Positions 1 to 45,969 of a stretch of 45,969 bases of DNA are shown here, piece after piece (within the stretch, counting starts at the first letter, position 1; each line of letters begins with the position of its first letter). Position numbers and translations under genes: made by a program. The stretch covers positions 1 through 45,969 of IMG/VR virus record IMGVR_UViG_3300044691_000697. One strand, 5' to 3'. The notes beneath the pieces were generated by a model. The model had not been told where the DNA came from. It was given only the letters and a program-made list of their open reading frames with translations, and ran no database searches. Source of the DNA: a virus.

Positions 1-127
1 GCAGCTGGAGAGATTGTTCAATTCAAGTCTTTGTATGATCCAGTCGCAAACGCCACAAAAGTTCCGTGGTGGGTGATCGGTGCGATTGATGATCGAGAAG
101 AATCATTCAATCACAAGGGCTACTTGG
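1..127. repeat. 127-bp terminal overlap (left copy)
   Basis: These 127 bases are identical to 45843-45969. The repeat lies inside one reading frame (the endolysin), and joining the two ends restores an intact 187-residue protein. A length of exactly 127 matches a common assembler k-mer size, so this is best read as the overlap left by closing a circular contig, not as a biological terminal repeat. Confidence 0.95.
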
Positions 128-486
128 GCAACGGGGATCCTTTAAACAAACCGACAAAAGATGTGCCGCGCGGCCGAGGACCATTTAAGTCTTGGTCTGA
201 TGGAGCAATCGATGCAATCCATATCAGTGGTTGGGATATTTTGCCAAGCGGCAGTCATTGGGACATCGTTACTTGTTTGATGAAATGTGAAGCCTACAAC
301 GGTGAAGGTTACGAGCACCGAGGACTCCGTTCTCCTTACATGTTTGGCGGCACTAACATGCAACAGCGTGGGAAGTATCGCGCTGATGGAATCTGGGACG
401 CGAATCAGTGGGATGCGCAACTTGGAGTCGCTGCAATGTTCCTGGCTTTGAAACAATTCTACGGAGTTGATTTAAACGAGGCCTAG
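1..486 (+). CDS. Endolysin, C-terminal 161 residues (continues from 45765)
   Basis: This is the C-terminal part of a 187-residue protein whose start is at 45765, the window having been cut inside the gene. It looks like a phage lysozyme-type peptidoglycan hydrolase: WWVIGAIDDREESFNHKGYLG carries an acidic pair (DDREES) at the place where lysozyme-fold enzymes hold the catalytic glutamate, followed by GNGDPL, an aromatic and His-rich middle (SGSHWDIV) and YNGEGYEHRG. No signal peptide is visible in the whole protein, so release would depend on a holin; holin-like membrane proteins lie just upstream (43265-45009). The exact bond cut is not determined. It ends with TAG at 484-486. Confidence 0.8.
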   Translation, partial: AAGEIVQFKSLYDPVANATKVPWWVIGAIDDREESFNHKGYLGNGDPLNKPTKDVPRGRGPFKSWSDGAIDAIHISGWDILPSGSHWDIVTCLMKCEAYNGEGYEHRGLRSPYMFGGTNMQQRGKYRADGIWDANQWDAQLGVAAMFLALKQFYGVDLNEA

Positions 487-543
487 GTCCTATTGAAATC
501 GGCGAGTGTTGAGTTCACAATCAAGATTCTTGGAGGGCAGATA

Positions 544-1026
544 ATGTTTATAGTGGGAATTTATTTTTGTTTCATATTGATCGTCCTGCTGATGATTTAT
601 TTGCTTTTAGAAAAAATCTTTCGGATCCTTCGAAAGATCCAAAAAAGAAACAACCCGCCACCGGTACAGCCGCCGTCGGTGTCGGTTAACATTTTACTCG
701 ACGGCAAAAAGGGGATTCCCATGAATTTACAAGACAACAAACCGGTGACGGCTGCACTTGAACTCGTCGATGCTGCTGGCAACGTGGCGCCTGGTGCACA
801 ACTTGACGCTTCGCCTGCTCCAAGCTGGCAAATGGACGATGCTTCTTTTGGAAGCCTTGTTCCGGCAGCTGATGGATTGAGCGCAGTGCTCACTCCGGCA
901 GGCAAACTTGGAACTTGTCACATCCAATTCGCAGGCTCTTTGAACGGCGCGCCTGTTCAAGCGGTCTCTGAAGACATCGTGATTGTTCCCGGCCAAGCCG
1001 TATCGATCAAAATGGTTCTTCAGTAA
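544..1026 (+). CDS. Membrane-anchored Ig-like protein of the lysis region
   Basis: A 160-residue protein of unknown function. I chose the ATG at 544 because GGAGGG lies seven bases before it; the frame is open further upstream from a TTG at 493 but without a good ribosome site. Residues 1-23 form one hydrophobic segment, followed by a basic stretch (about 24-37), a proline-rich linker and a C-terminal domain of about 110 residues rich in V, A, G and T (for example GNVAPG and VIVPGQAV), which resembles a bacterial Ig-like beta-sandwich. The topology would place the beta domain outside the membrane or leave the basic face in the cytoplasm; both are possible. It follows the endolysin directly, so a role in lysis or in the virion or envelope is inferred only from position. 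Confidence 0.6.
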   Translation: MFIVGIYFCFILIVLLMIYLLLEKIFRILRKIQKRNNPPPVQPPSVSVNILLDGKKGIPMNLQDNKPVTAALELVDAAGNVAPGAQLDASPAPSWQMDDASFGSLVPAADGLSAVLTPAGKLGTCHIQFAGSLNGAPVQAVSEDIVIVPGQAVSIKMVLQ

Positions 1027-1030
1027 GCGG

Positions 1031-1522
1031 ATGATTTCAATCGTTGACCCTCAGTTTTCGATTGTTGATCAAGTCGATGGGCACCTCTTAATGCGGGGTG
1101 CCCGTCCAACTTCGTTTGAAGCATGTCGAGATCTTAAGGTCGATTCGATCCTAAACCTTGAGGCTGGCTGGTTTGAATTTTTGCACATGCGAAATTTCGA
1201 AGAGGATATGTGGGCCGAAGAGCTCAAGATCGAAATGTTTCATTTACCAATGAGTGATTTTTTTGCACCAGATCCGTCTCTGTTGAGGACGGCGGTGGCA
1301 TTGCTGGTTAAACAGCTCAGGAAGGGCAACGTTTACGTCCATTGCCTTCATGGCATGGATCGCACGGGGATGGTGATTGCAGCGTATGACATCATCGTAA
1401 AGCGTCGTAAACCCGATGTGGCGATAGCCAACATGTATGAGAAGGGCTTTCACAAGATCCCATATTTCTACTGGGCCCCTCAGCTGCAAAAGCTTTCAAT
1501 GGAAAACGTTGATCAAAAATAA
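1031..1522 (+). CDS. Tyrosine/dual-specificity protein phosphatase
   Basis: A 163-residue protein of the cysteine-dependent phosphatase superfamily. The signature CX5R loop is complete: HCLHGMDRTG, with nucleophile Cys105 and phosphate-binding Arg111, followed by T and G as in dual-specificity phosphatases. An upstream acidic loop (DFFAPD, Asp76 or Asp81) could give the general acid. Length and the R-x-S/T-x-F-E start (RPTSFEACRDLKVDSILNL) fit the small bacterial DSP-like group. The ATG at 1031 follows the previous stop by four bases. The substrate is unknown: a phosphoprotein, a phosphoinositide-like molecule or an RNA 5' end are all possible within the superfamily. It is the last gene of the rightward block and faces the leftward block. 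Confidence 0.8.
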   Translation: MISIVDPQFSIVDQVDGHLLMRGARPTSFEACRDLKVDSILNLEAGWFEFLHMRNFEEDMWAEELKIEMFHLPMSDFFAPDPSLLRTAVALLVKQLRKGNVYVHCLHGMDRTGMVIAAYDIIVKRRKPDVAIANMYEKGFHKIPYFYWAPQLQKLSMENVDQK

Positions 1523-1565
1523 AATCAAAAGTATGGCGGCGATTACCATGAAGAATCGGTCGTGA

Positions 1566-1751
1566 TCAGTTGAGTTTTTCATCGGTCATTTCCTTGGCGG
1601 CTCGCCGGATCTTCTGAGCAAGATCAGCGGGAAGTCCGCGTAAGATTTCTCGGCGTCGTTGGCGCCCGATTCGAAACCAATCGATCATCATTTTCTTGCC
1701 GTCTTTGTCGGTCATTTCAATATTGAGAACTGGGACTGTCTTTGTATTCAT
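1566..1751 (-). CDS. Small charged protein, last gene of the leftward block
   Basis: A 61-residue protein with no family I recognise. It is highly charged (KDGKK, RRREILRG, KIRRAAKE) and probably alpha-helical in its second half. Its ATG overlaps the stop of the HNH-like gene in an ATGA, which argues for coupled translation and for its being real. It is the most distal gene of the leftward operon. Confidence 0.6.
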   Translation of the reverse strand: MNTKTVPVLNIEMTDKDGKKMMIDWFRIGRQRRREILRGLPADLAQKIRRAAKEMTDEKLN

Positions 1752-2032
1752 TTTCGCCTCAACTTTCCGTGCTCATCAAAGGTCCAGCCTTTGACGAATA
1801 AATCAATTGCAAGTGCCGGGTGCTTGTCGCAGATCTTGCGCCAGCCGATTTTATGCTGCTCAGTGTGGTGCTCTCGGCAGAGCCGTACGACGTTCCATTC
1901 AACATCATCTCCTCCAGAGCCTCTGGACTTGACGTGAGCGGGGTCAGACGGTCGACCACAAACACAGCAAGGTTTTCCGCGAAAATTGTCCAAGACTTGA
2001 TCATCGTCTACCCTTTTTCGCTTCTCGATCAC
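1748..2032 (-). CDS. HNH-type nuclease-like protein
   Basis: A 94-residue protein with the compact zinc/HNH pattern found in many phages: CxxC (CCVCGRP), a histidine after it (PAHVKSRGSGG), then WNVVRLCREHH with the paired histidines and a final H (EQHKIG). The first CxxC and the later C and H would bind structural zinc, and the HH motif would form the beta-beta-alpha-metal active site. The start is GTG, in a GTGA overlap with the preceding gene's stop. Free-standing HNH proteins of this size commonly sit near terminase genes and help cleave packaged DNA; here it is far from the terminase and in the early-type block, so it may instead attack host DNA. That role is inferred. Confidence 0.7.
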   Translation of the reverse strand: MIEKRKRVDDDQVLDNFRGKPCCVCGRPSDPAHVKSRGSGGDDVEWNVVRLCREHHTEQHKIGWRKICDKHPALAIDLFVKGWTFDEHGKLRRK

Positions 2033-2250
2033 TTCGCTGAGTCTTCGGCGAAGATCCCAAGCTTGGCAGCTTCTTTTGGATTGGATGTGAGCAGATATGC
2101 TCTCGCGGACCAGTCGAGCATTTCGCAGATCTTGACTCCGTTTCGATCCAATTCATCGATCAATGCTGAGTGGATTTCGGCGCGGATCTCGCCCTGGAGA
2201 ATCTTTTTTTTGGCCTTCTGTGGAAGCTTAGGAAGATTTATTTTGGACAT
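2029..2250 (-). CDS. Small hypothetical protein
   Basis: A 73-residue protein with no recognised family. The N-terminus is lysine-rich (KLPQKAKKK) and the rest looks alpha-helical (EIRAEIHSALIDEL). The ATG at 2250 is preceded by AGAGAGG at a normal distance, and its stop overlaps the GTG of the HNH-like gene, so the two are likely translated together. Confidence 0.6.
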   Translation of the reverse strand: MSKINLPKLPQKAKKKILQGEIRAEIHSALIDELDRNGVKICEMLDWSARAYLLTSNPKEAAKLGIFAEDSAK

Positions 2251-2273
2251 TATGGACCTCTCTTTGAAAAATC

Positions 2274-2486
2274 CTAGTAACTCTTTATGGGAGAATCAAT
2301 GGATTTTTTCCTTTCGGTCGCCTTGACCAATCGAAAGTTTTTGAATCCGTTCAATTCAGCCCTCCTCTGGCGCTTGATGCATTCAGACAACGACCCTCTG
2401 AACAGGAGAATAAAAATTGGCTGCGGCCGGTTGAGCCATCCGCTGGCAACGAGATTGTAGGTTACATCCATGTTTCGAGAATGCAT
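2274..2486 (-). CDS. Small hypothetical protein overlapping its upstream neighbour
   Basis: A 70-residue protein of unknown function. It overlaps the end of the 2462-2665 gene by 25 bases, which would normally cast doubt on it, but its ATG has a near-perfect ribosome site (GAGGAGGA six bases upstream) lying inside the coding sequence of the neighbour. The middle (QPIFILLFRG) is hydrophobic and beta-like, the C-terminus basic. I take it as real on the strength of the ribosome site and the packing of this operon. Confidence 0.5.
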   Translation of the reverse strand: MHSRNMDVTYNLVASGWLNRPQPIFILLFRGSLSECIKRQRRAELNGFKNFRLVKATERKKSIDSPIKSY

Positions 2487-2665
2487 GAATCGTCCTCCTC
2501 AAAGCGAGGAATCCTGCCAAGGCCCATATCGATCATCTTTTGACGGACCACTTCGAGATCAGCCGAAGTGATCACATCTAGAGTAGGAAGCCCCTCTTTC
2601 CAGAACCGGGCCACGTATTGATCTGGGTAGTCGACAGGGAATGCGTAAATCACCCACATAGTCAT
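2462..2665 (-). CDS. Small hypothetical protein
   Basis: A 67-residue acidic protein with an aromatic-rich start (MWVIYAFPVDYPDQYVARF). The ATG at 2665 follows AGGAGGAATAATTT, an excellent ribosome site, which is contained in the last codons of the 46-residue membrane protein upstream. A second in-frame ATG lies six bases further in. No family recognised. Confidence 0.6.
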   Translation of the reverse strand: MTMWVIYAFPVDYPDQYVARFWKEGLPTLDVITSADLEVVRQKMIDMGLGRIPRFEEDDSCILETWM

Positions 2666-2668
2666 AAA

Positions 2669-2809
2669 TTATTCCTCCTTTTGGACTTCAGATCTTTGCT
2701 GCCCGATCCAAATGACCGCGATCATAAAGATTGTCGTCACAAGTCCGAATCCCAAGCCAAAATACTCATGAGTCACAACAAATTCCCAAATAGGATTCAC
2801 TTCGTACAT
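2669..2809 (-). CDS. 46-residue single-span membrane protein
   Basis: A very short gene. Translation from the ATG at 2809 gives 46 residues: a hydrophilic start of about 15 residues, one clear membrane segment (about 16-36, GLGFGLVTTIFMIAVIWIG) and a short charged tail ending QKEE. A GGGGGG ribosome site precedes the ATG by seven bases, and the gene fills the gap between its neighbours almost exactly, with the next gene's ribosome site in its last codons. An inner-membrane protein of the early block, such as a superinfection-exclusion or host-takeover factor, is possible but not shown. Confidence 0.6.
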   Translation of the reverse strand: MYEVNPIWEFVVTHEYFGLGFGLVTTIFMIAVIWIGQQRSEVQKEE

Positions 2810-2827
2810 TTTTTTACCCCCCTGTTT

Positions 2828-3009
2828 TTATTTAATTTTCTGCTTTTTCCGAGCGTAGTTGACTGCAATTTGATGTCCTTCTTCCGCCTCCTTCCATGTC
2901 GAATAGCGTTTCTGATATTCGTCGTCCTCTTCGCCGAAGATCATGGTTTCAAAAAGCAATGGAGGACCACTGCCAAACCGATGATCGATGCACAAAAAAA
3001 CGGTCTCAT
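2828..3009 (-). pseudogene. Small phage protein, frame broken (or shifted) at a run of seven T
   Basis: Read from an ATG at 3009, which has AGGAG six bases upstream and overlaps the previous stop in ATGA, the frame gives MRPFF and soon stops. One base back at the T7 run (2994-3000 on the plus strand) opens a frame that runs to TAA at 2828-2830 and reads LCIDHRFGSGPPLLFETMIF and then YSTWKEAEEGH. That pattern (hydrophobic strand, DHxF, GPPLLFETM, RYSTW-EAE-GH) is one I know from small proteins in many phages. Either the true sequence has eight T, or ribosomes slip -1, or a distinct TTG start at 2995 is used. The protein would be about 60 residues. Confidence 0.55.
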
Positions 3010-3272
3010 CGGCGACTCCTAACCAGTGCCTTCACCAAAGCCTCTTGATCCTCGTATCCAAGACCTTGGCGCAAGCGATCGTGGATCTCTTTAACAATTG
3101 ACTGGCAGTTGCTTTGGCAACGGTCCAGAGCCGATACAAGTTGATCAACCGATAGGTGCTCAAACTGGTACGGATCGTCTGCGATCAAGTGACGTGAGCA
3201 AAAATCGCTCCACCAGCCGGCATGGGCAGCTGTAGAAAATAATAATGCTGCTATCAAAATGAGTTTGATCAT
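3006..3272 (-). CDS. Small secreted protein with signal peptide
   Basis: An 88-residue protein with a textbook Sec signal peptide: K3, a hydrophobic core (LILIAALLFSTAA) and an A-H-A cleavage site after residue 18. The mature part is about 70 residues with three cysteines (Cys25 and a CQSNC pair) and helical, charged sequence after that. It would be exported to the periplasm, which is unusual for an early phage gene and fits a superinfection-exclusion or envelope-guarding role; that role is inference. ATG at 3272 overlaps the upstream stop in ATGA. Confidence 0.7.
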   Translation of the reverse strand: MIKLILIAALLFSTAAHAGWWSDFCSRHLIADDPYQFEHLSVDQLVSALDRCQSNCQSIVKEIHDRLRQGLGYEDQEALVKALVRSRR

Positions 3273-3781
3273 CGTCGACCACTCGGCAAAAGAAAGGATC
3301 CGAATCGGCCAGTCGAACTGGTTGCGTCGCCGAAAACGATTGGACCAAGTTTTCGGTCAATGATCCTTGCCGTTCCACTCCAGCTCTGGTTTATCTTTTC
3401 AACCATCACGGTCAGCACATCGATTTTGTTTGGATGATCGACTACTCCATTAGGATACTTGTGACGATTCTTCAGGAATTCATCGGCGTCGGCACCACTC
3501 AGAGTCCAGGACTCAGACATGAAAACGCAAAAATCGGCTCCTATTTCGAGCGCCTTGACCTTGGCAAAAATTGAAAAAGCATCTTTCGATTTTCCAACTT
3601 CAGAAATATCGTCGCCATTGAATTGGGTCCCTACGATATGCGTTTTGCCATCGGGAGCTTGGAGAAAAAGTACCGGCATCAATTCAGCGAGCTGAATCGT
3701 TTCGCCAGCTTGTGCCACAACTTTTCGAATAAGATCCTTCTGGCTGTCAGTCAGATCCAATTGATCGATTGATTTTTTCAT
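3269..3781 (-). CDS. Hypothetical phage protein, 170 residues
   Basis: The frame is open to 3877 but I place the start at the ATG at 3781 (MKKSIDQL), because it overlaps the stop of the upstream gene in ATGA like the neighbours. The middle (IGADFCVFMSESWTL) and the pattern PNGVVDHPNKIDVLTVMVE match an uncharacterised protein that I recall from several phages, in which a beta-strand ends in SE-W. No catalytic motif is evident and no signal peptide. Function unknown. Confidence 0.65.
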   Translation of the reverse strand: MKKSIDQLDLTDSQKDLIRKVVAQAGETIQLAELMPVLFLQAPDGKTHIVGTQFNGDDISEVGKSKDAFSIFAKVKALEIGADFCVFMSESWTLSGADADEFLKNRHKYPNGVVDHPNKIDVLTVMVEKINQSWSGTARIIDRKLGPIVFGDATSSTGRFGSFLLPSGRR

Positions 3782-4128
3782 TTTTTGAGCCCTTCTACTC
3801 GCTTGATAAATCCCTTTTCGAGAGACTTGTCCAAGTGGGTACATGCGTCGGATATGAAAGCCGGCTTGAGCAGCCATGCCGCTTCCGGGTTGTCCATCGC
3901 ACGTTTAAGATCCTGCGCGTACGAAAGAAATTGCTCGGCGAGCTGTCGTCTGTCTTGCATGTGGCGAACGCCAGATATCTTCTCGACTTGCTCCTGCTTT
4001 TCGATCAAGTCTTCGATATGGAAGGCATTGTTGGCCGCATCACAAACGGCGTCACCGGCTTCCTGCTGCTCTGGCGTAACGTCCGCGAGCGCCTGAAACG
4101 AAATTAGAAACATAAAAAGGTATTTCAT
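3778..4128 (-). CDS. Second small secreted protein with signal peptide
   Basis: A 116-residue protein. The frame is open from 4170, but the ATG at 4128 is preferred: it starts with a signal peptide (MKYLFMFLISFQALA, cleavage at A-L-A after residue 15) and is preceded by GAAGGA. The mature part is acidic, helical and has two cysteines (AVCDAAN and ISDACTH), which could form a disulphide in the periplasm. It sits in the same ATGA-linked run as the other secreted protein. Function unknown; an envelope-directed role is inferred from export. Confidence 0.65.
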   Translation of the reverse strand: MKYLFMFLISFQALADVTPEQQEAGDAVCDAANNAFHIEDLIEKQEQVEKISGVRHMQDRRQLAEQFLSYAQDLKRAMDNPEAAWLLKPAFISDACTHLDKSLEKGFIKRVEGLKK

Positions 4129-4159
4129 TTTTTCTTTTCCTTCAAAGTTTAAAAGGCTC

Positions 4160-4182
4160 ACGGCGCCCATAAAAAGCGCCGT
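4160..4182 (-). terminator. Candidate leftward terminator or attenuator hairpin
   Basis: A perfect 7-bp GC-rich stem (ACGGCGC with GCGCCGT) around a 9-base loop lies between the 4192-4419 gene and the secreted protein at 4128. In the leftward direction it is followed by a T-rich but interrupted stretch (CCTTTTAAACTTT), so it may only partly terminate. Confidence 0.4.
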
Positions 4183-4191
4183 TCGCCAAAA

Positions 4192-4419
4192 TTATTTTAT
4201 CGGATCAATTTTTGTCCAAAAACGAAAATGCTTTTCGCCTTCCTTACGAGAACAAAACTTCACACGCAATGTGTTCAAGCTGTTTCTAATACCCATGGCA
4301 TCATCTTTCGGAACAAGAAAAGAATCCCCAGGTTTCATTTTATCAACCAATTTTTTTAGCGCCTTGGTTCTTTGGTTTGTTTTCATAGGTATCGGAACTG
4401 ATTTTTCGATTTTAAACAT
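4192..4419 (-). CDS. Small conserved phage protein (DUF7303-like)
   Basis: A 75-residue basic protein. The layout MFKIEKSVPIP, then DKMKPGDSFLVPKDD, then FCSRKEGEKHFRFW resembles a short family common in phages and integrative elements, in which a 'kMkvGDSFfV' strand is followed by an R-K-E-G turn and an aromatic strand. It may bind nucleic acid, but that is not established. The ATG at 4419 has AGGAG six bases upstream. Confidence 0.6.
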   Translation of the reverse strand: MFKIEKSVPIPMKTNQRTKALKKLVDKMKPGDSFLVPKDDAMGIRNSLNTLRVKFCSRKEGEKHFRFWTKIDPIK

Positions 4420-4429
4420 CCTTCACTCC

Positions 4430-4801
4430 TTATACGGCTTTTTTTGCCGGAGTAATTTGAGCCGTGCTGGAGAACAGAGCCGTCATATCGCCCGACTTGA
4501 TCGCCTTAAACAATTTGTCGGCAACCAATTCTTCGACGCGAACCATGTTCATCTGTGGCAAGAATCCTGGCAAAAAGCCTTGTCCTGGATTTACCTTTTT
4601 CGCTTTGACCTTCTCGATTTTTTGAGACTTCTTCACGACGACTTCTTTTTCAGCTTTCACTTTGTTGGCGCGATATCGAAGATTGTACATCTTGTATTTC
4701 GCCGCCTTGATGTGCTTCTTGCCGCTGATCTTGCCGGATTTTAAGTCTCGCTTGATACGATCGGCTTCGTAGAGAAGCTCTTGTTTGTCTTTGGTTTTCA
4801 T
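4430..4801 (-). CDS. Lysine-rich hypothetical protein
   Basis: A 123-residue, very basic protein. Residues 1-70 are strongly helical and lysine-rich (KISGKKHIKAAKYKMYNLRYR), suggesting nucleic-acid or ribosome contact; the C-terminal part is more ordinary (PGFLPQMNMVRVEELVADKLF). AAGGAGTGAAAG precedes the ATG. No family recognised. Confidence 0.6.
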   Translation of the reverse strand: MKTKDKQELLYEADRIKRDLKSGKISGKKHIKAAKYKMYNLRYRANKVKAEKEVVVKKSQKIEKVKAKKVNPGQGFLPGFLPQMNMVRVEELVADKLFKAIKSGDMTALFSSTAQITPAKKAV

Positions 4802-4804
4802 CTT

Positions 4805-5038
4805 TCACTCCTTGTTAGTGAGCCGTGTGGTGGCTCGGTTTGATTTTAATTTTCGAAGATTCTTAATTGCTGTCGAGAATCTGCGGTTTGGCATTTTGGG
4901 TGCGAGTATCAGAGCCATGCCAGTCTGCTCAAAAATCTTAAGTACGGTACCGCTCCTGAAATTGAATCCGAGAGGGAGTATCAATTTTATTTTCAACTCC
5001 ACTTTGTCTCCGACTTTTATTTCTTGTTTCAGTTTCAT
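4805..5038 (-). CDS. Small beta-rich hypothetical protein
   Basis: A 77-residue basic protein with alternating beta-type sequence (KVGDKVELKIKLILPLGF, SGTVLKIFEQTGMALIL) that looks like a small SH3- or OB-like barrel. AGAAGGAGT precedes the ATG at 5038. It is the second gene of the leftward operon. Function unknown. Confidence 0.6.
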   Translation of the reverse strand: MKLKQEIKVGDKVELKIKLILPLGFNFRSGTVLKIFEQTGMALILAPKMPNRRFSTAIKNLRKLKSNRATTRLTNKE

Positions 5039-5040
5039 GC

Positions 5041-5271
5041 TTACTCCTTCTCATTTGAAAGATCATCGATATGGGCTTCAAGTGATTCAGCACACAGTAA
5101 GACAAGATTCAAAACGTCATCGATGCCGTCCAAATTTATTTTGGCTGTTCGGCCGGGCTCGATAGGAAAGGGCAATCGATCTTCGACAAGGTCAATTCTT
5201 AAAGCTTGAAGACGCTTTTTCAGATCTTCATATTTTTTCAAATCTTTTTTTGCTTCGGTAATTTGGCTCAT
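5041..5271 (-). CDS. Coiled-coil hypothetical protein, first gene of the leftward block
   Basis: A 76-residue protein starting at the ATG at 5271 (MSQITEAKKDL), which has AGGAGAATTCC directly before it; the frame is open to 5313 but without a better site. Residues 1-30 are a likely coiled coil (KKDLKKYEDLKKRLQALR) and the C-terminus is acidic and helical. It is the promoter-proximal gene of the leftward block. The size and helical makeup recall small nuclease-inhibitor or host-takeover proteins, but no family is recognised. Confidence 0.6.
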   Translation of the reverse strand: MSQITEAKKDLKKYEDLKKRLQALRIDLVEDRLPFPIEPGRTAKINLDGIDDVLNLVLLCAESLEAHIDDLSNEKE

Positions 5272-5301
5272 GGAATTCTCCTTTGGTTTTGATCTCATCA
5301 G

Positions 5302-5346
5302 TGCGCGAATCACGCGCAGACAAAATCAGACAGCCGTTGCCGTCTG
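5302..5346 (-). promoter_or_regulatory. Two adjacent hairpins in the leader of the leftward operon
   Basis: TGCGCG (5302-5307) pairs with CGCGCA (5313-5318), and CAGAC (5327-5331) pairs with GTCTG (5342-5346) with further GC pairs inside. In the leftward transcript the second stem comes first and is followed by ATTTTG, like a weak terminator, so the pair could act as an attenuator or a 5' stabiliser ahead of the 5271 start. Confidence 0.35.
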
Positions 5347-5515
5347 GTTTCGTTTCGATCTATGTTCGTTCGGTTTCTGAGACCCATCTGAAGATTGCTC
5401 TTCGAGATTGCAGGGTTCCTCCGTCACCTTCGATTCCTCAGGCCATCACGGCGGGAGGGGAAGGATCTCAAGGAGGGCTGCTTCGGTAACTCAGCACCTA
5501 ACTGCCTATAGATAC

Positions 5516-5544
5516 ATAATGCCATGTTCCATGGAAAATAACAA
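5516..5544 (-). promoter_or_regulatory. Candidate leftward promoter with a dyad in its spacer
   Basis: On the minus strand TTGTTA (5544-5539) and CATTAT (5521-5516) are separated by exactly 17 bases, each matching four of six positions of the sigma70-type consensus. The spacer contains the dyad CCATG-TTC-CATGG (5522-5534), a natural place for an operator. It would drive the leftward block. Confidence 0.35.
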
Positions 5545-5563
5545 GGAAAATTCAAAGGAAAAT
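5533..5563. repeat. Three GGAAAAT repeats at 12-bp spacing
   Basis: GGAAAAT occurs at 5533-5539, 5545-5551 and 5557-5563, that is, every 12 bp, with different 5-bp spacers. They overlap the -35 side of the leftward promoter candidate. Possible operator or iteron array; in one frame they also read as repeated Glu-Asn codons, but that frame lacks a ribosome site. Confidence 0.6.
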
Positions 5564-5640
5564 ATTATAAATCTCATACTGAGAATGCGTATATTCGTTC
5601 TTAGTCTAGTCCTGATGCCTTGTCGCATCTAATCAAACCA

Positions 5641-5669
5641 TTGACGTCTCATTTTGGTCCTGTTTGAAT
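5641..5669 (+). promoter_or_regulatory. Candidate rightward promoter of the modification operon
   Basis: TTGACG (5641-5646) matches five of six -35 positions; after 17 bases TTGAAT (5664-5669) matches four of six -10 positions. It lies 28 bases before the queD start at 5697 and is the best candidate to drive the operon through 9269. Confidence 0.4.
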
Positions 5670-5696
5670 TCAATTGAGAAAATCAGGGGGCTTTCA

Positions 5697-6137
5697 ATGA
5701 AAATCAGCTGCACCAGGATCTTGGAATTCGACGCCGCCCATAGGGTCGTAAATCATGAGTCGAAATGCGCCACTCTGCACGGCCATCGATACAAGGTCGA
5801 AACCACAGCGACCTCGGCGGATCTTGATTCCATCGGCCGCGTGATCGACTTCTCGGTTTTGAAACAAAAACTTGGCGGCTGGCTTGATCGCGAGTGGGAT
5901 CACAACTCGATCATTTTCAAAAAAGATCAGCTGACCATTCAAGCCCTGACTTCGATTCCTCGAAAAAAAGAACCGTTTATTTCTGAGTTCAATCCGACGG
6001 CCGAGAACATGGCTCACTTTTTATTGAATACGATTTGTCCGATTCTTTTTCTCAAAGACGGAATCATCGTCACGCATATCCGAGTATGGGAAACGCCAAA
6101 CTGTTTTGCCGATGCATTCCTTGAGGTGAAGCCGTGA
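5697..6137 (+). CDS. queD: 6-carboxy-5,6,7,8-tetrahydropterin synthase
   Basis: A 146-residue T-fold enzyme that converts 7,8-dihydroneopterin triphosphate to 6-carboxytetrahydropterin, the second step of 7-deazaguanine synthesis. All key residues are present: zinc histidines His15 (FDAAHR), His28 and His30 (LHGHRY), catalytic Cys24, His69 (WDHNS), the PTAENMA motif near 100 and Glu132 in WETPN. The ATG at 5697 is chosen over an in-frame start at 5664 because AGGGGG precedes it and the protein then begins like other QueD proteins. It is the first gene of the operon; its TGA overlaps the GTG of queE. Confidence 0.93.
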   Translation: MKISCTRILEFDAAHRVVNHESKCATLHGHRYKVETTATSADLDSIGRVIDFSVLKQKLGGWLDREWDHNSIIFKKDQLTIQALTSIPRKKEPFISEFNPTAENMAHFLLNTICPILFLKDGIIVTHIRVWETPNCFADAFLEVKP

Positions 6138-6721
6138 CGTTCAACATCAATGATCTATTCTGGACTTTTCAAGGAGAAGGACTCCATGCTGGACGTCGTG
6201 CCCTTTTTGTTCGCATGCCATTTTGCAATCTCAGTTGTTCGTGGTGCGATACAAGCTTCAATACTTTCAAAAAAGTCACGGACCAAGAGCTTGCAGCATT
6301 CGCGACTTCAGAGAAAGCCAAGTTTGCAGTGATCACGGGCGGTGAGCCGACTATGAATAAGCACACTCCAGGAGTCATCGCACTGTTGAAACAATTCGGG
6401 TTTGAAATCGCGATTGAGACGAATGGCAACTTTGCGATTCCTGACGGCATCGATTTTGTCACTGTGTCCCCAAAGCGGGATGCGAACTATAACGTAAACA
6501 TTGATGCTTTCACAAAGGCTTCTGAATTTAAGTACGTCGTCGACGAAGGGTTTGATTTTTCTCTTCTCAGTCGACACGATGTTACTGACGGACGCAGGTA
6601 CTCGCTGTCGCCAGAGTTTGGGAACTTTCAAAAAAGCCTCGCAAGGATTTATGAATTTATTAAGGAGAATCCAAGATGGAGAATAAGCCTTCAAACGCAC
6701 AAGTGGATGCAGATTCCGTAG
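6134..6721 (+). CDS. queE: 7-carboxy-7-deazaguanine synthase (radical SAM)
   Basis: A 195-residue radical-SAM enzyme that contracts the ring of 6-carboxytetrahydropterin to 7-carboxy-7-deazaguanine (CDG). The N-terminus has the substrate/SAM pattern FWTFQGEGLHAGR, the cluster motif CNLSCSWC (Cys31, Cys35, Cys38; CX3CX2C) and VITGGEPTM, the usual GGEP loop. It ends LQTHKWMQIP, matching the typical QueE tail, so the protein is complete. It is on the short side for the family. The start is GTG in a GTGA overlap with queD; its last 46 bases overlap the start of folE. Confidence 0.92.
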   Translation: MTFNINDLFWTFQGEGLHAGRRALFVRMPFCNLSCSWCDTSFNTFKKVTDQELAAFATSEKAKFAVITGGEPTMNKHTPGVIALLKQFGFEIAIETNGNFAIPDGIDFVTVSPKRDANYNVNIDAFTKASEFKYVVDEGFDFSLLSRHDVTDGRRYSLSPEFGNFQKSLARIYEFIKENPRWRISLQTHKWMQIP

Positions 6722-7302
6722 TCGAATTTCGATGCAAGCAAACCGGAAAAACATTGAGTTTGACGACGACAGAAATGGTCGCAGGAATCATTCAAGCAAT
6801 CGGCGATAATCCAAAGCGCGAGGGCGTGCTCGATACGCCCAGGCGGGTGGTAAAGAGCTGGAAAGAAATCTACGCCGGCTATCGGCAAGACCCGGTCAAG
6901 ATCCTCGGCACCACTTTTGAAAAAGGCAAGTACGACCAAATGGTCATTTGCAAGGACATAGAGCTTTACTCGACTTGCGAACATCATATGATCCCATTTT
7001 TCGGCAAAGCCCACATCGGCTACATTCCTGGCGAACGCGTAGTTGGACTTTCAAAACTTGCACGAGTGGTTGATGTTTTTGCACGACGTCTCCAGATCCA
7101 GGAGAAAATGACTCAGCAGATCGCCGATGTATTGAATGACGTTCTCAAGCCAAAGGGTGTGATGGTCGTCGTCGAAGCAAAACACATGTGCATGTGCGCG
7201 CGCGGAGTAGGTAAACAAAATTCGTCGATGATCACTTCTGCAATTCACGGACTCTTTAAAGAGAAGAAAGTTCGTACTGAATTTTTGGATCTGATTCGAT
7301 GA
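6676..7302 (+). CDS. folE: GTP cyclohydrolase I
   Basis: A 208-residue FolE that makes 7,8-dihydroneopterin triphosphate from GTP, the entry step for the pathway. The zinc and active-site motifs are intact: CEHHMIPFFGKAHIGY (Cys101, His103, His104), SKLARVVD, and HMCMCARG (Cys172, Cys174). Residues 1-30 form an extra N-terminal piece typical of the family. The ATG at 6676 has AAGGAG eight bases before it even though this lies inside queE, so the 46-base overlap is real. A phage-borne copy raises precursor flux beyond host folate and queuosine needs. Its stop overlaps the next start in ATGA. Confidence 0.94.
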   Translation: MENKPSNAQVDADSVVEFRCKQTGKTLSLTTTEMVAGIIQAIGDNPKREGVLDTPRRVVKSWKEIYAGYRQDPVKILGTTFEKGKYDQMVICKDIELYSTCEHHMIPFFGKAHIGYIPGERVVGLSKLARVVDVFARRLQIQEKMTQQIADVLNDVLKPKGVMVVVEAKHMCMCARGVGKQNSSMITSAIHGLFKEKKVRTEFLDLIR

Positions 7303-7637
7303 AAAAAAGCGTGTGCGTTCAATTTCAATTCGAAGGTTCTCATTGTTGGCCTGAAGCACCTGAGTCGGTTGGATTTCTTCGAACGCCACACCGACACATG
7401 TTTCATGTCAAAGCGAAAGTTCGCGTATCGCACGGAGACCGCGAAATTGAATTCATTCTTTTAAAACGAGAACTTGAAAACTATGTAGCCGTATGGGGTT
7501 TTGATCTTGGTCGAGCCAGCTGTGAAGAAATGGCTGAAGACTTGATCAACTACATCACGGGGGAATACGGATTCAGAGACATTGAAGTCAGTGTTTTTGA
7601 AGACGGCGAAAATGGCGCGGTCGTGAGTTTGCCATGA
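7299..7637 (+). CDS. Small QueD/PTPS-like protein lacking the catalytic cysteine
   Basis: A 112-residue protein that looks like a reduced copy of the QueD fold. It keeps the zinc-type histidines (FEGSHCW, His15; HRHMFHV, His31 and His33), a DREIEFILLKREL stretch where QueD has DFxxLK, an SCEEMAEDL helix where QueD has PTAENMA, and a Glu at VFEDGENGA where QueD has WETP. It lacks the Cys that precedes HGH in QueD (here RTPHRH). It is therefore unlikely to be a second QueD and may act on a later intermediate, for example CDG. A phage CDG decarboxylase has been reported in the literature as I recall, but I cannot say that it is this family. ATGA overlaps at both ends tie it to folE and dpdA. Confidence 0.7.
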   Translation: MKKSVCVQFQFEGSHCWPEAPESVGFLRTPHRHMFHVKAKVRVSHGDREIEFILLKRELENYVAVWGFDLGRASCEEMAEDLINYITGEYGFRDIEVSVFEDGENGAVVSLP

Positions 7638-8533
7638 AGATTTTTCTCGCAGGATGCGAAGACTTTCAATTCCTTTATCTGACCGAAGTTGTGAATCACC
7701 CGTACAATCTTTTCAGTTACTACCATTGGCTCAATACAGCACCCAAAGACAAAGTTCGAGTTGATGAAATCTGGGAACGATTCCCGCAAGAGATCATTTG
7801 CGACTCTGGACTTTTCACATTGATGTTCGGAGCTGGCAAGGGCGGCAGCTATGACTTGCCCTACATGAAAACCTACACAGAGAAGTACATATCGACTGCG
7901 CGAAATTTCAAATGCAAAAACGTGACGATTGTTGAAAGTGACGTACACAAGCTTCTCGGAATGGATGCCGTTTTCGAACTTCGAAAGTATTTTGAAGACA
8001 GCGGCATGAAGGTCCTCTATGTCTGGCACCGCGAAGAAGAAATCGATGGTCTTTACCGGATGGCTGAGAAGTACGACTACATTGCTATTTCGGTTCCAGA
8101 GCTCAGAATCCTTTGCAAGGGGAAGGTCCGATATCAGGATGCCGTAAAGGATCTTGAATTGAAGATTTTTAAAAACACTTCCAAGCTTCCGCGGATTCAT
8201 CTTCTCGGAAACACCGTCATGCAAACGATGCAAACCAACATCAGCTATTCTTGTGATTCGACCAGCTGGCTCTCCGGCGGCCGCTATGGTCGGTACATCC
8301 ACTACATCGACGGTCGATTGACTGCGAAGAAGCTTTCGTCGAACGAATTTCTCAAAACCAAAGCGGTATTCGAAAGTCAGTATCCGGACCACTGGCAAAA
8401 ACTTTCTGACGAGTACGGGCATCGAAGCGAAAAATATTTGCCGTACATCATATCGATGTATCTGTCGGCGCGTTCGTTCAATCTCTATCAAATGTATTTA
8501 GACAGAAAATATAAATGCCTAGCAAGGAAGTGA
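7634..8533 (+). CDS. dpdA: DpdA-type DNA 7-deazaguanine transglycosylase
   Basis: A 299-residue TIM-barrel protein distantly related to tRNA-guanine transglycosylases. DpdA proteins exchange guanine in DNA for a 7-deazaguanine base. The first conserved aspartate lies in ICDSGLFTLMFG (Asp57), matching the DSGxF loop of TGT enzymes, and a second in YSCDSTSWLSGGRYGR (Asp208), the usual DpdA signature region with DSTSW. Alternating beta-alpha sequence fills the rest (VTIVESD, LYVWHRE, IAISVPEL). There is no obvious zinc site. Overlapping starts and stops with the precursor genes make its role firm; the precise base and target sequence are not readable from the protein. Confidence 0.88.
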   Translation: MKIFLAGCEDFQFLYLTEVVNHPYNLFSYYHWLNTAPKDKVRVDEIWERFPQEIICDSGLFTLMFGAGKGGSYDLPYMKTYTEKYISTARNFKCKNVTIVESDVHKLLGMDAVFELRKYFEDSGMKVLYVWHREEEIDGLYRMAEKYDYIAISVPELRILCKGKVRYQDAVKDLELKIFKNTSKLPRIHLLGNTVMQTMQTNISYSCDSTSWLSGGRYGRYIHYIDGRLTAKKLSSNEFLKTKAVFESQYPDHWQKLSDEYGHRSEKYLPYIISMYLSARSFNLYQMYLDRKYKCLARK

Positions 8534-8537
8534 TGCA

Positions 8538-9269
8538 ATGGAATTAAAGATCAACGTTCAAGAAGTTCCAATCGATTCGTTGAAACCGAATCCATGGAAT
8601 CCAAACAAACAAACCGATTTCATATTTGAAAAAGAAAAAATGTCGATCAAGACTCATGGCTTCATCGATCCGATTCTCGTTCGCGAAAAGGATGGCGATC
8701 TTGAAATCATCGACGGCGAGCATCGATTCAGAGCAGCCAGATCACTTGGGTTCGAAAAGATTTCGGTAAACAATCTTGGTGAAGTTTCAGATCCAGTCGC
8801 CAAGCAACTCACTATCATTATGAATGAGACGCGCGGGCGCGCCGATGCCGATATGATGTCGAAGCTCTTAAAAGATATCGAGCAGAGTGTCGGTCTTGAT
8901 CACATGATTGAAGTTTTGCCGTACACGCCGACAGAGATCGAAGCATTCACCGCGGAGGCGTCAGTCGATTGGAATGAGATCAGTCCGTCGCTTTCCCAGT
9001 CTGCACCTCTCGAAACAGCTGGAAGTGATCCAACTTCAAACGGACAAAGTTCTGCTGGTGGTCCATCGATCCAACAAGCGCCATTGAAAAAGATTTTACA
9101 TTTTGAAGTCAGTGAAGAGATTTTTGAGTCATTCAATTATGCCTTGGACAAAATCAAGGAAAAGTTGCATCCAGATTCTGATCCGTCAGAATGTGCTCCA
9201 GATATGGCTTTGCAGGCGATGTCGCAGATCATCGTAAGTGTTGATCTTGACGTGCATATAAAGGATTAG
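8538..9269 (+). CDS. ParB-like nuclease-domain protein of the modification operon
   Basis: A 243-residue protein with a ParB/Sulfiredoxin-type N-terminal domain: VPIDSLKPNPWNPN (10-23), GFIDPILVRE (41-50) and DGEHRFRAARSLG (59-71), where ParB proteins have the GERR-type nucleotide-binding box. After about residue 140 comes a low-complexity linker and a C-terminal helical domain. ParB-like proteins often lie beside phage dpdA genes; they may guide the transglycosylase to sites or use CTP as a DNA clamp, but this is not established. AGGAAG precedes the ATG; it ends the operon. Confidence 0.8.
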   Translation: MELKINVQEVPIDSLKPNPWNPNKQTDFIFEKEKMSIKTHGFIDPILVREKDGDLEIIDGEHRFRAARSLGFEKISVNNLGEVSDPVAKQLTIIMNETRGRADADMMSKLLKDIEQSVGLDHMIEVLPYTPTEIEAFTAEASVDWNEISPSLSQSAPLETAGSDPTSNGQSSAGGPSIQQAPLKKILHFEVSEEIFESFNYALDKIKEKLHPDSDPSECAPDMALQAMSQIIVSVDLDVHIKD

Positions 9270-9332
9270 TTTTTTGTTGTTGTGACGCGACAACAGATAA
9301 CGATTGATTTTAAACGCTTAGAATCATCAAAT

Positions 9333-9359
9333 AAAAAAGCCGATCTTGAAAAGACCGGC
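9333..9359 (-). terminator. Candidate leftward terminator after the modification operon
   Basis: GCCGATCTT pairs with AAGACCGGC (one mismatch, 3-base loop, 9339-9359). Read leftward the hairpin is followed by six T (A-run at 9333-9338 on the plus strand); read rightward no T-run follows. All nearby genes point right, so it would stop antisense transcription entering the operon, or serve as a simple 3' hairpin for the rightward message. Confidence 0.4.
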
Positions 9360-9443
9360 CGCCCCGCCATGGAACTCGCAAATTCATACTAGGGTGGCCT
9401 CTCCTCAGGATCAAGATTTTTTTTGATATCTCGGGGGGGATTT

Positions 9444-10361
9444 TTGGCACGTCTCAATATTGATGACTCTTTATTCACTGATGCACGATTTACAGATCTG
9501 ACAATCAAACTCGGAAGCCAAGAAATGGCGCTCGGGTGTCTTATTCGTGCATGGATCATCGCGCAACAATATTGGCGACACAAAGATCCGATTCCTGAAG
9601 AAGTTTGGAAAAAGCAACGATTGAATGACGCGATCATCGACTTCGGTTTGGCGCGACGGGACGACGGGTTTGTATACGTGTCGGGCTCGAAGGATCGGTT
9701 CGATTGGTTGTCGAAGGCTGTCGAGAGTGGTCGGCGTGGAGGACATGTATCCGCCGAGGTGCGGCGACGTGATATCAATGAGTTACCTGCAAGCGACCCT
9801 ACGGTTAACCCAAGCGAATCCAAGGGTTTTCAACCTTCTTCCTCTTCTTCTCCCTCTTCCTCTTCCTCTTCCTCTTCCTCTGGATCTTTCTCTTCCGAAG
9901 AATTGGCATCGTCCGTCATCGCAACGCAACAAGAAATCACCGAAGTCGCTGAAGCTCCATCGGTGGAGCCTTTCGCCCTTGTTGTCCAATCAGAGAAAAA
10001 GCCAGCGAAGAAAAAAGTTCCGGGCAAAACAAATGCCACGTGGGAATCATATCGCGCGGCATACGAGAAGCGATGGCAAGTCGAGCCAGTTCGAAACCTT
10101 CGATCAAATGGGATCTTGTCGCAGTTCATCGACAGAGTCGGCGGCACTGATTCGCCAGCGATCATCGAGTTTTACGTCAGACATACAGATTCACTTTACA
10201 TAAAATCCCAGCACGCTTTGAACTTGGCACTTCGCGACGCTGAAGGATTGAGGACTCAATGGCTCCGCGGTCGACAGATCACATCGAACGACGTCAGAGA
10301 TTTTGAAAAACAAGATTGGTACGCTTCTCAAGCCGAGAAGATCCAGAACGGAGAAATATGA
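9444..10361 (+). CDS. Replication initiator-like protein with serine-rich linker
   Basis: A 305-residue protein in the style of phage replication (O-like) proteins. The N-terminal domain (about 1-115: ARLNIDDSLFTD, IRAWIIAQQYWRH, LARRDDGFVYVSGS) resembles the winged-helix DNA-binding domain seen in phage replisome organisers. A run of nearly pure serine (about 130-150) is the linker, followed by a second domain (about 190-290, TWESYRAAYEKRW) found at the C-terminus of similar proteins. I chose TTG at 9444, with GGGGGGGA before it; no ATG is available. Its end overlaps the next gene in ATGA. The role is inferred from architecture and neighbours. Confidence 0.65.
   Translation: MARLNIDDSLFTDARFTDLTIKLGSQEMALGCLIRAWIIAQQYWRHKDPIPEEVWKKQRLNDAIIDFGLARRDDGFVYVSGSKDRFDWLSKAVESGRRGGHVSAEVRRRDINELPASDPTVNPSESKGFQPSSSSSPSSSSSSSSSGSFSSEELASSVIATQQEITEVAEAPSVEPFALVVQSEKKPAKKKVPGKTNATWESYRAAYEKRWQVEPVRNLRSNGILSQFIDRVGGTDSPAIIEFYVRHTDSLYIKSQHALNLALRDAEGLRTQWLRGRQITSNDVRDFEKQDWYASQAEKIQNGEI
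9834..9881. repeat. 48-base pure pyrimidine tract with CTCTTC hexamer repeats
   Basis: Every base from 9834 to 9881 is C or T on the plus strand. Within it CTCTTC repeats four times exactly (9854-9877) plus a partial copy. It encodes the serine linker of the initiator-like protein. Such tracts can unwind or form triplex DNA, and in lambda-like phages the origin lies at the same place, inside the initiator gene. Confidence 0.8.
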
Positions 10362-10942
10362 ACGATCAAAACCGCAAGGAAGCGAAACTTTTGTGGCTGC
10401 AACTATCGGCGTTTTATCAGGTGAAGCTAGAGCCGTTTGTGTTCGACATGTACCTTGACGATATCGCTGACGCTGGATTGAATTACGGCGAGCTCGTGCA
10501 CGCGATGAAGCTTTACCGTCGCAACCCGAAGAATCGGCGGCCGCCCTTGCCCGCCGACTTGATCGATCTCATTAAGCCAGCGATCTCAGACGACGCGCAG
10601 GCAAGAGACACGGCCGCACGGATAGTCGGAGCCGTAAAAAAGTTTGGCAACCCGCCAGGCGAGCGGTGGTTGCCTGAGTGGCGTACGTACGTCGGTGAGA
10701 TTGGTCTTCTTGCCATTCAGCGACGAGGAGGATGGGCGGCGCTTTGCGAGTCCTTGCGCGACGACCAAATACCTTTTGTTGAATCTCAATTCAGAGAGTT
10801 AGTAAAGTCGTTGATGTCACTTGATCGAGCAGGCAAATTAGATCAGCCGGCTATGCTCGAAGGGTCTGAACGGGCGAAGATTGCATCGCCAGCATTGAAA
10901 GAATTAGTAGCGTCAACGATCAAACCAATGGAGGTCAAATGA
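10358..10942 (+). CDS. Helicase loader-like replication protein
   Basis: A 194-residue, mainly helical protein. Start at ATG 10358 in an ATGA overlap with the initiator-like gene. The pattern (LWLQLSAFYQVKLEPFVFDMYLDDI near the start, RRPPLPADLIDLI, then EIGLLAIQRRGGWAALCE) matches a phage family that follows initiator genes and that resembles helicase loaders of the lambda P type in size and position. No Walker motif is seen, so it is not a DnaC-type ATPase. Function is inferred from order. Confidence 0.55.
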   Translation: MNDQNRKEAKLLWLQLSAFYQVKLEPFVFDMYLDDIADAGLNYGELVHAMKLYRRNPKNRRPPLPADLIDLIKPAISDDAQARDTAARIVGAVKKFGNPPGERWLPEWRTYVGEIGLLAIQRRGGWAALCESLRDDQIPFVESQFRELVKSLMSLDRAGKLDQPAMLEGSERAKIASPALKELVASTIKPMEVK

Positions 10943-11124
10943 TAATTTTTAGAATTATCCTCGGAAAATGGAAATGGATAAACACCGATGAGATTTTGTC
11001 GAACTCCGTAGCTCTTGCTGGAGAACATCCATCACAAAATATCCTGTTGGGTTTCACGATAGCCGAACTTTGCAAACGAATTGATGTTTTAGAAGAACGA
11101 ATAAAAAAACTGGAGGAAAAATGA
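10939..11124 (+). CDS. Small protein with C-terminal coiled coil
   Basis: A 61-residue protein starting at an ATGA overlap with the gene before it. A hydrophobic, basic start (MIIFRIILGKWKWI) is followed by a short coiled coil (CKRIDVLEERIKKLEEK). GGAGG in its last codons is the ribosome site of the next gene. No family recognised. Confidence 0.55.
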   Translation: MIIFRIILGKWKWINTDEILSNSVALAGEHPSQNILLGFTIAELCKRIDVLEERIKKLEEK

Positions 11125-11264
11125 ATTCACACAAGCTACGAAAACGAGAGGAAGCCGAAGCGAGAAATGCTTCGTATCAGGCTTTGCCGTTTGAAGAAAA
11201 AATGAAACGAAACTCCGCCAAGGTTCAGGCGAAGCTTCAAAAACAAAAAGGAGAAAAAAGATGA
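11121..11264 (+). CDS. 47-residue basic protein
   Basis: A short gene beginning at ATG 11121, with TGGAGG upstream and overlapping the previous stop in ATGA. The 47 residues are strongly charged and helical (KLRKREEAEARNAS, then FEEKMKRNSAKVQAKLQKQKG). Its stop overlaps the next ATG in the same way. The continuous chain of overlaps is the main evidence that it is translated. Confidence 0.55.
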   Translation: MNSHKLRKREEAEARNASYQALPFEEKMKRNSAKVQAKLQKQKGEKR

Positions 11265-11434
11265 ATCAAGTAAAGTGGGCTAGTGAGTTAGCTCGAAAGC
11301 ACGGCAACGACGACGCCCATCGAATCGCCGAGAACATGGTACACAACGCTTGTCGAGTTGGATTTTACCAAGCCGCTCTTAATTGGTTGAAAAAGAATCG
11401 GCCAAAAAAGGAAACGACAAATGAAAATATTTAA
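11261..11434 (+). CDS. 57-residue hypothetical protein
   Basis: Starts at ATG 11261 with AAAGGAG upstream and an ATGA overlap; ends TAA at 11432-11434, overlapping the next gene by 14 bases. The sequence (VKWASELARKHGNDDAHRIAENMV, CRVGFYQAALNWLKK; quoted in part) is an amphipathic helical hairpin, a type seen in small phage proteins. Function unknown. Confidence 0.55.
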   Translation: MNQVKWASELARKHGNDDAHRIAENMVHNACRVGFYQAALNWLKKNRPKKETTNENI

Positions 11435-11696
11435 GATGAACGACAACGATTTTGTTGCAGCCGAAAATCTAGAAAGTGCCAAGCAATGTTTGGCAGAGAT
11501 GCTCGGCAACGGCATAGTTACTCGTGAGTTCGAAGGTGATTTTATAGATGATCCAGAAGAGCTCTCAGAAGCTCAACTGGATAAATATCAGTTTCATGAC
11601 GAAGGCGAAAATCCACATTCGTTCCGAACTGAGCTTGAACTTCGAATTGAAAATGACGAAGACTTCCCGCAATTTTTTGCGTCGTCGGAGTATTGA
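11421..11696 (+). CDS. Acidic small phage protein
   Basis: A 91-residue acidic protein. The start MKIFKMNDNDFVAAENLESA and the later DDPEELSEAQLDKYQF match a small family I recall from many phages, in which a 'MND-DWVAA-sleeA' start precedes a helix and a 'dp-eLsdeemd' segment. No enzymatic motif; function unknown. AAGGAAACGAC precedes the ATG. Confidence 0.6.
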   Translation: MKIFKMNDNDFVAAENLESAKQCLAEMLGNGIVTREFEGDFIDDPEELSEAQLDKYQFHDEGENPHSFRTELELRIENDEDFPQFFASSEY

Positions 11697-11701
11697 AAAA
11701 T

Positions 11702-11968
11702 ATGGCAAAACAAAGAGTGTTTGTTAAATCAGAAGATATTTTGAAAGCTGCAAAAGAATTGCAGGCATCGACTGTTATGGCCGGCGGATATTCGTTTGAA
11801 GCAGAGTCATTGGATCCAGATCCACAGCTGCAAGAGCTCAGGACAATAAACGAAAAACTGTTACGTCGGATTGCGGACACAGAGGAAAATGCAACAAGAT
11901 CTCAAGCTGAAGCGCAGGCGTATTTTGAAGTGATCGAAAAATGTTTGGACAAAATTAAGAACGATTGA
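11702..11968 (+). CDS. Coiled-coil hypothetical protein
   Basis: An 88-residue protein from ATG 11702 (GGAG lies 11 bases upstream); a TTG at 11693 is possible. Residues 42-88 are a likely coiled coil (ELRTINEKLLRRIADTEENA). It is separated from the next gene by a short gap containing that gene's ribosome site. Function unknown. Confidence 0.55.
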   Translation: MAKQRVFVKSEDILKAAKELQASTVMAGGYSFEAESLDPDPQLQELRTINEKLLRRIADTEENATRSQAEAQAYFEVIEKCLDKIKND

Positions 11969-12004
11969 ATCTAAAAACAAAAAACCACAGCAAAGGAGTT
12001 CAGC

Positions 12005-13000
12005 GTGGAAGACATCAGAGGGGGCTTAGGCCCAGTTCCAGAACACATTAAACAATCAATGTTTAAGTGGTCACCGTCAGCACTGGCAGAATTTTACGAG
12101 TCGCCAGCGCACTACGAATCAAAATACATTCTCAAAGAATCGGAAGAGACCGATTCGATGAGACTCGGGACGGCCATGCACATGGCGATTCTCGAACCAA
12201 AAAAGTTCCAAGAAACGTACATCGAAAAAATTGAGGCACCACAAGGAACTCTTGTCACAGGCGACGACATGAAATCTGCCTGCAAAGAAATGGGGCTCAA
12301 GCAGAGCGGCACAAAATCCGAAATGAAAGAACGTCTTCAAGAAAAGACGACAGAGTTGGCGTGTAAACCGTTTGTGTTTTACGATGAGTGGCTTCTTCAA
12401 TACGCCAAAGGTCGGGAGCTCCTAACGCCAAAAGAATTGACGGCGTGCAATCGAATCGTGAAACGAATCCAAGACAACTCGAAGCTTCGGTTCATGGTCA
12501 ACGACGGACAAGCCGAGCTCGCAGCCTGGTGGATCCATGAGCGAACAAAAACGGTCGTATCGATGCGAATGGATTACGTGAAGGACTTTCCTCAGCCGCT
12601 CATGATCAATGGGATTGCTTACGATGGCGTGATCATCGATGTCAAAAAAGTCCCGAAGAAAAAAACCAAGCTCAGACCATTTCAGCAATTGCTTTGGGAT
12701 CGATATTTGTTTCTTGCAGCTGCTCTCTATGTCGATGGCATGGAGCAGATCACCGGCAAAAAATATATGTTCCTTTGGGTTGCAGCCGAAGATTCGCCGC
12801 CGTATCCGGTTCAAGGATTCCCAGCTGATTTCGGTCTGCTCGAGGCAGGTCGCAACGAGTATAACAAATCAATCGATGAATTGATCAAGTGTAAAGAAGC
12901 CAACGATTGGCCTTGTTACTCTGTCGATTTTTCGACGGCGACGTTGCCAAAATACGCTTGGGAACAACTCGAAGTTCGAGACGAGGAGTCTGGTTCATGA
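12005..13000 (+). CDS. RecE-like PD-(D/E)XK exonuclease with SAP insert
   Basis: A 331-residue protein of the exodeoxyribonuclease VIII/RecE-like group (DUF3799-type). It shows the conserved LGTAMHMAILEP (His59), then Asp190 (MRMD), Asp202 and Lys204 (IIDVKK) and a FQQLLWDRYLFLAAALY helix, which together fit the nuclease core that resects double-strand ends 5' to 3'. Between the first helix pair and the core, residues about 85-113 read as a SAP DNA-binding motif (ACKEMGLKQSGTKSEMKERL). RecT lies 3 kb downstream. GTG start with AAGGAG six bases upstream. It would feed single strands to RecT for recombination and concatemer formation. Confidence 0.8.
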   Translation: MEDIRGGLGPVPEHIKQSMFKWSPSALAEFYESPAHYESKYILKESEETDSMRLGTAMHMAILEPKKFQETYIEKIEAPQGTLVTGDDMKSACKEMGLKQSGTKSEMKERLQEKTTELACKPFVFYDEWLLQYAKGRELLTPKELTACNRIVKRIQDNSKLRFMVNDGQAELAAWWIHERTKTVVSMRMDYVKDFPQPLMINGIAYDGVIIDVKKVPKKKTKLRPFQQLLWDRYLFLAAALYVDGMEQITGKKYMFLWVAAEDSPPYPVQGFPADFGLLEAGRNEYNKSIDELIKCKEANDWPCYSVDFSTATLPKYAWEQLEVRDEESGS

Positions 13001-13191
13001 AAAAAAACAAATACAGGCCTGGCAGAATTGTCAGGTCTTGGAATTCACTTATGAATGAAATTGGAAAAGGGCGATACGTTTACTTGGGTCACAAAGTTCA
13101 GCATCCTGGCTGGGTTACGTCAATGACGGTTCGATCTTTAAATCAATACATGACAGCTGGCTTGATCAAAAAATCGAAGGAGAACAAATGA
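12997..13191 (+). CDS. Small hypothetical protein
   Basis: A 64-residue basic protein. Start at ATG 12997, overlapping the exonuclease stop (ATGA) with GAGGAG upstream. The segment YVYLGHKVQHPGWVTSMTVRSL followed by AGLIKK resembles a family of small phage proteins with a 'HPgWi-smsl-tL' core, possibly a compact helix-turn-helix. Function unknown. Confidence 0.6.
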   Translation: MKKNKYRPGRIVRSWNSLMNEIGKGRYVYLGHKVQHPGWVTSMTVRSLNQYMTAGLIKKSKENK

Positions 13192-13499
13192 GTGCAATTC
13201 AATTTTGTGGGTGGTGTGCAATTTGTTTTTCCGTTTGGTTTTACCCGTTCTCGATGCTGAGTTTCAAATTCCCTTGGAGTGAGAGACAGGTGTTGGTAGA
13301 TCAGAAATTGTTAGACCAGATTCCTCCAGTTCCAACAGTGATTTTGACCGAGGATCGTGAATCAGATCCTGTGTTCGGTGCAAAATGGAATATTCAACGT
13401 CCCGTTCATGAGAACGGTTTATGGCGAATCGAGCTCTGGTCAGCCAAGGACTTCAGATTGTTGGCTACTTCTATAATTAGAGATGTGGAGAAAAAATGA
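13188..13499 (+). CDS. Hypothetical protein with hydrophobic N-terminus
   Basis: A 103-residue protein beginning at an ATGA overlap. Residues 1-27 are hydrophobic and aromatic (FCGWCAICFSVWFYPFSML), either one membrane span or a signal-anchor; the rest (about 30-103) is soluble and beta-like (VPTVILTEDRE, GLWRIELWSAKDF). It may be a membrane-tethered protein. No family recognised. Confidence 0.55.
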   Translation: MSAIQFCGWCAICFSVWFYPFSMLSFKFPWSERQVLVDQKLLDQIPPVPTVILTEDRESDPVFGAKWNIQRPVHENGLWRIELWSAKDFRLLATSIIRDVEKK

Positions 13500-13951
13500 A
13501 ACAAAAAGCAATCATCGTCGATCTGGACGGAACTCTTTGTAACACAGATCATCGACAGCACTTCATGCAGACCAATCCAAAAAATTGGAAGAGTTTTTAC
13601 AATGCTTTGCCGATGGACAAGCCTCACGAGTGGTGTGTGCAATTGATCGATGCCATGAGAATGAGTTGCGTCGATATTATTTTTGTTTCTGGTCGACCCG
13701 ACACGTATCGAGAGGTAACGGAAGGATGGCTTCACGACTGGGGCCTGAGTCTAGCGATCGCTCCATATCCTCTGTTCATGAGGAAGGCCCTCGACTACCG
13801 AAAAGATTCAGTTGTTAAAGAAGAGATTTATCGAACACACATTGAGCCGAGCTACGACGTTTTGTTTTGTGTGGATGATCGTCAGCAGGTTGTCGACATG
13901 TGGCGCTCGATTGGTTTGACTTGTCTTCAGTGTGCGAAAGGGGATTTTTAA
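13496..13951 (+). CDS. HAD-family 3'-phosphatase-like protein
   Basis: A 151-residue protein of the HAD superfamily, closest in pattern to the phosphatase domain of T4-type polynucleotide kinase. Motif I is IVDLDGTLCNT (nucleophile Asp9, acid Asp11), motif II is FVSGRPD, a conserved Lys lies in YRKDSVVKEE and motif IV is CVDDRQQVVDMW. There is no kinase domain and no RNA ligase nearby. It could remove 3'-phosphates from nicked DNA or RNA, or hydrolyse a nucleotide. ATGA overlap with the previous gene. Confidence 0.75.
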   Translation: MKQKAIIVDLDGTLCNTDHRQHFMQTNPKNWKSFYNALPMDKPHEWCVQLIDAMRMSCVDIIFVSGRPDTYREVTEGWLHDWGLSLAIAPYPLFMRKALDYRKDSVVKEEIYRTHIEPSYDVLFCVDDRQQVVDMWRSIGLTCLQCAKGDF

Positions 13952-13952
13952 T

Positions 13953-14471
13953 ATGGACCAACCGCAAAAGCCTTGCCCGGAGTGTAATGCGCCTGGAAAT
14001 GATCGCCGCGATTTATCTCTCGGAAAAACATGGCGGCAATGCGAGAAATGCTTTCAAGAGTATTTCGTTGATTCCCCTAAGCCCGATGCGACTCTGCGGG
14101 AGTGGTGGCTAGAGGAGGATCCAAAGGAAATTGAATGCACGAATGTAACTTTCAGCGATCCTCGTCCAGCCGCTAAAGGTTGGGTTTATCACGTCATCGA
14201 AAAGTCCGCATATGATGCTCTTGAGTTGCGACGTGCCGAATGGACGAATCGTTACGCGAAAGTTTGTTTAGAACACGACGCCCTCAGCGCAAGATTGTTT
14301 GATGCCGAAGAACAAGTTCGCGACGCAGTGTTGAGTGGAAGAAACAACGCAACCTTTAAAGAGCTTCGCATAGAGCGAGACGCCCTTAAGCAGAGAGTTG
14401 CGGAGTTGGAAGCGCAGCTAGAGGACCTTTGGAAAATGCGTGTCCAAGACGAAGTGGAGCGCAAAAAATGA
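13953..14471 (+). CDS. Zinc-ribbon and coiled-coil protein (Lar-like)
   Basis: A 172-residue protein. ATG at 13953, with AAAGGGGAT upstream. The first 30 residues hold a zinc ribbon (CPEC, then CEKC), similar to the Lar-type restriction-alleviation zinc finger proteins, and residues 110-172 form a long coiled coil (RIERDALKQRVAELEAQLEDL). The next-but-one gene has the same plan (zinc knuckle then coiled coil). Function unknown. Confidence 0.6.
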   Translation: MDQPQKPCPECNAPGNDRRDLSLGKTWRQCEKCFQEYFVDSPKPDATLREWWLEEDPKEIECTNVTFSDPRPAAKGWVYHVIEKSAYDALELRRAEWTNRYAKVCLEHDALSARLFDAEEQVRDAVLSGRNNATFKELRIERDALKQRVAELEAQLEDLWKMRVQDEVERKK

Positions 14472-14584
14472 ACTGGGAAGATATTTTGTCGTTTACTATA
14501 AGCGTATTGATGTTCACATTTTTTGTTATCGGATCGCTTGGCGGTATTCACCATTGGTTTGTTGCGTTTGGAGTTGTGAAGTGA
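14468..14584 (+). CDS. 38-residue membrane peptide
   Basis: A short gene. ATG at 14468 overlaps the previous stop (ATGA), and its TGA overlaps the next GTG (GTGA). The 38 residues are mostly one hydrophobic segment (about 7-27, LSFTISVLMFTFFVIGSLGG) after an acidic start. The double overlap supports translation. Function unknown. Confidence 0.55.
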   Translation: MNWEDILSFTISVLMFTFFVIGSLGGIHHWFVAFGVVK

Positions 14585-15108
14585 ATAAAACCAGTATGGT
14601 TTGTACAAAGTGCGGGGAACAATATTTTACATACGAAGGCGCGAAGCTTTATGAAGAACTCGCCGCCGCGAAGGCTGAGATTGAACGCCTTAGTAACATC
14701 GAAATTGCAAACAAAGCATGGACACGCAATGATGCCGTCACGTTCGGCAAACTCTATTGTGAATTAGCTTTGGCTCGCGAGGAAATCGAACAGATAAACC
14801 AAGAGGGCTCAGAGCATCTAATCGCTCTCGAAAAACAACTCACCCAAGCCAATGAACGAATCGAATATCTAGAAGGACTTCAAGTTAACAGACGTCTGAT
14901 CATGTCAAAAGAGCGCGAGCAGAAGTTGCTGGCGGCTTTGGAGTTTTACGCTGACAAAAGCAAATGGCATCAGTTTATTTCAGGTGGCAACATCGGCAGT
15001 GCCCAAGATGGAGATTTCGCGATGGCGTTTGATGACGGCGAGGATAGCCCTTGGGTAATTGCGGCGCGAGCTATAGAGGCGCACAAAGGCGGAGGGGTAG
15101 GACATTGA
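14581..15108 (+). CDS. Zinc-knuckle and coiled-coil protein
   Basis: A 175-residue protein; GTG at 14581 is chosen for its overlap with the preceding stop, since the longer open frame upstream covers another gene. A CxxC (CTKCGEQ) near residue 8 could bind metal only with a partner. Long helices follow (EELAAAKAEIERLSN, ALEKQLTQANERIEYLEG). The C-terminal 50 residues (QKLLAALEFYADKSKWHQFI, WVIAARAIEA) match a tail I know from phage ead/Ea22-like proteins, in which 'LLxaLexyAd' precedes 'g..A..al'. Function unknown. Confidence 0.55.
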   Translation: MNKTSMVCTKCGEQYFTYEGAKLYEELAAAKAEIERLSNIEIANKAWTRNDAVTFGKLYCELALAREEIEQINQEGSEHLIALEKQLTQANERIEYLEGLQVNRRLIMSKEREQKLLAALEFYADKSKWHQFISGGNIGSAQDGDFAMAFDDGEDSPWVIAARAIEAHKGGGVGH

Positions 15109-15350
15109 CGGCACTAAAACTGTGGTTCATTCGATGCGGAGAAGCTTTCAAAACTTACGACGATGCTGATACTCGCGGGATGCCTGGATATGAAATCCAT
15201 CAGGCTGTCGGCAAGGATGATTTCGATCGTGTGATGAAAGCTCTGCAAGTGGCGAAAGATCGACTTAAACTATGCGGCGATGGCTTGGGAATTAGTGTCG
15301 TCGAAAAAATCGAAAAGGGGGAATGCGATGGATCAACAACAAAAAACTGA
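15105..15350 (+). CDS. Small hypothetical protein
   Basis: An 81-residue protein. Start at TTG 15105 with GGAGGGG upstream; no ATG is available. It begins with beta-type sequence (KLWFIRCGEAFKTYDDAD) and continues helical (DDFDRVMKALQVAKDRLKL). Its last 23 bases overlap the next gene. No family recognised. Confidence 0.45.
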   Translation: MTALKLWFIRCGEAFKTYDDADTRGMPGYEIHQAVGKDDFDRVMKALQVAKDRLKLCGDGLGISVVEKIEKGECDGSTTKN

Positions 15351-15546
15351 AATTCCGACAAGGTTGGTTGAGGTGGCGATCAACCGGGTTTTTCAGATCC
15401 TTCAGAATGAATTGAAGCTGAGTCCGATCGAAGCAGTCTTCGTTCTCATGAAGGCCCGCGAGCATCTTGAAAAGACAGCGGGAGTCCAGGTCACACAGGT
15501 CGATTTCATTCCAGATAAGCCGTCGACAAAGATGGAGGAAAATTGA
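15328..15546 (+). CDS. Small hypothetical protein
   Basis: A 72-residue protein from ATG 15328, with AGGGGGAATGCG upstream. Mostly helical (RLVEVAINRVFQILQNEL, PIEAVFVLMKAREHLEK), with a polar C-terminus. The frame is open to 15280 but lacks a better start. No family recognised. Confidence 0.5.
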   Translation: MDQQQKTEIPTRLVEVAINRVFQILQNELKLSPIEAVFVLMKAREHLEKTAGVQVTQVDFIPDKPSTKMEEN

Positions 15547-15547
15547 G

Positions 15548-15931
15548 ATGCCAGGAATATTTACTGAAAAAGAAATGCCGACGCGAGCAGAAAGAATCAA
15601 GTTGGGCGAGCTGATCGAGCTCTCGGAGTCGATTCAAAAAGAGTTCAAGCTAGATTCGCTCGAAAAGGGCGATGGCTTTCAATCGATCTGTGTAACAAAA
15701 CTTGTTCGGGATTCTTTAATAAAATCCGATGGCGACATGGAGGAGCTGTTGGTTGGTCTTCGATTCGCAGTTGAAATCGCTCCACGGTTTGCGACCGAAG
15801 TTGTTTATCAGGCTGCGACACGAATAAAAAAACTACCAAACAGATCAATCGAGATTGTAGATTTAAAGTGCAGAGCCACTCTAGAAGAGGGTGGCCGCTG
15901 TTTAACAATAATGTTCCCAAACGAGAACTAG
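15548..15931 (+). CDS. Hypothetical protein
   Basis: A 127-residue protein from ATG 15548 (GGAGG upstream, at the end of the previous gene). It is helical in the first 90 residues and ends with beta-type sequence (IEIVDLKCRATLEEGGRCLTI, shortened). It lies immediately before recT and may share its transcript. No family recognised. Confidence 0.5.
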   Translation: MPGIFTEKEMPTRAERIKLGELIELSESIQKEFKLDSLEKGDGFQSICVTKLVRDSLIKSDGDMEELLVGLRFAVEIAPRFATEVVYQAATRIKKLPNRSIEIVDLKCRATLEEGGRCLTIMFPNEN

Positions 15932-15945
15932 GAAAGGAATCGTAA

Positions 15946-16701
15946 ATGGAAGACCGTATCGAGGACACAGTCGATGTCCAAGTTGAGCAAACGTCAGCAC
16001 AACAAAAAGAAGAAAAGCAACTAGCCACCACCACTTCAGCAGAAGTTGTCGTCAGTGATGAGGGTTATTTGCAAGCCAAGACTCTTGAGGGTCGCTACCG
16101 AATTGCGAAAGCATTGCTTGCATCCGGAGCTCTGCCACAGCATTACAAAAATGCTTCTCAAGTTTTGGTTGCTATGGAGCAGGCCACACATCTTGGGGTG
16201 AGCGCGGTCCTTGGAATAAATAAAATGTGTTTGATCAATGGAAGTCCAGCGATCTGGGGAGAGTTGCCACTCGCTCTCGCGTATTCGAAAAAGTATATTT
16301 CGGATCACGAAGAGATCTTTTTCGACAAGGACTACAACGAGATTTGTTTCAAGAACAAAAATCTGAATGTCGATGTTTTTGGATGCGTTTCCCGCGTTAC
16401 GAGAAAAGATACTGGTCGAGTTGTTGAACGTACCTTTACGATCGATGACGCGAAAGCAGCTGGACTCCTTGGCAAGGATGTTTACAAGAAATACCTAAAA
16501 CGAATGCTTCAAATGCGCGCGAGAAGTTGGGCATTGAAAGATGCAGCCGCCGAACTGTTCTTCGGAATTCCAATTGCCGAATACGATTACAACACTATAA
16601 TTGATTCAAATGAGCCGCGAGATCTGAATCACGATGGCAGTATCAAGGTGGATCCTGCCAAGATGTTGAATTCGATGCTCGAAGGCGCGACGAAAGCATA
16701 G
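15946..16701 (+). CDS. recT: RecT-type single-strand annealing protein
   Basis: A 251-residue annealing recombinase. After a charged N-terminal 40 residues, the core shows the RecT pattern: AKALLASGALPQHYKN (about 47-62), VAMEQATHLGVSA, LINGSPAIWGELPLALA, then RVTRKDTGRVVERTFTIDDAKAAGL, KYLKRMLQMRARSWALKDAAAELFFGI (each shortened here) and the typical end near AEYDY. It anneals single strands produced by the RecE-like nuclease encoded 3 kb upstream. GGAAAGG precedes the ATG. The RecE/RecT genes are usually adjacent; here they are separated by small genes. Confidence 0.85.
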   Translation: MEDRIEDTVDVQVEQTSAQQKEEKQLATTTSAEVVVSDEGYLQAKTLEGRYRIAKALLASGALPQHYKNASQVLVAMEQATHLGVSAVLGINKMCLINGSPAIWGELPLALAYSKKYISDHEEIFFDKDYNEICFKNKNLNVDVFGCVSRVTRKDTGRVVERTFTIDDAKAAGLLGKDVYKKYLKRMLQMRARSWALKDAAAELFFGIPIAEYDYNTIIDSNEPRDLNHDGSIKVDPAKMLNSMLEGATKA

Positions 16702-16704
16702 TGT

Positions 16705-16941
16705 GTGAAAGAAGTAGTCCACTACACAGTACCAATGGATACGGCCACCGGAAGCTGGGTGGTGTCTCTGTGTAGTGGCGCAGGAATCGCAAGATGGCTT
16801 ACGTTCAAGCGTGAGCGTGTGAACTGCGAGGAATGCCTTCAGATAATGTACTGTCCAAAATGTAAAGGTGATGCGGCAAGCGGGATGTACTGCGTTTGCT
16901 TTGCCTCTGGGGAGGGGGAAAGTGGTGGAGATAAAGTTTAG
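16705..16941 (+). CDS. Small zinc-ribbon protein
   Basis: A 78-residue protein with two or three cysteine pairs: CEECLQ (about 43-48), CPKCKG (about 52-57) and CVCF further on. The start, VHYTVPMDTATG...SLCSG, resembles small phage proteins where 'tvHyt' leads to a metal site. The GTG at 16705 is favoured for that reason; an ATG at 16735 would remove this part. Ribosome site weak. Function unknown. Confidence 0.5.
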   Translation: MKEVVHYTVPMDTATGSWVVSLCSGAGIARWLTFKRERVNCEECLQIMYCPKCKGDAASGMYCVCFASGEGESGGDKV

Positions 16942-17323
16942 TGGAACACTCAAGCAGGTTCACGACGAAATAAAAAGTTTCGCTCGAGCGTTGGATAAAA
17001 AAGAGGAGCATGTTGAAGTCACCGGGACTTCTGGGAAAAGATATCAGGTATCAATTCCTCCAGAGGAGACCGCTGACATCGATATTCCTGTCACTCGGAA
17101 ATCGGATGCGTTGCCGTTAGGTGGTGTAATCCCAAAGACGAATGGGCCGCAGAGCAAAGGCGGAAGAGATTGCCAATTCTGCGGTCTATTTTTCATGCGC
17201 GCCGGGAAGCACGAGCCGCATTGCTCGGACAATCCGAACAAAAGACCGTTTCTGAAAGCATCGAAGCCCAATGATCGATTGCCGCCTCCGATGGATGAAG
17301 ACATGGAGAATATGCCATTTTGA
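16922..17323 (+). CDS. Zinc-finger protein with SAP-like spacing
   Basis: A 133-residue protein. Start at GTG 16922 or 16925, with GGGGAGGGGG upstream. Residues 1-25 are amphipathic, and a C2HC-type zinc finger lies near 80-100 (CQFCGLFFMRAGKHEPHC). The proline-rich C-terminus is acidic. It might be a DNA-binding protein that works with the recombination genes around it. No family recognised. Confidence 0.5.
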   Translation: MVEIKFSGTLKQVHDEIKSFARALDKKEEHVEVTGTSGKRYQVSIPPEETADIDIPVTRKSDALPLGGVIPKTNGPQSKGGRDCQFCGLFFMRAGKHEPHCSDNPNKRPFLKASKPNDRLPPPMDEDMENMPF

Positions 17324-17514
17324 AATTCTTCTTCAATATTTTCAAAATCAAACGAGTCAGTGAGACTTCGCATTGCAAGTCTTGTGGCCGTAAATTGAAA
17401 TCGCGTGACAGTCGTCTGGCAGGTTATGGACCGATCTGCTTTTCGAAAAGACCGTCGGTCCTAATGCTGCAACTAGAACAGGAAGGGCAGTTGGCTCTGC
17501 CATTAGGGGGATGA
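17320..17514 (+). CDS. DUF6011-like zinc-finger protein
   Basis: A 64-residue protein from TTG 17320 (TTGA overlap). The motif CKSCGRKLKSRDSRLAGYGPIC, shown in part here as CKSCGRKL and GYGPIC, matches a small zinc finger known from phages and actinobacteria, in which CxxCGr is followed by a G-G-P-C. It has a basic, aromatic start (MKFFFNIFKIKR). Function unknown. Confidence 0.6.
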   Translation: MKFFFNIFKIKRVSETSHCKSCGRKLKSRDSRLAGYGPICFSKRPSVLMLQLEQEGQLALPLGG

Positions 17515-17515
17515 A

Positions 17516-18625
17516 ATGTTACTCGCGGTGCAAATATTCGTCTTAGCATCACTTGCCATGACCACATACGCATGGATGCTGACAAAATCGATCAACAATC
17601 CAAAGAAGCCGACTAAACCAAAACGCAAGAGACCGATATCGATTCTCAAGCCAATGAAGGGATTCGACTACGGTTTCGTTCAAAACATAGAATCTTTTTT
17701 CAGTCTGGATTTTTACCCAGGTGACGAATTGATTTTTTGTTTTGAAAATAAATCGGACGGGATGATCACTTTCATTCGAAATATGATGAATGTTTACCCA
17801 CATGTGCCGGCCAAAATCTCAACTGGTGGATGGCCATTCGGAATCAATCCAAAGATCCAAAATATATTTCACGCTTACCAGAATGTAAAAAATGACATGG
17901 TCCTGATCAGTGATTCAAACGTAGAAGCGCCGGACAACTATTTGAATTTGGTCGACTATGAACATACGGAAGGCGATGGCGTCTTGACTGCGGCAGTAGT
18001 TGGAACACGTTCGATCACGATGGCTGCTCAAATAGAGAACATGCTCCTTCAAAGATTTTACAACAAGTGGCTTGTGGTTTTGAATTCGATCAACGTACCG
18101 ATCGTCATGGGTAAGTCGATTTTCTTCAGCAAAAAAAACTTGGAGAAGCAAGACGGACTCTATCACGCCGTCAGATACTTGGCTGAGGATTACACGATTG
18201 GGCAAATGCACAAGCGCGAGGGACTCAAAACAAAAGTCCTGAGCATTCCGGTAAAGCAAGCAATCGGCCGCCGAACATTCAGAGAGTTGTTTGATCGATA
18301 CGCCAGGTGGGGGCGGATGCGACGAGCTCACGAACCGCTTGTTTTTTACTTTGAACCACTGATGTCTTTTTCGATCGTTTCGACGATGGCGACCATCGCG
18401 TTCCCTTTTTGGTTTGCATTGATTTTCAATACAGTCTGGTGCTGGATCGAAATCGCAACTCTCAAGAGACTTGGATCTGAAACGGATCCCCTGGCTTACA
18501 TGATGAGCGAATGGTTGACGCTTCCAATTTGGTTTTACACATTGATGAGCGACAAAGTCGAATGGCGCGGCAGAATTTATAAAATGCAACCGGGTGGCAC
18601 ATGCAAAGAAGTGAAGACGGCATAA
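17516..18625 (+). CDS. Membrane glycosyltransferase, ceramide glucosyltransferase/HpnI type
   Basis: A 369-residue family-21-type glycosyltransferase. An N-terminal membrane span (1-22) is followed by a basic linker, the entry motif SILKPMKGFD, ISDSNVEAPD (Asp133, the second aspartate motif), LAEDYTIG (Asp225) and the RYARW signature (261-265; the (Q/R)XXRW motif), then hydrophobic C-terminal segments (about 280-320 and 335-355). This order is that of ceramide glucosyltransferases and of HpnI, which adds GlcNAc to hopanoids. It would work at the cytoplasmic face of the inner membrane on a lipid acceptor. AGGGGG precedes the ATG. A phage copy suggests alteration of host envelope lipids, for instance receptor masking; the acceptor is not known. 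Confidence 0.8.
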   Translation: MLLAVQIFVLASLAMTTYAWMLTKSINNPKKPTKPKRKRPISILKPMKGFDYGFVQNIESFFSLDFYPGDELIFCFENKSDGMITFIRNMMNVYPHVPAKISTGGWPFGINPKIQNIFHAYQNVKNDMVLISDSNVEAPDNYLNLVDYEHTEGDGVLTAAVVGTRSITMAAQIENMLLQRFYNKWLVVLNSINVPIVMGKSIFFSKKNLEKQDGLYHAVRYLAEDYTIGQMHKREGLKTKVLSIPVKQAIGRRTFRELFDRYARWGRMRRAHEPLVFYFEPLMSFSIVSTMATIAFPFWFALIFNTVWCWIEIATLKRLGSETDPLAYMMSEWLTLPIWFYTLMSDKVEWRGRIYKMQPGGTCKEVKTA

Positions 18626-18939
18626 GCTGTGGTGAGTGCGGAGAAAAGATCAGGGCGACGGAATCGGAACTGCGAATCCGGATCAAGAATTCGAAGAGTG
18701 GCAACTTGTATTGCAATATGGCCTGTTCGGCAAAAGCTTATTCGAAAAGTCGAGTAAAATCCATGCGGCCCGAAGATTTCACTTACTTGGCAAAGCGCCA
18801 CGAAGAGCTTCAATCTACGGATAGCCTGAGAGAGTTGATCGACATTTTAATTGGTTTAGATTTGTCCGTAGACAATATCAATCGGGAGTTGCGAAGTCTG
18901 ATTTTTAAACTTGAAAGGATCCGCAGGTGCCAAAAATGA
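18601..18939 (+). CDS. Zinc-ribbon protein
   Basis: A 112-residue protein with CGECGEK (10-16) and CNMAC (38-42), a probable zinc ribbon in the first 45 residues, followed by helices (TYLAKRHEELQSTDSLRELI in part). It overlaps the end of the glycosyltransferase gene by 25 bases and has a modest ribosome site (GGGTGG). Function unknown. Confidence 0.55.
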   Translation: MQRSEDGISCGECGEKIRATESELRIRIKNSKSGNLYCNMACSAKAYSKSRVKSMRPEDFTYLAKRHEELQSTDSLRELIDILIGLDLSVDNINRELRSLIFKLERIRRCQK

Positions 18940-19139
18940 CCGAAGAAATCAAAGGATTGATATGGGGAATTCTGTTTGTAGTTTTCTGTCTCAATATAGC
19001 AGCCACTGTAGCTGGTATGGGCTCAAGGAACACGATCACGAAGTCTCAATGTGAAGAGCCGACAACGAGGATCGGTTACCTGCTTCCTGGATTCGACTTT
19101 GGTTGTTGGCTGGCAGATGTTCCAGGAAGACACCGATGA
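18927..19139 (+). CDS. Small single-span membrane protein
   Basis: A 70-residue protein. GTG at 18927 is supported by AAAGGA seven bases upstream; an ATG at 18936 is the alternative. Residues 9-30 form one membrane span (LIWGILFVVFCLNIAATVAG), followed by a short polar domain with two cysteines. Function unknown; it may be part of the envelope-modifying set with the glycosyltransferase just upstream. Confidence 0.5.
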   Translation: MPKMTEEIKGLIWGILFVVFCLNIAATVAGMGSRNTITKSQCEEPTTRIGYLLPGFDFGCWLADVPGRHR

Positions 19140-19327
19140 CGGACTTCGGTTTGGGCAAGACAGCCAAAGGAAAGCATCTTGATCGATTGGGTGAAACGTA
19201 CGGCCTTAAGCGTAAAAGATGGCTCTGGGTTTTTCGTGAGAGCGACGTATCCTTTCGACATCGACTTCTTTTGTGGGTCCTCGCTTGGCACAGGCGACCA
19301 CTCGAAGAATTCAAGTCGCTACGATGA
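19136..19327 (+). CDS. 63-residue basic protein
   Basis: Starts at ATG 19136 with CAGGAAG upstream and an ATGA overlap, and ends in ATGA overlap with rusA. It is very basic and aromatic (GLKRKRWLWVFRESDVSFRH). Another long frame overlaps the same stretch (19179-19457) but has no ribosome site; the overlaps at both ends make this frame the better call. Function unknown. Confidence 0.45.
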   Translation: MTDFGLGKTAKGKHLDRLGETYGLKRKRWLWVFRESDVSFRHRLLLWVLAWHRRPLEEFKSLR

Positions 19328-19812
19328 CCACTTTCTGGCTGGCTCGATTTCCGATGCCGCCGTCAGCCAATACAAGGCTCATGAGGGCGCGCAACCACAG
19401 GGGATTGATCCTGACGCCCGAGTGGAGAGCCTACAAGGACACGATCGACCTCTATAAGCTGCAACACGCGATGCGATTCGACCGATTGAGTGTGGTATTA
19501 AAATCACAGCTTGCGAAGGGTTTTGTCCTCAGTGTTGAATGCTTCTTTGTGTTCCACGTGGAACAATTGATCACGCTTCCGAAAAACGGGACCGTAGGCA
19601 AAGTCCAATCGAACGACGCTGACAACCGACTCAAGGGATGTCTGGATGGACTGGCAAAGGTCCTCGACCTTGATGACAAGTACTTCTTTGCCGTGCACAG
19701 TGAAAAAATACTAACCAGGGATAGGGCAGAAGAATGCGCGATGGTAAGGATTCGACCAACCCAGATAAAGACAGTGGACCTGATCCGGAAGATGATTACG
19801 GAGGATTCCTAA
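19324..19812 (+). CDS. rusA: RusA-type Holliday junction resolvase
   Basis: A 162-residue endonuclease of the RusA family, which cuts four-way DNA junctions. The acidic active site is complete: Asp98 and Asp100 with Asn101 and Lys104 (SNDADNRLK), Asp108 (LDGLAKVL) and the Asp117-Asp118 pair (DLDDKYF), as in the D-x-DN-xx-K ... DD pattern of the family. It starts at ATG 19324 in an ATGA overlap. It would resolve branches in replicating or recombined phage DNA before packaging. The last 79 bases overlap the CsrA-like gene. Confidence 0.85.
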   Translation: MTTFWLARFPMPPSANTRLMRARNHRGLILTPEWRAYKDTIDLYKLQHAMRFDRLSVVLKSQLAKGFVLSVECFFVFHVEQLITLPKNGTVGKVQSNDADNRLKGCLDGLAKVLDLDDKYFFAVHSEKILTRDRAEECAMVRIRPTQIKTVDLIRKMITEDS

Positions 19813-19949
19813 TCGTCCAGCTGAGAGACGGCGACTGCCTCAAGGTCGGGGATTCTCAACTCTTCGTTCATCAAACCTGCCGCGACTCTGTTAGGCTCAG
19901 AGTCAGGGCCAAGAGGTCTACGTTGATCAAACGCATTCCAAAAGAATAA
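19734..19949 (+). CDS. CsrA-like protein
   Basis: A 71-residue protein. After an acidic start of 23 residues (DSTNPDKDSGPDPEDDYGG in part) it follows the CsrA layout: FLIVQLRDGDCLKVGDSQLFV, then VRLRVRAKRSTLIKR, that is, LxLxxxxGDxxxIGD...VRLxxxAP-like strands ending in an Arg-rich tip where CsrA binds RNA. CsrA dimers bind GGA sites in mRNA leaders. A short CsrA-like protein before the terminase genes is known from several phages. The ATG at 19734 overlaps rusA by 79 bases and has AGGG seven bases upstream. It may regulate late or host messages. Confidence 0.55.
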   Translation: MRDGKDSTNPDKDSGPDPEDDYGGFLIVQLRDGDCLKVGDSQLFVHQTCRDSVRLRVRAKRSTLIKRIPKE

Positions 19950-19980
19950 AATCGAAAGCGTGCAAAGGAGTTGATGCGCT

Positions 19981-20604
19981 ATGAGTCGTAGATTGCTGGA
20001 TGGGCAAAAGCCACAAGTGGACACGTCAAAAATCACCGGTCGCAAGTCCGCGCTCGAACTCAATCCGGATCTCATTAAAAACATCACGAACCTTGTTAGA
20101 CAGGGAATGTATCCGTCCGTCGCGTGCTCAATGTTTGGAGTTCACCGCCAAAGGATCACTGAATGGGTGGCAAAGGGACGAGAGAATCCAGACTCGTTAT
20201 ATGCCGCTTTCGCGGACGCATTGCATAAAGCTATAGCAGAGGCTGAGGCAAGAGACCTGTCGACGGTTGATAGCCACGCAAACGGTCGCCCTGCGATTTA
20301 CGAGCGCGACAAGGACGGTAACCTGGTCATGGATTCAGAGGGCAAGCCGATCCTCCTACGCGCTGAGATTCGACCGAACTGGTTGGCTGCAGCTTGGAAG
20401 CTTGAGCGCCGGTCTCCAAAAAGGTGGGGGCGTTTCGATCGCATTCATATGACGGCAGAATCGGAGATGAGTGAGATCGACGTGACTCACACGACGAGCG
20501 GCGCCGACAAGCAAGTGACCGAAGAACAGAAGAACGATGCCCTCAAAGAAGTGTCCGATATCCTTGAAAACTTGAAGTTGCGCGATGAATACCCAGAATC
20601 CTAG
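19981..20604 (+). CDS. terS: Terminase small subunit
   Basis: A 207-residue protein with an N-terminal helix-turn-helix (YPSVACSMFGVHRQRITEWVAKG, about 41-63, shown in part) followed by a helical core and ending with the pattern AAWKLERRSPKRWGR (about 137-151) that is typical of terminase small subunits beside TerL. It recognises phage DNA for packaging. AAAGGAG lies 16 bases before the ATG at 19981, rather far, while no closer site is seen. TAG ends the gene at 20604, and the frame stays open beyond it into terL. Confidence 0.8.
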   Translation: MSRRLLDGQKPQVDTSKITGRKSALELNPDLIKNITNLVRQGMYPSVACSMFGVHRQRITEWVAKGRENPDSLYAAFADALHKAIAEAEARDLSTVDSHANGRPAIYERDKDGNLVMDSEGKPILLRAEIRPNWLAAAWKLERRSPKRWGRFDRIHMTAESEMSEIDVTHTTSGADKQVTEEQKNDALKEVSDILENLKLRDEYPES

Positions 20605-20716
20605 ACCCCTACATCTAGTGTTGTTAGGCATTCTGAGACCTATTTTGCTTCTTTTGTGTGCAAAAACACCGGCAAAATACCCGAGGTTTCAATGAGCACC
20701 CCTACATTTAGTGTTG
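20605..20716. repeat. 19-bp direct repeat flanking the TerS-TerL junction
   Basis: The 19 bases at 20605-20623 recur at 20698-20716 with one difference (C versus T in ACATCTAG/ACATTTAG). The first copy starts right after the TerS stop, the second covers codons 3-8 of terL, and they are 93 bases (31 codons) apart. Between them lies GTGT-gcaaaa-ACAC, a small hairpin. Candidate pac or cos element, or a relic duplication. Confidence 0.75.
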
Positions 20717-22167
20717 AATACTCCACGATCGTAAAAGCCAAAGGCCAGGGGATCTCGGAGACCATCAAATGGGCGAGTCAGTCGCTGATCGGTTTCACCA
20801 CGTTCACAAAACCAGACTTCCAGGTCAGTTGGCACCACGCGTTGACGGCAAAGTACCTGATGAAATGGATCAAGGGGGATATCCAGAACCTGATCATTTC
20901 GGAGCCTCCTCGCCATGGCAAAACAGAGCTCGCCAGTCTTCGGACGCCGGCATTCATCCACGGCAGGAATCCAAATGCCAGAATTATCAGCACCTCGTAC
21001 GGCGATACGCTGGCGTCAAAGAACAACCGAGCGGTCCAAAAAATCATCGACTCGGAAGCCTACCGTCTGTTGTTCCCGAGCACGAAGCTCAACGGCGATC
21101 GCGGCAACATGGCCAAGGGCCGGTACTTAAGAAATTCGTCTGAGTTTGAAATCGTGAATCATCTTGGAACATATCGCTCGGCCGGTATCGGCGGCGGTAT
21201 CACGGGCACCGGTGCCGACTATCTGCTCATTGACGACCCGATCAAGAACCAAAAGCAGGCCGAATCTGAGGTGTACCGCGAAGAGGTTTGGAACTGGTGG
21301 TTGTCCACGGCGCTCACTCGTTTGGAAAAGGATTCGAAGGCCCTATTGATCATGACGCGATGGCACGAGGATGACTTGGCCGGCCGACTTCTTGAGCAGG
21401 CCGAATCAGATCCAAACGCTCTCCAGTGGACAGAGCTTCGTCTCCCTGCGATCAAGGAAGATGACAGCAATCCAGAGGATCCTCGAGAAATCGGCGATGC
21501 GCTCTGGCCCGAGAAGTATCCGATCGAGCGGCTAGAAATGCTGCGCAACACGCTGGGCCCGCGGTGGTTTGAATCACTCTTTCAGCAAAATCCGACTGCG
21601 CTCGAGGGTGGGATCATCAAGAATTCTTGGATCCAGTACTACACCGAGCTGCAAGCCAAGTTTGAAAAGTTGATCATGTCGACCGATGCCAACTTCAAAA
21701 AGGGCAACACCAATGACTTCGTCGTCGTCCAGATATGGGGCAAAGCCGGTCGATTCTATTATTTGCTCGACCAATGGCGCGAGCGCGCGGGATTTGTTCG
21801 AACCGTCGACGAGACCAAAAAATTGATATTGAAATGGCCGATGGCACTTCGCAAGGTGATCGAGACAAAAGCAAATGGCGACGCGATCATTGACCAACTG
21901 CAACATGAGAAGATCAGCGGTGTGGTCGGGTACAACCCTGGAAGCAATTCAAAGTCGGCTCGACTCGAATCGGTCTCGACGTTCTTCCGTGCCGGTGACA
22001 TTCTGTTTCCGCATCCGTCGATCGCGCCTTGGGTCCAGAACAACGTGCACGAAATTGTGAAATTCCCGAACGCGAAGCACGATGATACGGTGGATGCAAC
22101 AACTCAGGCTCTTATCGACATGATCGGCATTAGCACCGATTGGTTGTCTGACATGATCAATATGTAG
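20692..22167 (+). CDS. terL: Terminase large subunit
   Basis: A 491-residue packaging motor. The N-terminal ATPase shows Walker A EPPRHGKTE (71-79), a GTGADYLLIDDP Walker B (Asp171, Asp172) and coupling sequence ALLIMTRWHEDDL. The C-terminal nuclease starts near MSTDANFKKGNTND (Asp about 332) and contains KHDDTVDA near 462-469, the usual acidic triad of the RNase H-like fold. I chose ATG 20692 (GAGG upstream); the frame is open upstream from the TerS stop. It pumps DNA into the head through the portal at 22177 and cuts it. Confidence 0.93.
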   Translation: MSTPTFSVEYSTIVKAKGQGISETIKWASQSLIGFTTFTKPDFQVSWHHALTAKYLMKWIKGDIQNLIISEPPRHGKTELASLRTPAFIHGRNPNARIISTSYGDTLASKNNRAVQKIIDSEAYRLLFPSTKLNGDRGNMAKGRYLRNSSEFEIVNHLGTYRSAGIGGGITGTGADYLLIDDPIKNQKQAESEVYREEVWNWWLSTALTRLEKDSKALLIMTRWHEDDLAGRLLEQAESDPNALQWTELRLPAIKEDDSNPEDPREIGDALWPEKYPIERLEMLRNTLGPRWFESLFQQNPTALEGGIIKNSWIQYYTELQAKFEKLIMSTDANFKKGNTNDFVVVQIWGKAGRFYYLLDQWRERAGFVRTVDETKKLILKWPMALRKVIETKANGDAIIDQLQHEKISGVVGYNPGSNSKSARLESVSTFFRAGDILFPHPSIAPWVQNNVHEIVKFPNAKHDDTVDATTQALIDMIGISTDWLSDMINM

Positions 22168-22176
22168 GGGGATCGA

Positions 22177-23640
22177 ATGGCTGAAACTGGATTAGTGGAA
22201 CGAGTTAAAAAAGCGATAATGATGGACGGGTGGGCAAACATCCTCACTGGCCTTGGCATCAAGGGCCGCGATCGACGAATGTCGGCTCACATCCGCTGGT
22301 CTCCAATGATGCGTGAGGAGCAGGAAGAGATTTACGCAGCTGACGGCATCGCGAAGAAAATCATCGACACTATTCCAGATGAAGCCATGGAAAAGGGTTA
22401 CAAGATCACTGGCCTTGATCCAAAGCAGTTGAAATTTCTTCTCGCGAGACTCCAGGAGCTCAGATTCGACGAGCGATTCAATGAAGCATGGAAGAACGAC
22501 CGCATGCACGGCGGCGGCGGTATCTTTAAAGTCTGTGAAGACGGCGGCATGGAAACAAGAATGCCGGATCGAAAACTTCTCGCGCTCAACGTCATGACTC
22601 GTTGGGATCTTTGGATCTGGGCGACGAATATCATCGGCGATGTGACGAACTCGCGCTTTGGCGAACCCGAAGCGTATCAACTTCAGATCTCTGAGGGACA
22701 GAAAACCTACTCGCAGCCCATTCACTGGACTCGCATCGTTCGATTCCCAGGGACTTATTTGCCGCGCCAGTTGAGAAAACTTAACAACTATTGGGGTGAT
22801 TCTGAACTCAACCGTTTGAAAAATGCGATTCGAAACTATTCGACTGCGCACGACGCGATCGCGGCTTCGATCGAAGACTTCTCAATCCCTGTCATGAAGA
22901 TCACCGGCCTTCATCAGCTAGTTGCATCCAACAGCGATCAAACGGTGATCAAGCGTCTCGAGATCGCGAACATGGCAAAGTCGATTGCTCGCACCATTAT
23001 TTTGGATGCTGAGAAAGAAGAATTCACACACGCGACTCGCCAGGTGACTGGTCTCGCGGATCTCATGGACAAGGTTGAAGGTCGTCTCGTCACTGAAACC
23101 AACATGCCAAAGACCAAATTGTTCGGCACTTCGCCAAAGGGATTGGGCGGTGAAGGAGGTCATGAAGAGGTCAACTGGTATGACTACGTGAAGGCGCAAC
23201 AACAAACCTATTTGAAGCCGAGAATGATCGAAGTCATTCGACACATTGTTAAAACCGAAATGAAAAACGTTGATCCATCAACTGTCGATATAGAATTCAA
23301 TCCGCTTTGGCAAATGGATGAAAAAGAACAGGCATCGGTACGCTACCAAACTGCACAGGCCGATCAGATCTATATTCAAAATCAGGTGTTGGATCCTACG
23401 GAAGTTGCCAAGTCTCGTTTCGGCTCTGGCAAGTACTCGATTGATACAACCATCGATATGGACATGCGCGAGCCATCGGGAGCGCTTGAGCGACCGGATC
23501 CTCCAGAGCCCCCCACTGGTAAAAATCCTAAGGATCCAAAAAGTCCTGTCGACACTTCCAAAGAAGGAACTGAAGATCCAGCAGAGCAAGAGACAACTCG
23601 TCCGGGTGGCGAAGTTCAAAAGAAGAAGGGTAAAAAATGA
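22177..23640 (+). CDS. Portal protein, DUF1073 type
   Basis: A 487-residue portal of the DUF1073 (anti-CBASS-type portal fold) family. Markers are EEIYAADGIAKKIIDTIPDEAMEKG (51-75 region), GGGGIFKVCEDG, PIHWTRIVRFPGTYLP and the end of the barrel, KLFGTSPKGLGGEGGHEEVNWYDYV (each shown in part), followed by a helical crown region and a proline- and charge-rich tail (from about 430). It forms the twelve-fold entry ring for DNA. It follows terL by nine bases, and its stop overlaps the next ATG. Confidence 0.88.
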   Translation: MAETGLVERVKKAIMMDGWANILTGLGIKGRDRRMSAHIRWSPMMREEQEEIYAADGIAKKIIDTIPDEAMEKGYKITGLDPKQLKFLLARLQELRFDERFNEAWKNDRMHGGGGIFKVCEDGGMETRMPDRKLLALNVMTRWDLWIWATNIIGDVTNSRFGEPEAYQLQISEGQKTYSQPIHWTRIVRFPGTYLPRQLRKLNNYWGDSELNRLKNAIRNYSTAHDAIAASIEDFSIPVMKITGLHQLVASNSDQTVIKRLEIANMAKSIARTIILDAEKEEFTHATRQVTGLADLMDKVEGRLVTETNMPKTKLFGTSPKGLGGEGGHEEVNWYDYVKAQQQTYLKPRMIEVIRHIVKTEMKNVDPSTVDIEFNPLWQMDEKEQASVRYQTAQADQIYIQNQVLDPTEVAKSRFGSGKYSIDTTIDMDMREPSGALERPDPPEPPTGKNPKDPKSPVDTSKEGTEDPAEQETTRPGGEVQKKKGKK

Positions 23641-23870
23641 AACTAGCAGTCAGAAAAGAGCCAGGTCACATTCCAGGCGGCGGCTTTCACTACATGCTTT
23701 TTCCTATGAAAATGGAGAGCGACTTCCATGCACACGCGTTCGCATTGATGGGTTACATCATCGTTGAAACGTCCGAAGAAGATGGCGAGAGGCTCCTTAA
23801 AGAAGCAAGGGCAGCATTGAAACATCAATGTGAAGTCGCACTCATGGCGGATGCAGCTGAACAAAAATGA
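23637..23870 (+). CDS. Small protein between portal and head morphogenesis genes
   Basis: A 77-residue protein with ATGA overlaps on both sides. It begins with beta-type sequence (MKLAVRKEPGHIPGGGFHYML), contains several His residues and ends in a helix (GERLLKEARAALKHQCEVAL). Its place suggests a head-assembly role, but no family is recognised. Confidence 0.55.
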   Translation: MKLAVRKEPGHIPGGGFHYMLFPMKMESDFHAHAFALMGYIIVETSEEDGERLLKEARAALKHQCEVALMADAAEQK

Positions 23871-24736
23871 AACTGAATCAGCGATTGATCAAATTTGCGA
23901 TGTTACAGAAGCGTGGGAAAAAACTCCCGCGATTTCCGCGTTCGATCGCGCCGAAAGGAATTGAACGTGAATACGAAAGAGCCATCGTTCCATATCTGCA
24001 AGCCTACAAGCGAGTCGTCGACACTCACGTCATGCACCGACTCGCGGGACTGGCAAGCTCAGTTTACTTGCATAGAGATTCCGCCGATGACGTACTCGGA
24101 GCGTTTGATGGAATTCCAATCGCTCTGCAAAGAGAGTTTACTGAAGACGACTTGCGTGAACTGGCCTTCAAATTCGGATATTCGGTCAGCGAGTTCAACG
24201 AGAAGATTCTAAAGAAGCAATTTAAAGAAGTGCTCGGTCTCGATCTGCTCATGGATGAACCGTATCTCAATGACACTCTTCAAATGTTTGCGGCGTCGAA
24301 CGCGACGCTGATCACGAACGTCACTGAAGCTGCGACAAATAAGATACAAGCGATGGCATTCGAAGGCTTTCGAACCGGTCGTCGGTGGGAAGACATTTCA
24401 TCCGACATTGAAGACTACATCGATCCTGAAACTGGTCCTCCGCGCGCGCGCGCGCGCCTGATCGCAAGAGATCAAGTCAGCAAACTCAATGGGAATCTGA
24501 CTCAGCTTCGACAAGAAAAACTTGGTGTGGAGCGTTACACGTGGCGCACGATGCTTGATGAGCGAGTCCGCGACGATCACTCGACAAAAGAGGGTGAGAT
24601 TTTCGATTGGGATGATCCGCCTGCTGATACAGGCCACCCCGGCGACGATATTCAGTGCCGGTGCTACGCGGAACCGATACTCGACGACCTGGTAGATGAC
24701 GACGAGAACGACGAGTCAGAAGACCAGGAAGAATAA
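23867..24736 (+). CDS. MuF-like head morphogenesis protein
   Basis: A 289-residue minor head protein of the SPP1 gp7/Mu F family. The C-terminal part carries the MuF signature: ARLIARDQVSKLNGNLTQLRQ, YTWRTMLDERVRDDHSTKEG and GDDIQCRCYAEP (each in part), with the Cys pair CRC and the H-P-G-D turn. The N-terminal half is helical and should contact the portal. The tail from about 270 is a run of Asp and Glu. The stretch coding for PPRARARL is (CG)8. Such proteins are injected or help start head assembly. Confidence 0.85.
   Translation: MKLNQRLIKFAMLQKRGKKLPRFPRSIAPKGIEREYERAIVPYLQAYKRVVDTHVMHRLAGLASSVYLHRDSADDVLGAFDGIPIALQREFTEDDLRELAFKFGYSVSEFNEKILKKQFKEVLGLDLLMDEPYLNDTLQMFAASNATLITNVTEAATNKIQAMAFEGFRTGRRWEDISSDIEDYIDPETGPPRARARLIARDQVSKLNGNLTQLRQEKLGVERYTWRTMLDERVRDDHSTKEGEIFDWDDPPADTGHPGDDIQCRCYAEPILDDLVDDDENDESEDQEE
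24441..24457. repeat. Alternating CG tract, (CG)8C
   Basis: Seventeen bases of strictly alternating C and G inside the MuF-like gene, coding for Arg-Ala-Arg-Ala. Such tracts are prone to Z-DNA and replication slippage. A shorter one (GC)6-like lies near 30299-30311. Confidence 0.7.
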
Positions 24737-24780
24737 TTTTTATTGTCACGTAGCATCCAAGTCGGTCAGAATCTGAAGCC

Positions 24781-25971
24781 ATGAAGCGTACATTCAAACA
24801 CGTGATCAAGATGGACAAGGCCGAGAGAACCTCGCAAGGGTATCTTCGCGCGCCTGCTTATCTCACGCGGACTGGCGTTCTCAAGTATAAGACTACAGAC
24901 GGGAATGTCATTCGCGAGCTTCGTCATCCCGACGATGTTTTCAAGAAAGAATCCTACCAAGGTCTGGCTTCTCAACCCCTGACAAACGAGCATCCAAAAC
25001 AGTTGCTCAACGCCACGAATACAAAGGGCACGATGATCGGTTGGGTTGGAGATGAAGTCGAGCCAGAAGAAATATACTTGAAATCGATGGTAACGATAGT
25101 TGATGATGACGCTATCGCCGATGTGAACAGTGGAAAAGTTGAACTCAGTTGTGGCTACACGGCTGAGTTGAAAAAGGAAACTGGGATCTACAACGGCGAG
25201 CCCTACGACGTCCGGCAAACGAATATCGAATACAACCATGTGTCCCTCGTAAAAAAAGGGCGCGCTGGCGAGAATGTTCGACTGATTCTAGACTCGGACG
25301 ACGTAGATATTGAAGGCGGTTACGAACCTGTTTCAGAGGAGAAAATAATGGGTAAAATTAAAATCGGTGACAAGGAGTTCGATGCATCTTCCGAGTTGTG
25401 CGACGCTATCAAAAATCAGATGGCGGCGATGGATTCGAAATTGAAGGAGATGAACGACAAAATGGCAGTCATGGTTCCAAAAGACCAAGGCGCAAAAGAT
25501 CCTGAAGAAATGAATGCGAAGCTGAAAAATGCTTCTAAAAAAGCCGACGAAGCTGAAGCGCGAGCTGACGGTCTCGAAGCTGAGTTGAAAGAACTCAAGG
25601 TCCGCATGGACGGCAAAGATGGAAGCGGTTTATTCCAGAAGGCTGTTGCCGAGCGCGTGAGCCTCGAAAAAACTGCTGCTTTGGTTTTGAAAGATGTCAA
25701 ATTGGATGGCAAATCCAACATTGAAATCATGAAGGAAGTCGTTATCGCAAAATTCCCGTCCACGAAATTGGATGGCAAGGGCGAAACGTACATCCAAGCC
25801 CGCTACGATCACGCGGTTGAGTTGATCGAAATTGACGACGCCAACGTTGAGAAGTTGAAAACGGTTTTGAATCCTGTTCATCGCGGGGACGGTTCGGAAG
25901 TTCCAAGTCCTGAAGATGCTCGGAAAAAATCGTGGGAAGCCGATCAAATCGCTTGGAAAAGAAAGGTATAA
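24781..25971 (+). CDS. Head maturation protease with C-terminal scaffold, DUF2213
   Basis: A 396-residue protein. Residues 1-180 match the DUF2213 protease family: ERTSQGYLRAPAYLTRTGVL, LTNEHP, SMVTIVDDDAIADV, ELSCGYTA and the YNHVSLVKKGRAG end, with the H and S residues expected for a serine protease (His70 in NEHP, Ser about 124). Residues 190-396 are a helical, charged scaffold with a coiled coil (KKADEAEARADGLEAELKELK in part) that contains LFQKAVAERVSLEKTA. The start ATG 24781 lacks a good ribosome site. A second start for the scaffold is at 25348. Confidence 0.82.
   Translation: MKRTFKHVIKMDKAERTSQGYLRAPAYLTRTGVLKYKTTDGNVIRELRHPDDVFKKESYQGLASQPLTNEHPKQLLNATNTKGTMIGWVGDEVEPEEIYLKSMVTIVDDDAIADVNSGKVELSCGYTAELKKETGIYNGEPYDVRQTNIEYNHVSLVKKGRAGENVRLILDSDDVDIEGGYEPVSEEKIMGKIKIGDKEFDASSELCDAIKNQMAAMDSKLKEMNDKMAVMVPKDQGAKDPEEMNAKLKNASKKADEAEARADGLEAELKELKVRMDGKDGSGLFQKAVAERVSLEKTAALVLKDVKLDGKSNIEIMKEVVIAKFPSTKLDGKGETYIQARYDHAVELIEIDDANVEKLKTVLNPVHRGDGSEVPSPEDARKKSWEADQIAWKRKV
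25348..25971 (+). CDS. Nested scaffold protein from an internal start
   Basis: Inside the protease gene an ATG at 25348 is preceded by AGAGGAG at six-base spacing, far better than the site of the full gene. It gives a 207-residue protein beginning MGKIKIGDKEFDASS, equal to the scaffold half. Nested scaffold genes within protease genes are known in lambda (Nu3) and others, so excess scaffold can be made from the same frame. Predicted, not shown. Confidence 0.6.
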   Translation: MGKIKIGDKEFDASSELCDAIKNQMAAMDSKLKEMNDKMAVMVPKDQGAKDPEEMNAKLKNASKKADEAEARADGLEAELKELKVRMDGKDGSGLFQKAVAERVSLEKTAALVLKDVKLDGKSNIEIMKEVVIAKFPSTKLDGKGETYIQARYDHAVELIEIDDANVEKLKTVLNPVHRGDGSEVPSPEDARKKSWEADQIAWKRKV

Positions 25972-25983
25972 AGGGGGTTTATC

Positions 25984-26781
25984 ATGGCAGGACAAAGTTC
26001 ATACAGTTTTTATCCTAAAAAAGCTTTCGCCGGTATGTTGGCAGACATTGGTCTGAAACGAATGGCGGGTTATTTGAATCCGAACGTTGCTTTGTACATT
26101 GGCTGCTTGGCAGTCCGTGACGCAGCAGACGGTGAAGCAAAACATCCAGTTGCAGCGAGCGACATCAGCACCTTGAATAAAATCTTGGGCGTTGTTGCAC
26201 ATGCTCACAACTATGAATCAAACGTCGGTGACGGTCTCGCGCCTCACTACAACGTGAATCAAGCTGTGAACGTTCTTCGCCAAGGCACTATCTGGGTTCA
26301 ACCTGAGCAAGTGGTTACTCCGAATGATCCTGTTTATGTTCGCTTCGCCAACGGCATCGCTGACGTGACCAAGATCCAAAAGGGTTCTTTCCGCAAAGAT
26401 CCAGACGGAACTGCACAGATCACGACTCTGACTCCGACGGCCAACGTGAACGACGGCTTCATGGTTTCGATCCTTGATCGTTTCGGAAACGAAGTCGCAT
26501 CGGTGGCATACGAATCCGGAGCTTCGACAACTGCGGCAGCAATCGTGACGGGCCTCAAGCTTGCTCTCGGTACTGTTCCAGGAATCACTCTTAGCGGATC
26601 TAGCACCCTGGTCTTGACTTCGGCTGTAGCTGGAGCGGGTTTCAGTGTGAACGTGAGCGCTAACTTGGCGGCTGTGGCAACGCAACCCAATGTTCAGTCG
26701 GCGGAATTGTTACCAAACGCGAAATGGTTGAACTCGAGTGCGAGTAACGACGGTTTTGCACAACTCGAAGTACTCTACTAA
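25984..26781 (+). CDS. Head decoration/structural cement-like protein with inserted beta domain
   Basis: A 265-residue structural protein between protease and capsid gene, the usual place for a capsid cement protein. Residues 1-135 resemble small phage cement proteins (GYLNPNVALYIGCLAVRD, NVLRQGTIWVQPEQVVTPNDPVYVR in part). Residues about 145-232 form a separate domain (AQITTLTPTANVNDGFMVSI, AAAIVTGLKLALGTV, LVLTSAVAGAGFSV in part) that recurs in the sheath and in the baseplate J protein of this genome. The end returns to the cement domain (SNDGFAQLEVLY). GGGGG lies before the start. Confidence 0.7.
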   Translation: MAGQSSYSFYPKKAFAGMLADIGLKRMAGYLNPNVALYIGCLAVRDAADGEAKHPVAASDISTLNKILGVVAHAHNYESNVGDGLAPHYNVNQAVNVLRQGTIWVQPEQVVTPNDPVYVRFANGIADVTKIQKGSFRKDPDGTAQITTLTPTANVNDGFMVSILDRFGNEVASVAYESGASTTAAAIVTGLKLALGTVPGITLSGSSTLVLTSAVAGAGFSVNVSANLAAVATQPNVQSAELLPNAKWLNSSASNDGFAQLEVLY

Positions 26782-26791
26782 GGAGGGTGAA

Positions 26792-27718
26792 GTGAAAAGA
26801 CATTTAATGCTCGACGATGGTGAATCAGTTTTCTTCGCTCGTGAGCTTCAGTTTGTAAAATCGAAAACATACGACATCAAGTATGCGAATCTTAAAGCTC
26901 GTCAACTGTTCCCGGTTTCAAACGAAGCCGGCCCAGGCGCTGAGACGATCGCGTACGAATCCTACGATCACGTTGGAATCGCGAAAGTGATTTCTTCGTA
27001 CTCGGATGAACTGCCTCGCGCAGACATCAAAGGAATCTTGAACGTTTCTCTCGTGAAGTCTCTCGGCTCAAGCTACGGCTACAGCCTCCAAGAGATTCGC
27101 GCGGCGAAAATGAAAGGCATTCCTTTGACTCAGCGTAAAGCGAACGCAGCCAAGCGTGCGATCCTCTCGAAAGAGAACCAGATTGCATTCGGTGGCGACG
27201 CTGACAGCGGTCTCATCGGATTCATCAGCAACCCGAATATTTCGACTACGACTATTCCTGCTGACGGAACGGCTTCGGCCACTACGTTTGCATCGAAGAC
27301 ACCGGCTCAGATCCTCCGGGATTTGCACGCTGTTGCGAACTTCGTTGTAGCGAATACGATCGAGGTTGAGATTCCAGACACGATGATCATGCCGATCATT
27401 CAACGGAACTACATCTTTTCGACTCCCTGGAGCACCACTGGTGACGGGAAGACGATCGGTGAGTTGTTCCTTGAGCAATCGCCGTACATCAAAGAGATCG
27501 TTGCAGTCGACCAGCTCAAGGCAGCTGGCTCCGCAGGCAGTGATCGCTTGATGGTGTACCGTAAAGATCCTGAGGCTTTGACTCTCGAGATCCCACAAGA
27601 TTTCGAGCAGCTCGAAGAACAACCGAAGGGTCTTGAGTATATCGTTCCGTGTCACTCGCGAATCGGTGGCGTTGTAGTTTACTACCCGCTGTCAATCGCG
27701 TACGCTGACGGTATCTGA
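26792..27718 (+). CDS. Major capsid protein, DUF2184
   Basis: A 308-residue capsid protein of the DUF2184 family with the HK97 fold. The pattern QLFPVSNEAGPGAETIAYESYD, VSLVKSLGSSYGYSLQEIRAAKM, KANAAKRAI, FGGDADSGLIGFISNPN and the end LEYIVPCHSRIGGVVVYYP (all in part) is characteristic. Start is GTG at 26792, with AAGGAGGG directly upstream. A strong terminator follows at 27744, so it closes the head transcript. Confidence 0.9.
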   Translation: MKRHLMLDDGESVFFARELQFVKSKTYDIKYANLKARQLFPVSNEAGPGAETIAYESYDHVGIAKVISSYSDELPRADIKGILNVSLVKSLGSSYGYSLQEIRAAKMKGIPLTQRKANAAKRAILSKENQIAFGGDADSGLIGFISNPNISTTTIPADGTASATTFASKTPAQILRDLHAVANFVVANTIEVEIPDTMIMPIIQRNYIFSTPWSTTGDGKTIGELFLEQSPYIKEIVAVDQLKAAGSAGSDRLMVYRKDPEALTLEIPQDFEQLEEQPKGLEYIVPCHSRIGGVVVYYPLSIAYADGI

Positions 27719-27743
27719 TCTCCTGTAAAATCGGATGTGCTTG

Positions 27744-27773
27744 AAAACCCGGGTTGAAAGACCCGGGTTTTTT
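27744..27773 (+). terminator. Strong intrinsic terminator after the capsid gene
   Basis: AAAACCCGGGT pairs perfectly with ACCCGGGTTTT (11 bp) around a TGAAAG loop and runs into six T (27768-27773). It begins 26 bases after the capsid stop and should end or sharply reduce transcription there. Confidence 0.9.
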
Positions 27774-27831
27774 ATTGCCTGAAATCCTTTAGTCTGATTC
27801 AGTAGTCCTACATCTAACCAAGGAGTGCGTG

Positions 27832-28287
27832 ATGAAAATCGTCGTGATTTATAACAGGCCCAGCGTCATGGGAATTCAAGGTCCAAAGGGTGAGCTATTG
27901 AAACTGCTTGCCGGTGCAAACGTTGTCGACTTCGATCTATGGAAGGCAACTTCGTCTCATCCAATCGTAAAATCATTGATCGATGAAGGAGTCATTGAAT
28001 TCAAATTGCCGAGCGAGAAGACAAAGCCAGAAGTCTATTTACAATCTGTTAGCAACAGAGACGCGATCGATCTTGTAAAGAAAACAATCGACGCAGAGCT
28101 GTTGAAAACATGGGCTCAAAAAGAAACTCGCAAGCCAGTGGTCAAAGCTCTCGAGGAGCAGATCAAAGCTCTCAATGCGCCTCCGGTGTATCGCGAGCGA
28201 ACCAAAGAAGACGATGAGGGCGAACCAATCGTTAAAAAGCAGGATACAGACGAGTTGCCTCCTGACGACACAGACGACGCGGAGTAA
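27832..28287 (+). CDS. Hypothetical protein of the connector region
   Basis: A 151-residue protein starting at ATG 27832 (AGGAG six bases upstream; GTG at 27829 is possible). The first 70 residues are beta-type (KIVVIYNRPSVMGIQGPKGE) and the rest helical with an acidic tail ending DDTDDAE. Together with the terminator upstream this gene starts a new transcript. No family recognised; a head-completion role is inferred from position. Confidence 0.55.
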   Translation: MKIVVIYNRPSVMGIQGPKGELLKLLAGANVVDFDLWKATSSHPIVKSLIDEGVIEFKLPSEKTKPEVYLQSVSNRDAIDLVKKTIDAELLKTWAQKETRKPVVKALEEQIKALNAPPVYRERTKEDDEGEPIVKKQDTDELPPDDTDDAE

Positions 28288-28290
28288 AAA

Positions 28291-28842
28291 ATGAGACTGA
28301 TAATTTGTGGAATGAAAGCAGAAGCCGATATCGCTATGGCAAAATTTCCTGGCGATTCGGTTGTGATAGGCGCCGGCAACTCAAGACGTTTGAGAGCTCA
28401 ATTGTCTCGGCTGTCGACCAATATTTATACATCAGTCGTTTCGTTTGGCGTTTGCGGTGGGCTTCATGAAGGGTTGGCAGTTGGTCAACTCTTGAGTGGC
28501 GATGCGGTGATAGGACAAGATAAGATCGTCGCGGATCCGTCTGCGAAACTTCTTCTTGGCCGAAGATCCGGAGCGTTTGGAGTTGATACCGAAACCCACA
28601 TCGCAAAAGAATACGCAGAGTCGAGAAATATTCCATTTCAAGTCGCGCGCGCGGTTCTCGATACGGTTGATCAACAAGTGCCGCCGGCTGCATTGTTGCC
28701 ACTGAATCGCGACGGAAGTCCCGACAAAGTGGCGATCGCAAAGTCAGTTTTCTTTCATCCTTTTCAAATTCCAATGTTGGTCCAGCTTGGACTTCAACAA
28801 AACACAGCACTGAAGATGCTGAAAGAGGTCACGCTTTTATGA
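28291..28842 (+). CDS. Nucleoside phosphorylase-like protein (HpnG-like)
   Basis: A 183-residue protein of the purine nucleoside phosphorylase/MTA-SAH nucleosidase superfamily. It has the phosphate-side SFGVCGGLH loop (51-59), FGVDTETH with the ribose/base Glu101, and RAVLDTVD with Asp124 as proton donor. The tail PPAALLPLNRDGSPDKVAIA and PFQIPMLVQL follows the order found in hopanoid-associated phosphorylases (HpnG), which release adenine from adenosylhopane. It lacks about 40 residues in the middle compared with HpnG proteins as I know them. It sits among connector genes where no such enzyme is expected. Its stop overlaps the next ATG in ATGA. Confidence 0.7.
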   Translation: MRLIICGMKAEADIAMAKFPGDSVVIGAGNSRRLRAQLSRLSTNIYTSVVSFGVCGGLHEGLAVGQLLSGDAVIGQDKIVADPSAKLLLGRRSGAFGVDTETHIAKEYAESRNIPFQVARAVLDTVDQQVPPAALLPLNRDGSPDKVAIAKSVFFHPFQIPMLVQLGLQQNTALKMLKEVTLL

Positions 28843-29099
28843 AGAATTCAAGAAAACCACAAGTAGTCGTCGTCACGCGACCCGATGGCAGTGAGCATGA
28901 GTACCCTTCTCAGACGAAAGCTGGCGAGATCGAACAGATTACGCAGTCTCAAATTTCTCTGTTGTGCCGTGGGTACTGCGATGAAATCAAGGGATACAAG
29001 GCTCGATTTAAAGACGCTCCGAAATCGGTCGAACAAGTAGAACCAAAACCAGAACCTCATTCGCAGCTCGACGACTCAGACGACGAGGGTTACTTCTAA
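28839..29099 (+). CDS. Small protein with NUMOD1-like motif
   Basis: An 86-residue protein, ATGA-coupled to the phosphorylase-like gene. VTRPDGSEHEYPSQTKAGEIE followed by QSQISLLCRGYCDEIKGYKARF (in part) resembles the NUMOD1 DNA-binding motif of homing endonucleases (a beta-hairpin then a helix-turn-helix with CxG), but no nuclease domain follows; the tail is acidic. It could be a small DNA- or head-binding protein. Confidence 0.5.
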   Translation: MKNSRKPQVVVVTRPDGSEHEYPSQTKAGEIEQITQSQISLLCRGYCDEIKGYKARFKDAPKSVEQVEPKPEPHSQLDDSDDEGYF

Positions 29100-29302
29100 T
29101 GGGTCAGGCAAAAGACAAGGTGAAAGCCAAGTACGATGCCGAGCAATCGCGTCGCCGACAGATCGCGTACAATTCGACGATTCCTCGACGAGTGATCAAG
29201 GCCATCGTATTCGCTGTACTTTGGATTCCAATGTACACTTGTTGGGCGGCCGCTCAGGCTTTCAGACAAGACAAATGGCCTTGGGATATCGAGTCGATGT
29301 AG
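29099..29302 (+). CDS. Small single-span membrane protein
   Basis: A 67-residue protein starting at ATG 29099 (TAATG overlap). A basic start (KDKVKAKYDAEQSRRRQ) precedes one hydrophobic segment (about 33-52, VIKAIVFAVLWIPMYTCWAA) and a short aromatic tail. A membrane protein in the connector block is odd; function unknown. Confidence 0.5.
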   Translation: MGQAKDKVKAKYDAEQSRRRQIAYNSTIPRRVIKAIVFAVLWIPMYTCWAAAQAFRQDKWPWDIESM

Positions 29303-29333
29303 TCTAGGTCCAGTTCATGGTTTGTTGTTGATC

Positions 29334-29346
29334 GTTTACTGTAAAC
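29334..29346. promoter_or_regulatory. 13-bp palindrome GTTTAC-T-GTAAAC
   Basis: A perfect 6-1-6 inverted repeat (GTTTAC T GTAAAC) lies in the short gap (29303-29368) before the DUF4054 gene, next to TTGTTGTTGATC. It could be an operator or part of a promoter; it is too short and T-poor downstream for a terminator. Confidence 0.45.
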
Positions 29347-29368
29347 TAATGGGAAAAGGGAGAGGAAA

Positions 29369-29728
29369 ATGTCAATCGTCTTCACACAGACGGACGTCAC
29401 CAATGTGGCACCGGAGCTCGCGGCGGAAGTCTCGACAAGATTTGATATCTTCTCAGCAATCGCAATCTCAAGCATCAACGAGTGTGCCTGGGGATCCAAA
29501 GCAACCTACGCAGCCATCCTCCTCACCTGCCACCTCTTCACGCTCGCCAATCGCGGACAAACTGCAAGCGGCGCTGGAGGAGCGATCACAGAGAACAAAG
29601 TCGGAGACGTCCAACAGTCATATGGACCTCAAGCTCCAACGGCTGATGGAGAATTGGAAGCGACGAACTACGGGAGACTCTACTTAATGTTGAGGCGGTC
29701 GATCGTCACGACTCCGTTGATCGTATGA
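29369..29728 (+). CDS. DUF4054 head-tail connector protein
   Basis: A 119-residue adaptor of the DUF4054 family. The order VTNVAPELAAEVSTRFDIFSAIA, then TYAAILLTCHLFTLANRG, VGDVQQSYG and NYGRLYLMLRRSIV (in part) fits helical connector proteins that sit under the portal. GAGAGGAAA precedes the ATG. Its stop overlaps the next ATG. Confidence 0.8.
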   Translation: MSIVFTQTDVTNVAPELAAEVSTRFDIFSAIAISSINECAWGSKATYAAILLTCHLFTLANRGQTASGAGGAITENKVGDVQQSYGPQAPTADGELEATNYGRLYLMLRRSIVTTPLIV

Positions 29729-30210
29729 GTTTCAAGACCACTCGAAAGGATCGGGGAGCCGATGCCATTCGAAAGGTCGTTGAAGATTTGAAAAACAAAA
29801 CACAACCCTACGTTGCAGTCGGAGTCATTGGTAATAAGGCCGAGGAACCGCGCGGCCAGATCAACAACGCAACTCTCGCAGCAATTCATGAATTTGGAAC
29901 TGAGGACGGTCACATACCGGCTCGTTCTTTTCTTCGGTCCACATTCCGAGAAAAAAGATCCGCGATGTTGTCATTGACCAAGGATCTTTACTCGAAAGTG
30001 ATTTTTAGAAAGCTCTCTGTTGAAGAAGCGCTCGCGATCATCGGCGAAAAATTTGTGTCTGAGATCAAGGCCAAAATCACGGCCGGGATTCCGCCACCCA
30101 ATGCAGAATCGACGATCAAGCAAAAAGGTTCTTCAACGCCGTTGATCGACACTGGTCAGCTGATCAATTCAATCACCTACAAGGTGGAAGAGCATGGGAA
30201 CAAAGAATGA
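29725..30210 (+). CDS. Head-tail joining/tail completion protein (gp10-like)
   Basis: A 161-residue protein in ATGA overlap with its neighbours on both sides. VAVGVIGNKAE, LAAIHEFGTEDGHIPARSFLRSTF and STPLIDTGQLINSITYKV (in part) are the classic features of HK97 gp10-like/virion morphogenesis proteins (E-F-G, iPaRsFlr, LidTGqL-nSI). It joins head and tail or completes the tail. Confidence 0.85.
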   Translation: MSFKTTRKDRGADAIRKVVEDLKNKTQPYVAVGVIGNKAEEPRGQINNATLAAIHEFGTEDGHIPARSFLRSTFREKRSAMLSLTKDLYSKVIFRKLSVEEALAIIGEKFVSEIKAKITAGIPPPNAESTIKQKGSSTPLIDTGQLINSITYKVEEHGNKE

Positions 30211-30545
30211 AGGTTGAAAAACGAACCGATGCCCATGGTGAAGAATATCGTTGGTTTGGTTGTCCTGGCTGTAAGGACATCCACATGCTGCCGGTCACTG
30301 GCGCGCGCGCGTGGCAATATAACGGCAATGACAACAGTCCAACGTTCAAGCCGAGCATCTTGGCTCAGGGCGTGGAGGAGTTCAGCGACGACGAGTACGC
30401 GAGGGTTATGGCTGGAGAAAAGATACCGCCGCGCCCATGTGTTTGCCATTCATTCGTTACGGACGGTAGGATTCAATTTCTCGGTGATTGCACTCACGAC
30501 CTGAAAAATCAGACAGTCGAATTGCCAGAGATCAAGGGGGGCTGA
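30207..30545 (+). CDS. DUF6527-like zinc-site protein
   Basis: A 112-residue protein. FGCPGCKDIHMLPV, AWQYNGNDNSPTFKPSILA, CVCHSFVTDGRIQFLGDCTHDLKNQTVELP (in part) match the DUF6527 pattern, with Cys-x-x-Cys and paired His/Cys residues that should bind metal. Such proteins are common small accessory genes in phages; function unknown. ATGA overlap with the joining protein. Confidence 0.7.
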   Translation: MKVEKRTDAHGEEYRWFGCPGCKDIHMLPVTGARAWQYNGNDNSPTFKPSILAQGVEEFSDDEYARVMAGEKIPPRPCVCHSFVTDGRIQFLGDCTHDLKNQTVELPEIKGG

Positions 30546-30898
30546 TGATTTTCGCGATTCCAATTTCAATCATTCGACAAAATGCGGCCGGCGCTTATGA
30601 TCCAAACACCGGCAAGTACCAGACTCCGACGACGACGACAATCCCGATAAGGGCTTCGGTCCAGCCACTTGGCGATCGCGAAGTCCAAATGATGCCGCAA
30701 GGTGAGTGGGAAAAAGAATACATTAAAATCTATTCGGACCAACAACTGGTTTCAAGCGAAGAGGCCGGACTCGAGCCGGCTGACGTAGTCCAGTACAACG
30801 GAAAAAGCTACAAGGTTTTAAAGAGCCGGGACTATAGTAAAACAATAATTCCGCATTTTCGCTCTGTGGCTGTGGTGATCGGTACGGCGGGGGTTTGA
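30545..30898 (+). CDS. Neck/tail attachment protein
   Basis: A 117-residue beta-rich protein starting at ATG 30545 (AAGGGGGGCTG upstream). The pattern TIPIRASVQPLGDREVQMMPQGEW and VVQYNGKSYKVLKSRDYS (in part) resembles small barrel proteins located between joining protein and neck terminator in this phage type. Function is inferred from order. Confidence 0.6.
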   Translation: MIFAIPISIIRQNAAGAYDPNTGKYQTPTTTTIPIRASVQPLGDREVQMMPQGEWEKEYIKIYSDQQLVSSEEAGLEPADVVQYNGKSYKVLKSRDYSKTIIPHFRSVAVVIGTAGV

Positions 30899-31437
30899 TG
30901 GCTTACGCAGTCGATGTCGATGCGTTTTTGTCCGCAGTAGTGTCGTGGGCAAAACTACAATTCAATTTAAACGAATCGACGACCGTCATCCGTGCGTATC
31001 AAAGCGCGCAGAGACCCGCTCGTCCTTATGCTGCGGTTAGTCTAGTGAGCGGCCCAAATGGACCGAGTGACGACGATGCTGGCTTTGATTCGAACAATCT
31101 TTGGACGGTCAGCGGATGGCGCGAAATTCAAGTCTCCATTGACTATTATGGACTGAATGCCTTCTCACAAATGAATCAGCTTATTTTGTCCCGCGGGGAC
31201 CTCACGCTGAAGGATTCTTTGACGATGAACAATATAGTGTTTGTGGACTGTGGAGAGATTAGGAATTTGTCGTCGCTTGAGAACGCCGGATTCCAGACTC
31301 GAGCCCAGTGCGATTTCACGTTTCGTGTGAAATCATTGGCAACGCAAGCTGCAATCGGTACAGTAGCATCTGTAGGTTTGACGAATGAATTGGACGATAG
31401 CAAGACTAAAGGCGCTATCGTTATTGTTTCCCCATAG
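30898..31437 (+). CDS. Neck terminator-like protein
   Basis: A 179-residue protein; ATG 30898 in TGATG overlap, with GGCGGGGG upstream. The pattern VIRAYQSAQRPARPYAAVSLVSG, WREIQVSIDYYG, NLSSLENAGFQTRAQCDFTFRV (in part) fits the phage neck terminator family (LIC_12616-like), which caps the neck and binds the tail tube. It is followed directly by the sheath gene. Confidence 0.75.
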   Translation: MAYAVDVDAFLSAVVSWAKLQFNLNESTTVIRAYQSAQRPARPYAAVSLVSGPNGPSDDDAGFDSNNLWTVSGWREIQVSIDYYGLNAFSQMNQLILSRGDLTLKDSLTMNNIVFVDCGEIRNLSSLENAGFQTRAQCDFTFRVKSLATQAAIGTVASVGLTNELDDSKTKGAIVIVSP

Positions 31438-31445
31438 GAGGATAT

Positions 31446-32744
31446 ATGGCAGGTCTCTCTGATATTGTGAATGTGAATATCACACGGCAAACGAGGACCG
31501 TGTCGCTTCCGGGTTTCGGCACCGCGCTGTTTCTTGGACCAAACGCAACAACTCTTTCTGTTTGCAAAAACATGACTGACGTTGCGGCGCTTTTTACTAC
31601 TTCGCAGCAGGAGTACAAAGCAGGTCTTGCGTACTTTAGTCAGGTCAACAAACCTCAAAAACTTTTGATCGGCAAACGAACTGCGGCAGTCGCACAAATC
31701 GTGACGATGACTCCAAACGTTTTGAATACCCAGGCCTACACCGTGACCATCAACGGCATTGCATACACATTCACTTCGAGTGGATCTGCAACGGCTGCGA
31801 CAATCGTGACTGGTCTCAAAGCTGCGATCACTGACACAACTGTCACGACTTCTGGCTCTACGACTCTGATCATCACAGCGAATGTTGCCGGCACTCCGTT
31901 TACATTTGCACCTGCGGATCTTAACTTGGCGACTGTTTTGAGCACTCCAAGCAACGGTGTCCAAGAAGATATTTTGGCAGCCGATCAAGCAGCGCGAACA
32001 GCTGGCTTCGATTGGTACATGTTGGGATTGGCGTCGCGACTTCAAGCCGAGATTCAAAACGCTGCTTCGTTGATCGAGTCGATGTTCAAAATGTTCATCG
32101 GTTGCTCGAGTGATTCTGCTGTCATCACAGCAGGCACAACCACTGATGTGGCAAGTGTTTTGAAATCGAAAGCGTATTTGCGAACCGCATTTCTCTACTC
32201 GGGCGATCAAGCCAACTACCCAGAGATGGCGTGGATGGGTGGAGTTCTTCCATTGAATGCCGGCTCTGAGACTTGGAAGTTTAAAGGTTTGATCGGCAAC
32301 GTGCCCGATGACGCTTTGACTTCGACTCAGTTCACGACTTTGCAATTCAAGAATGCAAACTACTACTACACCGTTGCCGGCGTGCCGATCACTTCGGGTG
32401 GTGAAGTCTGTGGTGGAGCAACGAGCTTCATCGACGTGACTCGATTCGTAGACTGGTATTCGATCACGATGCAAGGTCAAGTGTTCACTCGATTGGCGAA
32501 CTTGCCGAAGGTCCCTTACACGGACGAAGGCTTCTCACAAATCGAAGCCGATATCCGCGCGGTCAACCAACAGGCAGAACGCGTTGGCGGATTGGCAAAA
32601 GGATCAAGCTTTGTTGTGGTTCCGACAGTTGCGAGTGAGGTTTTGGCTGACAGGTCCGCGCGAAATGCGAACGCCTTCCAATTCGGCGGAACGTTGGCTG
32701 GAGCGATTCACTCCGTTGTAATCAACGGCTTCTTGAGCACTTAA
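31446..32744 (+). CDS. Contractile tail sheath protein, DUF3383
   Basis: A 432-residue sheath of the DUF3383 family. It starts DIVNVNITRQTRTVSLPGFG, continues with LGLASRLQAEIQNAASLIES and ends in the region FVVVPTVASEVLADRSARNA (in part). Residues about 78-166 are an inserted beta domain (VAQIVTMTPNV, VTINGIAYTF, ATAATIVTGLKAAIT) also present in the cement-like and J proteins. It establishes that the phage has a contractile tail. AGGAGG precedes the ATG. Confidence 0.88.
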   Translation: MAGLSDIVNVNITRQTRTVSLPGFGTALFLGPNATTLSVCKNMTDVAALFTTSQQEYKAGLAYFSQVNKPQKLLIGKRTAAVAQIVTMTPNVLNTQAYTVTINGIAYTFTSSGSATAATIVTGLKAAITDTTVTTSGSTTLIITANVAGTPFTFAPADLNLATVLSTPSNGVQEDILAADQAARTAGFDWYMLGLASRLQAEIQNAASLIESMFKMFIGCSSDSAVITAGTTTDVASVLKSKAYLRTAFLYSGDQANYPEMAWMGGVLPLNAGSETWKFKGLIGNVPDDALTSTQFTTLQFKNANYYYTVAGVPITSGGEVCGGATSFIDVTRFVDWYSITMQGQVFTRLANLPKVPYTDEGFSQIEADIRAVNQQAERVGGLAKGSSFVVVPTVASEVLADRSARNANAFQFGGTLAGAIHSVVINGFLST

Positions 32745-32756
32745 TAGGGGGATGCG

Positions 32757-33179
32757 ATGCAAAAGAATTATGATTTCAAATCGGTAGACATGATTTTCGG
32801 CGGCCAAAAAGGTTTTGGCTACCAGGACGCAGACGATGCAATTTCGATTGAATACGACAGTGACGATTGGGATCTGACAGTCGGCGCGGATGGCGAATCG
32901 ACTCGATCAAAGTCGAATAAGCTTTCGGCGACGATCAAGTTGAAGTTTCAATCCACAAGCGCATACAACGATGTGCTCAACGGATTCCTTCAGGCAGATC
33001 GCAACAGCAATTCTGGCACCGCGCCATTCTTGTTGAAAGATCGTCTTGGTCGCGAGCTCGCGGCCGCTGAATCTATGTGGGTTCAAAAAGCTCCTCCAGC
33101 GACACATGGAAATAAAGTTGGAACACGCGAATGGGTTCTGAGGACTGACAAGCTGACAATGACTTTCGGCGGTAACTAA
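32757..33179 (+). CDS. Tail tube protein, DUF3277
   Basis: A 140-residue inner-tube protein of the DUF3277 type: YDFKSVDMIFGGQKGFGY, ISIEYDSDDWDLTVGADGE and WVLRTDKLTMTFGGN (in part), with the beta-sandwich pattern that stacks into the tube. It follows the sheath and overlaps the chaperone gene start by one base. Confidence 0.87.
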   Translation: MQKNYDFKSVDMIFGGQKGFGYQDADDAISIEYDSDDWDLTVGADGESTRSKSNKLSATIKLKFQSTSAYNDVLNGFLQADRNSNSGTAPFLLKDRLGRELAAAESMWVQKAPPATHGNKVGTREWVLRTDKLTMTFGGN

Positions 33180-33634
33180 TGGAGCACTTCAAGGATTGCG
33201 TGGTCGGTGGAAAGAAATATTCCATCAATCAGTTTCTAGCCAAGAGGGGCACACGAATTGGGGCTCAATTAATTCGCGCAGTGGGTGTGCCGATGGCCAC
33301 CCTTTTCTCCAAAGGAAAAAAGAAGGAGGTCGGCGAAATGCTGCCCTTCTTCATCGAAGCGCTTGCAAGTCGAATGGACGAAGACGTTGTCGAGAAATTG
33401 GTTTCGAATTTACTTTCGACAACCGTTTTCAATGGGCAGGTTCTCGGAGCATACGACGCTGGCGAAGAGGGAACTTGGGATGCGCATTTTCAGGGCCGAC
33501 TTGGAGACATGTTCAAGTTGCTGACTGAGGTTGTCCGGTACCAGTATCAAGATTTTTTCTCCGTTGCCATAACCGCAGGACTCAAGGAAATGGCGACAGC
33601 CCAGACATCGAGTCCCCAGACATCGAATGGTTAA
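33179..33634 (+). CDS. Tail assembly chaperone, short form
   Basis: A 151-residue helical protein (VEKLVSNLLSTTVFNGQVLG, MFKLLTEVVRYQYQDFF in part) in the position of the tail assembly chaperone between tube and tape measure. It carries the slippery heptamer TTTTTTC at 33553-33559 in the correct frame, after which a -1 shift yields a longer 202-residue product. The short form would come from ribosomes that do not shift. Confidence 0.8.
   Translation: MEHFKDCVVGGKKYSINQFLAKRGTRIGAQLIRAVGVPMATLFSKGKKKEVGEMLPFFIEALASRMDEDVVEKLVSNLLSTTVFNGQVLGAYDAGEEGTWDAHFQGRLGDMFKLLTEVVRYQYQDFFSVAITAGLKEMATAQTSSPQTSNG
33553..33559 (+). promoter_or_regulatory. Slippery site T TTT TTC for -1 frameshifting
   Basis: The heptamer is aligned as T TTT TTC with the zero-frame codons TTT-TTC. 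The -1 frame is closed just upstream (TGA near 33525) and opens through to TGA 33784-33786, so the shift must happen within about 30 codons, where this is the only good site I see. Confidence 0.75.
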
Positions 33635-33786
33635 TTTACCGTCCGATACTGGCGCAAGTTGCAACGCTGTCGGAGTTCGAGAAAACGTACACGCTTCATG
33701 ACCTCCTCGATTTGAACGAGGCTCTCGACCATCAGACAGCCGTTGAGAAGGCGAGGATGGATGAGGCGAAGAGGAGCAGAACGTGA
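33559..33786 (+). CDS. Tail assembly chaperone, frameshift extension
   Basis: The -1 frame after the slippery site adds 75 residues (GDSPDIESPDIEWLIYRP, LSEFEKTYTLHDLLDLNEALD in part), a helical, acidic sequence of the type found in the T part of G/GT chaperones. It has no start codon of its own, fills the otherwise unexplained gap between 33634 and 33783, and its TGA overlaps the GTG of the tape measure gene. The fused protein would be 202 residues and bring the tape measure to tail assembly. Confidence 0.75.
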   Translation, partial: LRCHNRRTQGNGDSPDIESPDIEWLIYRPILAQVATLSEFEKTYTLHDLLDLNEALDHQTAVEKARMDEAKRSRT

Positions 33787-35381
33787 ATGTCGAAGAATTT
33801 ATAAGTAAGTGGGGTTTCGACATCAACTTCGAACCCCTCGAAGAACTCAATCATAAATTCGATGAAGTGCAGGAAAAAGTTCTGCATATCGGTGAAGCCG
33901 CAATCGCTGCCGCCGCAACTATGTTTGGCTTTGCAAAGTTGACCGCGGATGCTGGCGAAAAAGCCCTACTCACTTCTCAACAGATCGGTATTTCGGCGGA
34001 GGCTTATCAAGAGCTCGCGTACGCCGGGAAGCTCGTCCATCTTTCATCCGAAGAAATGTCGATGGGATTCGTTCGACTTTCGCGATCAATGGAAGAGGCG
34101 CGAAAAACTGGTCACGGTGGTGTCGCCGATGTCTTTCACAAACTTGGAATGTCGATCACTGATTCAAACGGCAAGCTCGTTGGCGGCGATCAAGTGCTCA
34201 TGCAACTCGCAGATCGATTCCATAAAATGCCTGACGGCGCGGAGAAGACCGCGTACGCAATGGAAATCTTCGGTCGCTCTGGCGCGAAACTGATTCCAAT
34301 TTTGAATAAAGGATCCGCGGGACTTGGTCAGCTTCGGCAAGAAGCGCACGACATGGGCGTGGTCCTTGATGAAGAGACTTTAAAGGCATCTGAAGAGTTC
34401 AATCAATCGCTCGAGCGCGCAGAATCTGCAATGGCCGGCGTTCGAAATATTGTTGGCGCAGCACTTTTGCCGTCACTGACAAAGCTTGCGGTAGCATTCG
34501 GCAACTGGGTAAGTCAGAATCGCCAGCTGATCGCTCTTAAAATAAATCAATTGTTTGAAGGCACAGCGAGATTCCTAAAAATTATTTGGACCGTTTCGAC
34601 ATCTCTTTTTGCAACTTTCAAAGGACTGGTCGATGTGTTTGGGGGATTCGAAAAAGTAGCGATCGCAGCCGGGATTGCAATGGGACTTTTTGCGGCCGCC
34701 AGTGTTCTAGCATCAATCGGCGAAATGGCGATGGGTGTAATGGCACTCACAGAAGCAATCACACTTGCAAACCTTTCGGCGCTTGCGATTCCGATTCTGA
34801 TCGGCGCGGCAGTAGTTGCTATCGGCTTAGTCATCGAAGATATCATCGGTTACTTTCAAGGTCGCGATTCTGTGACTGGTATCATCGTCGACAAATTCAA
34901 AGAAATGTTTGGATGGCTCGAAGACAAGTTTCAATCTGCCGGCGCGATATGGCAGGGAGCAATTTGGGCTGTGCTGACTCCGATTCGCGCGATGATTCTT
35001 CTCCTTCGGACTGCTGGCGAGATATGGAATGACATCACTGGCAAGGCAAATGGCTCGGGCGTGCACAGCCTGACTGACACACTTGGCGAATTGTTTTCTC
35101 CACAAGATGCATCGCTAGCCGGCGCATTTGGAATGGGAAAGCGTCCGACTCTTTCAAATGATGTCGGCGTGAATCCTCAGACGACTCCGTTTTATCAAAG
35201 CGGTGGTGGCAATTCGTCTCAGCAGCAGACCAACCACATCACGGCTCCTGTTACGATTCAGATGGGTGAAGGTGCGAATCCTTCAGATGTTGGAAGAGCC
35301 GCGCGCGATGGCGTTAACGAAGGTCTTGATGGGGTAATGCGAGCGACTATGAGCTCCTTTGCAGGATCGGACGGTAGATAA
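33783..35381 (+). CDS. Tape measure protein
   Basis: A 532-residue tail length protein, starting with GTG. The N-terminal half is helical (LNHKFDEVQEKVLHIGEAAIAA, GISAEAYQELAYAGKLVHLS in part) with the pattern seen in tape measures, residues about 290-360 hold hydrophobic segments, and the C-terminus is Gly-, Gln- and Asn-rich. At about 0.15 nm per residue it predicts a short tail near 80 nm. It follows the chaperone genes as usual. Confidence 0.85.
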   Translation: MNVEEFISKWGFDINFEPLEELNHKFDEVQEKVLHIGEAAIAAAATMFGFAKLTADAGEKALLTSQQIGISAEAYQELAYAGKLVHLSSEEMSMGFVRLSRSMEEARKTGHGGVADVFHKLGMSITDSNGKLVGGDQVLMQLADRFHKMPDGAEKTAYAMEIFGRSGAKLIPILNKGSAGLGQLRQEAHDMGVVLDEETLKASEEFNQSLERAESAMAGVRNIVGAALLPSLTKLAVAFGNWVSQNRQLIALKINQLFEGTARFLKIIWTVSTSLFATFKGLVDVFGGFEKVAIAAGIAMGLFAAASVLASIGEMAMGVMALTEAITLANLSALAIPILIGAAVVAIGLVIEDIIGYFQGRDSVTGIIVDKFKEMFGWLEDKFQSAGAIWQGAIWAVLTPIRAMILLLRTAGEIWNDITGKANGSGVHSLTDTLGELFSPQDASLAGAFGMGKRPTLSNDVGVNPQTTPFYQSGGGNSSQQQTNHITAPVTIQMGEGANPSDVGRAARDGVNEGLDGVMRATMSSFAGSDGR

Positions 35382-36094
35382 TGGCACAAGGTACTCTGCT
35401 TTCGATGATCACTGGCAACCAACCATTCAGAACGACTCTGCGTGATCAGGACGACAAATCCGATTTGTTGCTCGTAGATGCGACGCTGAAAATTATGCCA
35501 GAGTACGAATCGGAGCCAACAGAGCTGCCGGTAGAATCTGGAGTCGATGTCACTGATCATATCCGAGTGAAGCCGATTCGAATCAGTGTCACGGGAATCA
35601 TGTCAGAGACTCCAATCAATCTTTCGTCTCAGCTTGCAGGCCTCGTTACGTCAGCTGGATCGCTCGCGGGTGGACTTCTCGGAGGATTCGGCCCTTCAGT
35701 TGGAGCGGTAGCGGCCGGCCAATTGGGAGCATCACTTTTTTCTTCTGGCGATGCGAACACAAATCCCGCGATCGCTTGTCGGATGGCTCTTGAGAAAATC
35801 ATTTTGAACAAAACGATTTTTACAGTCATCGACAAATACCGCAAATATCAGACCATGGTCATGACTTCTCTCTCGTTTCCGAAAGATCCGAACACTGGAC
35901 ACAAACTTGAATTTTCATTCACAGCGCGACAAATTATTTTGGTCACTGCGAAGGAAACAAAAATAACAAAAATTTGGAGTGGTGCTGCGGGGACGGTTTC
36001 AAAAACAAGCAAGCGTGGTTCTCAAACCGGAGCCACTGATACGAGTGGCAATGGAACGGTCTTATTCAAAGGTCTGAAAGGTTTGGGATTTTAA
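35381..36094 (+). CDS. Baseplate hub-associated Dit-like protein
   Basis: A 237-residue protein right after the tape measure. The N-terminal strand set (LPVESGVDVTDHIRVKPIRISVTGIM, in part) resembles the Dit-like N-terminal domain of myophage hub proteins. A Gly/Ala-rich membrane-like stretch lies at about 86-120, and the end is beta-type and basic. TAATG overlap with the tape measure. Confidence 0.65.
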   Translation: MAQGTLLSMITGNQPFRTTLRDQDDKSDLLLVDATLKIMPEYESEPTELPVESGVDVTDHIRVKPIRISVTGIMSETPINLSSQLAGLVTSAGSLAGGLLGGFGPSVGAVAAGQLGASLFSSGDANTNPAIACRMALEKIILNKTIFTVIDKYRKYQTMVMTSLSFPKDPNTGHKLEFSFTARQIILVTAKETKITKIWSGAAGTVSKTSKRGSQTGATDTSGNGTVLFKGLKGLGF

Positions 36095-36423
36095 TGGCCT
36101 ACTTAACTATGCCGATATCCTCTGACGAACCATCGTATGACTTTCAAGTTCCACTTGAGGGAACGGTGTACACGTTGGCGTTCAATTACAATTCGCGATC
36201 AAACCTTTGGTACATGGACATCATGGATGCCGTCGAGAATCCTTTGATCATGGGAATTGCTCTTGTCGCGGGTGTTCTTCTGAGCAATCGATTCGTCGGA
36301 TATGGTGGACCGCCAGGGGACTTCTTTTTGTCGGATACTCAGGGTGGCAACGCGGATCCTGGTCGTGATGATTTAGGAAATCGATTCCAACTTTTTTATA
36401 GGGAGAGCACGACAGTTGGCTAA
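36094..36423 (+). CDS. Baseplate plug protein (Pam3 gp18-like)
   Basis: A 109-residue protein; pattern MPISSDEPSYDFQVPLEGTVYTL, NYNSRSNLWYMDIMD, NRFVGYGGPPGDFFLSD (in part) fits the small baseplate plug family described in the Pam3 cyanophage. It closes the tube at the hub. ATG overlaps the previous stop by one base. Confidence 0.75.
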   Translation: MAYLTMPISSDEPSYDFQVPLEGTVYTLAFNYNSRSNLWYMDIMDAVENPLIMGIALVAGVLLSNRFVGYGGPPGDFFLSDTQGGNADPGRDDLGNRFQLFYRESTTVG

Positions 36424-37255
36424 CTCAGATGTTCTCCTTAACAGGAATATTCAAATCGTCTTCGGGATTCCTGGACAAACTGCGTTCCAATACGATGGCT
36501 TGCGCGTGACTTTTAAGATTGAGAAGAACTCATTCTCATCGCCGAATAAAGGCAAGATCATGGTTTACAATCTCTCTGCGAAGAGCCGCGGACTCGCTGA
36601 GAAAAAAGGTTTGGTTTTTATTCTTCGCGCCGGCTACGGATCGGATCCAAACAATCCTGGCGCACCTCCTCCGATCCTTCCTGAAATATTTAAGGGCGAT
36701 ATTTTTCGCTGTCACTCTGAGCTCAATGGCTCTGACATCATCACAACCTTTGAAGTCGGCGGCGGACTCAGCGCATATCAGCAAACAAAAATGGACGTCA
36801 GCTTCAGTCCAGGAACTGCGATCAAGACCGCTTTCACTCAAGTTGCAAACTCGTTTGGCAAGGCAGTTGGCGATCTTTCATTCCTTGGCAACGGCACATT
36901 CTTAAATGGCCTGACGCTTTCAGGACTGTCCCGCGATCACATGGATTACTTGGCAGACAAACAAGGACTCGAGTGGTCGATTCAAGACGATACGATTCAG
37001 GTTTTGCCGAAAGGTAAACCGACAAAGGATCTTTCGATTCTTTTGACTCCGACAACTGGACTTCTCGACATCCCAAGAAAAAAAGATCTCGGTATTGAAT
37101 TTCGATGCATGATGCAGCCAAAGATCCGTCCCGGCCGTACAGTTCGCATCGAAAGCAAAACCATGACTGGGAACTTCAGATGCAACCGCGTGATATTGAA
37201 CGGCGATAATTTTGGCAAAGATTTCTGCTGCGATGTGGAGGCGATGCCGATATGA
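36416..37255 (+). CDS. Baseplate hub protein (gp27/gp44-like)
   Basis: A 279-residue hub protein from TTG 36416 (GGGAGAG upstream). Early strands (YDGLRVTFKIEKNSFSSPNKGK), the middle SGLSRDHMDYLADKQGLEWSIQDD and the end KIRPGRTVRIESKTMTGNFRCNRV (in part) fit the ring that joins tube and spike. It overlaps the plug gene by eight bases and the spike gene by four. Confidence 0.8.
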   Translation: MANSDVLLNRNIQIVFGIPGQTAFQYDGLRVTFKIEKNSFSSPNKGKIMVYNLSAKSRGLAEKKGLVFILRAGYGSDPNNPGAPPPILPEIFKGDIFRCHSELNGSDIITTFEVGGGLSAYQQTKMDVSFSPGTAIKTAFTQVANSFGKAVGDLSFLGNGTFLNGLTLSGLSRDHMDYLADKQGLEWSIQDDTIQVLPKGKPTKDLSILLTPTTGLLDIPRKKDLGIEFRCMMQPKIRPGRTVRIESKTMTGNFRCNRVILNGDNFGKDFCCDVEAMPI

Positions 37256-37953
37256 GCGACGATTTCAAAGCATCCACAACTCCTCCTCTCGAAGAAGTCA
37301 TGCGCGCGGCAGTTCGCGAAGCGCTTCTCAGTCTCAACGTTTGCATGCCTGGTGTAGTTGAATCCTACAACTCAGCGACGAACACAGTTTCAGTTCGCCC
37401 AGCTCTGAAGCGGCTTTACGAAACCGATACCGTGCCGACTGCATTGCCGATCATAAGCATGGTACCCGTCGTTTACCCTCGTGGCGGTGCCTTCAAGATG
37501 AAATGGAACCTTCTCCCTGGCGACAGCGTCACTTTGATCTTCAGTCAGCGCTCGATTGATATTTGGAAGTCTCAGGGTGGTGTAGTTGATCCAGATGACC
37601 CGCGTCGGTTTCATTTGTCGGACGCCATTGCAATTCCTGGTGGCTATCCGAGCACGAATCCAATTTCAGATTCAGTGGTCGGTCAGACTGTACTTGAGTC
37701 TGGTTCTCTTCAAATTATTTTAGAAGATTCTGGTAAGATAAAAATAACAAATGGCGGAGCAGAATTGTTGAGCGCGATTTCGTCGGCGCTCGGCGCGATT
37801 CAGTCGGCGTTTACGACATTGTCATCAGACAAGGTTTTGGACGACGACGGCGGTGGCCCTGTTCCTTTGCCATTGGTTGGAGGCTCAAGCTACGGTTCGG
37901 CAGCTTCCGCGGTGGGAACTGCCAAGGGTCTCATAGACAGTTTGAAGGGGTAG
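37252..37953 (+). CDS. Baseplate central spike protein (gp138 N-terminal OB type)
   Basis: A 233-residue spike. Residues 20-110 are an OB-fold domain (CMPGVVESYNSATNTVSVRPALK, PVVYPRGGAFKMKWNLLPGDSVTLIF in part) of the Gp138 N-terminal family; the C-terminal part shows beta-helix-like sequence (SGSLQIILEDSGKIKITNGG). It would pierce the outer membrane. ATGA overlap with the hub. Confidence 0.85.
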   Translation: MSDDFKASTTPPLEEVMRAAVREALLSLNVCMPGVVESYNSATNTVSVRPALKRLYETDTVPTALPIISMVPVVYPRGGAFKMKWNLLPGDSVTLIFSQRSIDIWKSQGGVVDPDDPRRFHLSDAIAIPGGYPSTNPISDSVVGQTVLESGSLQIILEDSGKIKITNGGAELLSAISSALGAIQSAFTTLSSDKVLDDDGGGPVPLPLVGGSSYGSAASAVGTAKGLIDSLKG

Positions 37954-37955
37954 TT

Positions 37956-38318
37956 ATGATCGATTTTATGAACGATCCGACAACTTGGGATCTGAAAGTG
38001 ACAAACGGCGATTTGGTTTTAGTTTCAAACGCCGACGCCATCCAGCAGCACTTGATCCAAAGGCTCAAGTTGTTTCGCGGCGAATGGTTCCTAGACCTCG
38101 ACGCTGGCGTTCCATACTTTCAAGACATATTGGTAAAGAATCCAAACCCAGCACTTGTCGATGGGGTCCTGAAAGATGCCATCCTCGGCTCGCCTGGCGT
38201 TCTTGAATTGACCAGCTTCAGCATGATTTATGACACTACAGCAAGGACATTGACGGTTACCTTCACTGTAGAAACTATCAATGGACCAGTGGACGTCAGC
38301 ACGCAATTAGGAGCATAG
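37956..38318 (+). CDS. Baseplate wedge protein, gp25/gpW-like
   Basis: A 120-residue protein with the gp25-like pattern: QQHLIQRLKLFRGEWFLDLDAGVPYF (in part; E-W at the usual place of the lysozyme-like fold) and a beta-type end. It joins sheath and baseplate. It follows the spike by two bases. Confidence 0.85.
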   Translation: MIDFMNDPTTWDLKVTNGDLVLVSNADAIQQHLIQRLKLFRGEWFLDLDAGVPYFQDILVKNPNPALVDGVLKDAILGSPGVLELTSFSMIYDTTARTLTVTFTVETINGPVDVSTQLGA

Positions 38319-38321
38319 AAA

Positions 38322-39818
38322 ATGGCAACAATTTATGGAGTTACGCCAGCAGGATTCGTGATCAAGCGCGGCGCCGACATTTTGCCCGAATTGCAGCAGG
38401 GCTTTCAGGGAATCTTTGGAGCAGGAATCAATCTGCAGCCAGGATCCAACTTCTCGAACATTATCGGTTACATGATGTCGCGAGAAGCCGCGATCTGGCA
38501 ATTGGCCCAAGACATTTACAATCAACGCAATTCTCAATTTGCTCAGGGCGTGAATCTAGATAATGCCAACGCTCTTGTGGCAGTGAAGAGACTTGGACTT
38601 GTGAACTCTTTACAGCAAGGACTGTTGCTTTTTGGCACCGTCGGAGCGGTAATTCCTCACAACACTAAGGTTTACCCACAAGGAAATTCGCAATCGATTT
38701 TTACGACCAATTCAGATGTCACATTGATCGCCGGCACAAATGAAGTTCAACATATCACCTTCTCGGCTGTGCCGACTTCTGGCTCATGGTTTTTGCAATT
38801 CAACAACCAAGTAACTGCGAGTCTCGCATTCAACATCACGGCTGCGGCACTTCAAACGGCTTTGAATCTTCTGACAGAGCTCGTCGGCGTGACGGTGACT
38901 GGCGATTTCACCGCTGGTTTTACAATCACATACGCGGGCGCTGCCGGTTCAATTCCTCAGCCATTGATCGCGGTCGTAACAAATACTCTTTTGATCTCTT
39001 CAACTGCGATCACGACCACCATCACGAGAACGACTACTGGAATTCCTCAGGGCGTTACCGATGCGACATGCACGGTCCAGGGAGCAATTCCGGCTCCCGC
39101 GTACTCATTGACTGGCATTACGACTCCAGTGACAGGACTGACCTCAGTTCTGAATATCGTCGACGCGGTACCAGGACGACTTGCTGAATCAGATCCGGCT
39201 TACCGTACTCGCGCGGCCGTTGCTCAATCGCAGCCTGGCGCCGGAACTGTGCCGGCACTTCGCGCGGCAATCTTGGCATTGACCGGAGTCACGACTTGCA
39301 CTGTTTTTGAAAACGTAACCTTGTCAACCGACGGCAACGGTCTTCCGGCAAAATCATTTTTGGCTTACGTCCAGGGCGGTGCGAACCAAGATATTTGGAA
39401 TACTGTATGGCTCAAAAAACCGGCAGGGATCCAGCCTTTTGGGGCGATCAGCGGGACGACCGTGGACTCTCAGGGCAGATCGCAAACTGTCGCTTTTTCA
39501 AGACCGATTCAAGTTCCGATATTTGTCACGCTCAACATCGTTCATGATCCGACGTCTTGGCCAACGAATGGAGTCGCGCAAGTTCAAGCCGCGATCGCAG
39601 CCTATGTCAATGGTTTGGGAATCGGTCAGACTGTGATCACGTTTCCGCACGTAATCGCTGCAATGAACAACATCGCGGGAATCCTTGGAATCACTGCTTT
39701 CAAGGTGGACACAAATCCTGCATTCCCTCTCAATTCGAATGCGAATATTGCCATTTCAATTAACCAAATTGCATTAGTCGTCAATCCGGCGACTGACATT
39801 ACAGTGACGGTGAGCTAA
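38322..39818 (+). CDS. Baseplate J-like wedge protein
   Basis: A 498-residue baseplate J family protein. GITTPVTGLTSVLNIVDAVPGRLAESDPAYRTR, with LAESD (in part), is the usual core signature, and GAGTVPALRAAILALTGVT and SFLAYVQGG follow. Residues about 142-216 carry the same inserted beta domain as the sheath and the cement-like protein (VQHITFSAVPTSGSWFLQF, AAALQTALNLLT, GFTITYAGAAGS in part). It forms the baseplate wedge with gp25. Confidence 0.88.
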   Translation: MATIYGVTPAGFVIKRGADILPELQQGFQGIFGAGINLQPGSNFSNIIGYMMSREAAIWQLAQDIYNQRNSQFAQGVNLDNANALVAVKRLGLVNSLQQGLLLFGTVGAVIPHNTKVYPQGNSQSIFTTNSDVTLIAGTNEVQHITFSAVPTSGSWFLQFNNQVTASLAFNITAAALQTALNLLTELVGVTVTGDFTAGFTITYAGAAGSIPQPLIAVVTNTLLISSTAITTTITRTTTGIPQGVTDATCTVQGAIPAPAYSLTGITTPVTGLTSVLNIVDAVPGRLAESDPAYRTRAAVAQSQPGAGTVPALRAAILALTGVTTCTVFENVTLSTDGNGLPAKSFLAYVQGGANQDIWNTVWLKKPAGIQPFGAISGTTVDSQGRSQTVAFSRPIQVPIFVTLNIVHDPTSWPTNGVAQVQAAIAAYVNGLGIGQTVITFPHVIAAMNNIAGILGITAFKVDTNPAFPLNSNANIAISINQIALVVNPATDITVTVS

Positions 39819-40411
39819 TGGGTGCTAGCCAGGACACAACACACGACGCCGAAGCACGAGCCCTGCTGCTTGCGCAGTACAAGGGCTTGCCAGGCATTCA
39901 GGGTATTCTCGACACCTACGTAGGTGACGTGCAGGATCTTGAGAATGCTCTTTGGTCGCTTGGCACATCGATGGACATTTTTAGTTCAACCGGTGTGCAG
40001 CTCGATATGTGGGGCAACATTTTAAATCAGCCTCGTAACGGTTTGTCAGACACTCCTTATCAAGGAGTGTTGCTTGCAAAGATTGCGCAAAACGTTTCGC
40101 AGGGAACTCCGGAAGACGTCATCAGGGTCTACAAGCTTTTGATGAACGCAAGCTATGTCGAGTACATTGAAACTCCAGACGGGTATCCGGCTGCGTTTCA
40201 AATCACAGCGACAGGCGCAACTCCTGTGACTGATTCACAGAGCATCAAGAATGCAATCAATGCGACAAAGGCAGCTGGTGTTGCTGTCGCCTTCTATGCA
40301 TCGATTCCAGGTCCGGCTTTTTCTTTTTTAGGAGATCCCGATCCAACGGGACAAGGGTTTGCAGATTTAAACAATCCATCAGTGGGCGGAACACTTTCGT
40401 CGATTTTTTAG
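39818..40411 (+). CDS. Baseplate periphery protein, DUF2612
   Basis: A 197-residue protein of the DUF2612/gp48-like type: LDTYVGDVQDLENALWSLGT, GVQLDMWGNILNQPRNGLSD and TPEDVIRVYKLLM (in part). It links the wedge to the fibres. One-base overlap with the J gene; the end is Gly- and Pro-rich. Confidence 0.8.
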   Translation: MGASQDTTHDAEARALLLAQYKGLPGIQGILDTYVGDVQDLENALWSLGTSMDIFSSTGVQLDMWGNILNQPRNGLSDTPYQGVLLAKIAQNVSQGTPEDVIRVYKLLMNASYVEYIETPDGYPAAFQITATGATPVTDSQSIKNAINATKAAGVAVAFYASIPGPAFSFLGDPDPTGQGFADLNNPSVGGTLSSIF

Positions 40412-40423
40412 GGGGAATTTTTT

Positions 40424-40903
40424 ATGAGTGGACTACCGGTAAAACCATCACAAGATCCAATTTGGGCGACTGTTCCAGGCACTGGGAATCTCACTGCTCC
40501 GAGCGGCGCCAAACAAATTCTAGGATGGATTCAGGAGAAGCCACCGCTTCAATATTTCAACTGGTGGATGAATCTGGTCTACCAATGGATCACGTTTCTG
40601 TATTATCGTTTGCCTCACGGAAACATGATCAAGGTTACTGCGGCCGGCACGACATCAGTCCCGCTAGGGCAATCGATTTATTTGTTCATGGATTGCACTC
40701 TTGGGAATCAAACAGTCAGTATTCCGACTCCAATTACTGGAACTGATGACGGCATGACGATTAGAGTCAAACGTCTAGACGCATCCGTCAATTCGATTAC
40801 ATGGGGTGGGACCGTCGAAGGAGTTGCGAACTCAACAGTCGACCAGCAATATACAGAAGAAGCAATAGTGGCATTTCAAGGACTTTGGTACTGGGTAGCA
40901 TAA
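40424..40903 (+). CDS. Tail fibre adaptor-like protein
   Basis: A 159-residue protein. The first part, KQILGWIQEKPPLQYFNWWMNLVYQWITFL (in part), is a motif found at the N-terminus of tail fibres and spikes that attach to the baseplate; the rest is beta-type. It may connect the large fibre to the baseplate. A good ribosome site (GGGGGAATTTTTT) precedes the ATG. Confidence 0.65.
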   Translation: MSGLPVKPSQDPIWATVPGTGNLTAPSGAKQILGWIQEKPPLQYFNWWMNLVYQWITFLYYRLPHGNMIKVTAAGTTSVPLGQSIYLFMDCTLGNQTVSIPTPITGTDDGMTIRVKRLDASVNSITWGGTVEGVANSTVDQQYTEEAIVAFQGLWYWVA

Positions 40904-40914
40904 GGGAGAAATTT

Positions 40915-43212
40915 ATGAATTTTCTAAAATTAATTTTATTCGCGTTTACAATTTGTGCGTGCATTCCGGCGCTGGCGATCGAAGCCGGTTCAGCAGGCCA
41001 AGTTTTGCGAGTACCTTCATCGGGTGGCAAAGCCAAGATGGGTCCTCTGGATCTTTCGGCAACGAACGCAACAACCAACACACTCAACGCCACGACAAAA
41101 CTTTCAGGTCTGACTAGCGGAGCTTGTCTGTTCGGAAATTCCTCTGGTGGAGGAGTGCTGCTTCAGCCGACAAGTTCCAACTGTTTTTGGGATATCACGA
41201 ACAATGCTTTGAGCCTGGGCGCAAGTTCTCTGCCAAACACCAGTACAATATTTAACGTTGCTTCGACATCAAAAGGATCTATTCCAGCTCCTAAAATGTC
41301 TGGCACTCAACGCAATGCGATTGCTACTCCAATCGTTGGAATGCAGATTTACAACACCGACACAAATCAATTGAACGTGTACAACGGCGCCGCATGGGTG
41401 GCGGTCGGTAGCGGATCCGGCGGCGGTGCAAAAAACTATTTGTCGTCTTCGACAGCGGGTGTGAACAACGCCGATTTTGAAACCAACTCCACGACCGGCT
41501 GGTCTCTTGGAACTATCGGAACGCTGACCAACGGTCTTCCGACCGGCAGTCCAACGTTTGGATCCGGCGCGAGCGGAAATCTTTCGATCACGACAATTTC
41601 ATCAGGTCCTCTTGCCGGCAGTTACTCGCTGGACTATGTGTCGAGTGCCGCAACGACCGTTGGCAATATGATTGCTTCGAACGCATTCACGATCGACAAA
41701 GAAGATCAGGCAAACGTTCTGACTTACTCGTTGAAATATTTTTCAGCAACAAATCCAGTAAATGTTAATTGGACTGGGACCTCATCGTCATCGTTCGCAG
41801 TGGCCGCATGGGATGTAACGAACTCGACTTGGTTGCCAGTTAGCAATCCTTTTAAATTTATTCAGAACTCTGGTGTCGGAACGGTCGCTGGTACTTTTCA
41901 GACCGCAACCAATACCGTGCAGTTGCGATTTGTTCTTTACACTCCAAACGCATCGGCTGGCGCGCTTACGATGTATTTGGATGATTTCTCCGTCGGCCCT
42001 CAGGCGAATTCTTTGCCAAGTTCAGTTATCGCATGGAATGGTTCGAACGCTTCTCAAGGTATCACGGCAAACGTTACAAATCTTTTAGCTACTACAAATT
42101 ACGATAGCTCTGGCGGATGGAATGGAACCCAATACACCGTTCCGGTCTCCGGTACTTATATTGTTTCAGCAGGATATTCGGCCTCTGCGCCTGTCACGAT
42201 TCAACCATATCTAAACGGCACCGTTTATATTTCAACTGCGAAGTTCTCATCTGCTACTGCAAGCACGGATGGTAGTGGCTCCTCTGTAATGGCAAATCTA
42301 AAGGCCGGAGACCTAATTTCTTTCCGAGGAAGTACAAGTGTAACTGTTACAGCTTGGACAGTTGGGATATTCCAAATTGGCGGTGGCTCAGTCGGTCCTG
42401 CTGGGCAAGTCGTCGCTGCAAGCGCACATATTACTTCAGGTACTACCGTTACAACTCCAAATCCTTATAATTTTGACACAGTCGATTTAGATACCACTGG
42501 TTCTATTACCACTGGGGCTTCTTGGAAGTTCGTGGCACCAGTTTCTGGTAATTACTATGTTGAAACCACTTTAACTTTTGGCGGCGCCAATGACGTTGTA
42601 CTATATAAAAACGCAGCAAAATATAGGGTCTTGATGACTTCAGGGGCGTCTGGTAGCGCGGGCGGCACGACCGTACCACTTAATGCCGGAGACAATATTT
42701 ACATCGCTGGTAGCGCGAATGGCGCACCGAGTACCACTACTGCCGGAACGATTGCACAGTCTAACTCTATCTCGATCTTCCTTCTCCAAGGTCCATCATC
42801 CGCTCAATCTTCGACAGCCACAGTTGCTGCGAGTTATTACATGTCTACGAATCAAAGTGTGACTGCGAACACGACAAGAATTAATTTCGACACGAAAGAA
42901 TATGATTACACGAACAGTACGGTTACTGGGGCGAGCTGGGCTTTCACTGCTCCGATGTCGGGGCTTTATGAAGTAAATGTTTTAGTTAGTGAATCGGTCA
43001 ATAGCAATTACAGTGTTTTTATTTACAAAAACGGAAGCATCGCCAAATACATCACCAGTCGTATTGGAAATGGTCCCGGTAGGGGAGCTACTGACATTCA
43101 ACTGAATGCCGGAGATAGTATTTGGCTTATTTCAGACACGAACCAAACTTTCGTTGGGGGATCTATTACTACTGGAATTAGCTACATCACGATTAAGAAG
43201 GTTAGCAATTAA
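40915..43212 (+). CDS. Large mosaic tail fibre with signal peptide
   Basis: A 765-residue fibre. The start at ATG 40915 (AAGGGAG upstream) begins with a Sec signal peptide: a hydrophobic core (FLKLILFAFTICACIPALA) with A-L-A cleavage after residue 21. Residues about 22-160 hold fibre sequence with the motif SIPAPKMSGTQRNAI and VGMQIYNTDTNQLNVYNG. About 175-360 form a carbohydrate-binding-like jelly roll (DFETNSTTGWSLG, MYLDDFSVGP). About 365-495, 496-633 and 634-765 are three C1q/TNF-like jelly-roll repeats, each with an 'aPvSGtY-v' and 'LnAGD-I' pattern. Export of a phage fibre is unusual; it resembles secreted fibres of Bdellovibrio. Confidence 0.75.
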   Translation: MNFLKLILFAFTICACIPALAIEAGSAGQVLRVPSSGGKAKMGPLDLSATNATTNTLNATTKLSGLTSGACLFGNSSGGGVLLQPTSSNCFWDITNNALSLGASSLPNTSTIFNVASTSKGSIPAPKMSGTQRNAIATPIVGMQIYNTDTNQLNVYNGAAWVAVGSGSGGGAKNYLSSSTAGVNNADFETNSTTGWSLGTIGTLTNGLPTGSPTFGSGASGNLSITTISSGPLAGSYSLDYVSSAATTVGNMIASNAFTIDKEDQANVLTYSLKYFSATNPVNVNWTGTSSSSFAVAAWDVTNSTWLPVSNPFKFIQNSGVGTVAGTFQTATNTVQLRFVLYTPNASAGALTMYLDDFSVGPQANSLPSSVIAWNGSNASQGITANVTNLLATTNYDSSGGWNGTQYTVPVSGTYIVSAGYSASAPVTIQPYLNGTVYISTAKFSSATASTDGSGSSVMANLKAGDLISFRGSTSVTVTAWTVGIFQIGGGSVGPAGQVVAASAHITSGTTVTTPNPYNFDTVDLDTTGSITTGASWKFVAPVSGNYYVETTLTFGGANDVVLYKNAAKYRVLMTSGASGSAGGTTVPLNAGDNIYIAGSANGAPSTTTAGTIAQSNSISIFLLQGPSSAQSSTATVAASYYMSTNQSVTANTTRINFDTKEYDYTNSTVTGASWAFTAPMSGLYEVNVLVSESVNSNYSVFIYKNGSIAKYITSRIGNGPGRGATDIQLNAGDSIWLISDTNQTFVGGSITTGISYITIKKVSN

Positions 43213-43264
43213 TCTGGCCTTGATCGAAAAGCAGGCATCAGTTCAACTGTGGAAGGGATAGAAA

Positions 43265-43558
43265 ATGATCATAGAAGGGATGCCACAGGTGGACGCAGGA
43301 GTAGTAGCGCTAGGGTTGGCCGTGGTCGCATTTATTGGATGGCTTTCAAGACTTGAGTCCAAGACCGGAACCAACGAGCGTGATATCCGTCGTGAGGAGC
43401 TGGCGCGCGTTGAAGCAGAGAAAAAAACCGAAGCTCGAATGGTTTTGATTGAGAAAAAGCACTACGAACTTGACAATCGTGTCATGGACAAATTGTCTAG
43501 TATTGAAAAAACAGTGACCGAGCGACTCTCTCGTATCGAGGGGAAGCTCGACAAATAA
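43265..43558 (+). CDS. Membrane and coiled-coil protein, holin/spanin-like
   Basis: A 97-residue protein with one hydrophobic segment (about 8-28, VDAGVVALGLAVVAFIGWLS) followed by a long coiled coil (EELARVEAEKKTEARMVLIE, DKLSSIEKTVTERLSRIEG in part). The layout is like haemolysin XhlA or i-spanin proteins. It starts the lysis block, 52 bases after the fibre gene. Which lysis role it has cannot be told from sequence alone. Confidence 0.6.
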   Translation: MIIEGMPQVDAGVVALGLAVVAFIGWLSRLESKTGTNERDIRREELARVEAEKKTEARMVLIEKKHYELDNRVMDKLSSIEKTVTERLSRIEGKLDK

Positions 43559-43579
43559 AACACAACCCAGGAGGGTAAA

Positions 43580-43840
43580 ATGTTACCAAGTCAAATTCCA
43601 GCAGCTGCTCCAGAAGTAGTTGGATTAGGCAGCGCACTTGCTGCTGTCATCACGAGCGTAAAAAGTGGTGGAACAATCGTTCAAGATATTTCGGTTGCGG
43701 TCGAAGGTCTGTCTGCGGCAGCGGCCGGTTTCAGCGCCATCGGTGACGATGTGAAGAAGCCTGAAAACCAAGCGTATCTTGCATGGGCGATTGCTCAAGC
43801 ATTGGAACCACAACCCGTGGCTCCCGCAGCAGTAAAGTAA
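43580..43840 (+). CDS. Ala-rich hypothetical protein of the lysis block
   Basis: An 86-residue Ala/Val/Gly-rich protein with mildly hydrophobic helices (GLGSALAAVITSVKSGG, VEGLSAAAAGFSAIG). GGAGGG precedes the ATG. Its stop overlaps the start of the holin-like gene (TAATG). It may be a pinholin-like or a structural protein; no family recognised. Confidence 0.5.
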   Translation: MLPSQIPAAAPEVVGLGSALAAVITSVKSGGTIVQDISVAVEGLSAAAAGFSAIGDDVKKPENQAYLAWAIAQALEPQPVAPAAVK

Positions 43841-44076
43841 TGGAATCGAAAGACGAAGGGGCTAAAAGCCCCTTCTCTTCAAAGACCCTACACTTCAACT
43901 GGTGGACATGGGTCGTATGGCCATTCTTGCCACACAAGATCAAAAGCAACCCGAATGCGATTCTGGCCTTATCAGCCTGGCTTACAATAGGTAACGTCGT
44001 CTTGAGATTCATCACGACAGAAGCCTTGTTGTTTTGGGGGAAGAATGCGAACAAAAAAATTACCGACAAATCTTGA
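43840..44076 (+). CDS. Holin-like membrane protein
   Basis: A 78-residue protein from ATG 43840. The pattern LHFNWWTWVVWPFLPHKIKSNPNAILA and a hydrophobic helix (about 46-65, LSAWLTIGNVVLRFITTEALLF) recall a phage holin-type family with 'FNxWTW-PFLP' followed by KSNPN. It probably controls timing of lysis, but proof is absent. It has no strong ribosome site and a stable hairpin right after its start, so it may be translationally controlled. It overlaps the lipoprotein gene by 32 bases. Confidence 0.55.
   Translation: MESKDEGAKSPFSSKTLHFNWWTWVVWPFLPHKIKSNPNAILALSAWLTIGNVVLRFITTEALLFWGKNANKKITDKS
43855..43875 (+). promoter_or_regulatory. Stable hairpin just inside the holin-like gene
   Basis: GAAGGGGCT (43855-43863) pairs perfectly with AGCCCCTTC (43867-43875) around AAA. 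It lies 15 bases after the ATG, in codons 6-12. It is followed by TCTTC, so it could also act as a partial terminator, but its place fits control of translation or RNA stability. Confidence 0.6.
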
Positions 44077-44869
44077 AGAGCGCGATTTTCACAGACTGAT
44101 TTTTCTCGTGATAATTATTTGTATGATGTCCATGCTCGGCTGCGCGACGAGCGGCGGATCTTCTCAGCCGGCGACTCAGCCAAAGTATCAACTCTTGCTC
44201 AACGGAACAATTGACGGCGCTGGCTTTCAAGGTGTCGGTGTTGGATCAACAGCGATTCATCACGACATGGAGATTTTAAGTCCGATCGCGGTCGACTACT
44301 TTACCGTTCAGAGTTGCCATCGATCCGTTCAATTCAACGGTGTGATCAAAGTGCCATGGTACGACTGGAGCGACGACAACAAAAGTTTCACTTGGGCTTA
44401 CGATGAATCGCCGACGATTGAAGATACCGGCGATTGCATTTTACGATTCTGCGCTTTTTCAAAAGTCGTTGGCTCACCACCGGTCGCGTGCGCGATCGTG
44501 GATTTCAAATCAAATCGATACACTCTTCCTGGACAAAATATTTGCAATGGCGCCATGTGCAACGGCACTCCATGCCAGACTTCTGGAACAGCAATTTGTC
44601 ACACGCAAGTTGGATTGCTCGAGCGTTTTAAATTCTCTGGCCCTGTTGTAGTGGCACCACAACGAACGGATCCAACTGGCAAGAGCGATCCTTACTGGAT
44701 CAAGGGCCAATGTGTTGGCAAGTTCATCGACGCCGCGCAAACGCTTTTCGAGTATCAAGTCCCAGAAGATGAATGCATTGTTGTTTTTATGGAGAAACAA
44801 AAACCGTTTAGGCGAGCAAAGCTGACGGTGATTCCGTACGATTTACCTAAGTATCAAGGGGGCAACTAA
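44045..44869 (+). CDS. Cysteine-rich lipoprotein
   Basis: A 274-residue predicted lipoprotein. A basic N-terminus (MRTKKLPTNL), a hydrophobic core (LIFLVIIICMMSM) and a lipobox-like MLGC with Cys33 are followed by S/G-rich sequence. The mature domain is beta-type with about nine cysteines (HRSVQFNGV, CNGAMCNGTPC), which could form disulphides in the periplasm. GGGGGGAAGA precedes the ATG. It is too large for an ordinary o-spanin (Rz1); a role in superinfection exclusion or the host envelope is possible. Confidence 0.65.
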   Translation: MRTKKLPTNLEERDFHRLIFLVIIICMMSMLGCATSGGSSQPATQPKYQLLLNGTIDGAGFQGVGVGSTAIHHDMEILSPIAVDYFTVQSCHRSVQFNGVIKVPWYDWSDDNKSFTWAYDESPTIEDTGDCILRFCAFSKVVGSPPVACAIVDFKSNRYTLPGQNICNGAMCNGTPCQTSGTAICHTQVGLLERFKFSGPVVVAPQRTDPTGKSDPYWIKGQCVGKFIDAAQTLFEYQVPEDECIVVFMEKQKPFRRAKLTVIPYDLPKYQGGN

Positions 44870-45009
44870 TGTCAGCAAAGTTTTTGCTCGAGATCGTGTG
44901 TGCAGCGGCAGTTACGATTTTGATTCTCGGATTTTTGGCTATGGGCTTGGGTGCGCTTATCATGTCGTGCGATTCGCCGGCATCACACTGTTTTGATTCA
45001 TTGAGGTGA
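44869..45009 (+). CDS. 46-residue membrane protein
   Basis: A short gene from ATG 44869 (AAGGGGGC upstream; TAATG overlap with the lipoprotein stop) to TGA 45009. One hydrophobic segment covers most of it (about 8-33, IVCAAAVTILILGFLAMGLG), and a short tail with two cysteines follows. It is holin-like in size and place. Confidence 0.55.
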   Translation: MSAKFLLEIVCAAAVTILILGFLAMGLGALIMSCDSPASHCFDSLR

Positions 45010-45013
45010 GCAA

Positions 45014-45304
45014 GTGGCAATCTTAACTGCGATCATTGGATGGGTTTCACAAAGTTGGTTTGGTCAAGTGGTCTCGGCCGCACTCAGCTGGTGGAATGCA
45101 AGGGTTGTTGCTCAAAATCAAGCCAACACCGCAGAGCAGAACGCAGAGACCCAACATCAAACGGACGGTGCTCAATCTGTTGCAGACCGGGATTCGGCTG
45201 ATCAGCAAAATAGCGCCCTTGACGACCTCCAGAAGCAAATGGAGAATCCAATACCGGTGGTCGTAATTAAACCAACGCCACCGACACAACCAGGAGGGAA
45301 TTAA
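45014..45304 (+). CDS. Membrane-associated protein with hydrophilic tail, spanin-like
   Basis: A 96-residue protein from GTG 45014. The first 25 residues are hydrophobic and aromatic (ILTAIIGWVSQSWFGQVV), followed by a Gln/Asn/Asp-rich helix (NARVVAQNQANTAEQNAETQ) and a Pro-rich end (PTPPTQPGG). The layout (one span and a periplasmic helix) is like i-spanins. The small start context (GAGGTGAG) is modest. Function inferred. Confidence 0.5.
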   Translation: MAILTAIIGWVSQSWFGQVVSAALSWWNARVVAQNQANTAEQNAETQHQTDGAQSVADRDSADQQNSALDDLQKQMENPIPVVVIKPTPPTQPGGN

Positions 45305-45305
45305 A

Positions 45306-45755
45306 ATGCTTTCACAAAAGTTTGTTCTGGTGCCTCAAGGGTACATCAAGGACGCGACAGCCAGCTATACGGCAGATGAAGTGACGGGCGACGTCAGTGC
45401 ACAGGAAGACATTGATGCCGTGATCATGTTCATCCCCTATGAATTAAAGGGCGGTCCAACCTCAGCCAAGGTAGATCCGAAAATGTTTCTATCGGCAAGC
45501 ATCGTCAAGGGATTGAAATTTGTTGTCGGACCAGTTTCAGCTCAGGTCACTTCTGTTAAGCCAGGAGTTTCAGCCAACGTGGCTATTCAGGTAAAATCTG
45601 ACACTGGCTCACAGACGGTCGATGCTAACGGCAACATCACTTTGAATTTGAAAAACAAATTCTGGTCGATTGATTACATCCTTGCGACTGCTGTGATAGG
45701 AAATATTCCTTTCATCGGAAGCATCACACAAATCATCGAAGCGAAACCAGCCTAG
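45306..45755 (+). CDS. Beta-rich hypothetical protein of the lysis block
   Basis: A 149-residue protein with repeated beta-type strands (FVLVPQGYIKDATASYTADE, VDPKMFLSASIVKGLKFVVG in part) and no membrane segment at the start. GGAGGG precedes the ATG at 45306. It precedes the endolysin by nine bases. It may be a virion or envelope-binding protein; no family recognised. Confidence 0.5.
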   Translation: MLSQKFVLVPQGYIKDATASYTADEVTGDVSAQEDIDAVIMFIPYELKGGPTSAKVDPKMFLSASIVKGLKFVVGPVSAQVTSVKPGVSANVAIQVKSDTGSQTVDANGNITLNLKNKFWSIDYILATAVIGNIPFIGSITQIIEAKPA

Positions 45756-45764
45756 GAGGGCATC

Positions 45765-45969
45765 ATGTTTTCAAGAATGGATATTTTAGGATTTTGGCAA
45801 AAGTGTCAGATCACACCGTCAGTTTTGGTAGATGCTCATAAAGCAGCTGGAGAGATTGTTCAATTCAAGTCTTTGTATGATCCAGTCGCAAACGCCACAA
45901 AAGTTCCGTGGTGGGTGATCGGTGCGATTGATGATCGAGAAGAATCATTCAATCACAAGGGCTACTTGG
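45765..45969 (+). CDS. Endolysin, N-terminal part (continues at 1)
   Basis: The first part of the endolysin described at 1-486. The ATG at 45765 has GGAGGG five bases upstream. The 26 residues before the overlap read MFSRMDILGFWQKCQITPSV and so on, with no signal peptide. The frame enters the 127-base overlap intact, giving a 187-residue protein once the circle is closed. Confidence 0.85.
   Translation, partial: MFSRMDILGFWQKCQITPSVLVDAHKAAGEIVQFKSLYDPVANATKVPWWVIGAIDDREESFNHKGYL
45843..45969. repeat. 127-bp terminal overlap (right copy)
   Basis: Identical to 1-127. See the left copy. It should be removed once when the genome is circularised, leaving 45,842 bp. Confidence 0.95.

Follow-up and report, generated by a model that had tools for sequence, protein, structure and literature searches.

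A phage operon for putative 7-deazaguanine DNA modification in which a small QueD-fold protein probably takes the place of QueC

Bases of the 7-deazaguanine type that are swapped into phage DNA shield it against bacterial restriction enzymes. Both dDG and dCDG have reportedly been found in phages by Cui et al. 2023 (NAR 51:9214), who are also said to have given the name DpdL to a predicted CDG decarboxylase. That study is cited in both PMC12783734 and PMC13329287. In the pathway as described, GTP is converted to CDG by FolE, QueD and QueE, and CDG is converted to preQ0 by QueC (PMC13329287, PMC6884629). The QueC-bearing DpdA phages (9g dG+, CAjan and Rosebush groups; PMC6884629) contain FolE, QueD, QueE and a DpdA-type transglycosylase and, having QueC or Gat-QueC, make preQ0 or G+. 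For a phage that lacks QueC, a CDG-type base has been suggested before, namely for Mycobacterium phage Bipper (Hutinet 2019, PMC6884629), and the concept as such is not novel. In bacteria, the ParB-like ATPase DpdB acts with DpdA (PMC12839542), and in phages ParB_N genes have been found to adjoin other base-modifying enzymes (PMC12783734).

The window, i.e., the whole stretch of 45,969 nucleotides analyzed here, encodes tail sheath, baseplate, portal, and terminase proteins, which identify it as the genome of a phage with a contractile tail. A 127-bp direct end repeat was present in the record, which is therefore regarded as a closed circle of approximately 45.84 kb, in agreement with the preliminary description, and gene absences in this genome are thus meaningful. 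Six genes were found in one rightward run at positions 5697–9269: queD, queE, folE, a small QueD-like gene, a dpdA-type transglycosylase gene and a ParB_N gene (Table 1). The run had been proposed from open reading frames alone; all six were located as proposed and could be assigned to families. The 4-base overlaps that had been described for most joins were present at three out of five (queD/queE, folE/small gene and small gene/dpdA), besides an overlap of 46 bases between queE and the called folE start and a gap of 4 bases between dpdA and the ParB_N gene. The locus has FolE, QueD, QueE, and a DpdA-type transglycosylase in common with the QueC-bearing DpdA phages, except that it contains the small QueD-fold protein instead of QueC, and as in the phage dDG and dCDG pathways, a CDG-derived 7-deazaguanine base is predicted in its DNA. 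When the operon was compared with named phages at the nucleotide level, no match was obtained. The order queD-queE-folE-small gene-dpdA was found again in a distant contig, L115, with a glycosyltransferase and a methyltransferase gene inserted before dpdA and without ParB, and contig L037 carried all six genes in the order small gene-glycosyltransferase-dpdA-parB-queD-queE-folE. This recurrence shows that the genes are not grouped by chance.

Table 1. Genes of the predicted 7-deazaguanine operon, with positions in the window and the matches on which the assignments are based.
Gene and predicted product	Position	Strand	Evidence
queD, 6-carboxy-tetrahydropterin synthase	5697..6137	+	PF01242 2.2e-27; phrog_2389 3e-35; PDB QueD matches
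queE, radical-SAM CDG synthase	6134..6721	+	phrog_2076 8e-31; PDB 4njg 4.3e-25; alignment
folE, GTP cyclohydrolase I	6676..7302	+	PF01227 6e-75, 251 bits
small QueD-fold protein, 112 aa	7299..7637	+	phrog_17812 2.8e-22; AlphaFold2; invariant residues
dpdA-type DNA-guanine transglycosylase	7634..8533	+	phrog_887 4e-22; alignment; tree
ParB_N-domain protein	8538..9269	+	PF02195 2.2e-14; adjacency to dpdA

We consider it probable that the operon branches off before QueC, with the small protein decarboxylating CDG and with DpdA and the ParB-like protein inserting the resulting base to give dDG. FolE, QueD, and QueE would make CDG, which would be taken by the small, predicted zinc-binding protein of QueD fold in the place of QueC, and removal of the carboxylate would yield 7-deazaguanine. 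DpdA, aided by the adjacent ParB-like protein, would then swap guanine in replicated phage DNA for 7-deazaguanine, so that the product in DNA would be 2′-deoxy-7-deazaguanosine (dDG), which should blunt restriction enzymes reading N7 of guanine and would in this way protect the phage. We infer the decarboxylation step from the fold of the small protein, its genomic position and the CDG decarboxylase that is said to have been predicted in other phages. CDG, being a pyrrole-3-carboxylate, should readily undergo protodecarboxylation, and a zinc site beside a guanine-reading Glu would be a sensible site for this reaction.

Judged by its motifs, the CDG arm is complete, with QueD, QueE, and FolE all present. 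The active-site set of QueD comprised the zinc His, the Cys of KCATLHGH, WDHN, and VWE; QueE had the CxxxCxxC cluster motif in the alignment, which was too diverse to serve as a search query, and matched the PDB entry 4njg, a 7-carboxy-7-deazaguanine synthase, at 4e-25. In the whole closed circle, no QueC or Gat-QueC match was obtained with PF06508 or TIGR00364, both of which gave matches in control genomes. A QueF gene in the genome was rejected, as the only match to the QueF profile (PF14489) was the FolE gene, which is of related fold and scored 251 bits as GTP cyclohydrolase I. These searches confirmed the absence of QueC, QueF, and Gat-QueC that had been noticed before; a QueC gene detected by sensitive profile search had been named beforehand as the result that would speak against the proposal, and none was found. 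The genome thus holds none of the three genes (QueC, Gat-QueC or QueF) that define the preQ0/G+ subgroup. Besides, a YhhQ-type preQ0 transporter was not found in the genome.

The small gene had been called QueD-like in the preliminary description, and its predicted fold was indeed that of QueD: the AlphaFold2 model (pLDDT 96.6) had E. coli QueD structures as its closest PDB matches (TM 0.79). The probable role in replacing QueC had been missed. Compared to the Pfam PTPS profile, the protein scored 16.9 bits, which is under the cut-off of 22.4, and its family, phrog_17812, is listed as of unknown function. Relatives were found in 27 named phage records, including Cellulophaga phiST, Acidovorax ACP17, Rhizobium RHph_I1_18, Pseudomonas PA5oct, Xanthomonas X1, and Vibrio and Faecalibacterium phages, and in 34 IMG/VR loci. 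Among 41 different sequences, H15, L27, H31, H33, F35, R48, E51, and S74-C75-E76 were invariant and E101 nearly so. H15, H31, and H33 correspond to the three zinc histidines of QueD, while R48, E51, SCE, and EDGENG, with D102 and N105 among the polar residues, are invariant features specific to the family.

When the small family was aligned, profile against profile, with the QueD proteins encoded at the same loci (1.5e-7), its HRH was paired with the HGH of QueD, SCE with the start of the P-T-x-E helix, and E101 with the C-terminal, substrate-anchoring Glu. The Asp-His pair of QueD had no counterpart in this alignment, and the catalytic Cys (C-x3-HxH) was absent, the invariant Leu27 standing there by motif spacing. 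With the QueD/PTPS family (PF01242), the small protein thus shares the fold, the histidines for zinc and the Glu near the C-terminus, but the catalytic Cys and the Asp-His pair are missing and the score falls below the Pfam cut-off. It is predicted to bind zinc, the pocket reading the guanine edge is probably kept, and the QueD reaction is probably lost. Since fold, zinc histidines and Glu are kept and the catalytic residues are gone, the protein would act on the same kind of substrate in a different reaction. A second or spare copy of QueD was rejected, as the QueD catalytic residues are missing. The small protein is a probable QueC replacement and DpdL-like CDG decarboxylase.

The distribution of the small gene was compared with that of QueC in two sets of records. 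In the small-gene set of 47 records (the window, 34 IMG/VR records and 12 named phages), no QueC match was found in 35 of 35 IMG/VR records, window included, and in 10 of 12 named phages. In Xanthomonas X1, a QueC match failed to reach the family cut-off; the one match above it, in Vibrio D479, was partial (32.8 bits) and lay in a divergent ORF with SGIDS instead of SGGxDS. QueE was present in 37 of the 47 records. The DpdA-centered set, which consisted of 44 records of at least 11 kb gathered regardless of the small gene, contained QueC in 36, QueE in 35 and the small gene in a single record, which lacked QueC. When QueE-bearing records were compared, QueC was present in 1 of the 37 that carried the small gene vs. 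32 of 34 without it (related dpdA; Fisher 1e-16, a figure uncorrected for kinship and inflated by it). The only two QueE-bearing DpdA records that lacked both QueC and the small gene were contigs of 11–26 kb. As many records are fragments, lone absences are weak and it is the contrast between the sets that carries weight. Across phages, the small gene and QueC are mutually exclusive.

On the DpdA tree, the rows with the small gene require three changes, two of which are forced by supported branches, and a single clade of these rows was weakly rejected (AU p 0.039); on this tree, the exclusion of QueC rests on two to three independent switches or pairs. A further independent ground is the co-occurrence of the small gene with three dissimilar transglycosylase types (phrog_887, phrog_10773, and phrog_20335); of the 42 small-gene loci, 38 contained one of the three. 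The phrog_10773 and phrog_20335 types share TGT motifs of the DSGGF or H-LG type with DpdA, the second one weakly. CDG genes without QueC together with a small PTPS-like gene, the combination common to phiST and ACP17, are present here as well. Cellulophaga phiST carries the same small gene and queD-queE-folE, without QueC, but differs in its transglycosylase (phrog_20335 type) and has no adjacent ParB. In Faecalibacterium phage Roos, ParB, the small gene and DpdA are found together as in our phage, and the Roos DpdA was the nearest to the window DpdA on the tree (sister; support 100/98; 31% identity). Roos differs in having no QueE match in its genome; this fits the proposed branch, because CDG from the host could feed it, and the Roos module is likely fed in this way.

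The DpdA-type protein gave no match in a Pfam scan, and AlphaFold yielded a model of low quality for it (pLDDT 51). The phrog_887 family, which it matched at 4e-22, is annotated as queuine tRNA-ribosyltransferase. A search with the single window protein gave no close DpdA relatives; the alignment-based search found relatives. In the protein and nine relatives, D57, H132, H189, and S206-x-D208-S209 were invariant. Two conserved aspartates are thus present as in TGTs, Asp57 in the DSG motif and Asp208 in the CDS motif. ParB_N was the only domain found by Pfam in the product of the downstream gene. Within 1.5 kb of dpdA, a ParB_N gene was present in 79 of 97 loci, mostly with a 4-base overlap, which supports that the ParB-like gene is a partner of this DpdA type and not a partition gene present by chance. 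The protein is therefore a probable partner of this dpdA type and is predicted to take part in base insertion. The pair may parallel the TGT-type DpdA and ParB-like protein of bacterial Dpd islands, although restriction genes of the kind found in those islands are absent from this operon. The linkage of ParB_N to dpdA looks newer than published knowledge.

The preliminary description had left three sources for the base: CDG itself, something made from it, or QueC of the host. Of these, the CDG branch is now the better supported, and borrowing of host QueC is disfavored because the small gene is found in phages of this kind without QueC and is missing from those with QueC. QueC is present in many hosts, and host-supplied 7-deazaguanines have been discussed (PMC6884629), so that preQ0 or ADG in phage DNA, with the small gene as incidental, was considered; given the mutual exclusion and that a mere two QueE-bearing, QueC-free DpdA contigs do without the small gene, we regard this as very unlikely. 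FolE and QueD are also common to the pathways of host tRNA queuosine and folate metabolism, and a boost to these has been raised for phages without DpdA (PMC6884629). Such a role instead of DNA modification is highly improbable here, since the same run contains a DpdA-type transglycosylase and a ParB-like partner, and since the combination recurs in L037 and, except for ParB, also in L115.

Insertion of CDG itself, giving dCDG, with the small protein binding CDG as a carrier or partner and handing it on to DpdA, would agree with the absence of QueC, with a zinc site and anchoring Glu kept without QueD catalysis, which are compatible with binding only, and with dCDG reportedly found in phage DNA by Cui et al. 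in 2023. The invariant R48, E51, S74-C75-E76, D102, and N105 of the family look catalytic rather than merely binding, and we find this explanation unlikely. Somewhat more unlikely is that the small protein converts CDG to another 7-substituted deazaguanine, which would serve as a handle for a GT4 enzyme in relatives and be left undecorated or be finished by another enzyme here. A GT4-like glycosyltransferase gene was indeed present in 31 of 42 small-gene loci vs. 2 of 79 DpdA control loci, and, given this neighbor, the family might produce some handle different from plain 7-deazaguanine. However, this gene was absent from our phage, from Roos and from the phrog_20335 type (phiST class), so that the small gene works without it, and no second modifying enzyme was recognized in the operon. 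Decarboxylation of CDG to plain 7-deazaguanine is thus the preferred reading for this phage.

The glycosyltransferase linked to the small gene, with Glycos_transf_1 as its Pfam match, occurred together with transglycosylases of the phrog_887 and phrog_10773 types, and its presence suggests that relatives have glycosylated 7-deazaguanine in their DNA. Isolated relatives that carry this gene include ACP17, PA5oct, and Xanthomonas X1. Tentatively, the small gene might mark a QueC-independent phage branch in which the base is decorated by GT4 in most members and left plain here and in the phiST and Roos types; the sugar is perhaps attached to the unsubstituted C7 of 7-deazaguanine as a C-glycoside. 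In the literature searched, no report joining 7-deazaguanine DNA with such a glycosyltransferase was found, and the GT4–small gene linkage looks newer than published knowledge; if functional, it indicates a class of DNA bases that carry sugars. The genome's own glycosyltransferase (17516–18625) was rejected as a DNA-glycosylating enzyme, being GT21-like with apparent membrane segments.

The operon offers a minimal six-gene cassette for studying guanine replacement without the preQ0 branch point, in which the 112-residue protein is marked as the stand-in for QueC and the ParB-like protein as a conserved partner of one DpdA type. Should the small gene prove to be DpdL, it would be a further member of the published dDG-type pathway. 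The type IV CBASS and Qat defenses reportedly make use of CDG (PMC13329287), and a phage enzyme consuming CDG could, speculatively, affect these defenses too.

In the leader of the operon, no match to a preQ1 or other riboswitch was obtained in Rfam, and a weak minus-strand match to a type III hammerhead was rejected, as CAAAAC was present where CGAAAC is expected. Promoter and terminator scans gave counts at, or nearly at, the level of shuffles. The queD gene starts with ATG at 5697 and is preceded by AGGGGG, which resembles a ribosome-binding site.

A GT4-like glycosyltransferase gene was found near the small QueD-fold gene in 31 out of 42 loci (these 31 being among the related loci L004 and L006–L045 together with the distant contig L115), and in 2 of the 79 control loci collected around DpdA. 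The window contained no GT4-like glycosyltransferase. The methyltransferase in L115 may decorate the base further. The glycosyltransferase of another type that was detected in the window is probably envelope-related; a search for its relatives in named phages found none.

A phrog_887-type dpdA gene was shown to be directly adjoined by a ParB_N gene in 79 of 97 loci, in most cases with a 4-base overlap, the adjoining pairs being drawn from loci L048 and L050–L130. The minimal module of Faecalibacterium phage Roos combines ParB and DpdA with the small gene, and no match to QueE was found in that genome; this module may use host CDG as its supply. Among the phages with the small gene, Vibrio phage D479 was the only one with a QueC-profile match over the cut-off.

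The hammerhead-like match in the window is probably inactive, since its core reads CAAAAC and not the expected CGAAAC.

Features located in the window and in related sequences
Sequence	Position	Strand	Feature
Faecalibacterium phage Roos (L002)	4825–6876		Minimal module: ParB, small gene and DpdA
Vibrio phage D479 (L133)	153872–154066	−	Divergent QueC-like PP-loop protein, SGIDS motif
L115	6438–7004		SAM-dependent methyltransferase gene, flanked by glycosyltransferase and dpdA
Window	17516–18625		GT21/GT2-like glycosyltransferase, apparent membrane segments
Window	5281–5326	−	Type III hammerhead match, sub-threshold (25.8 bits, E 0.003)
Window	983–1522		Dual-specificity-phosphatase-like protein
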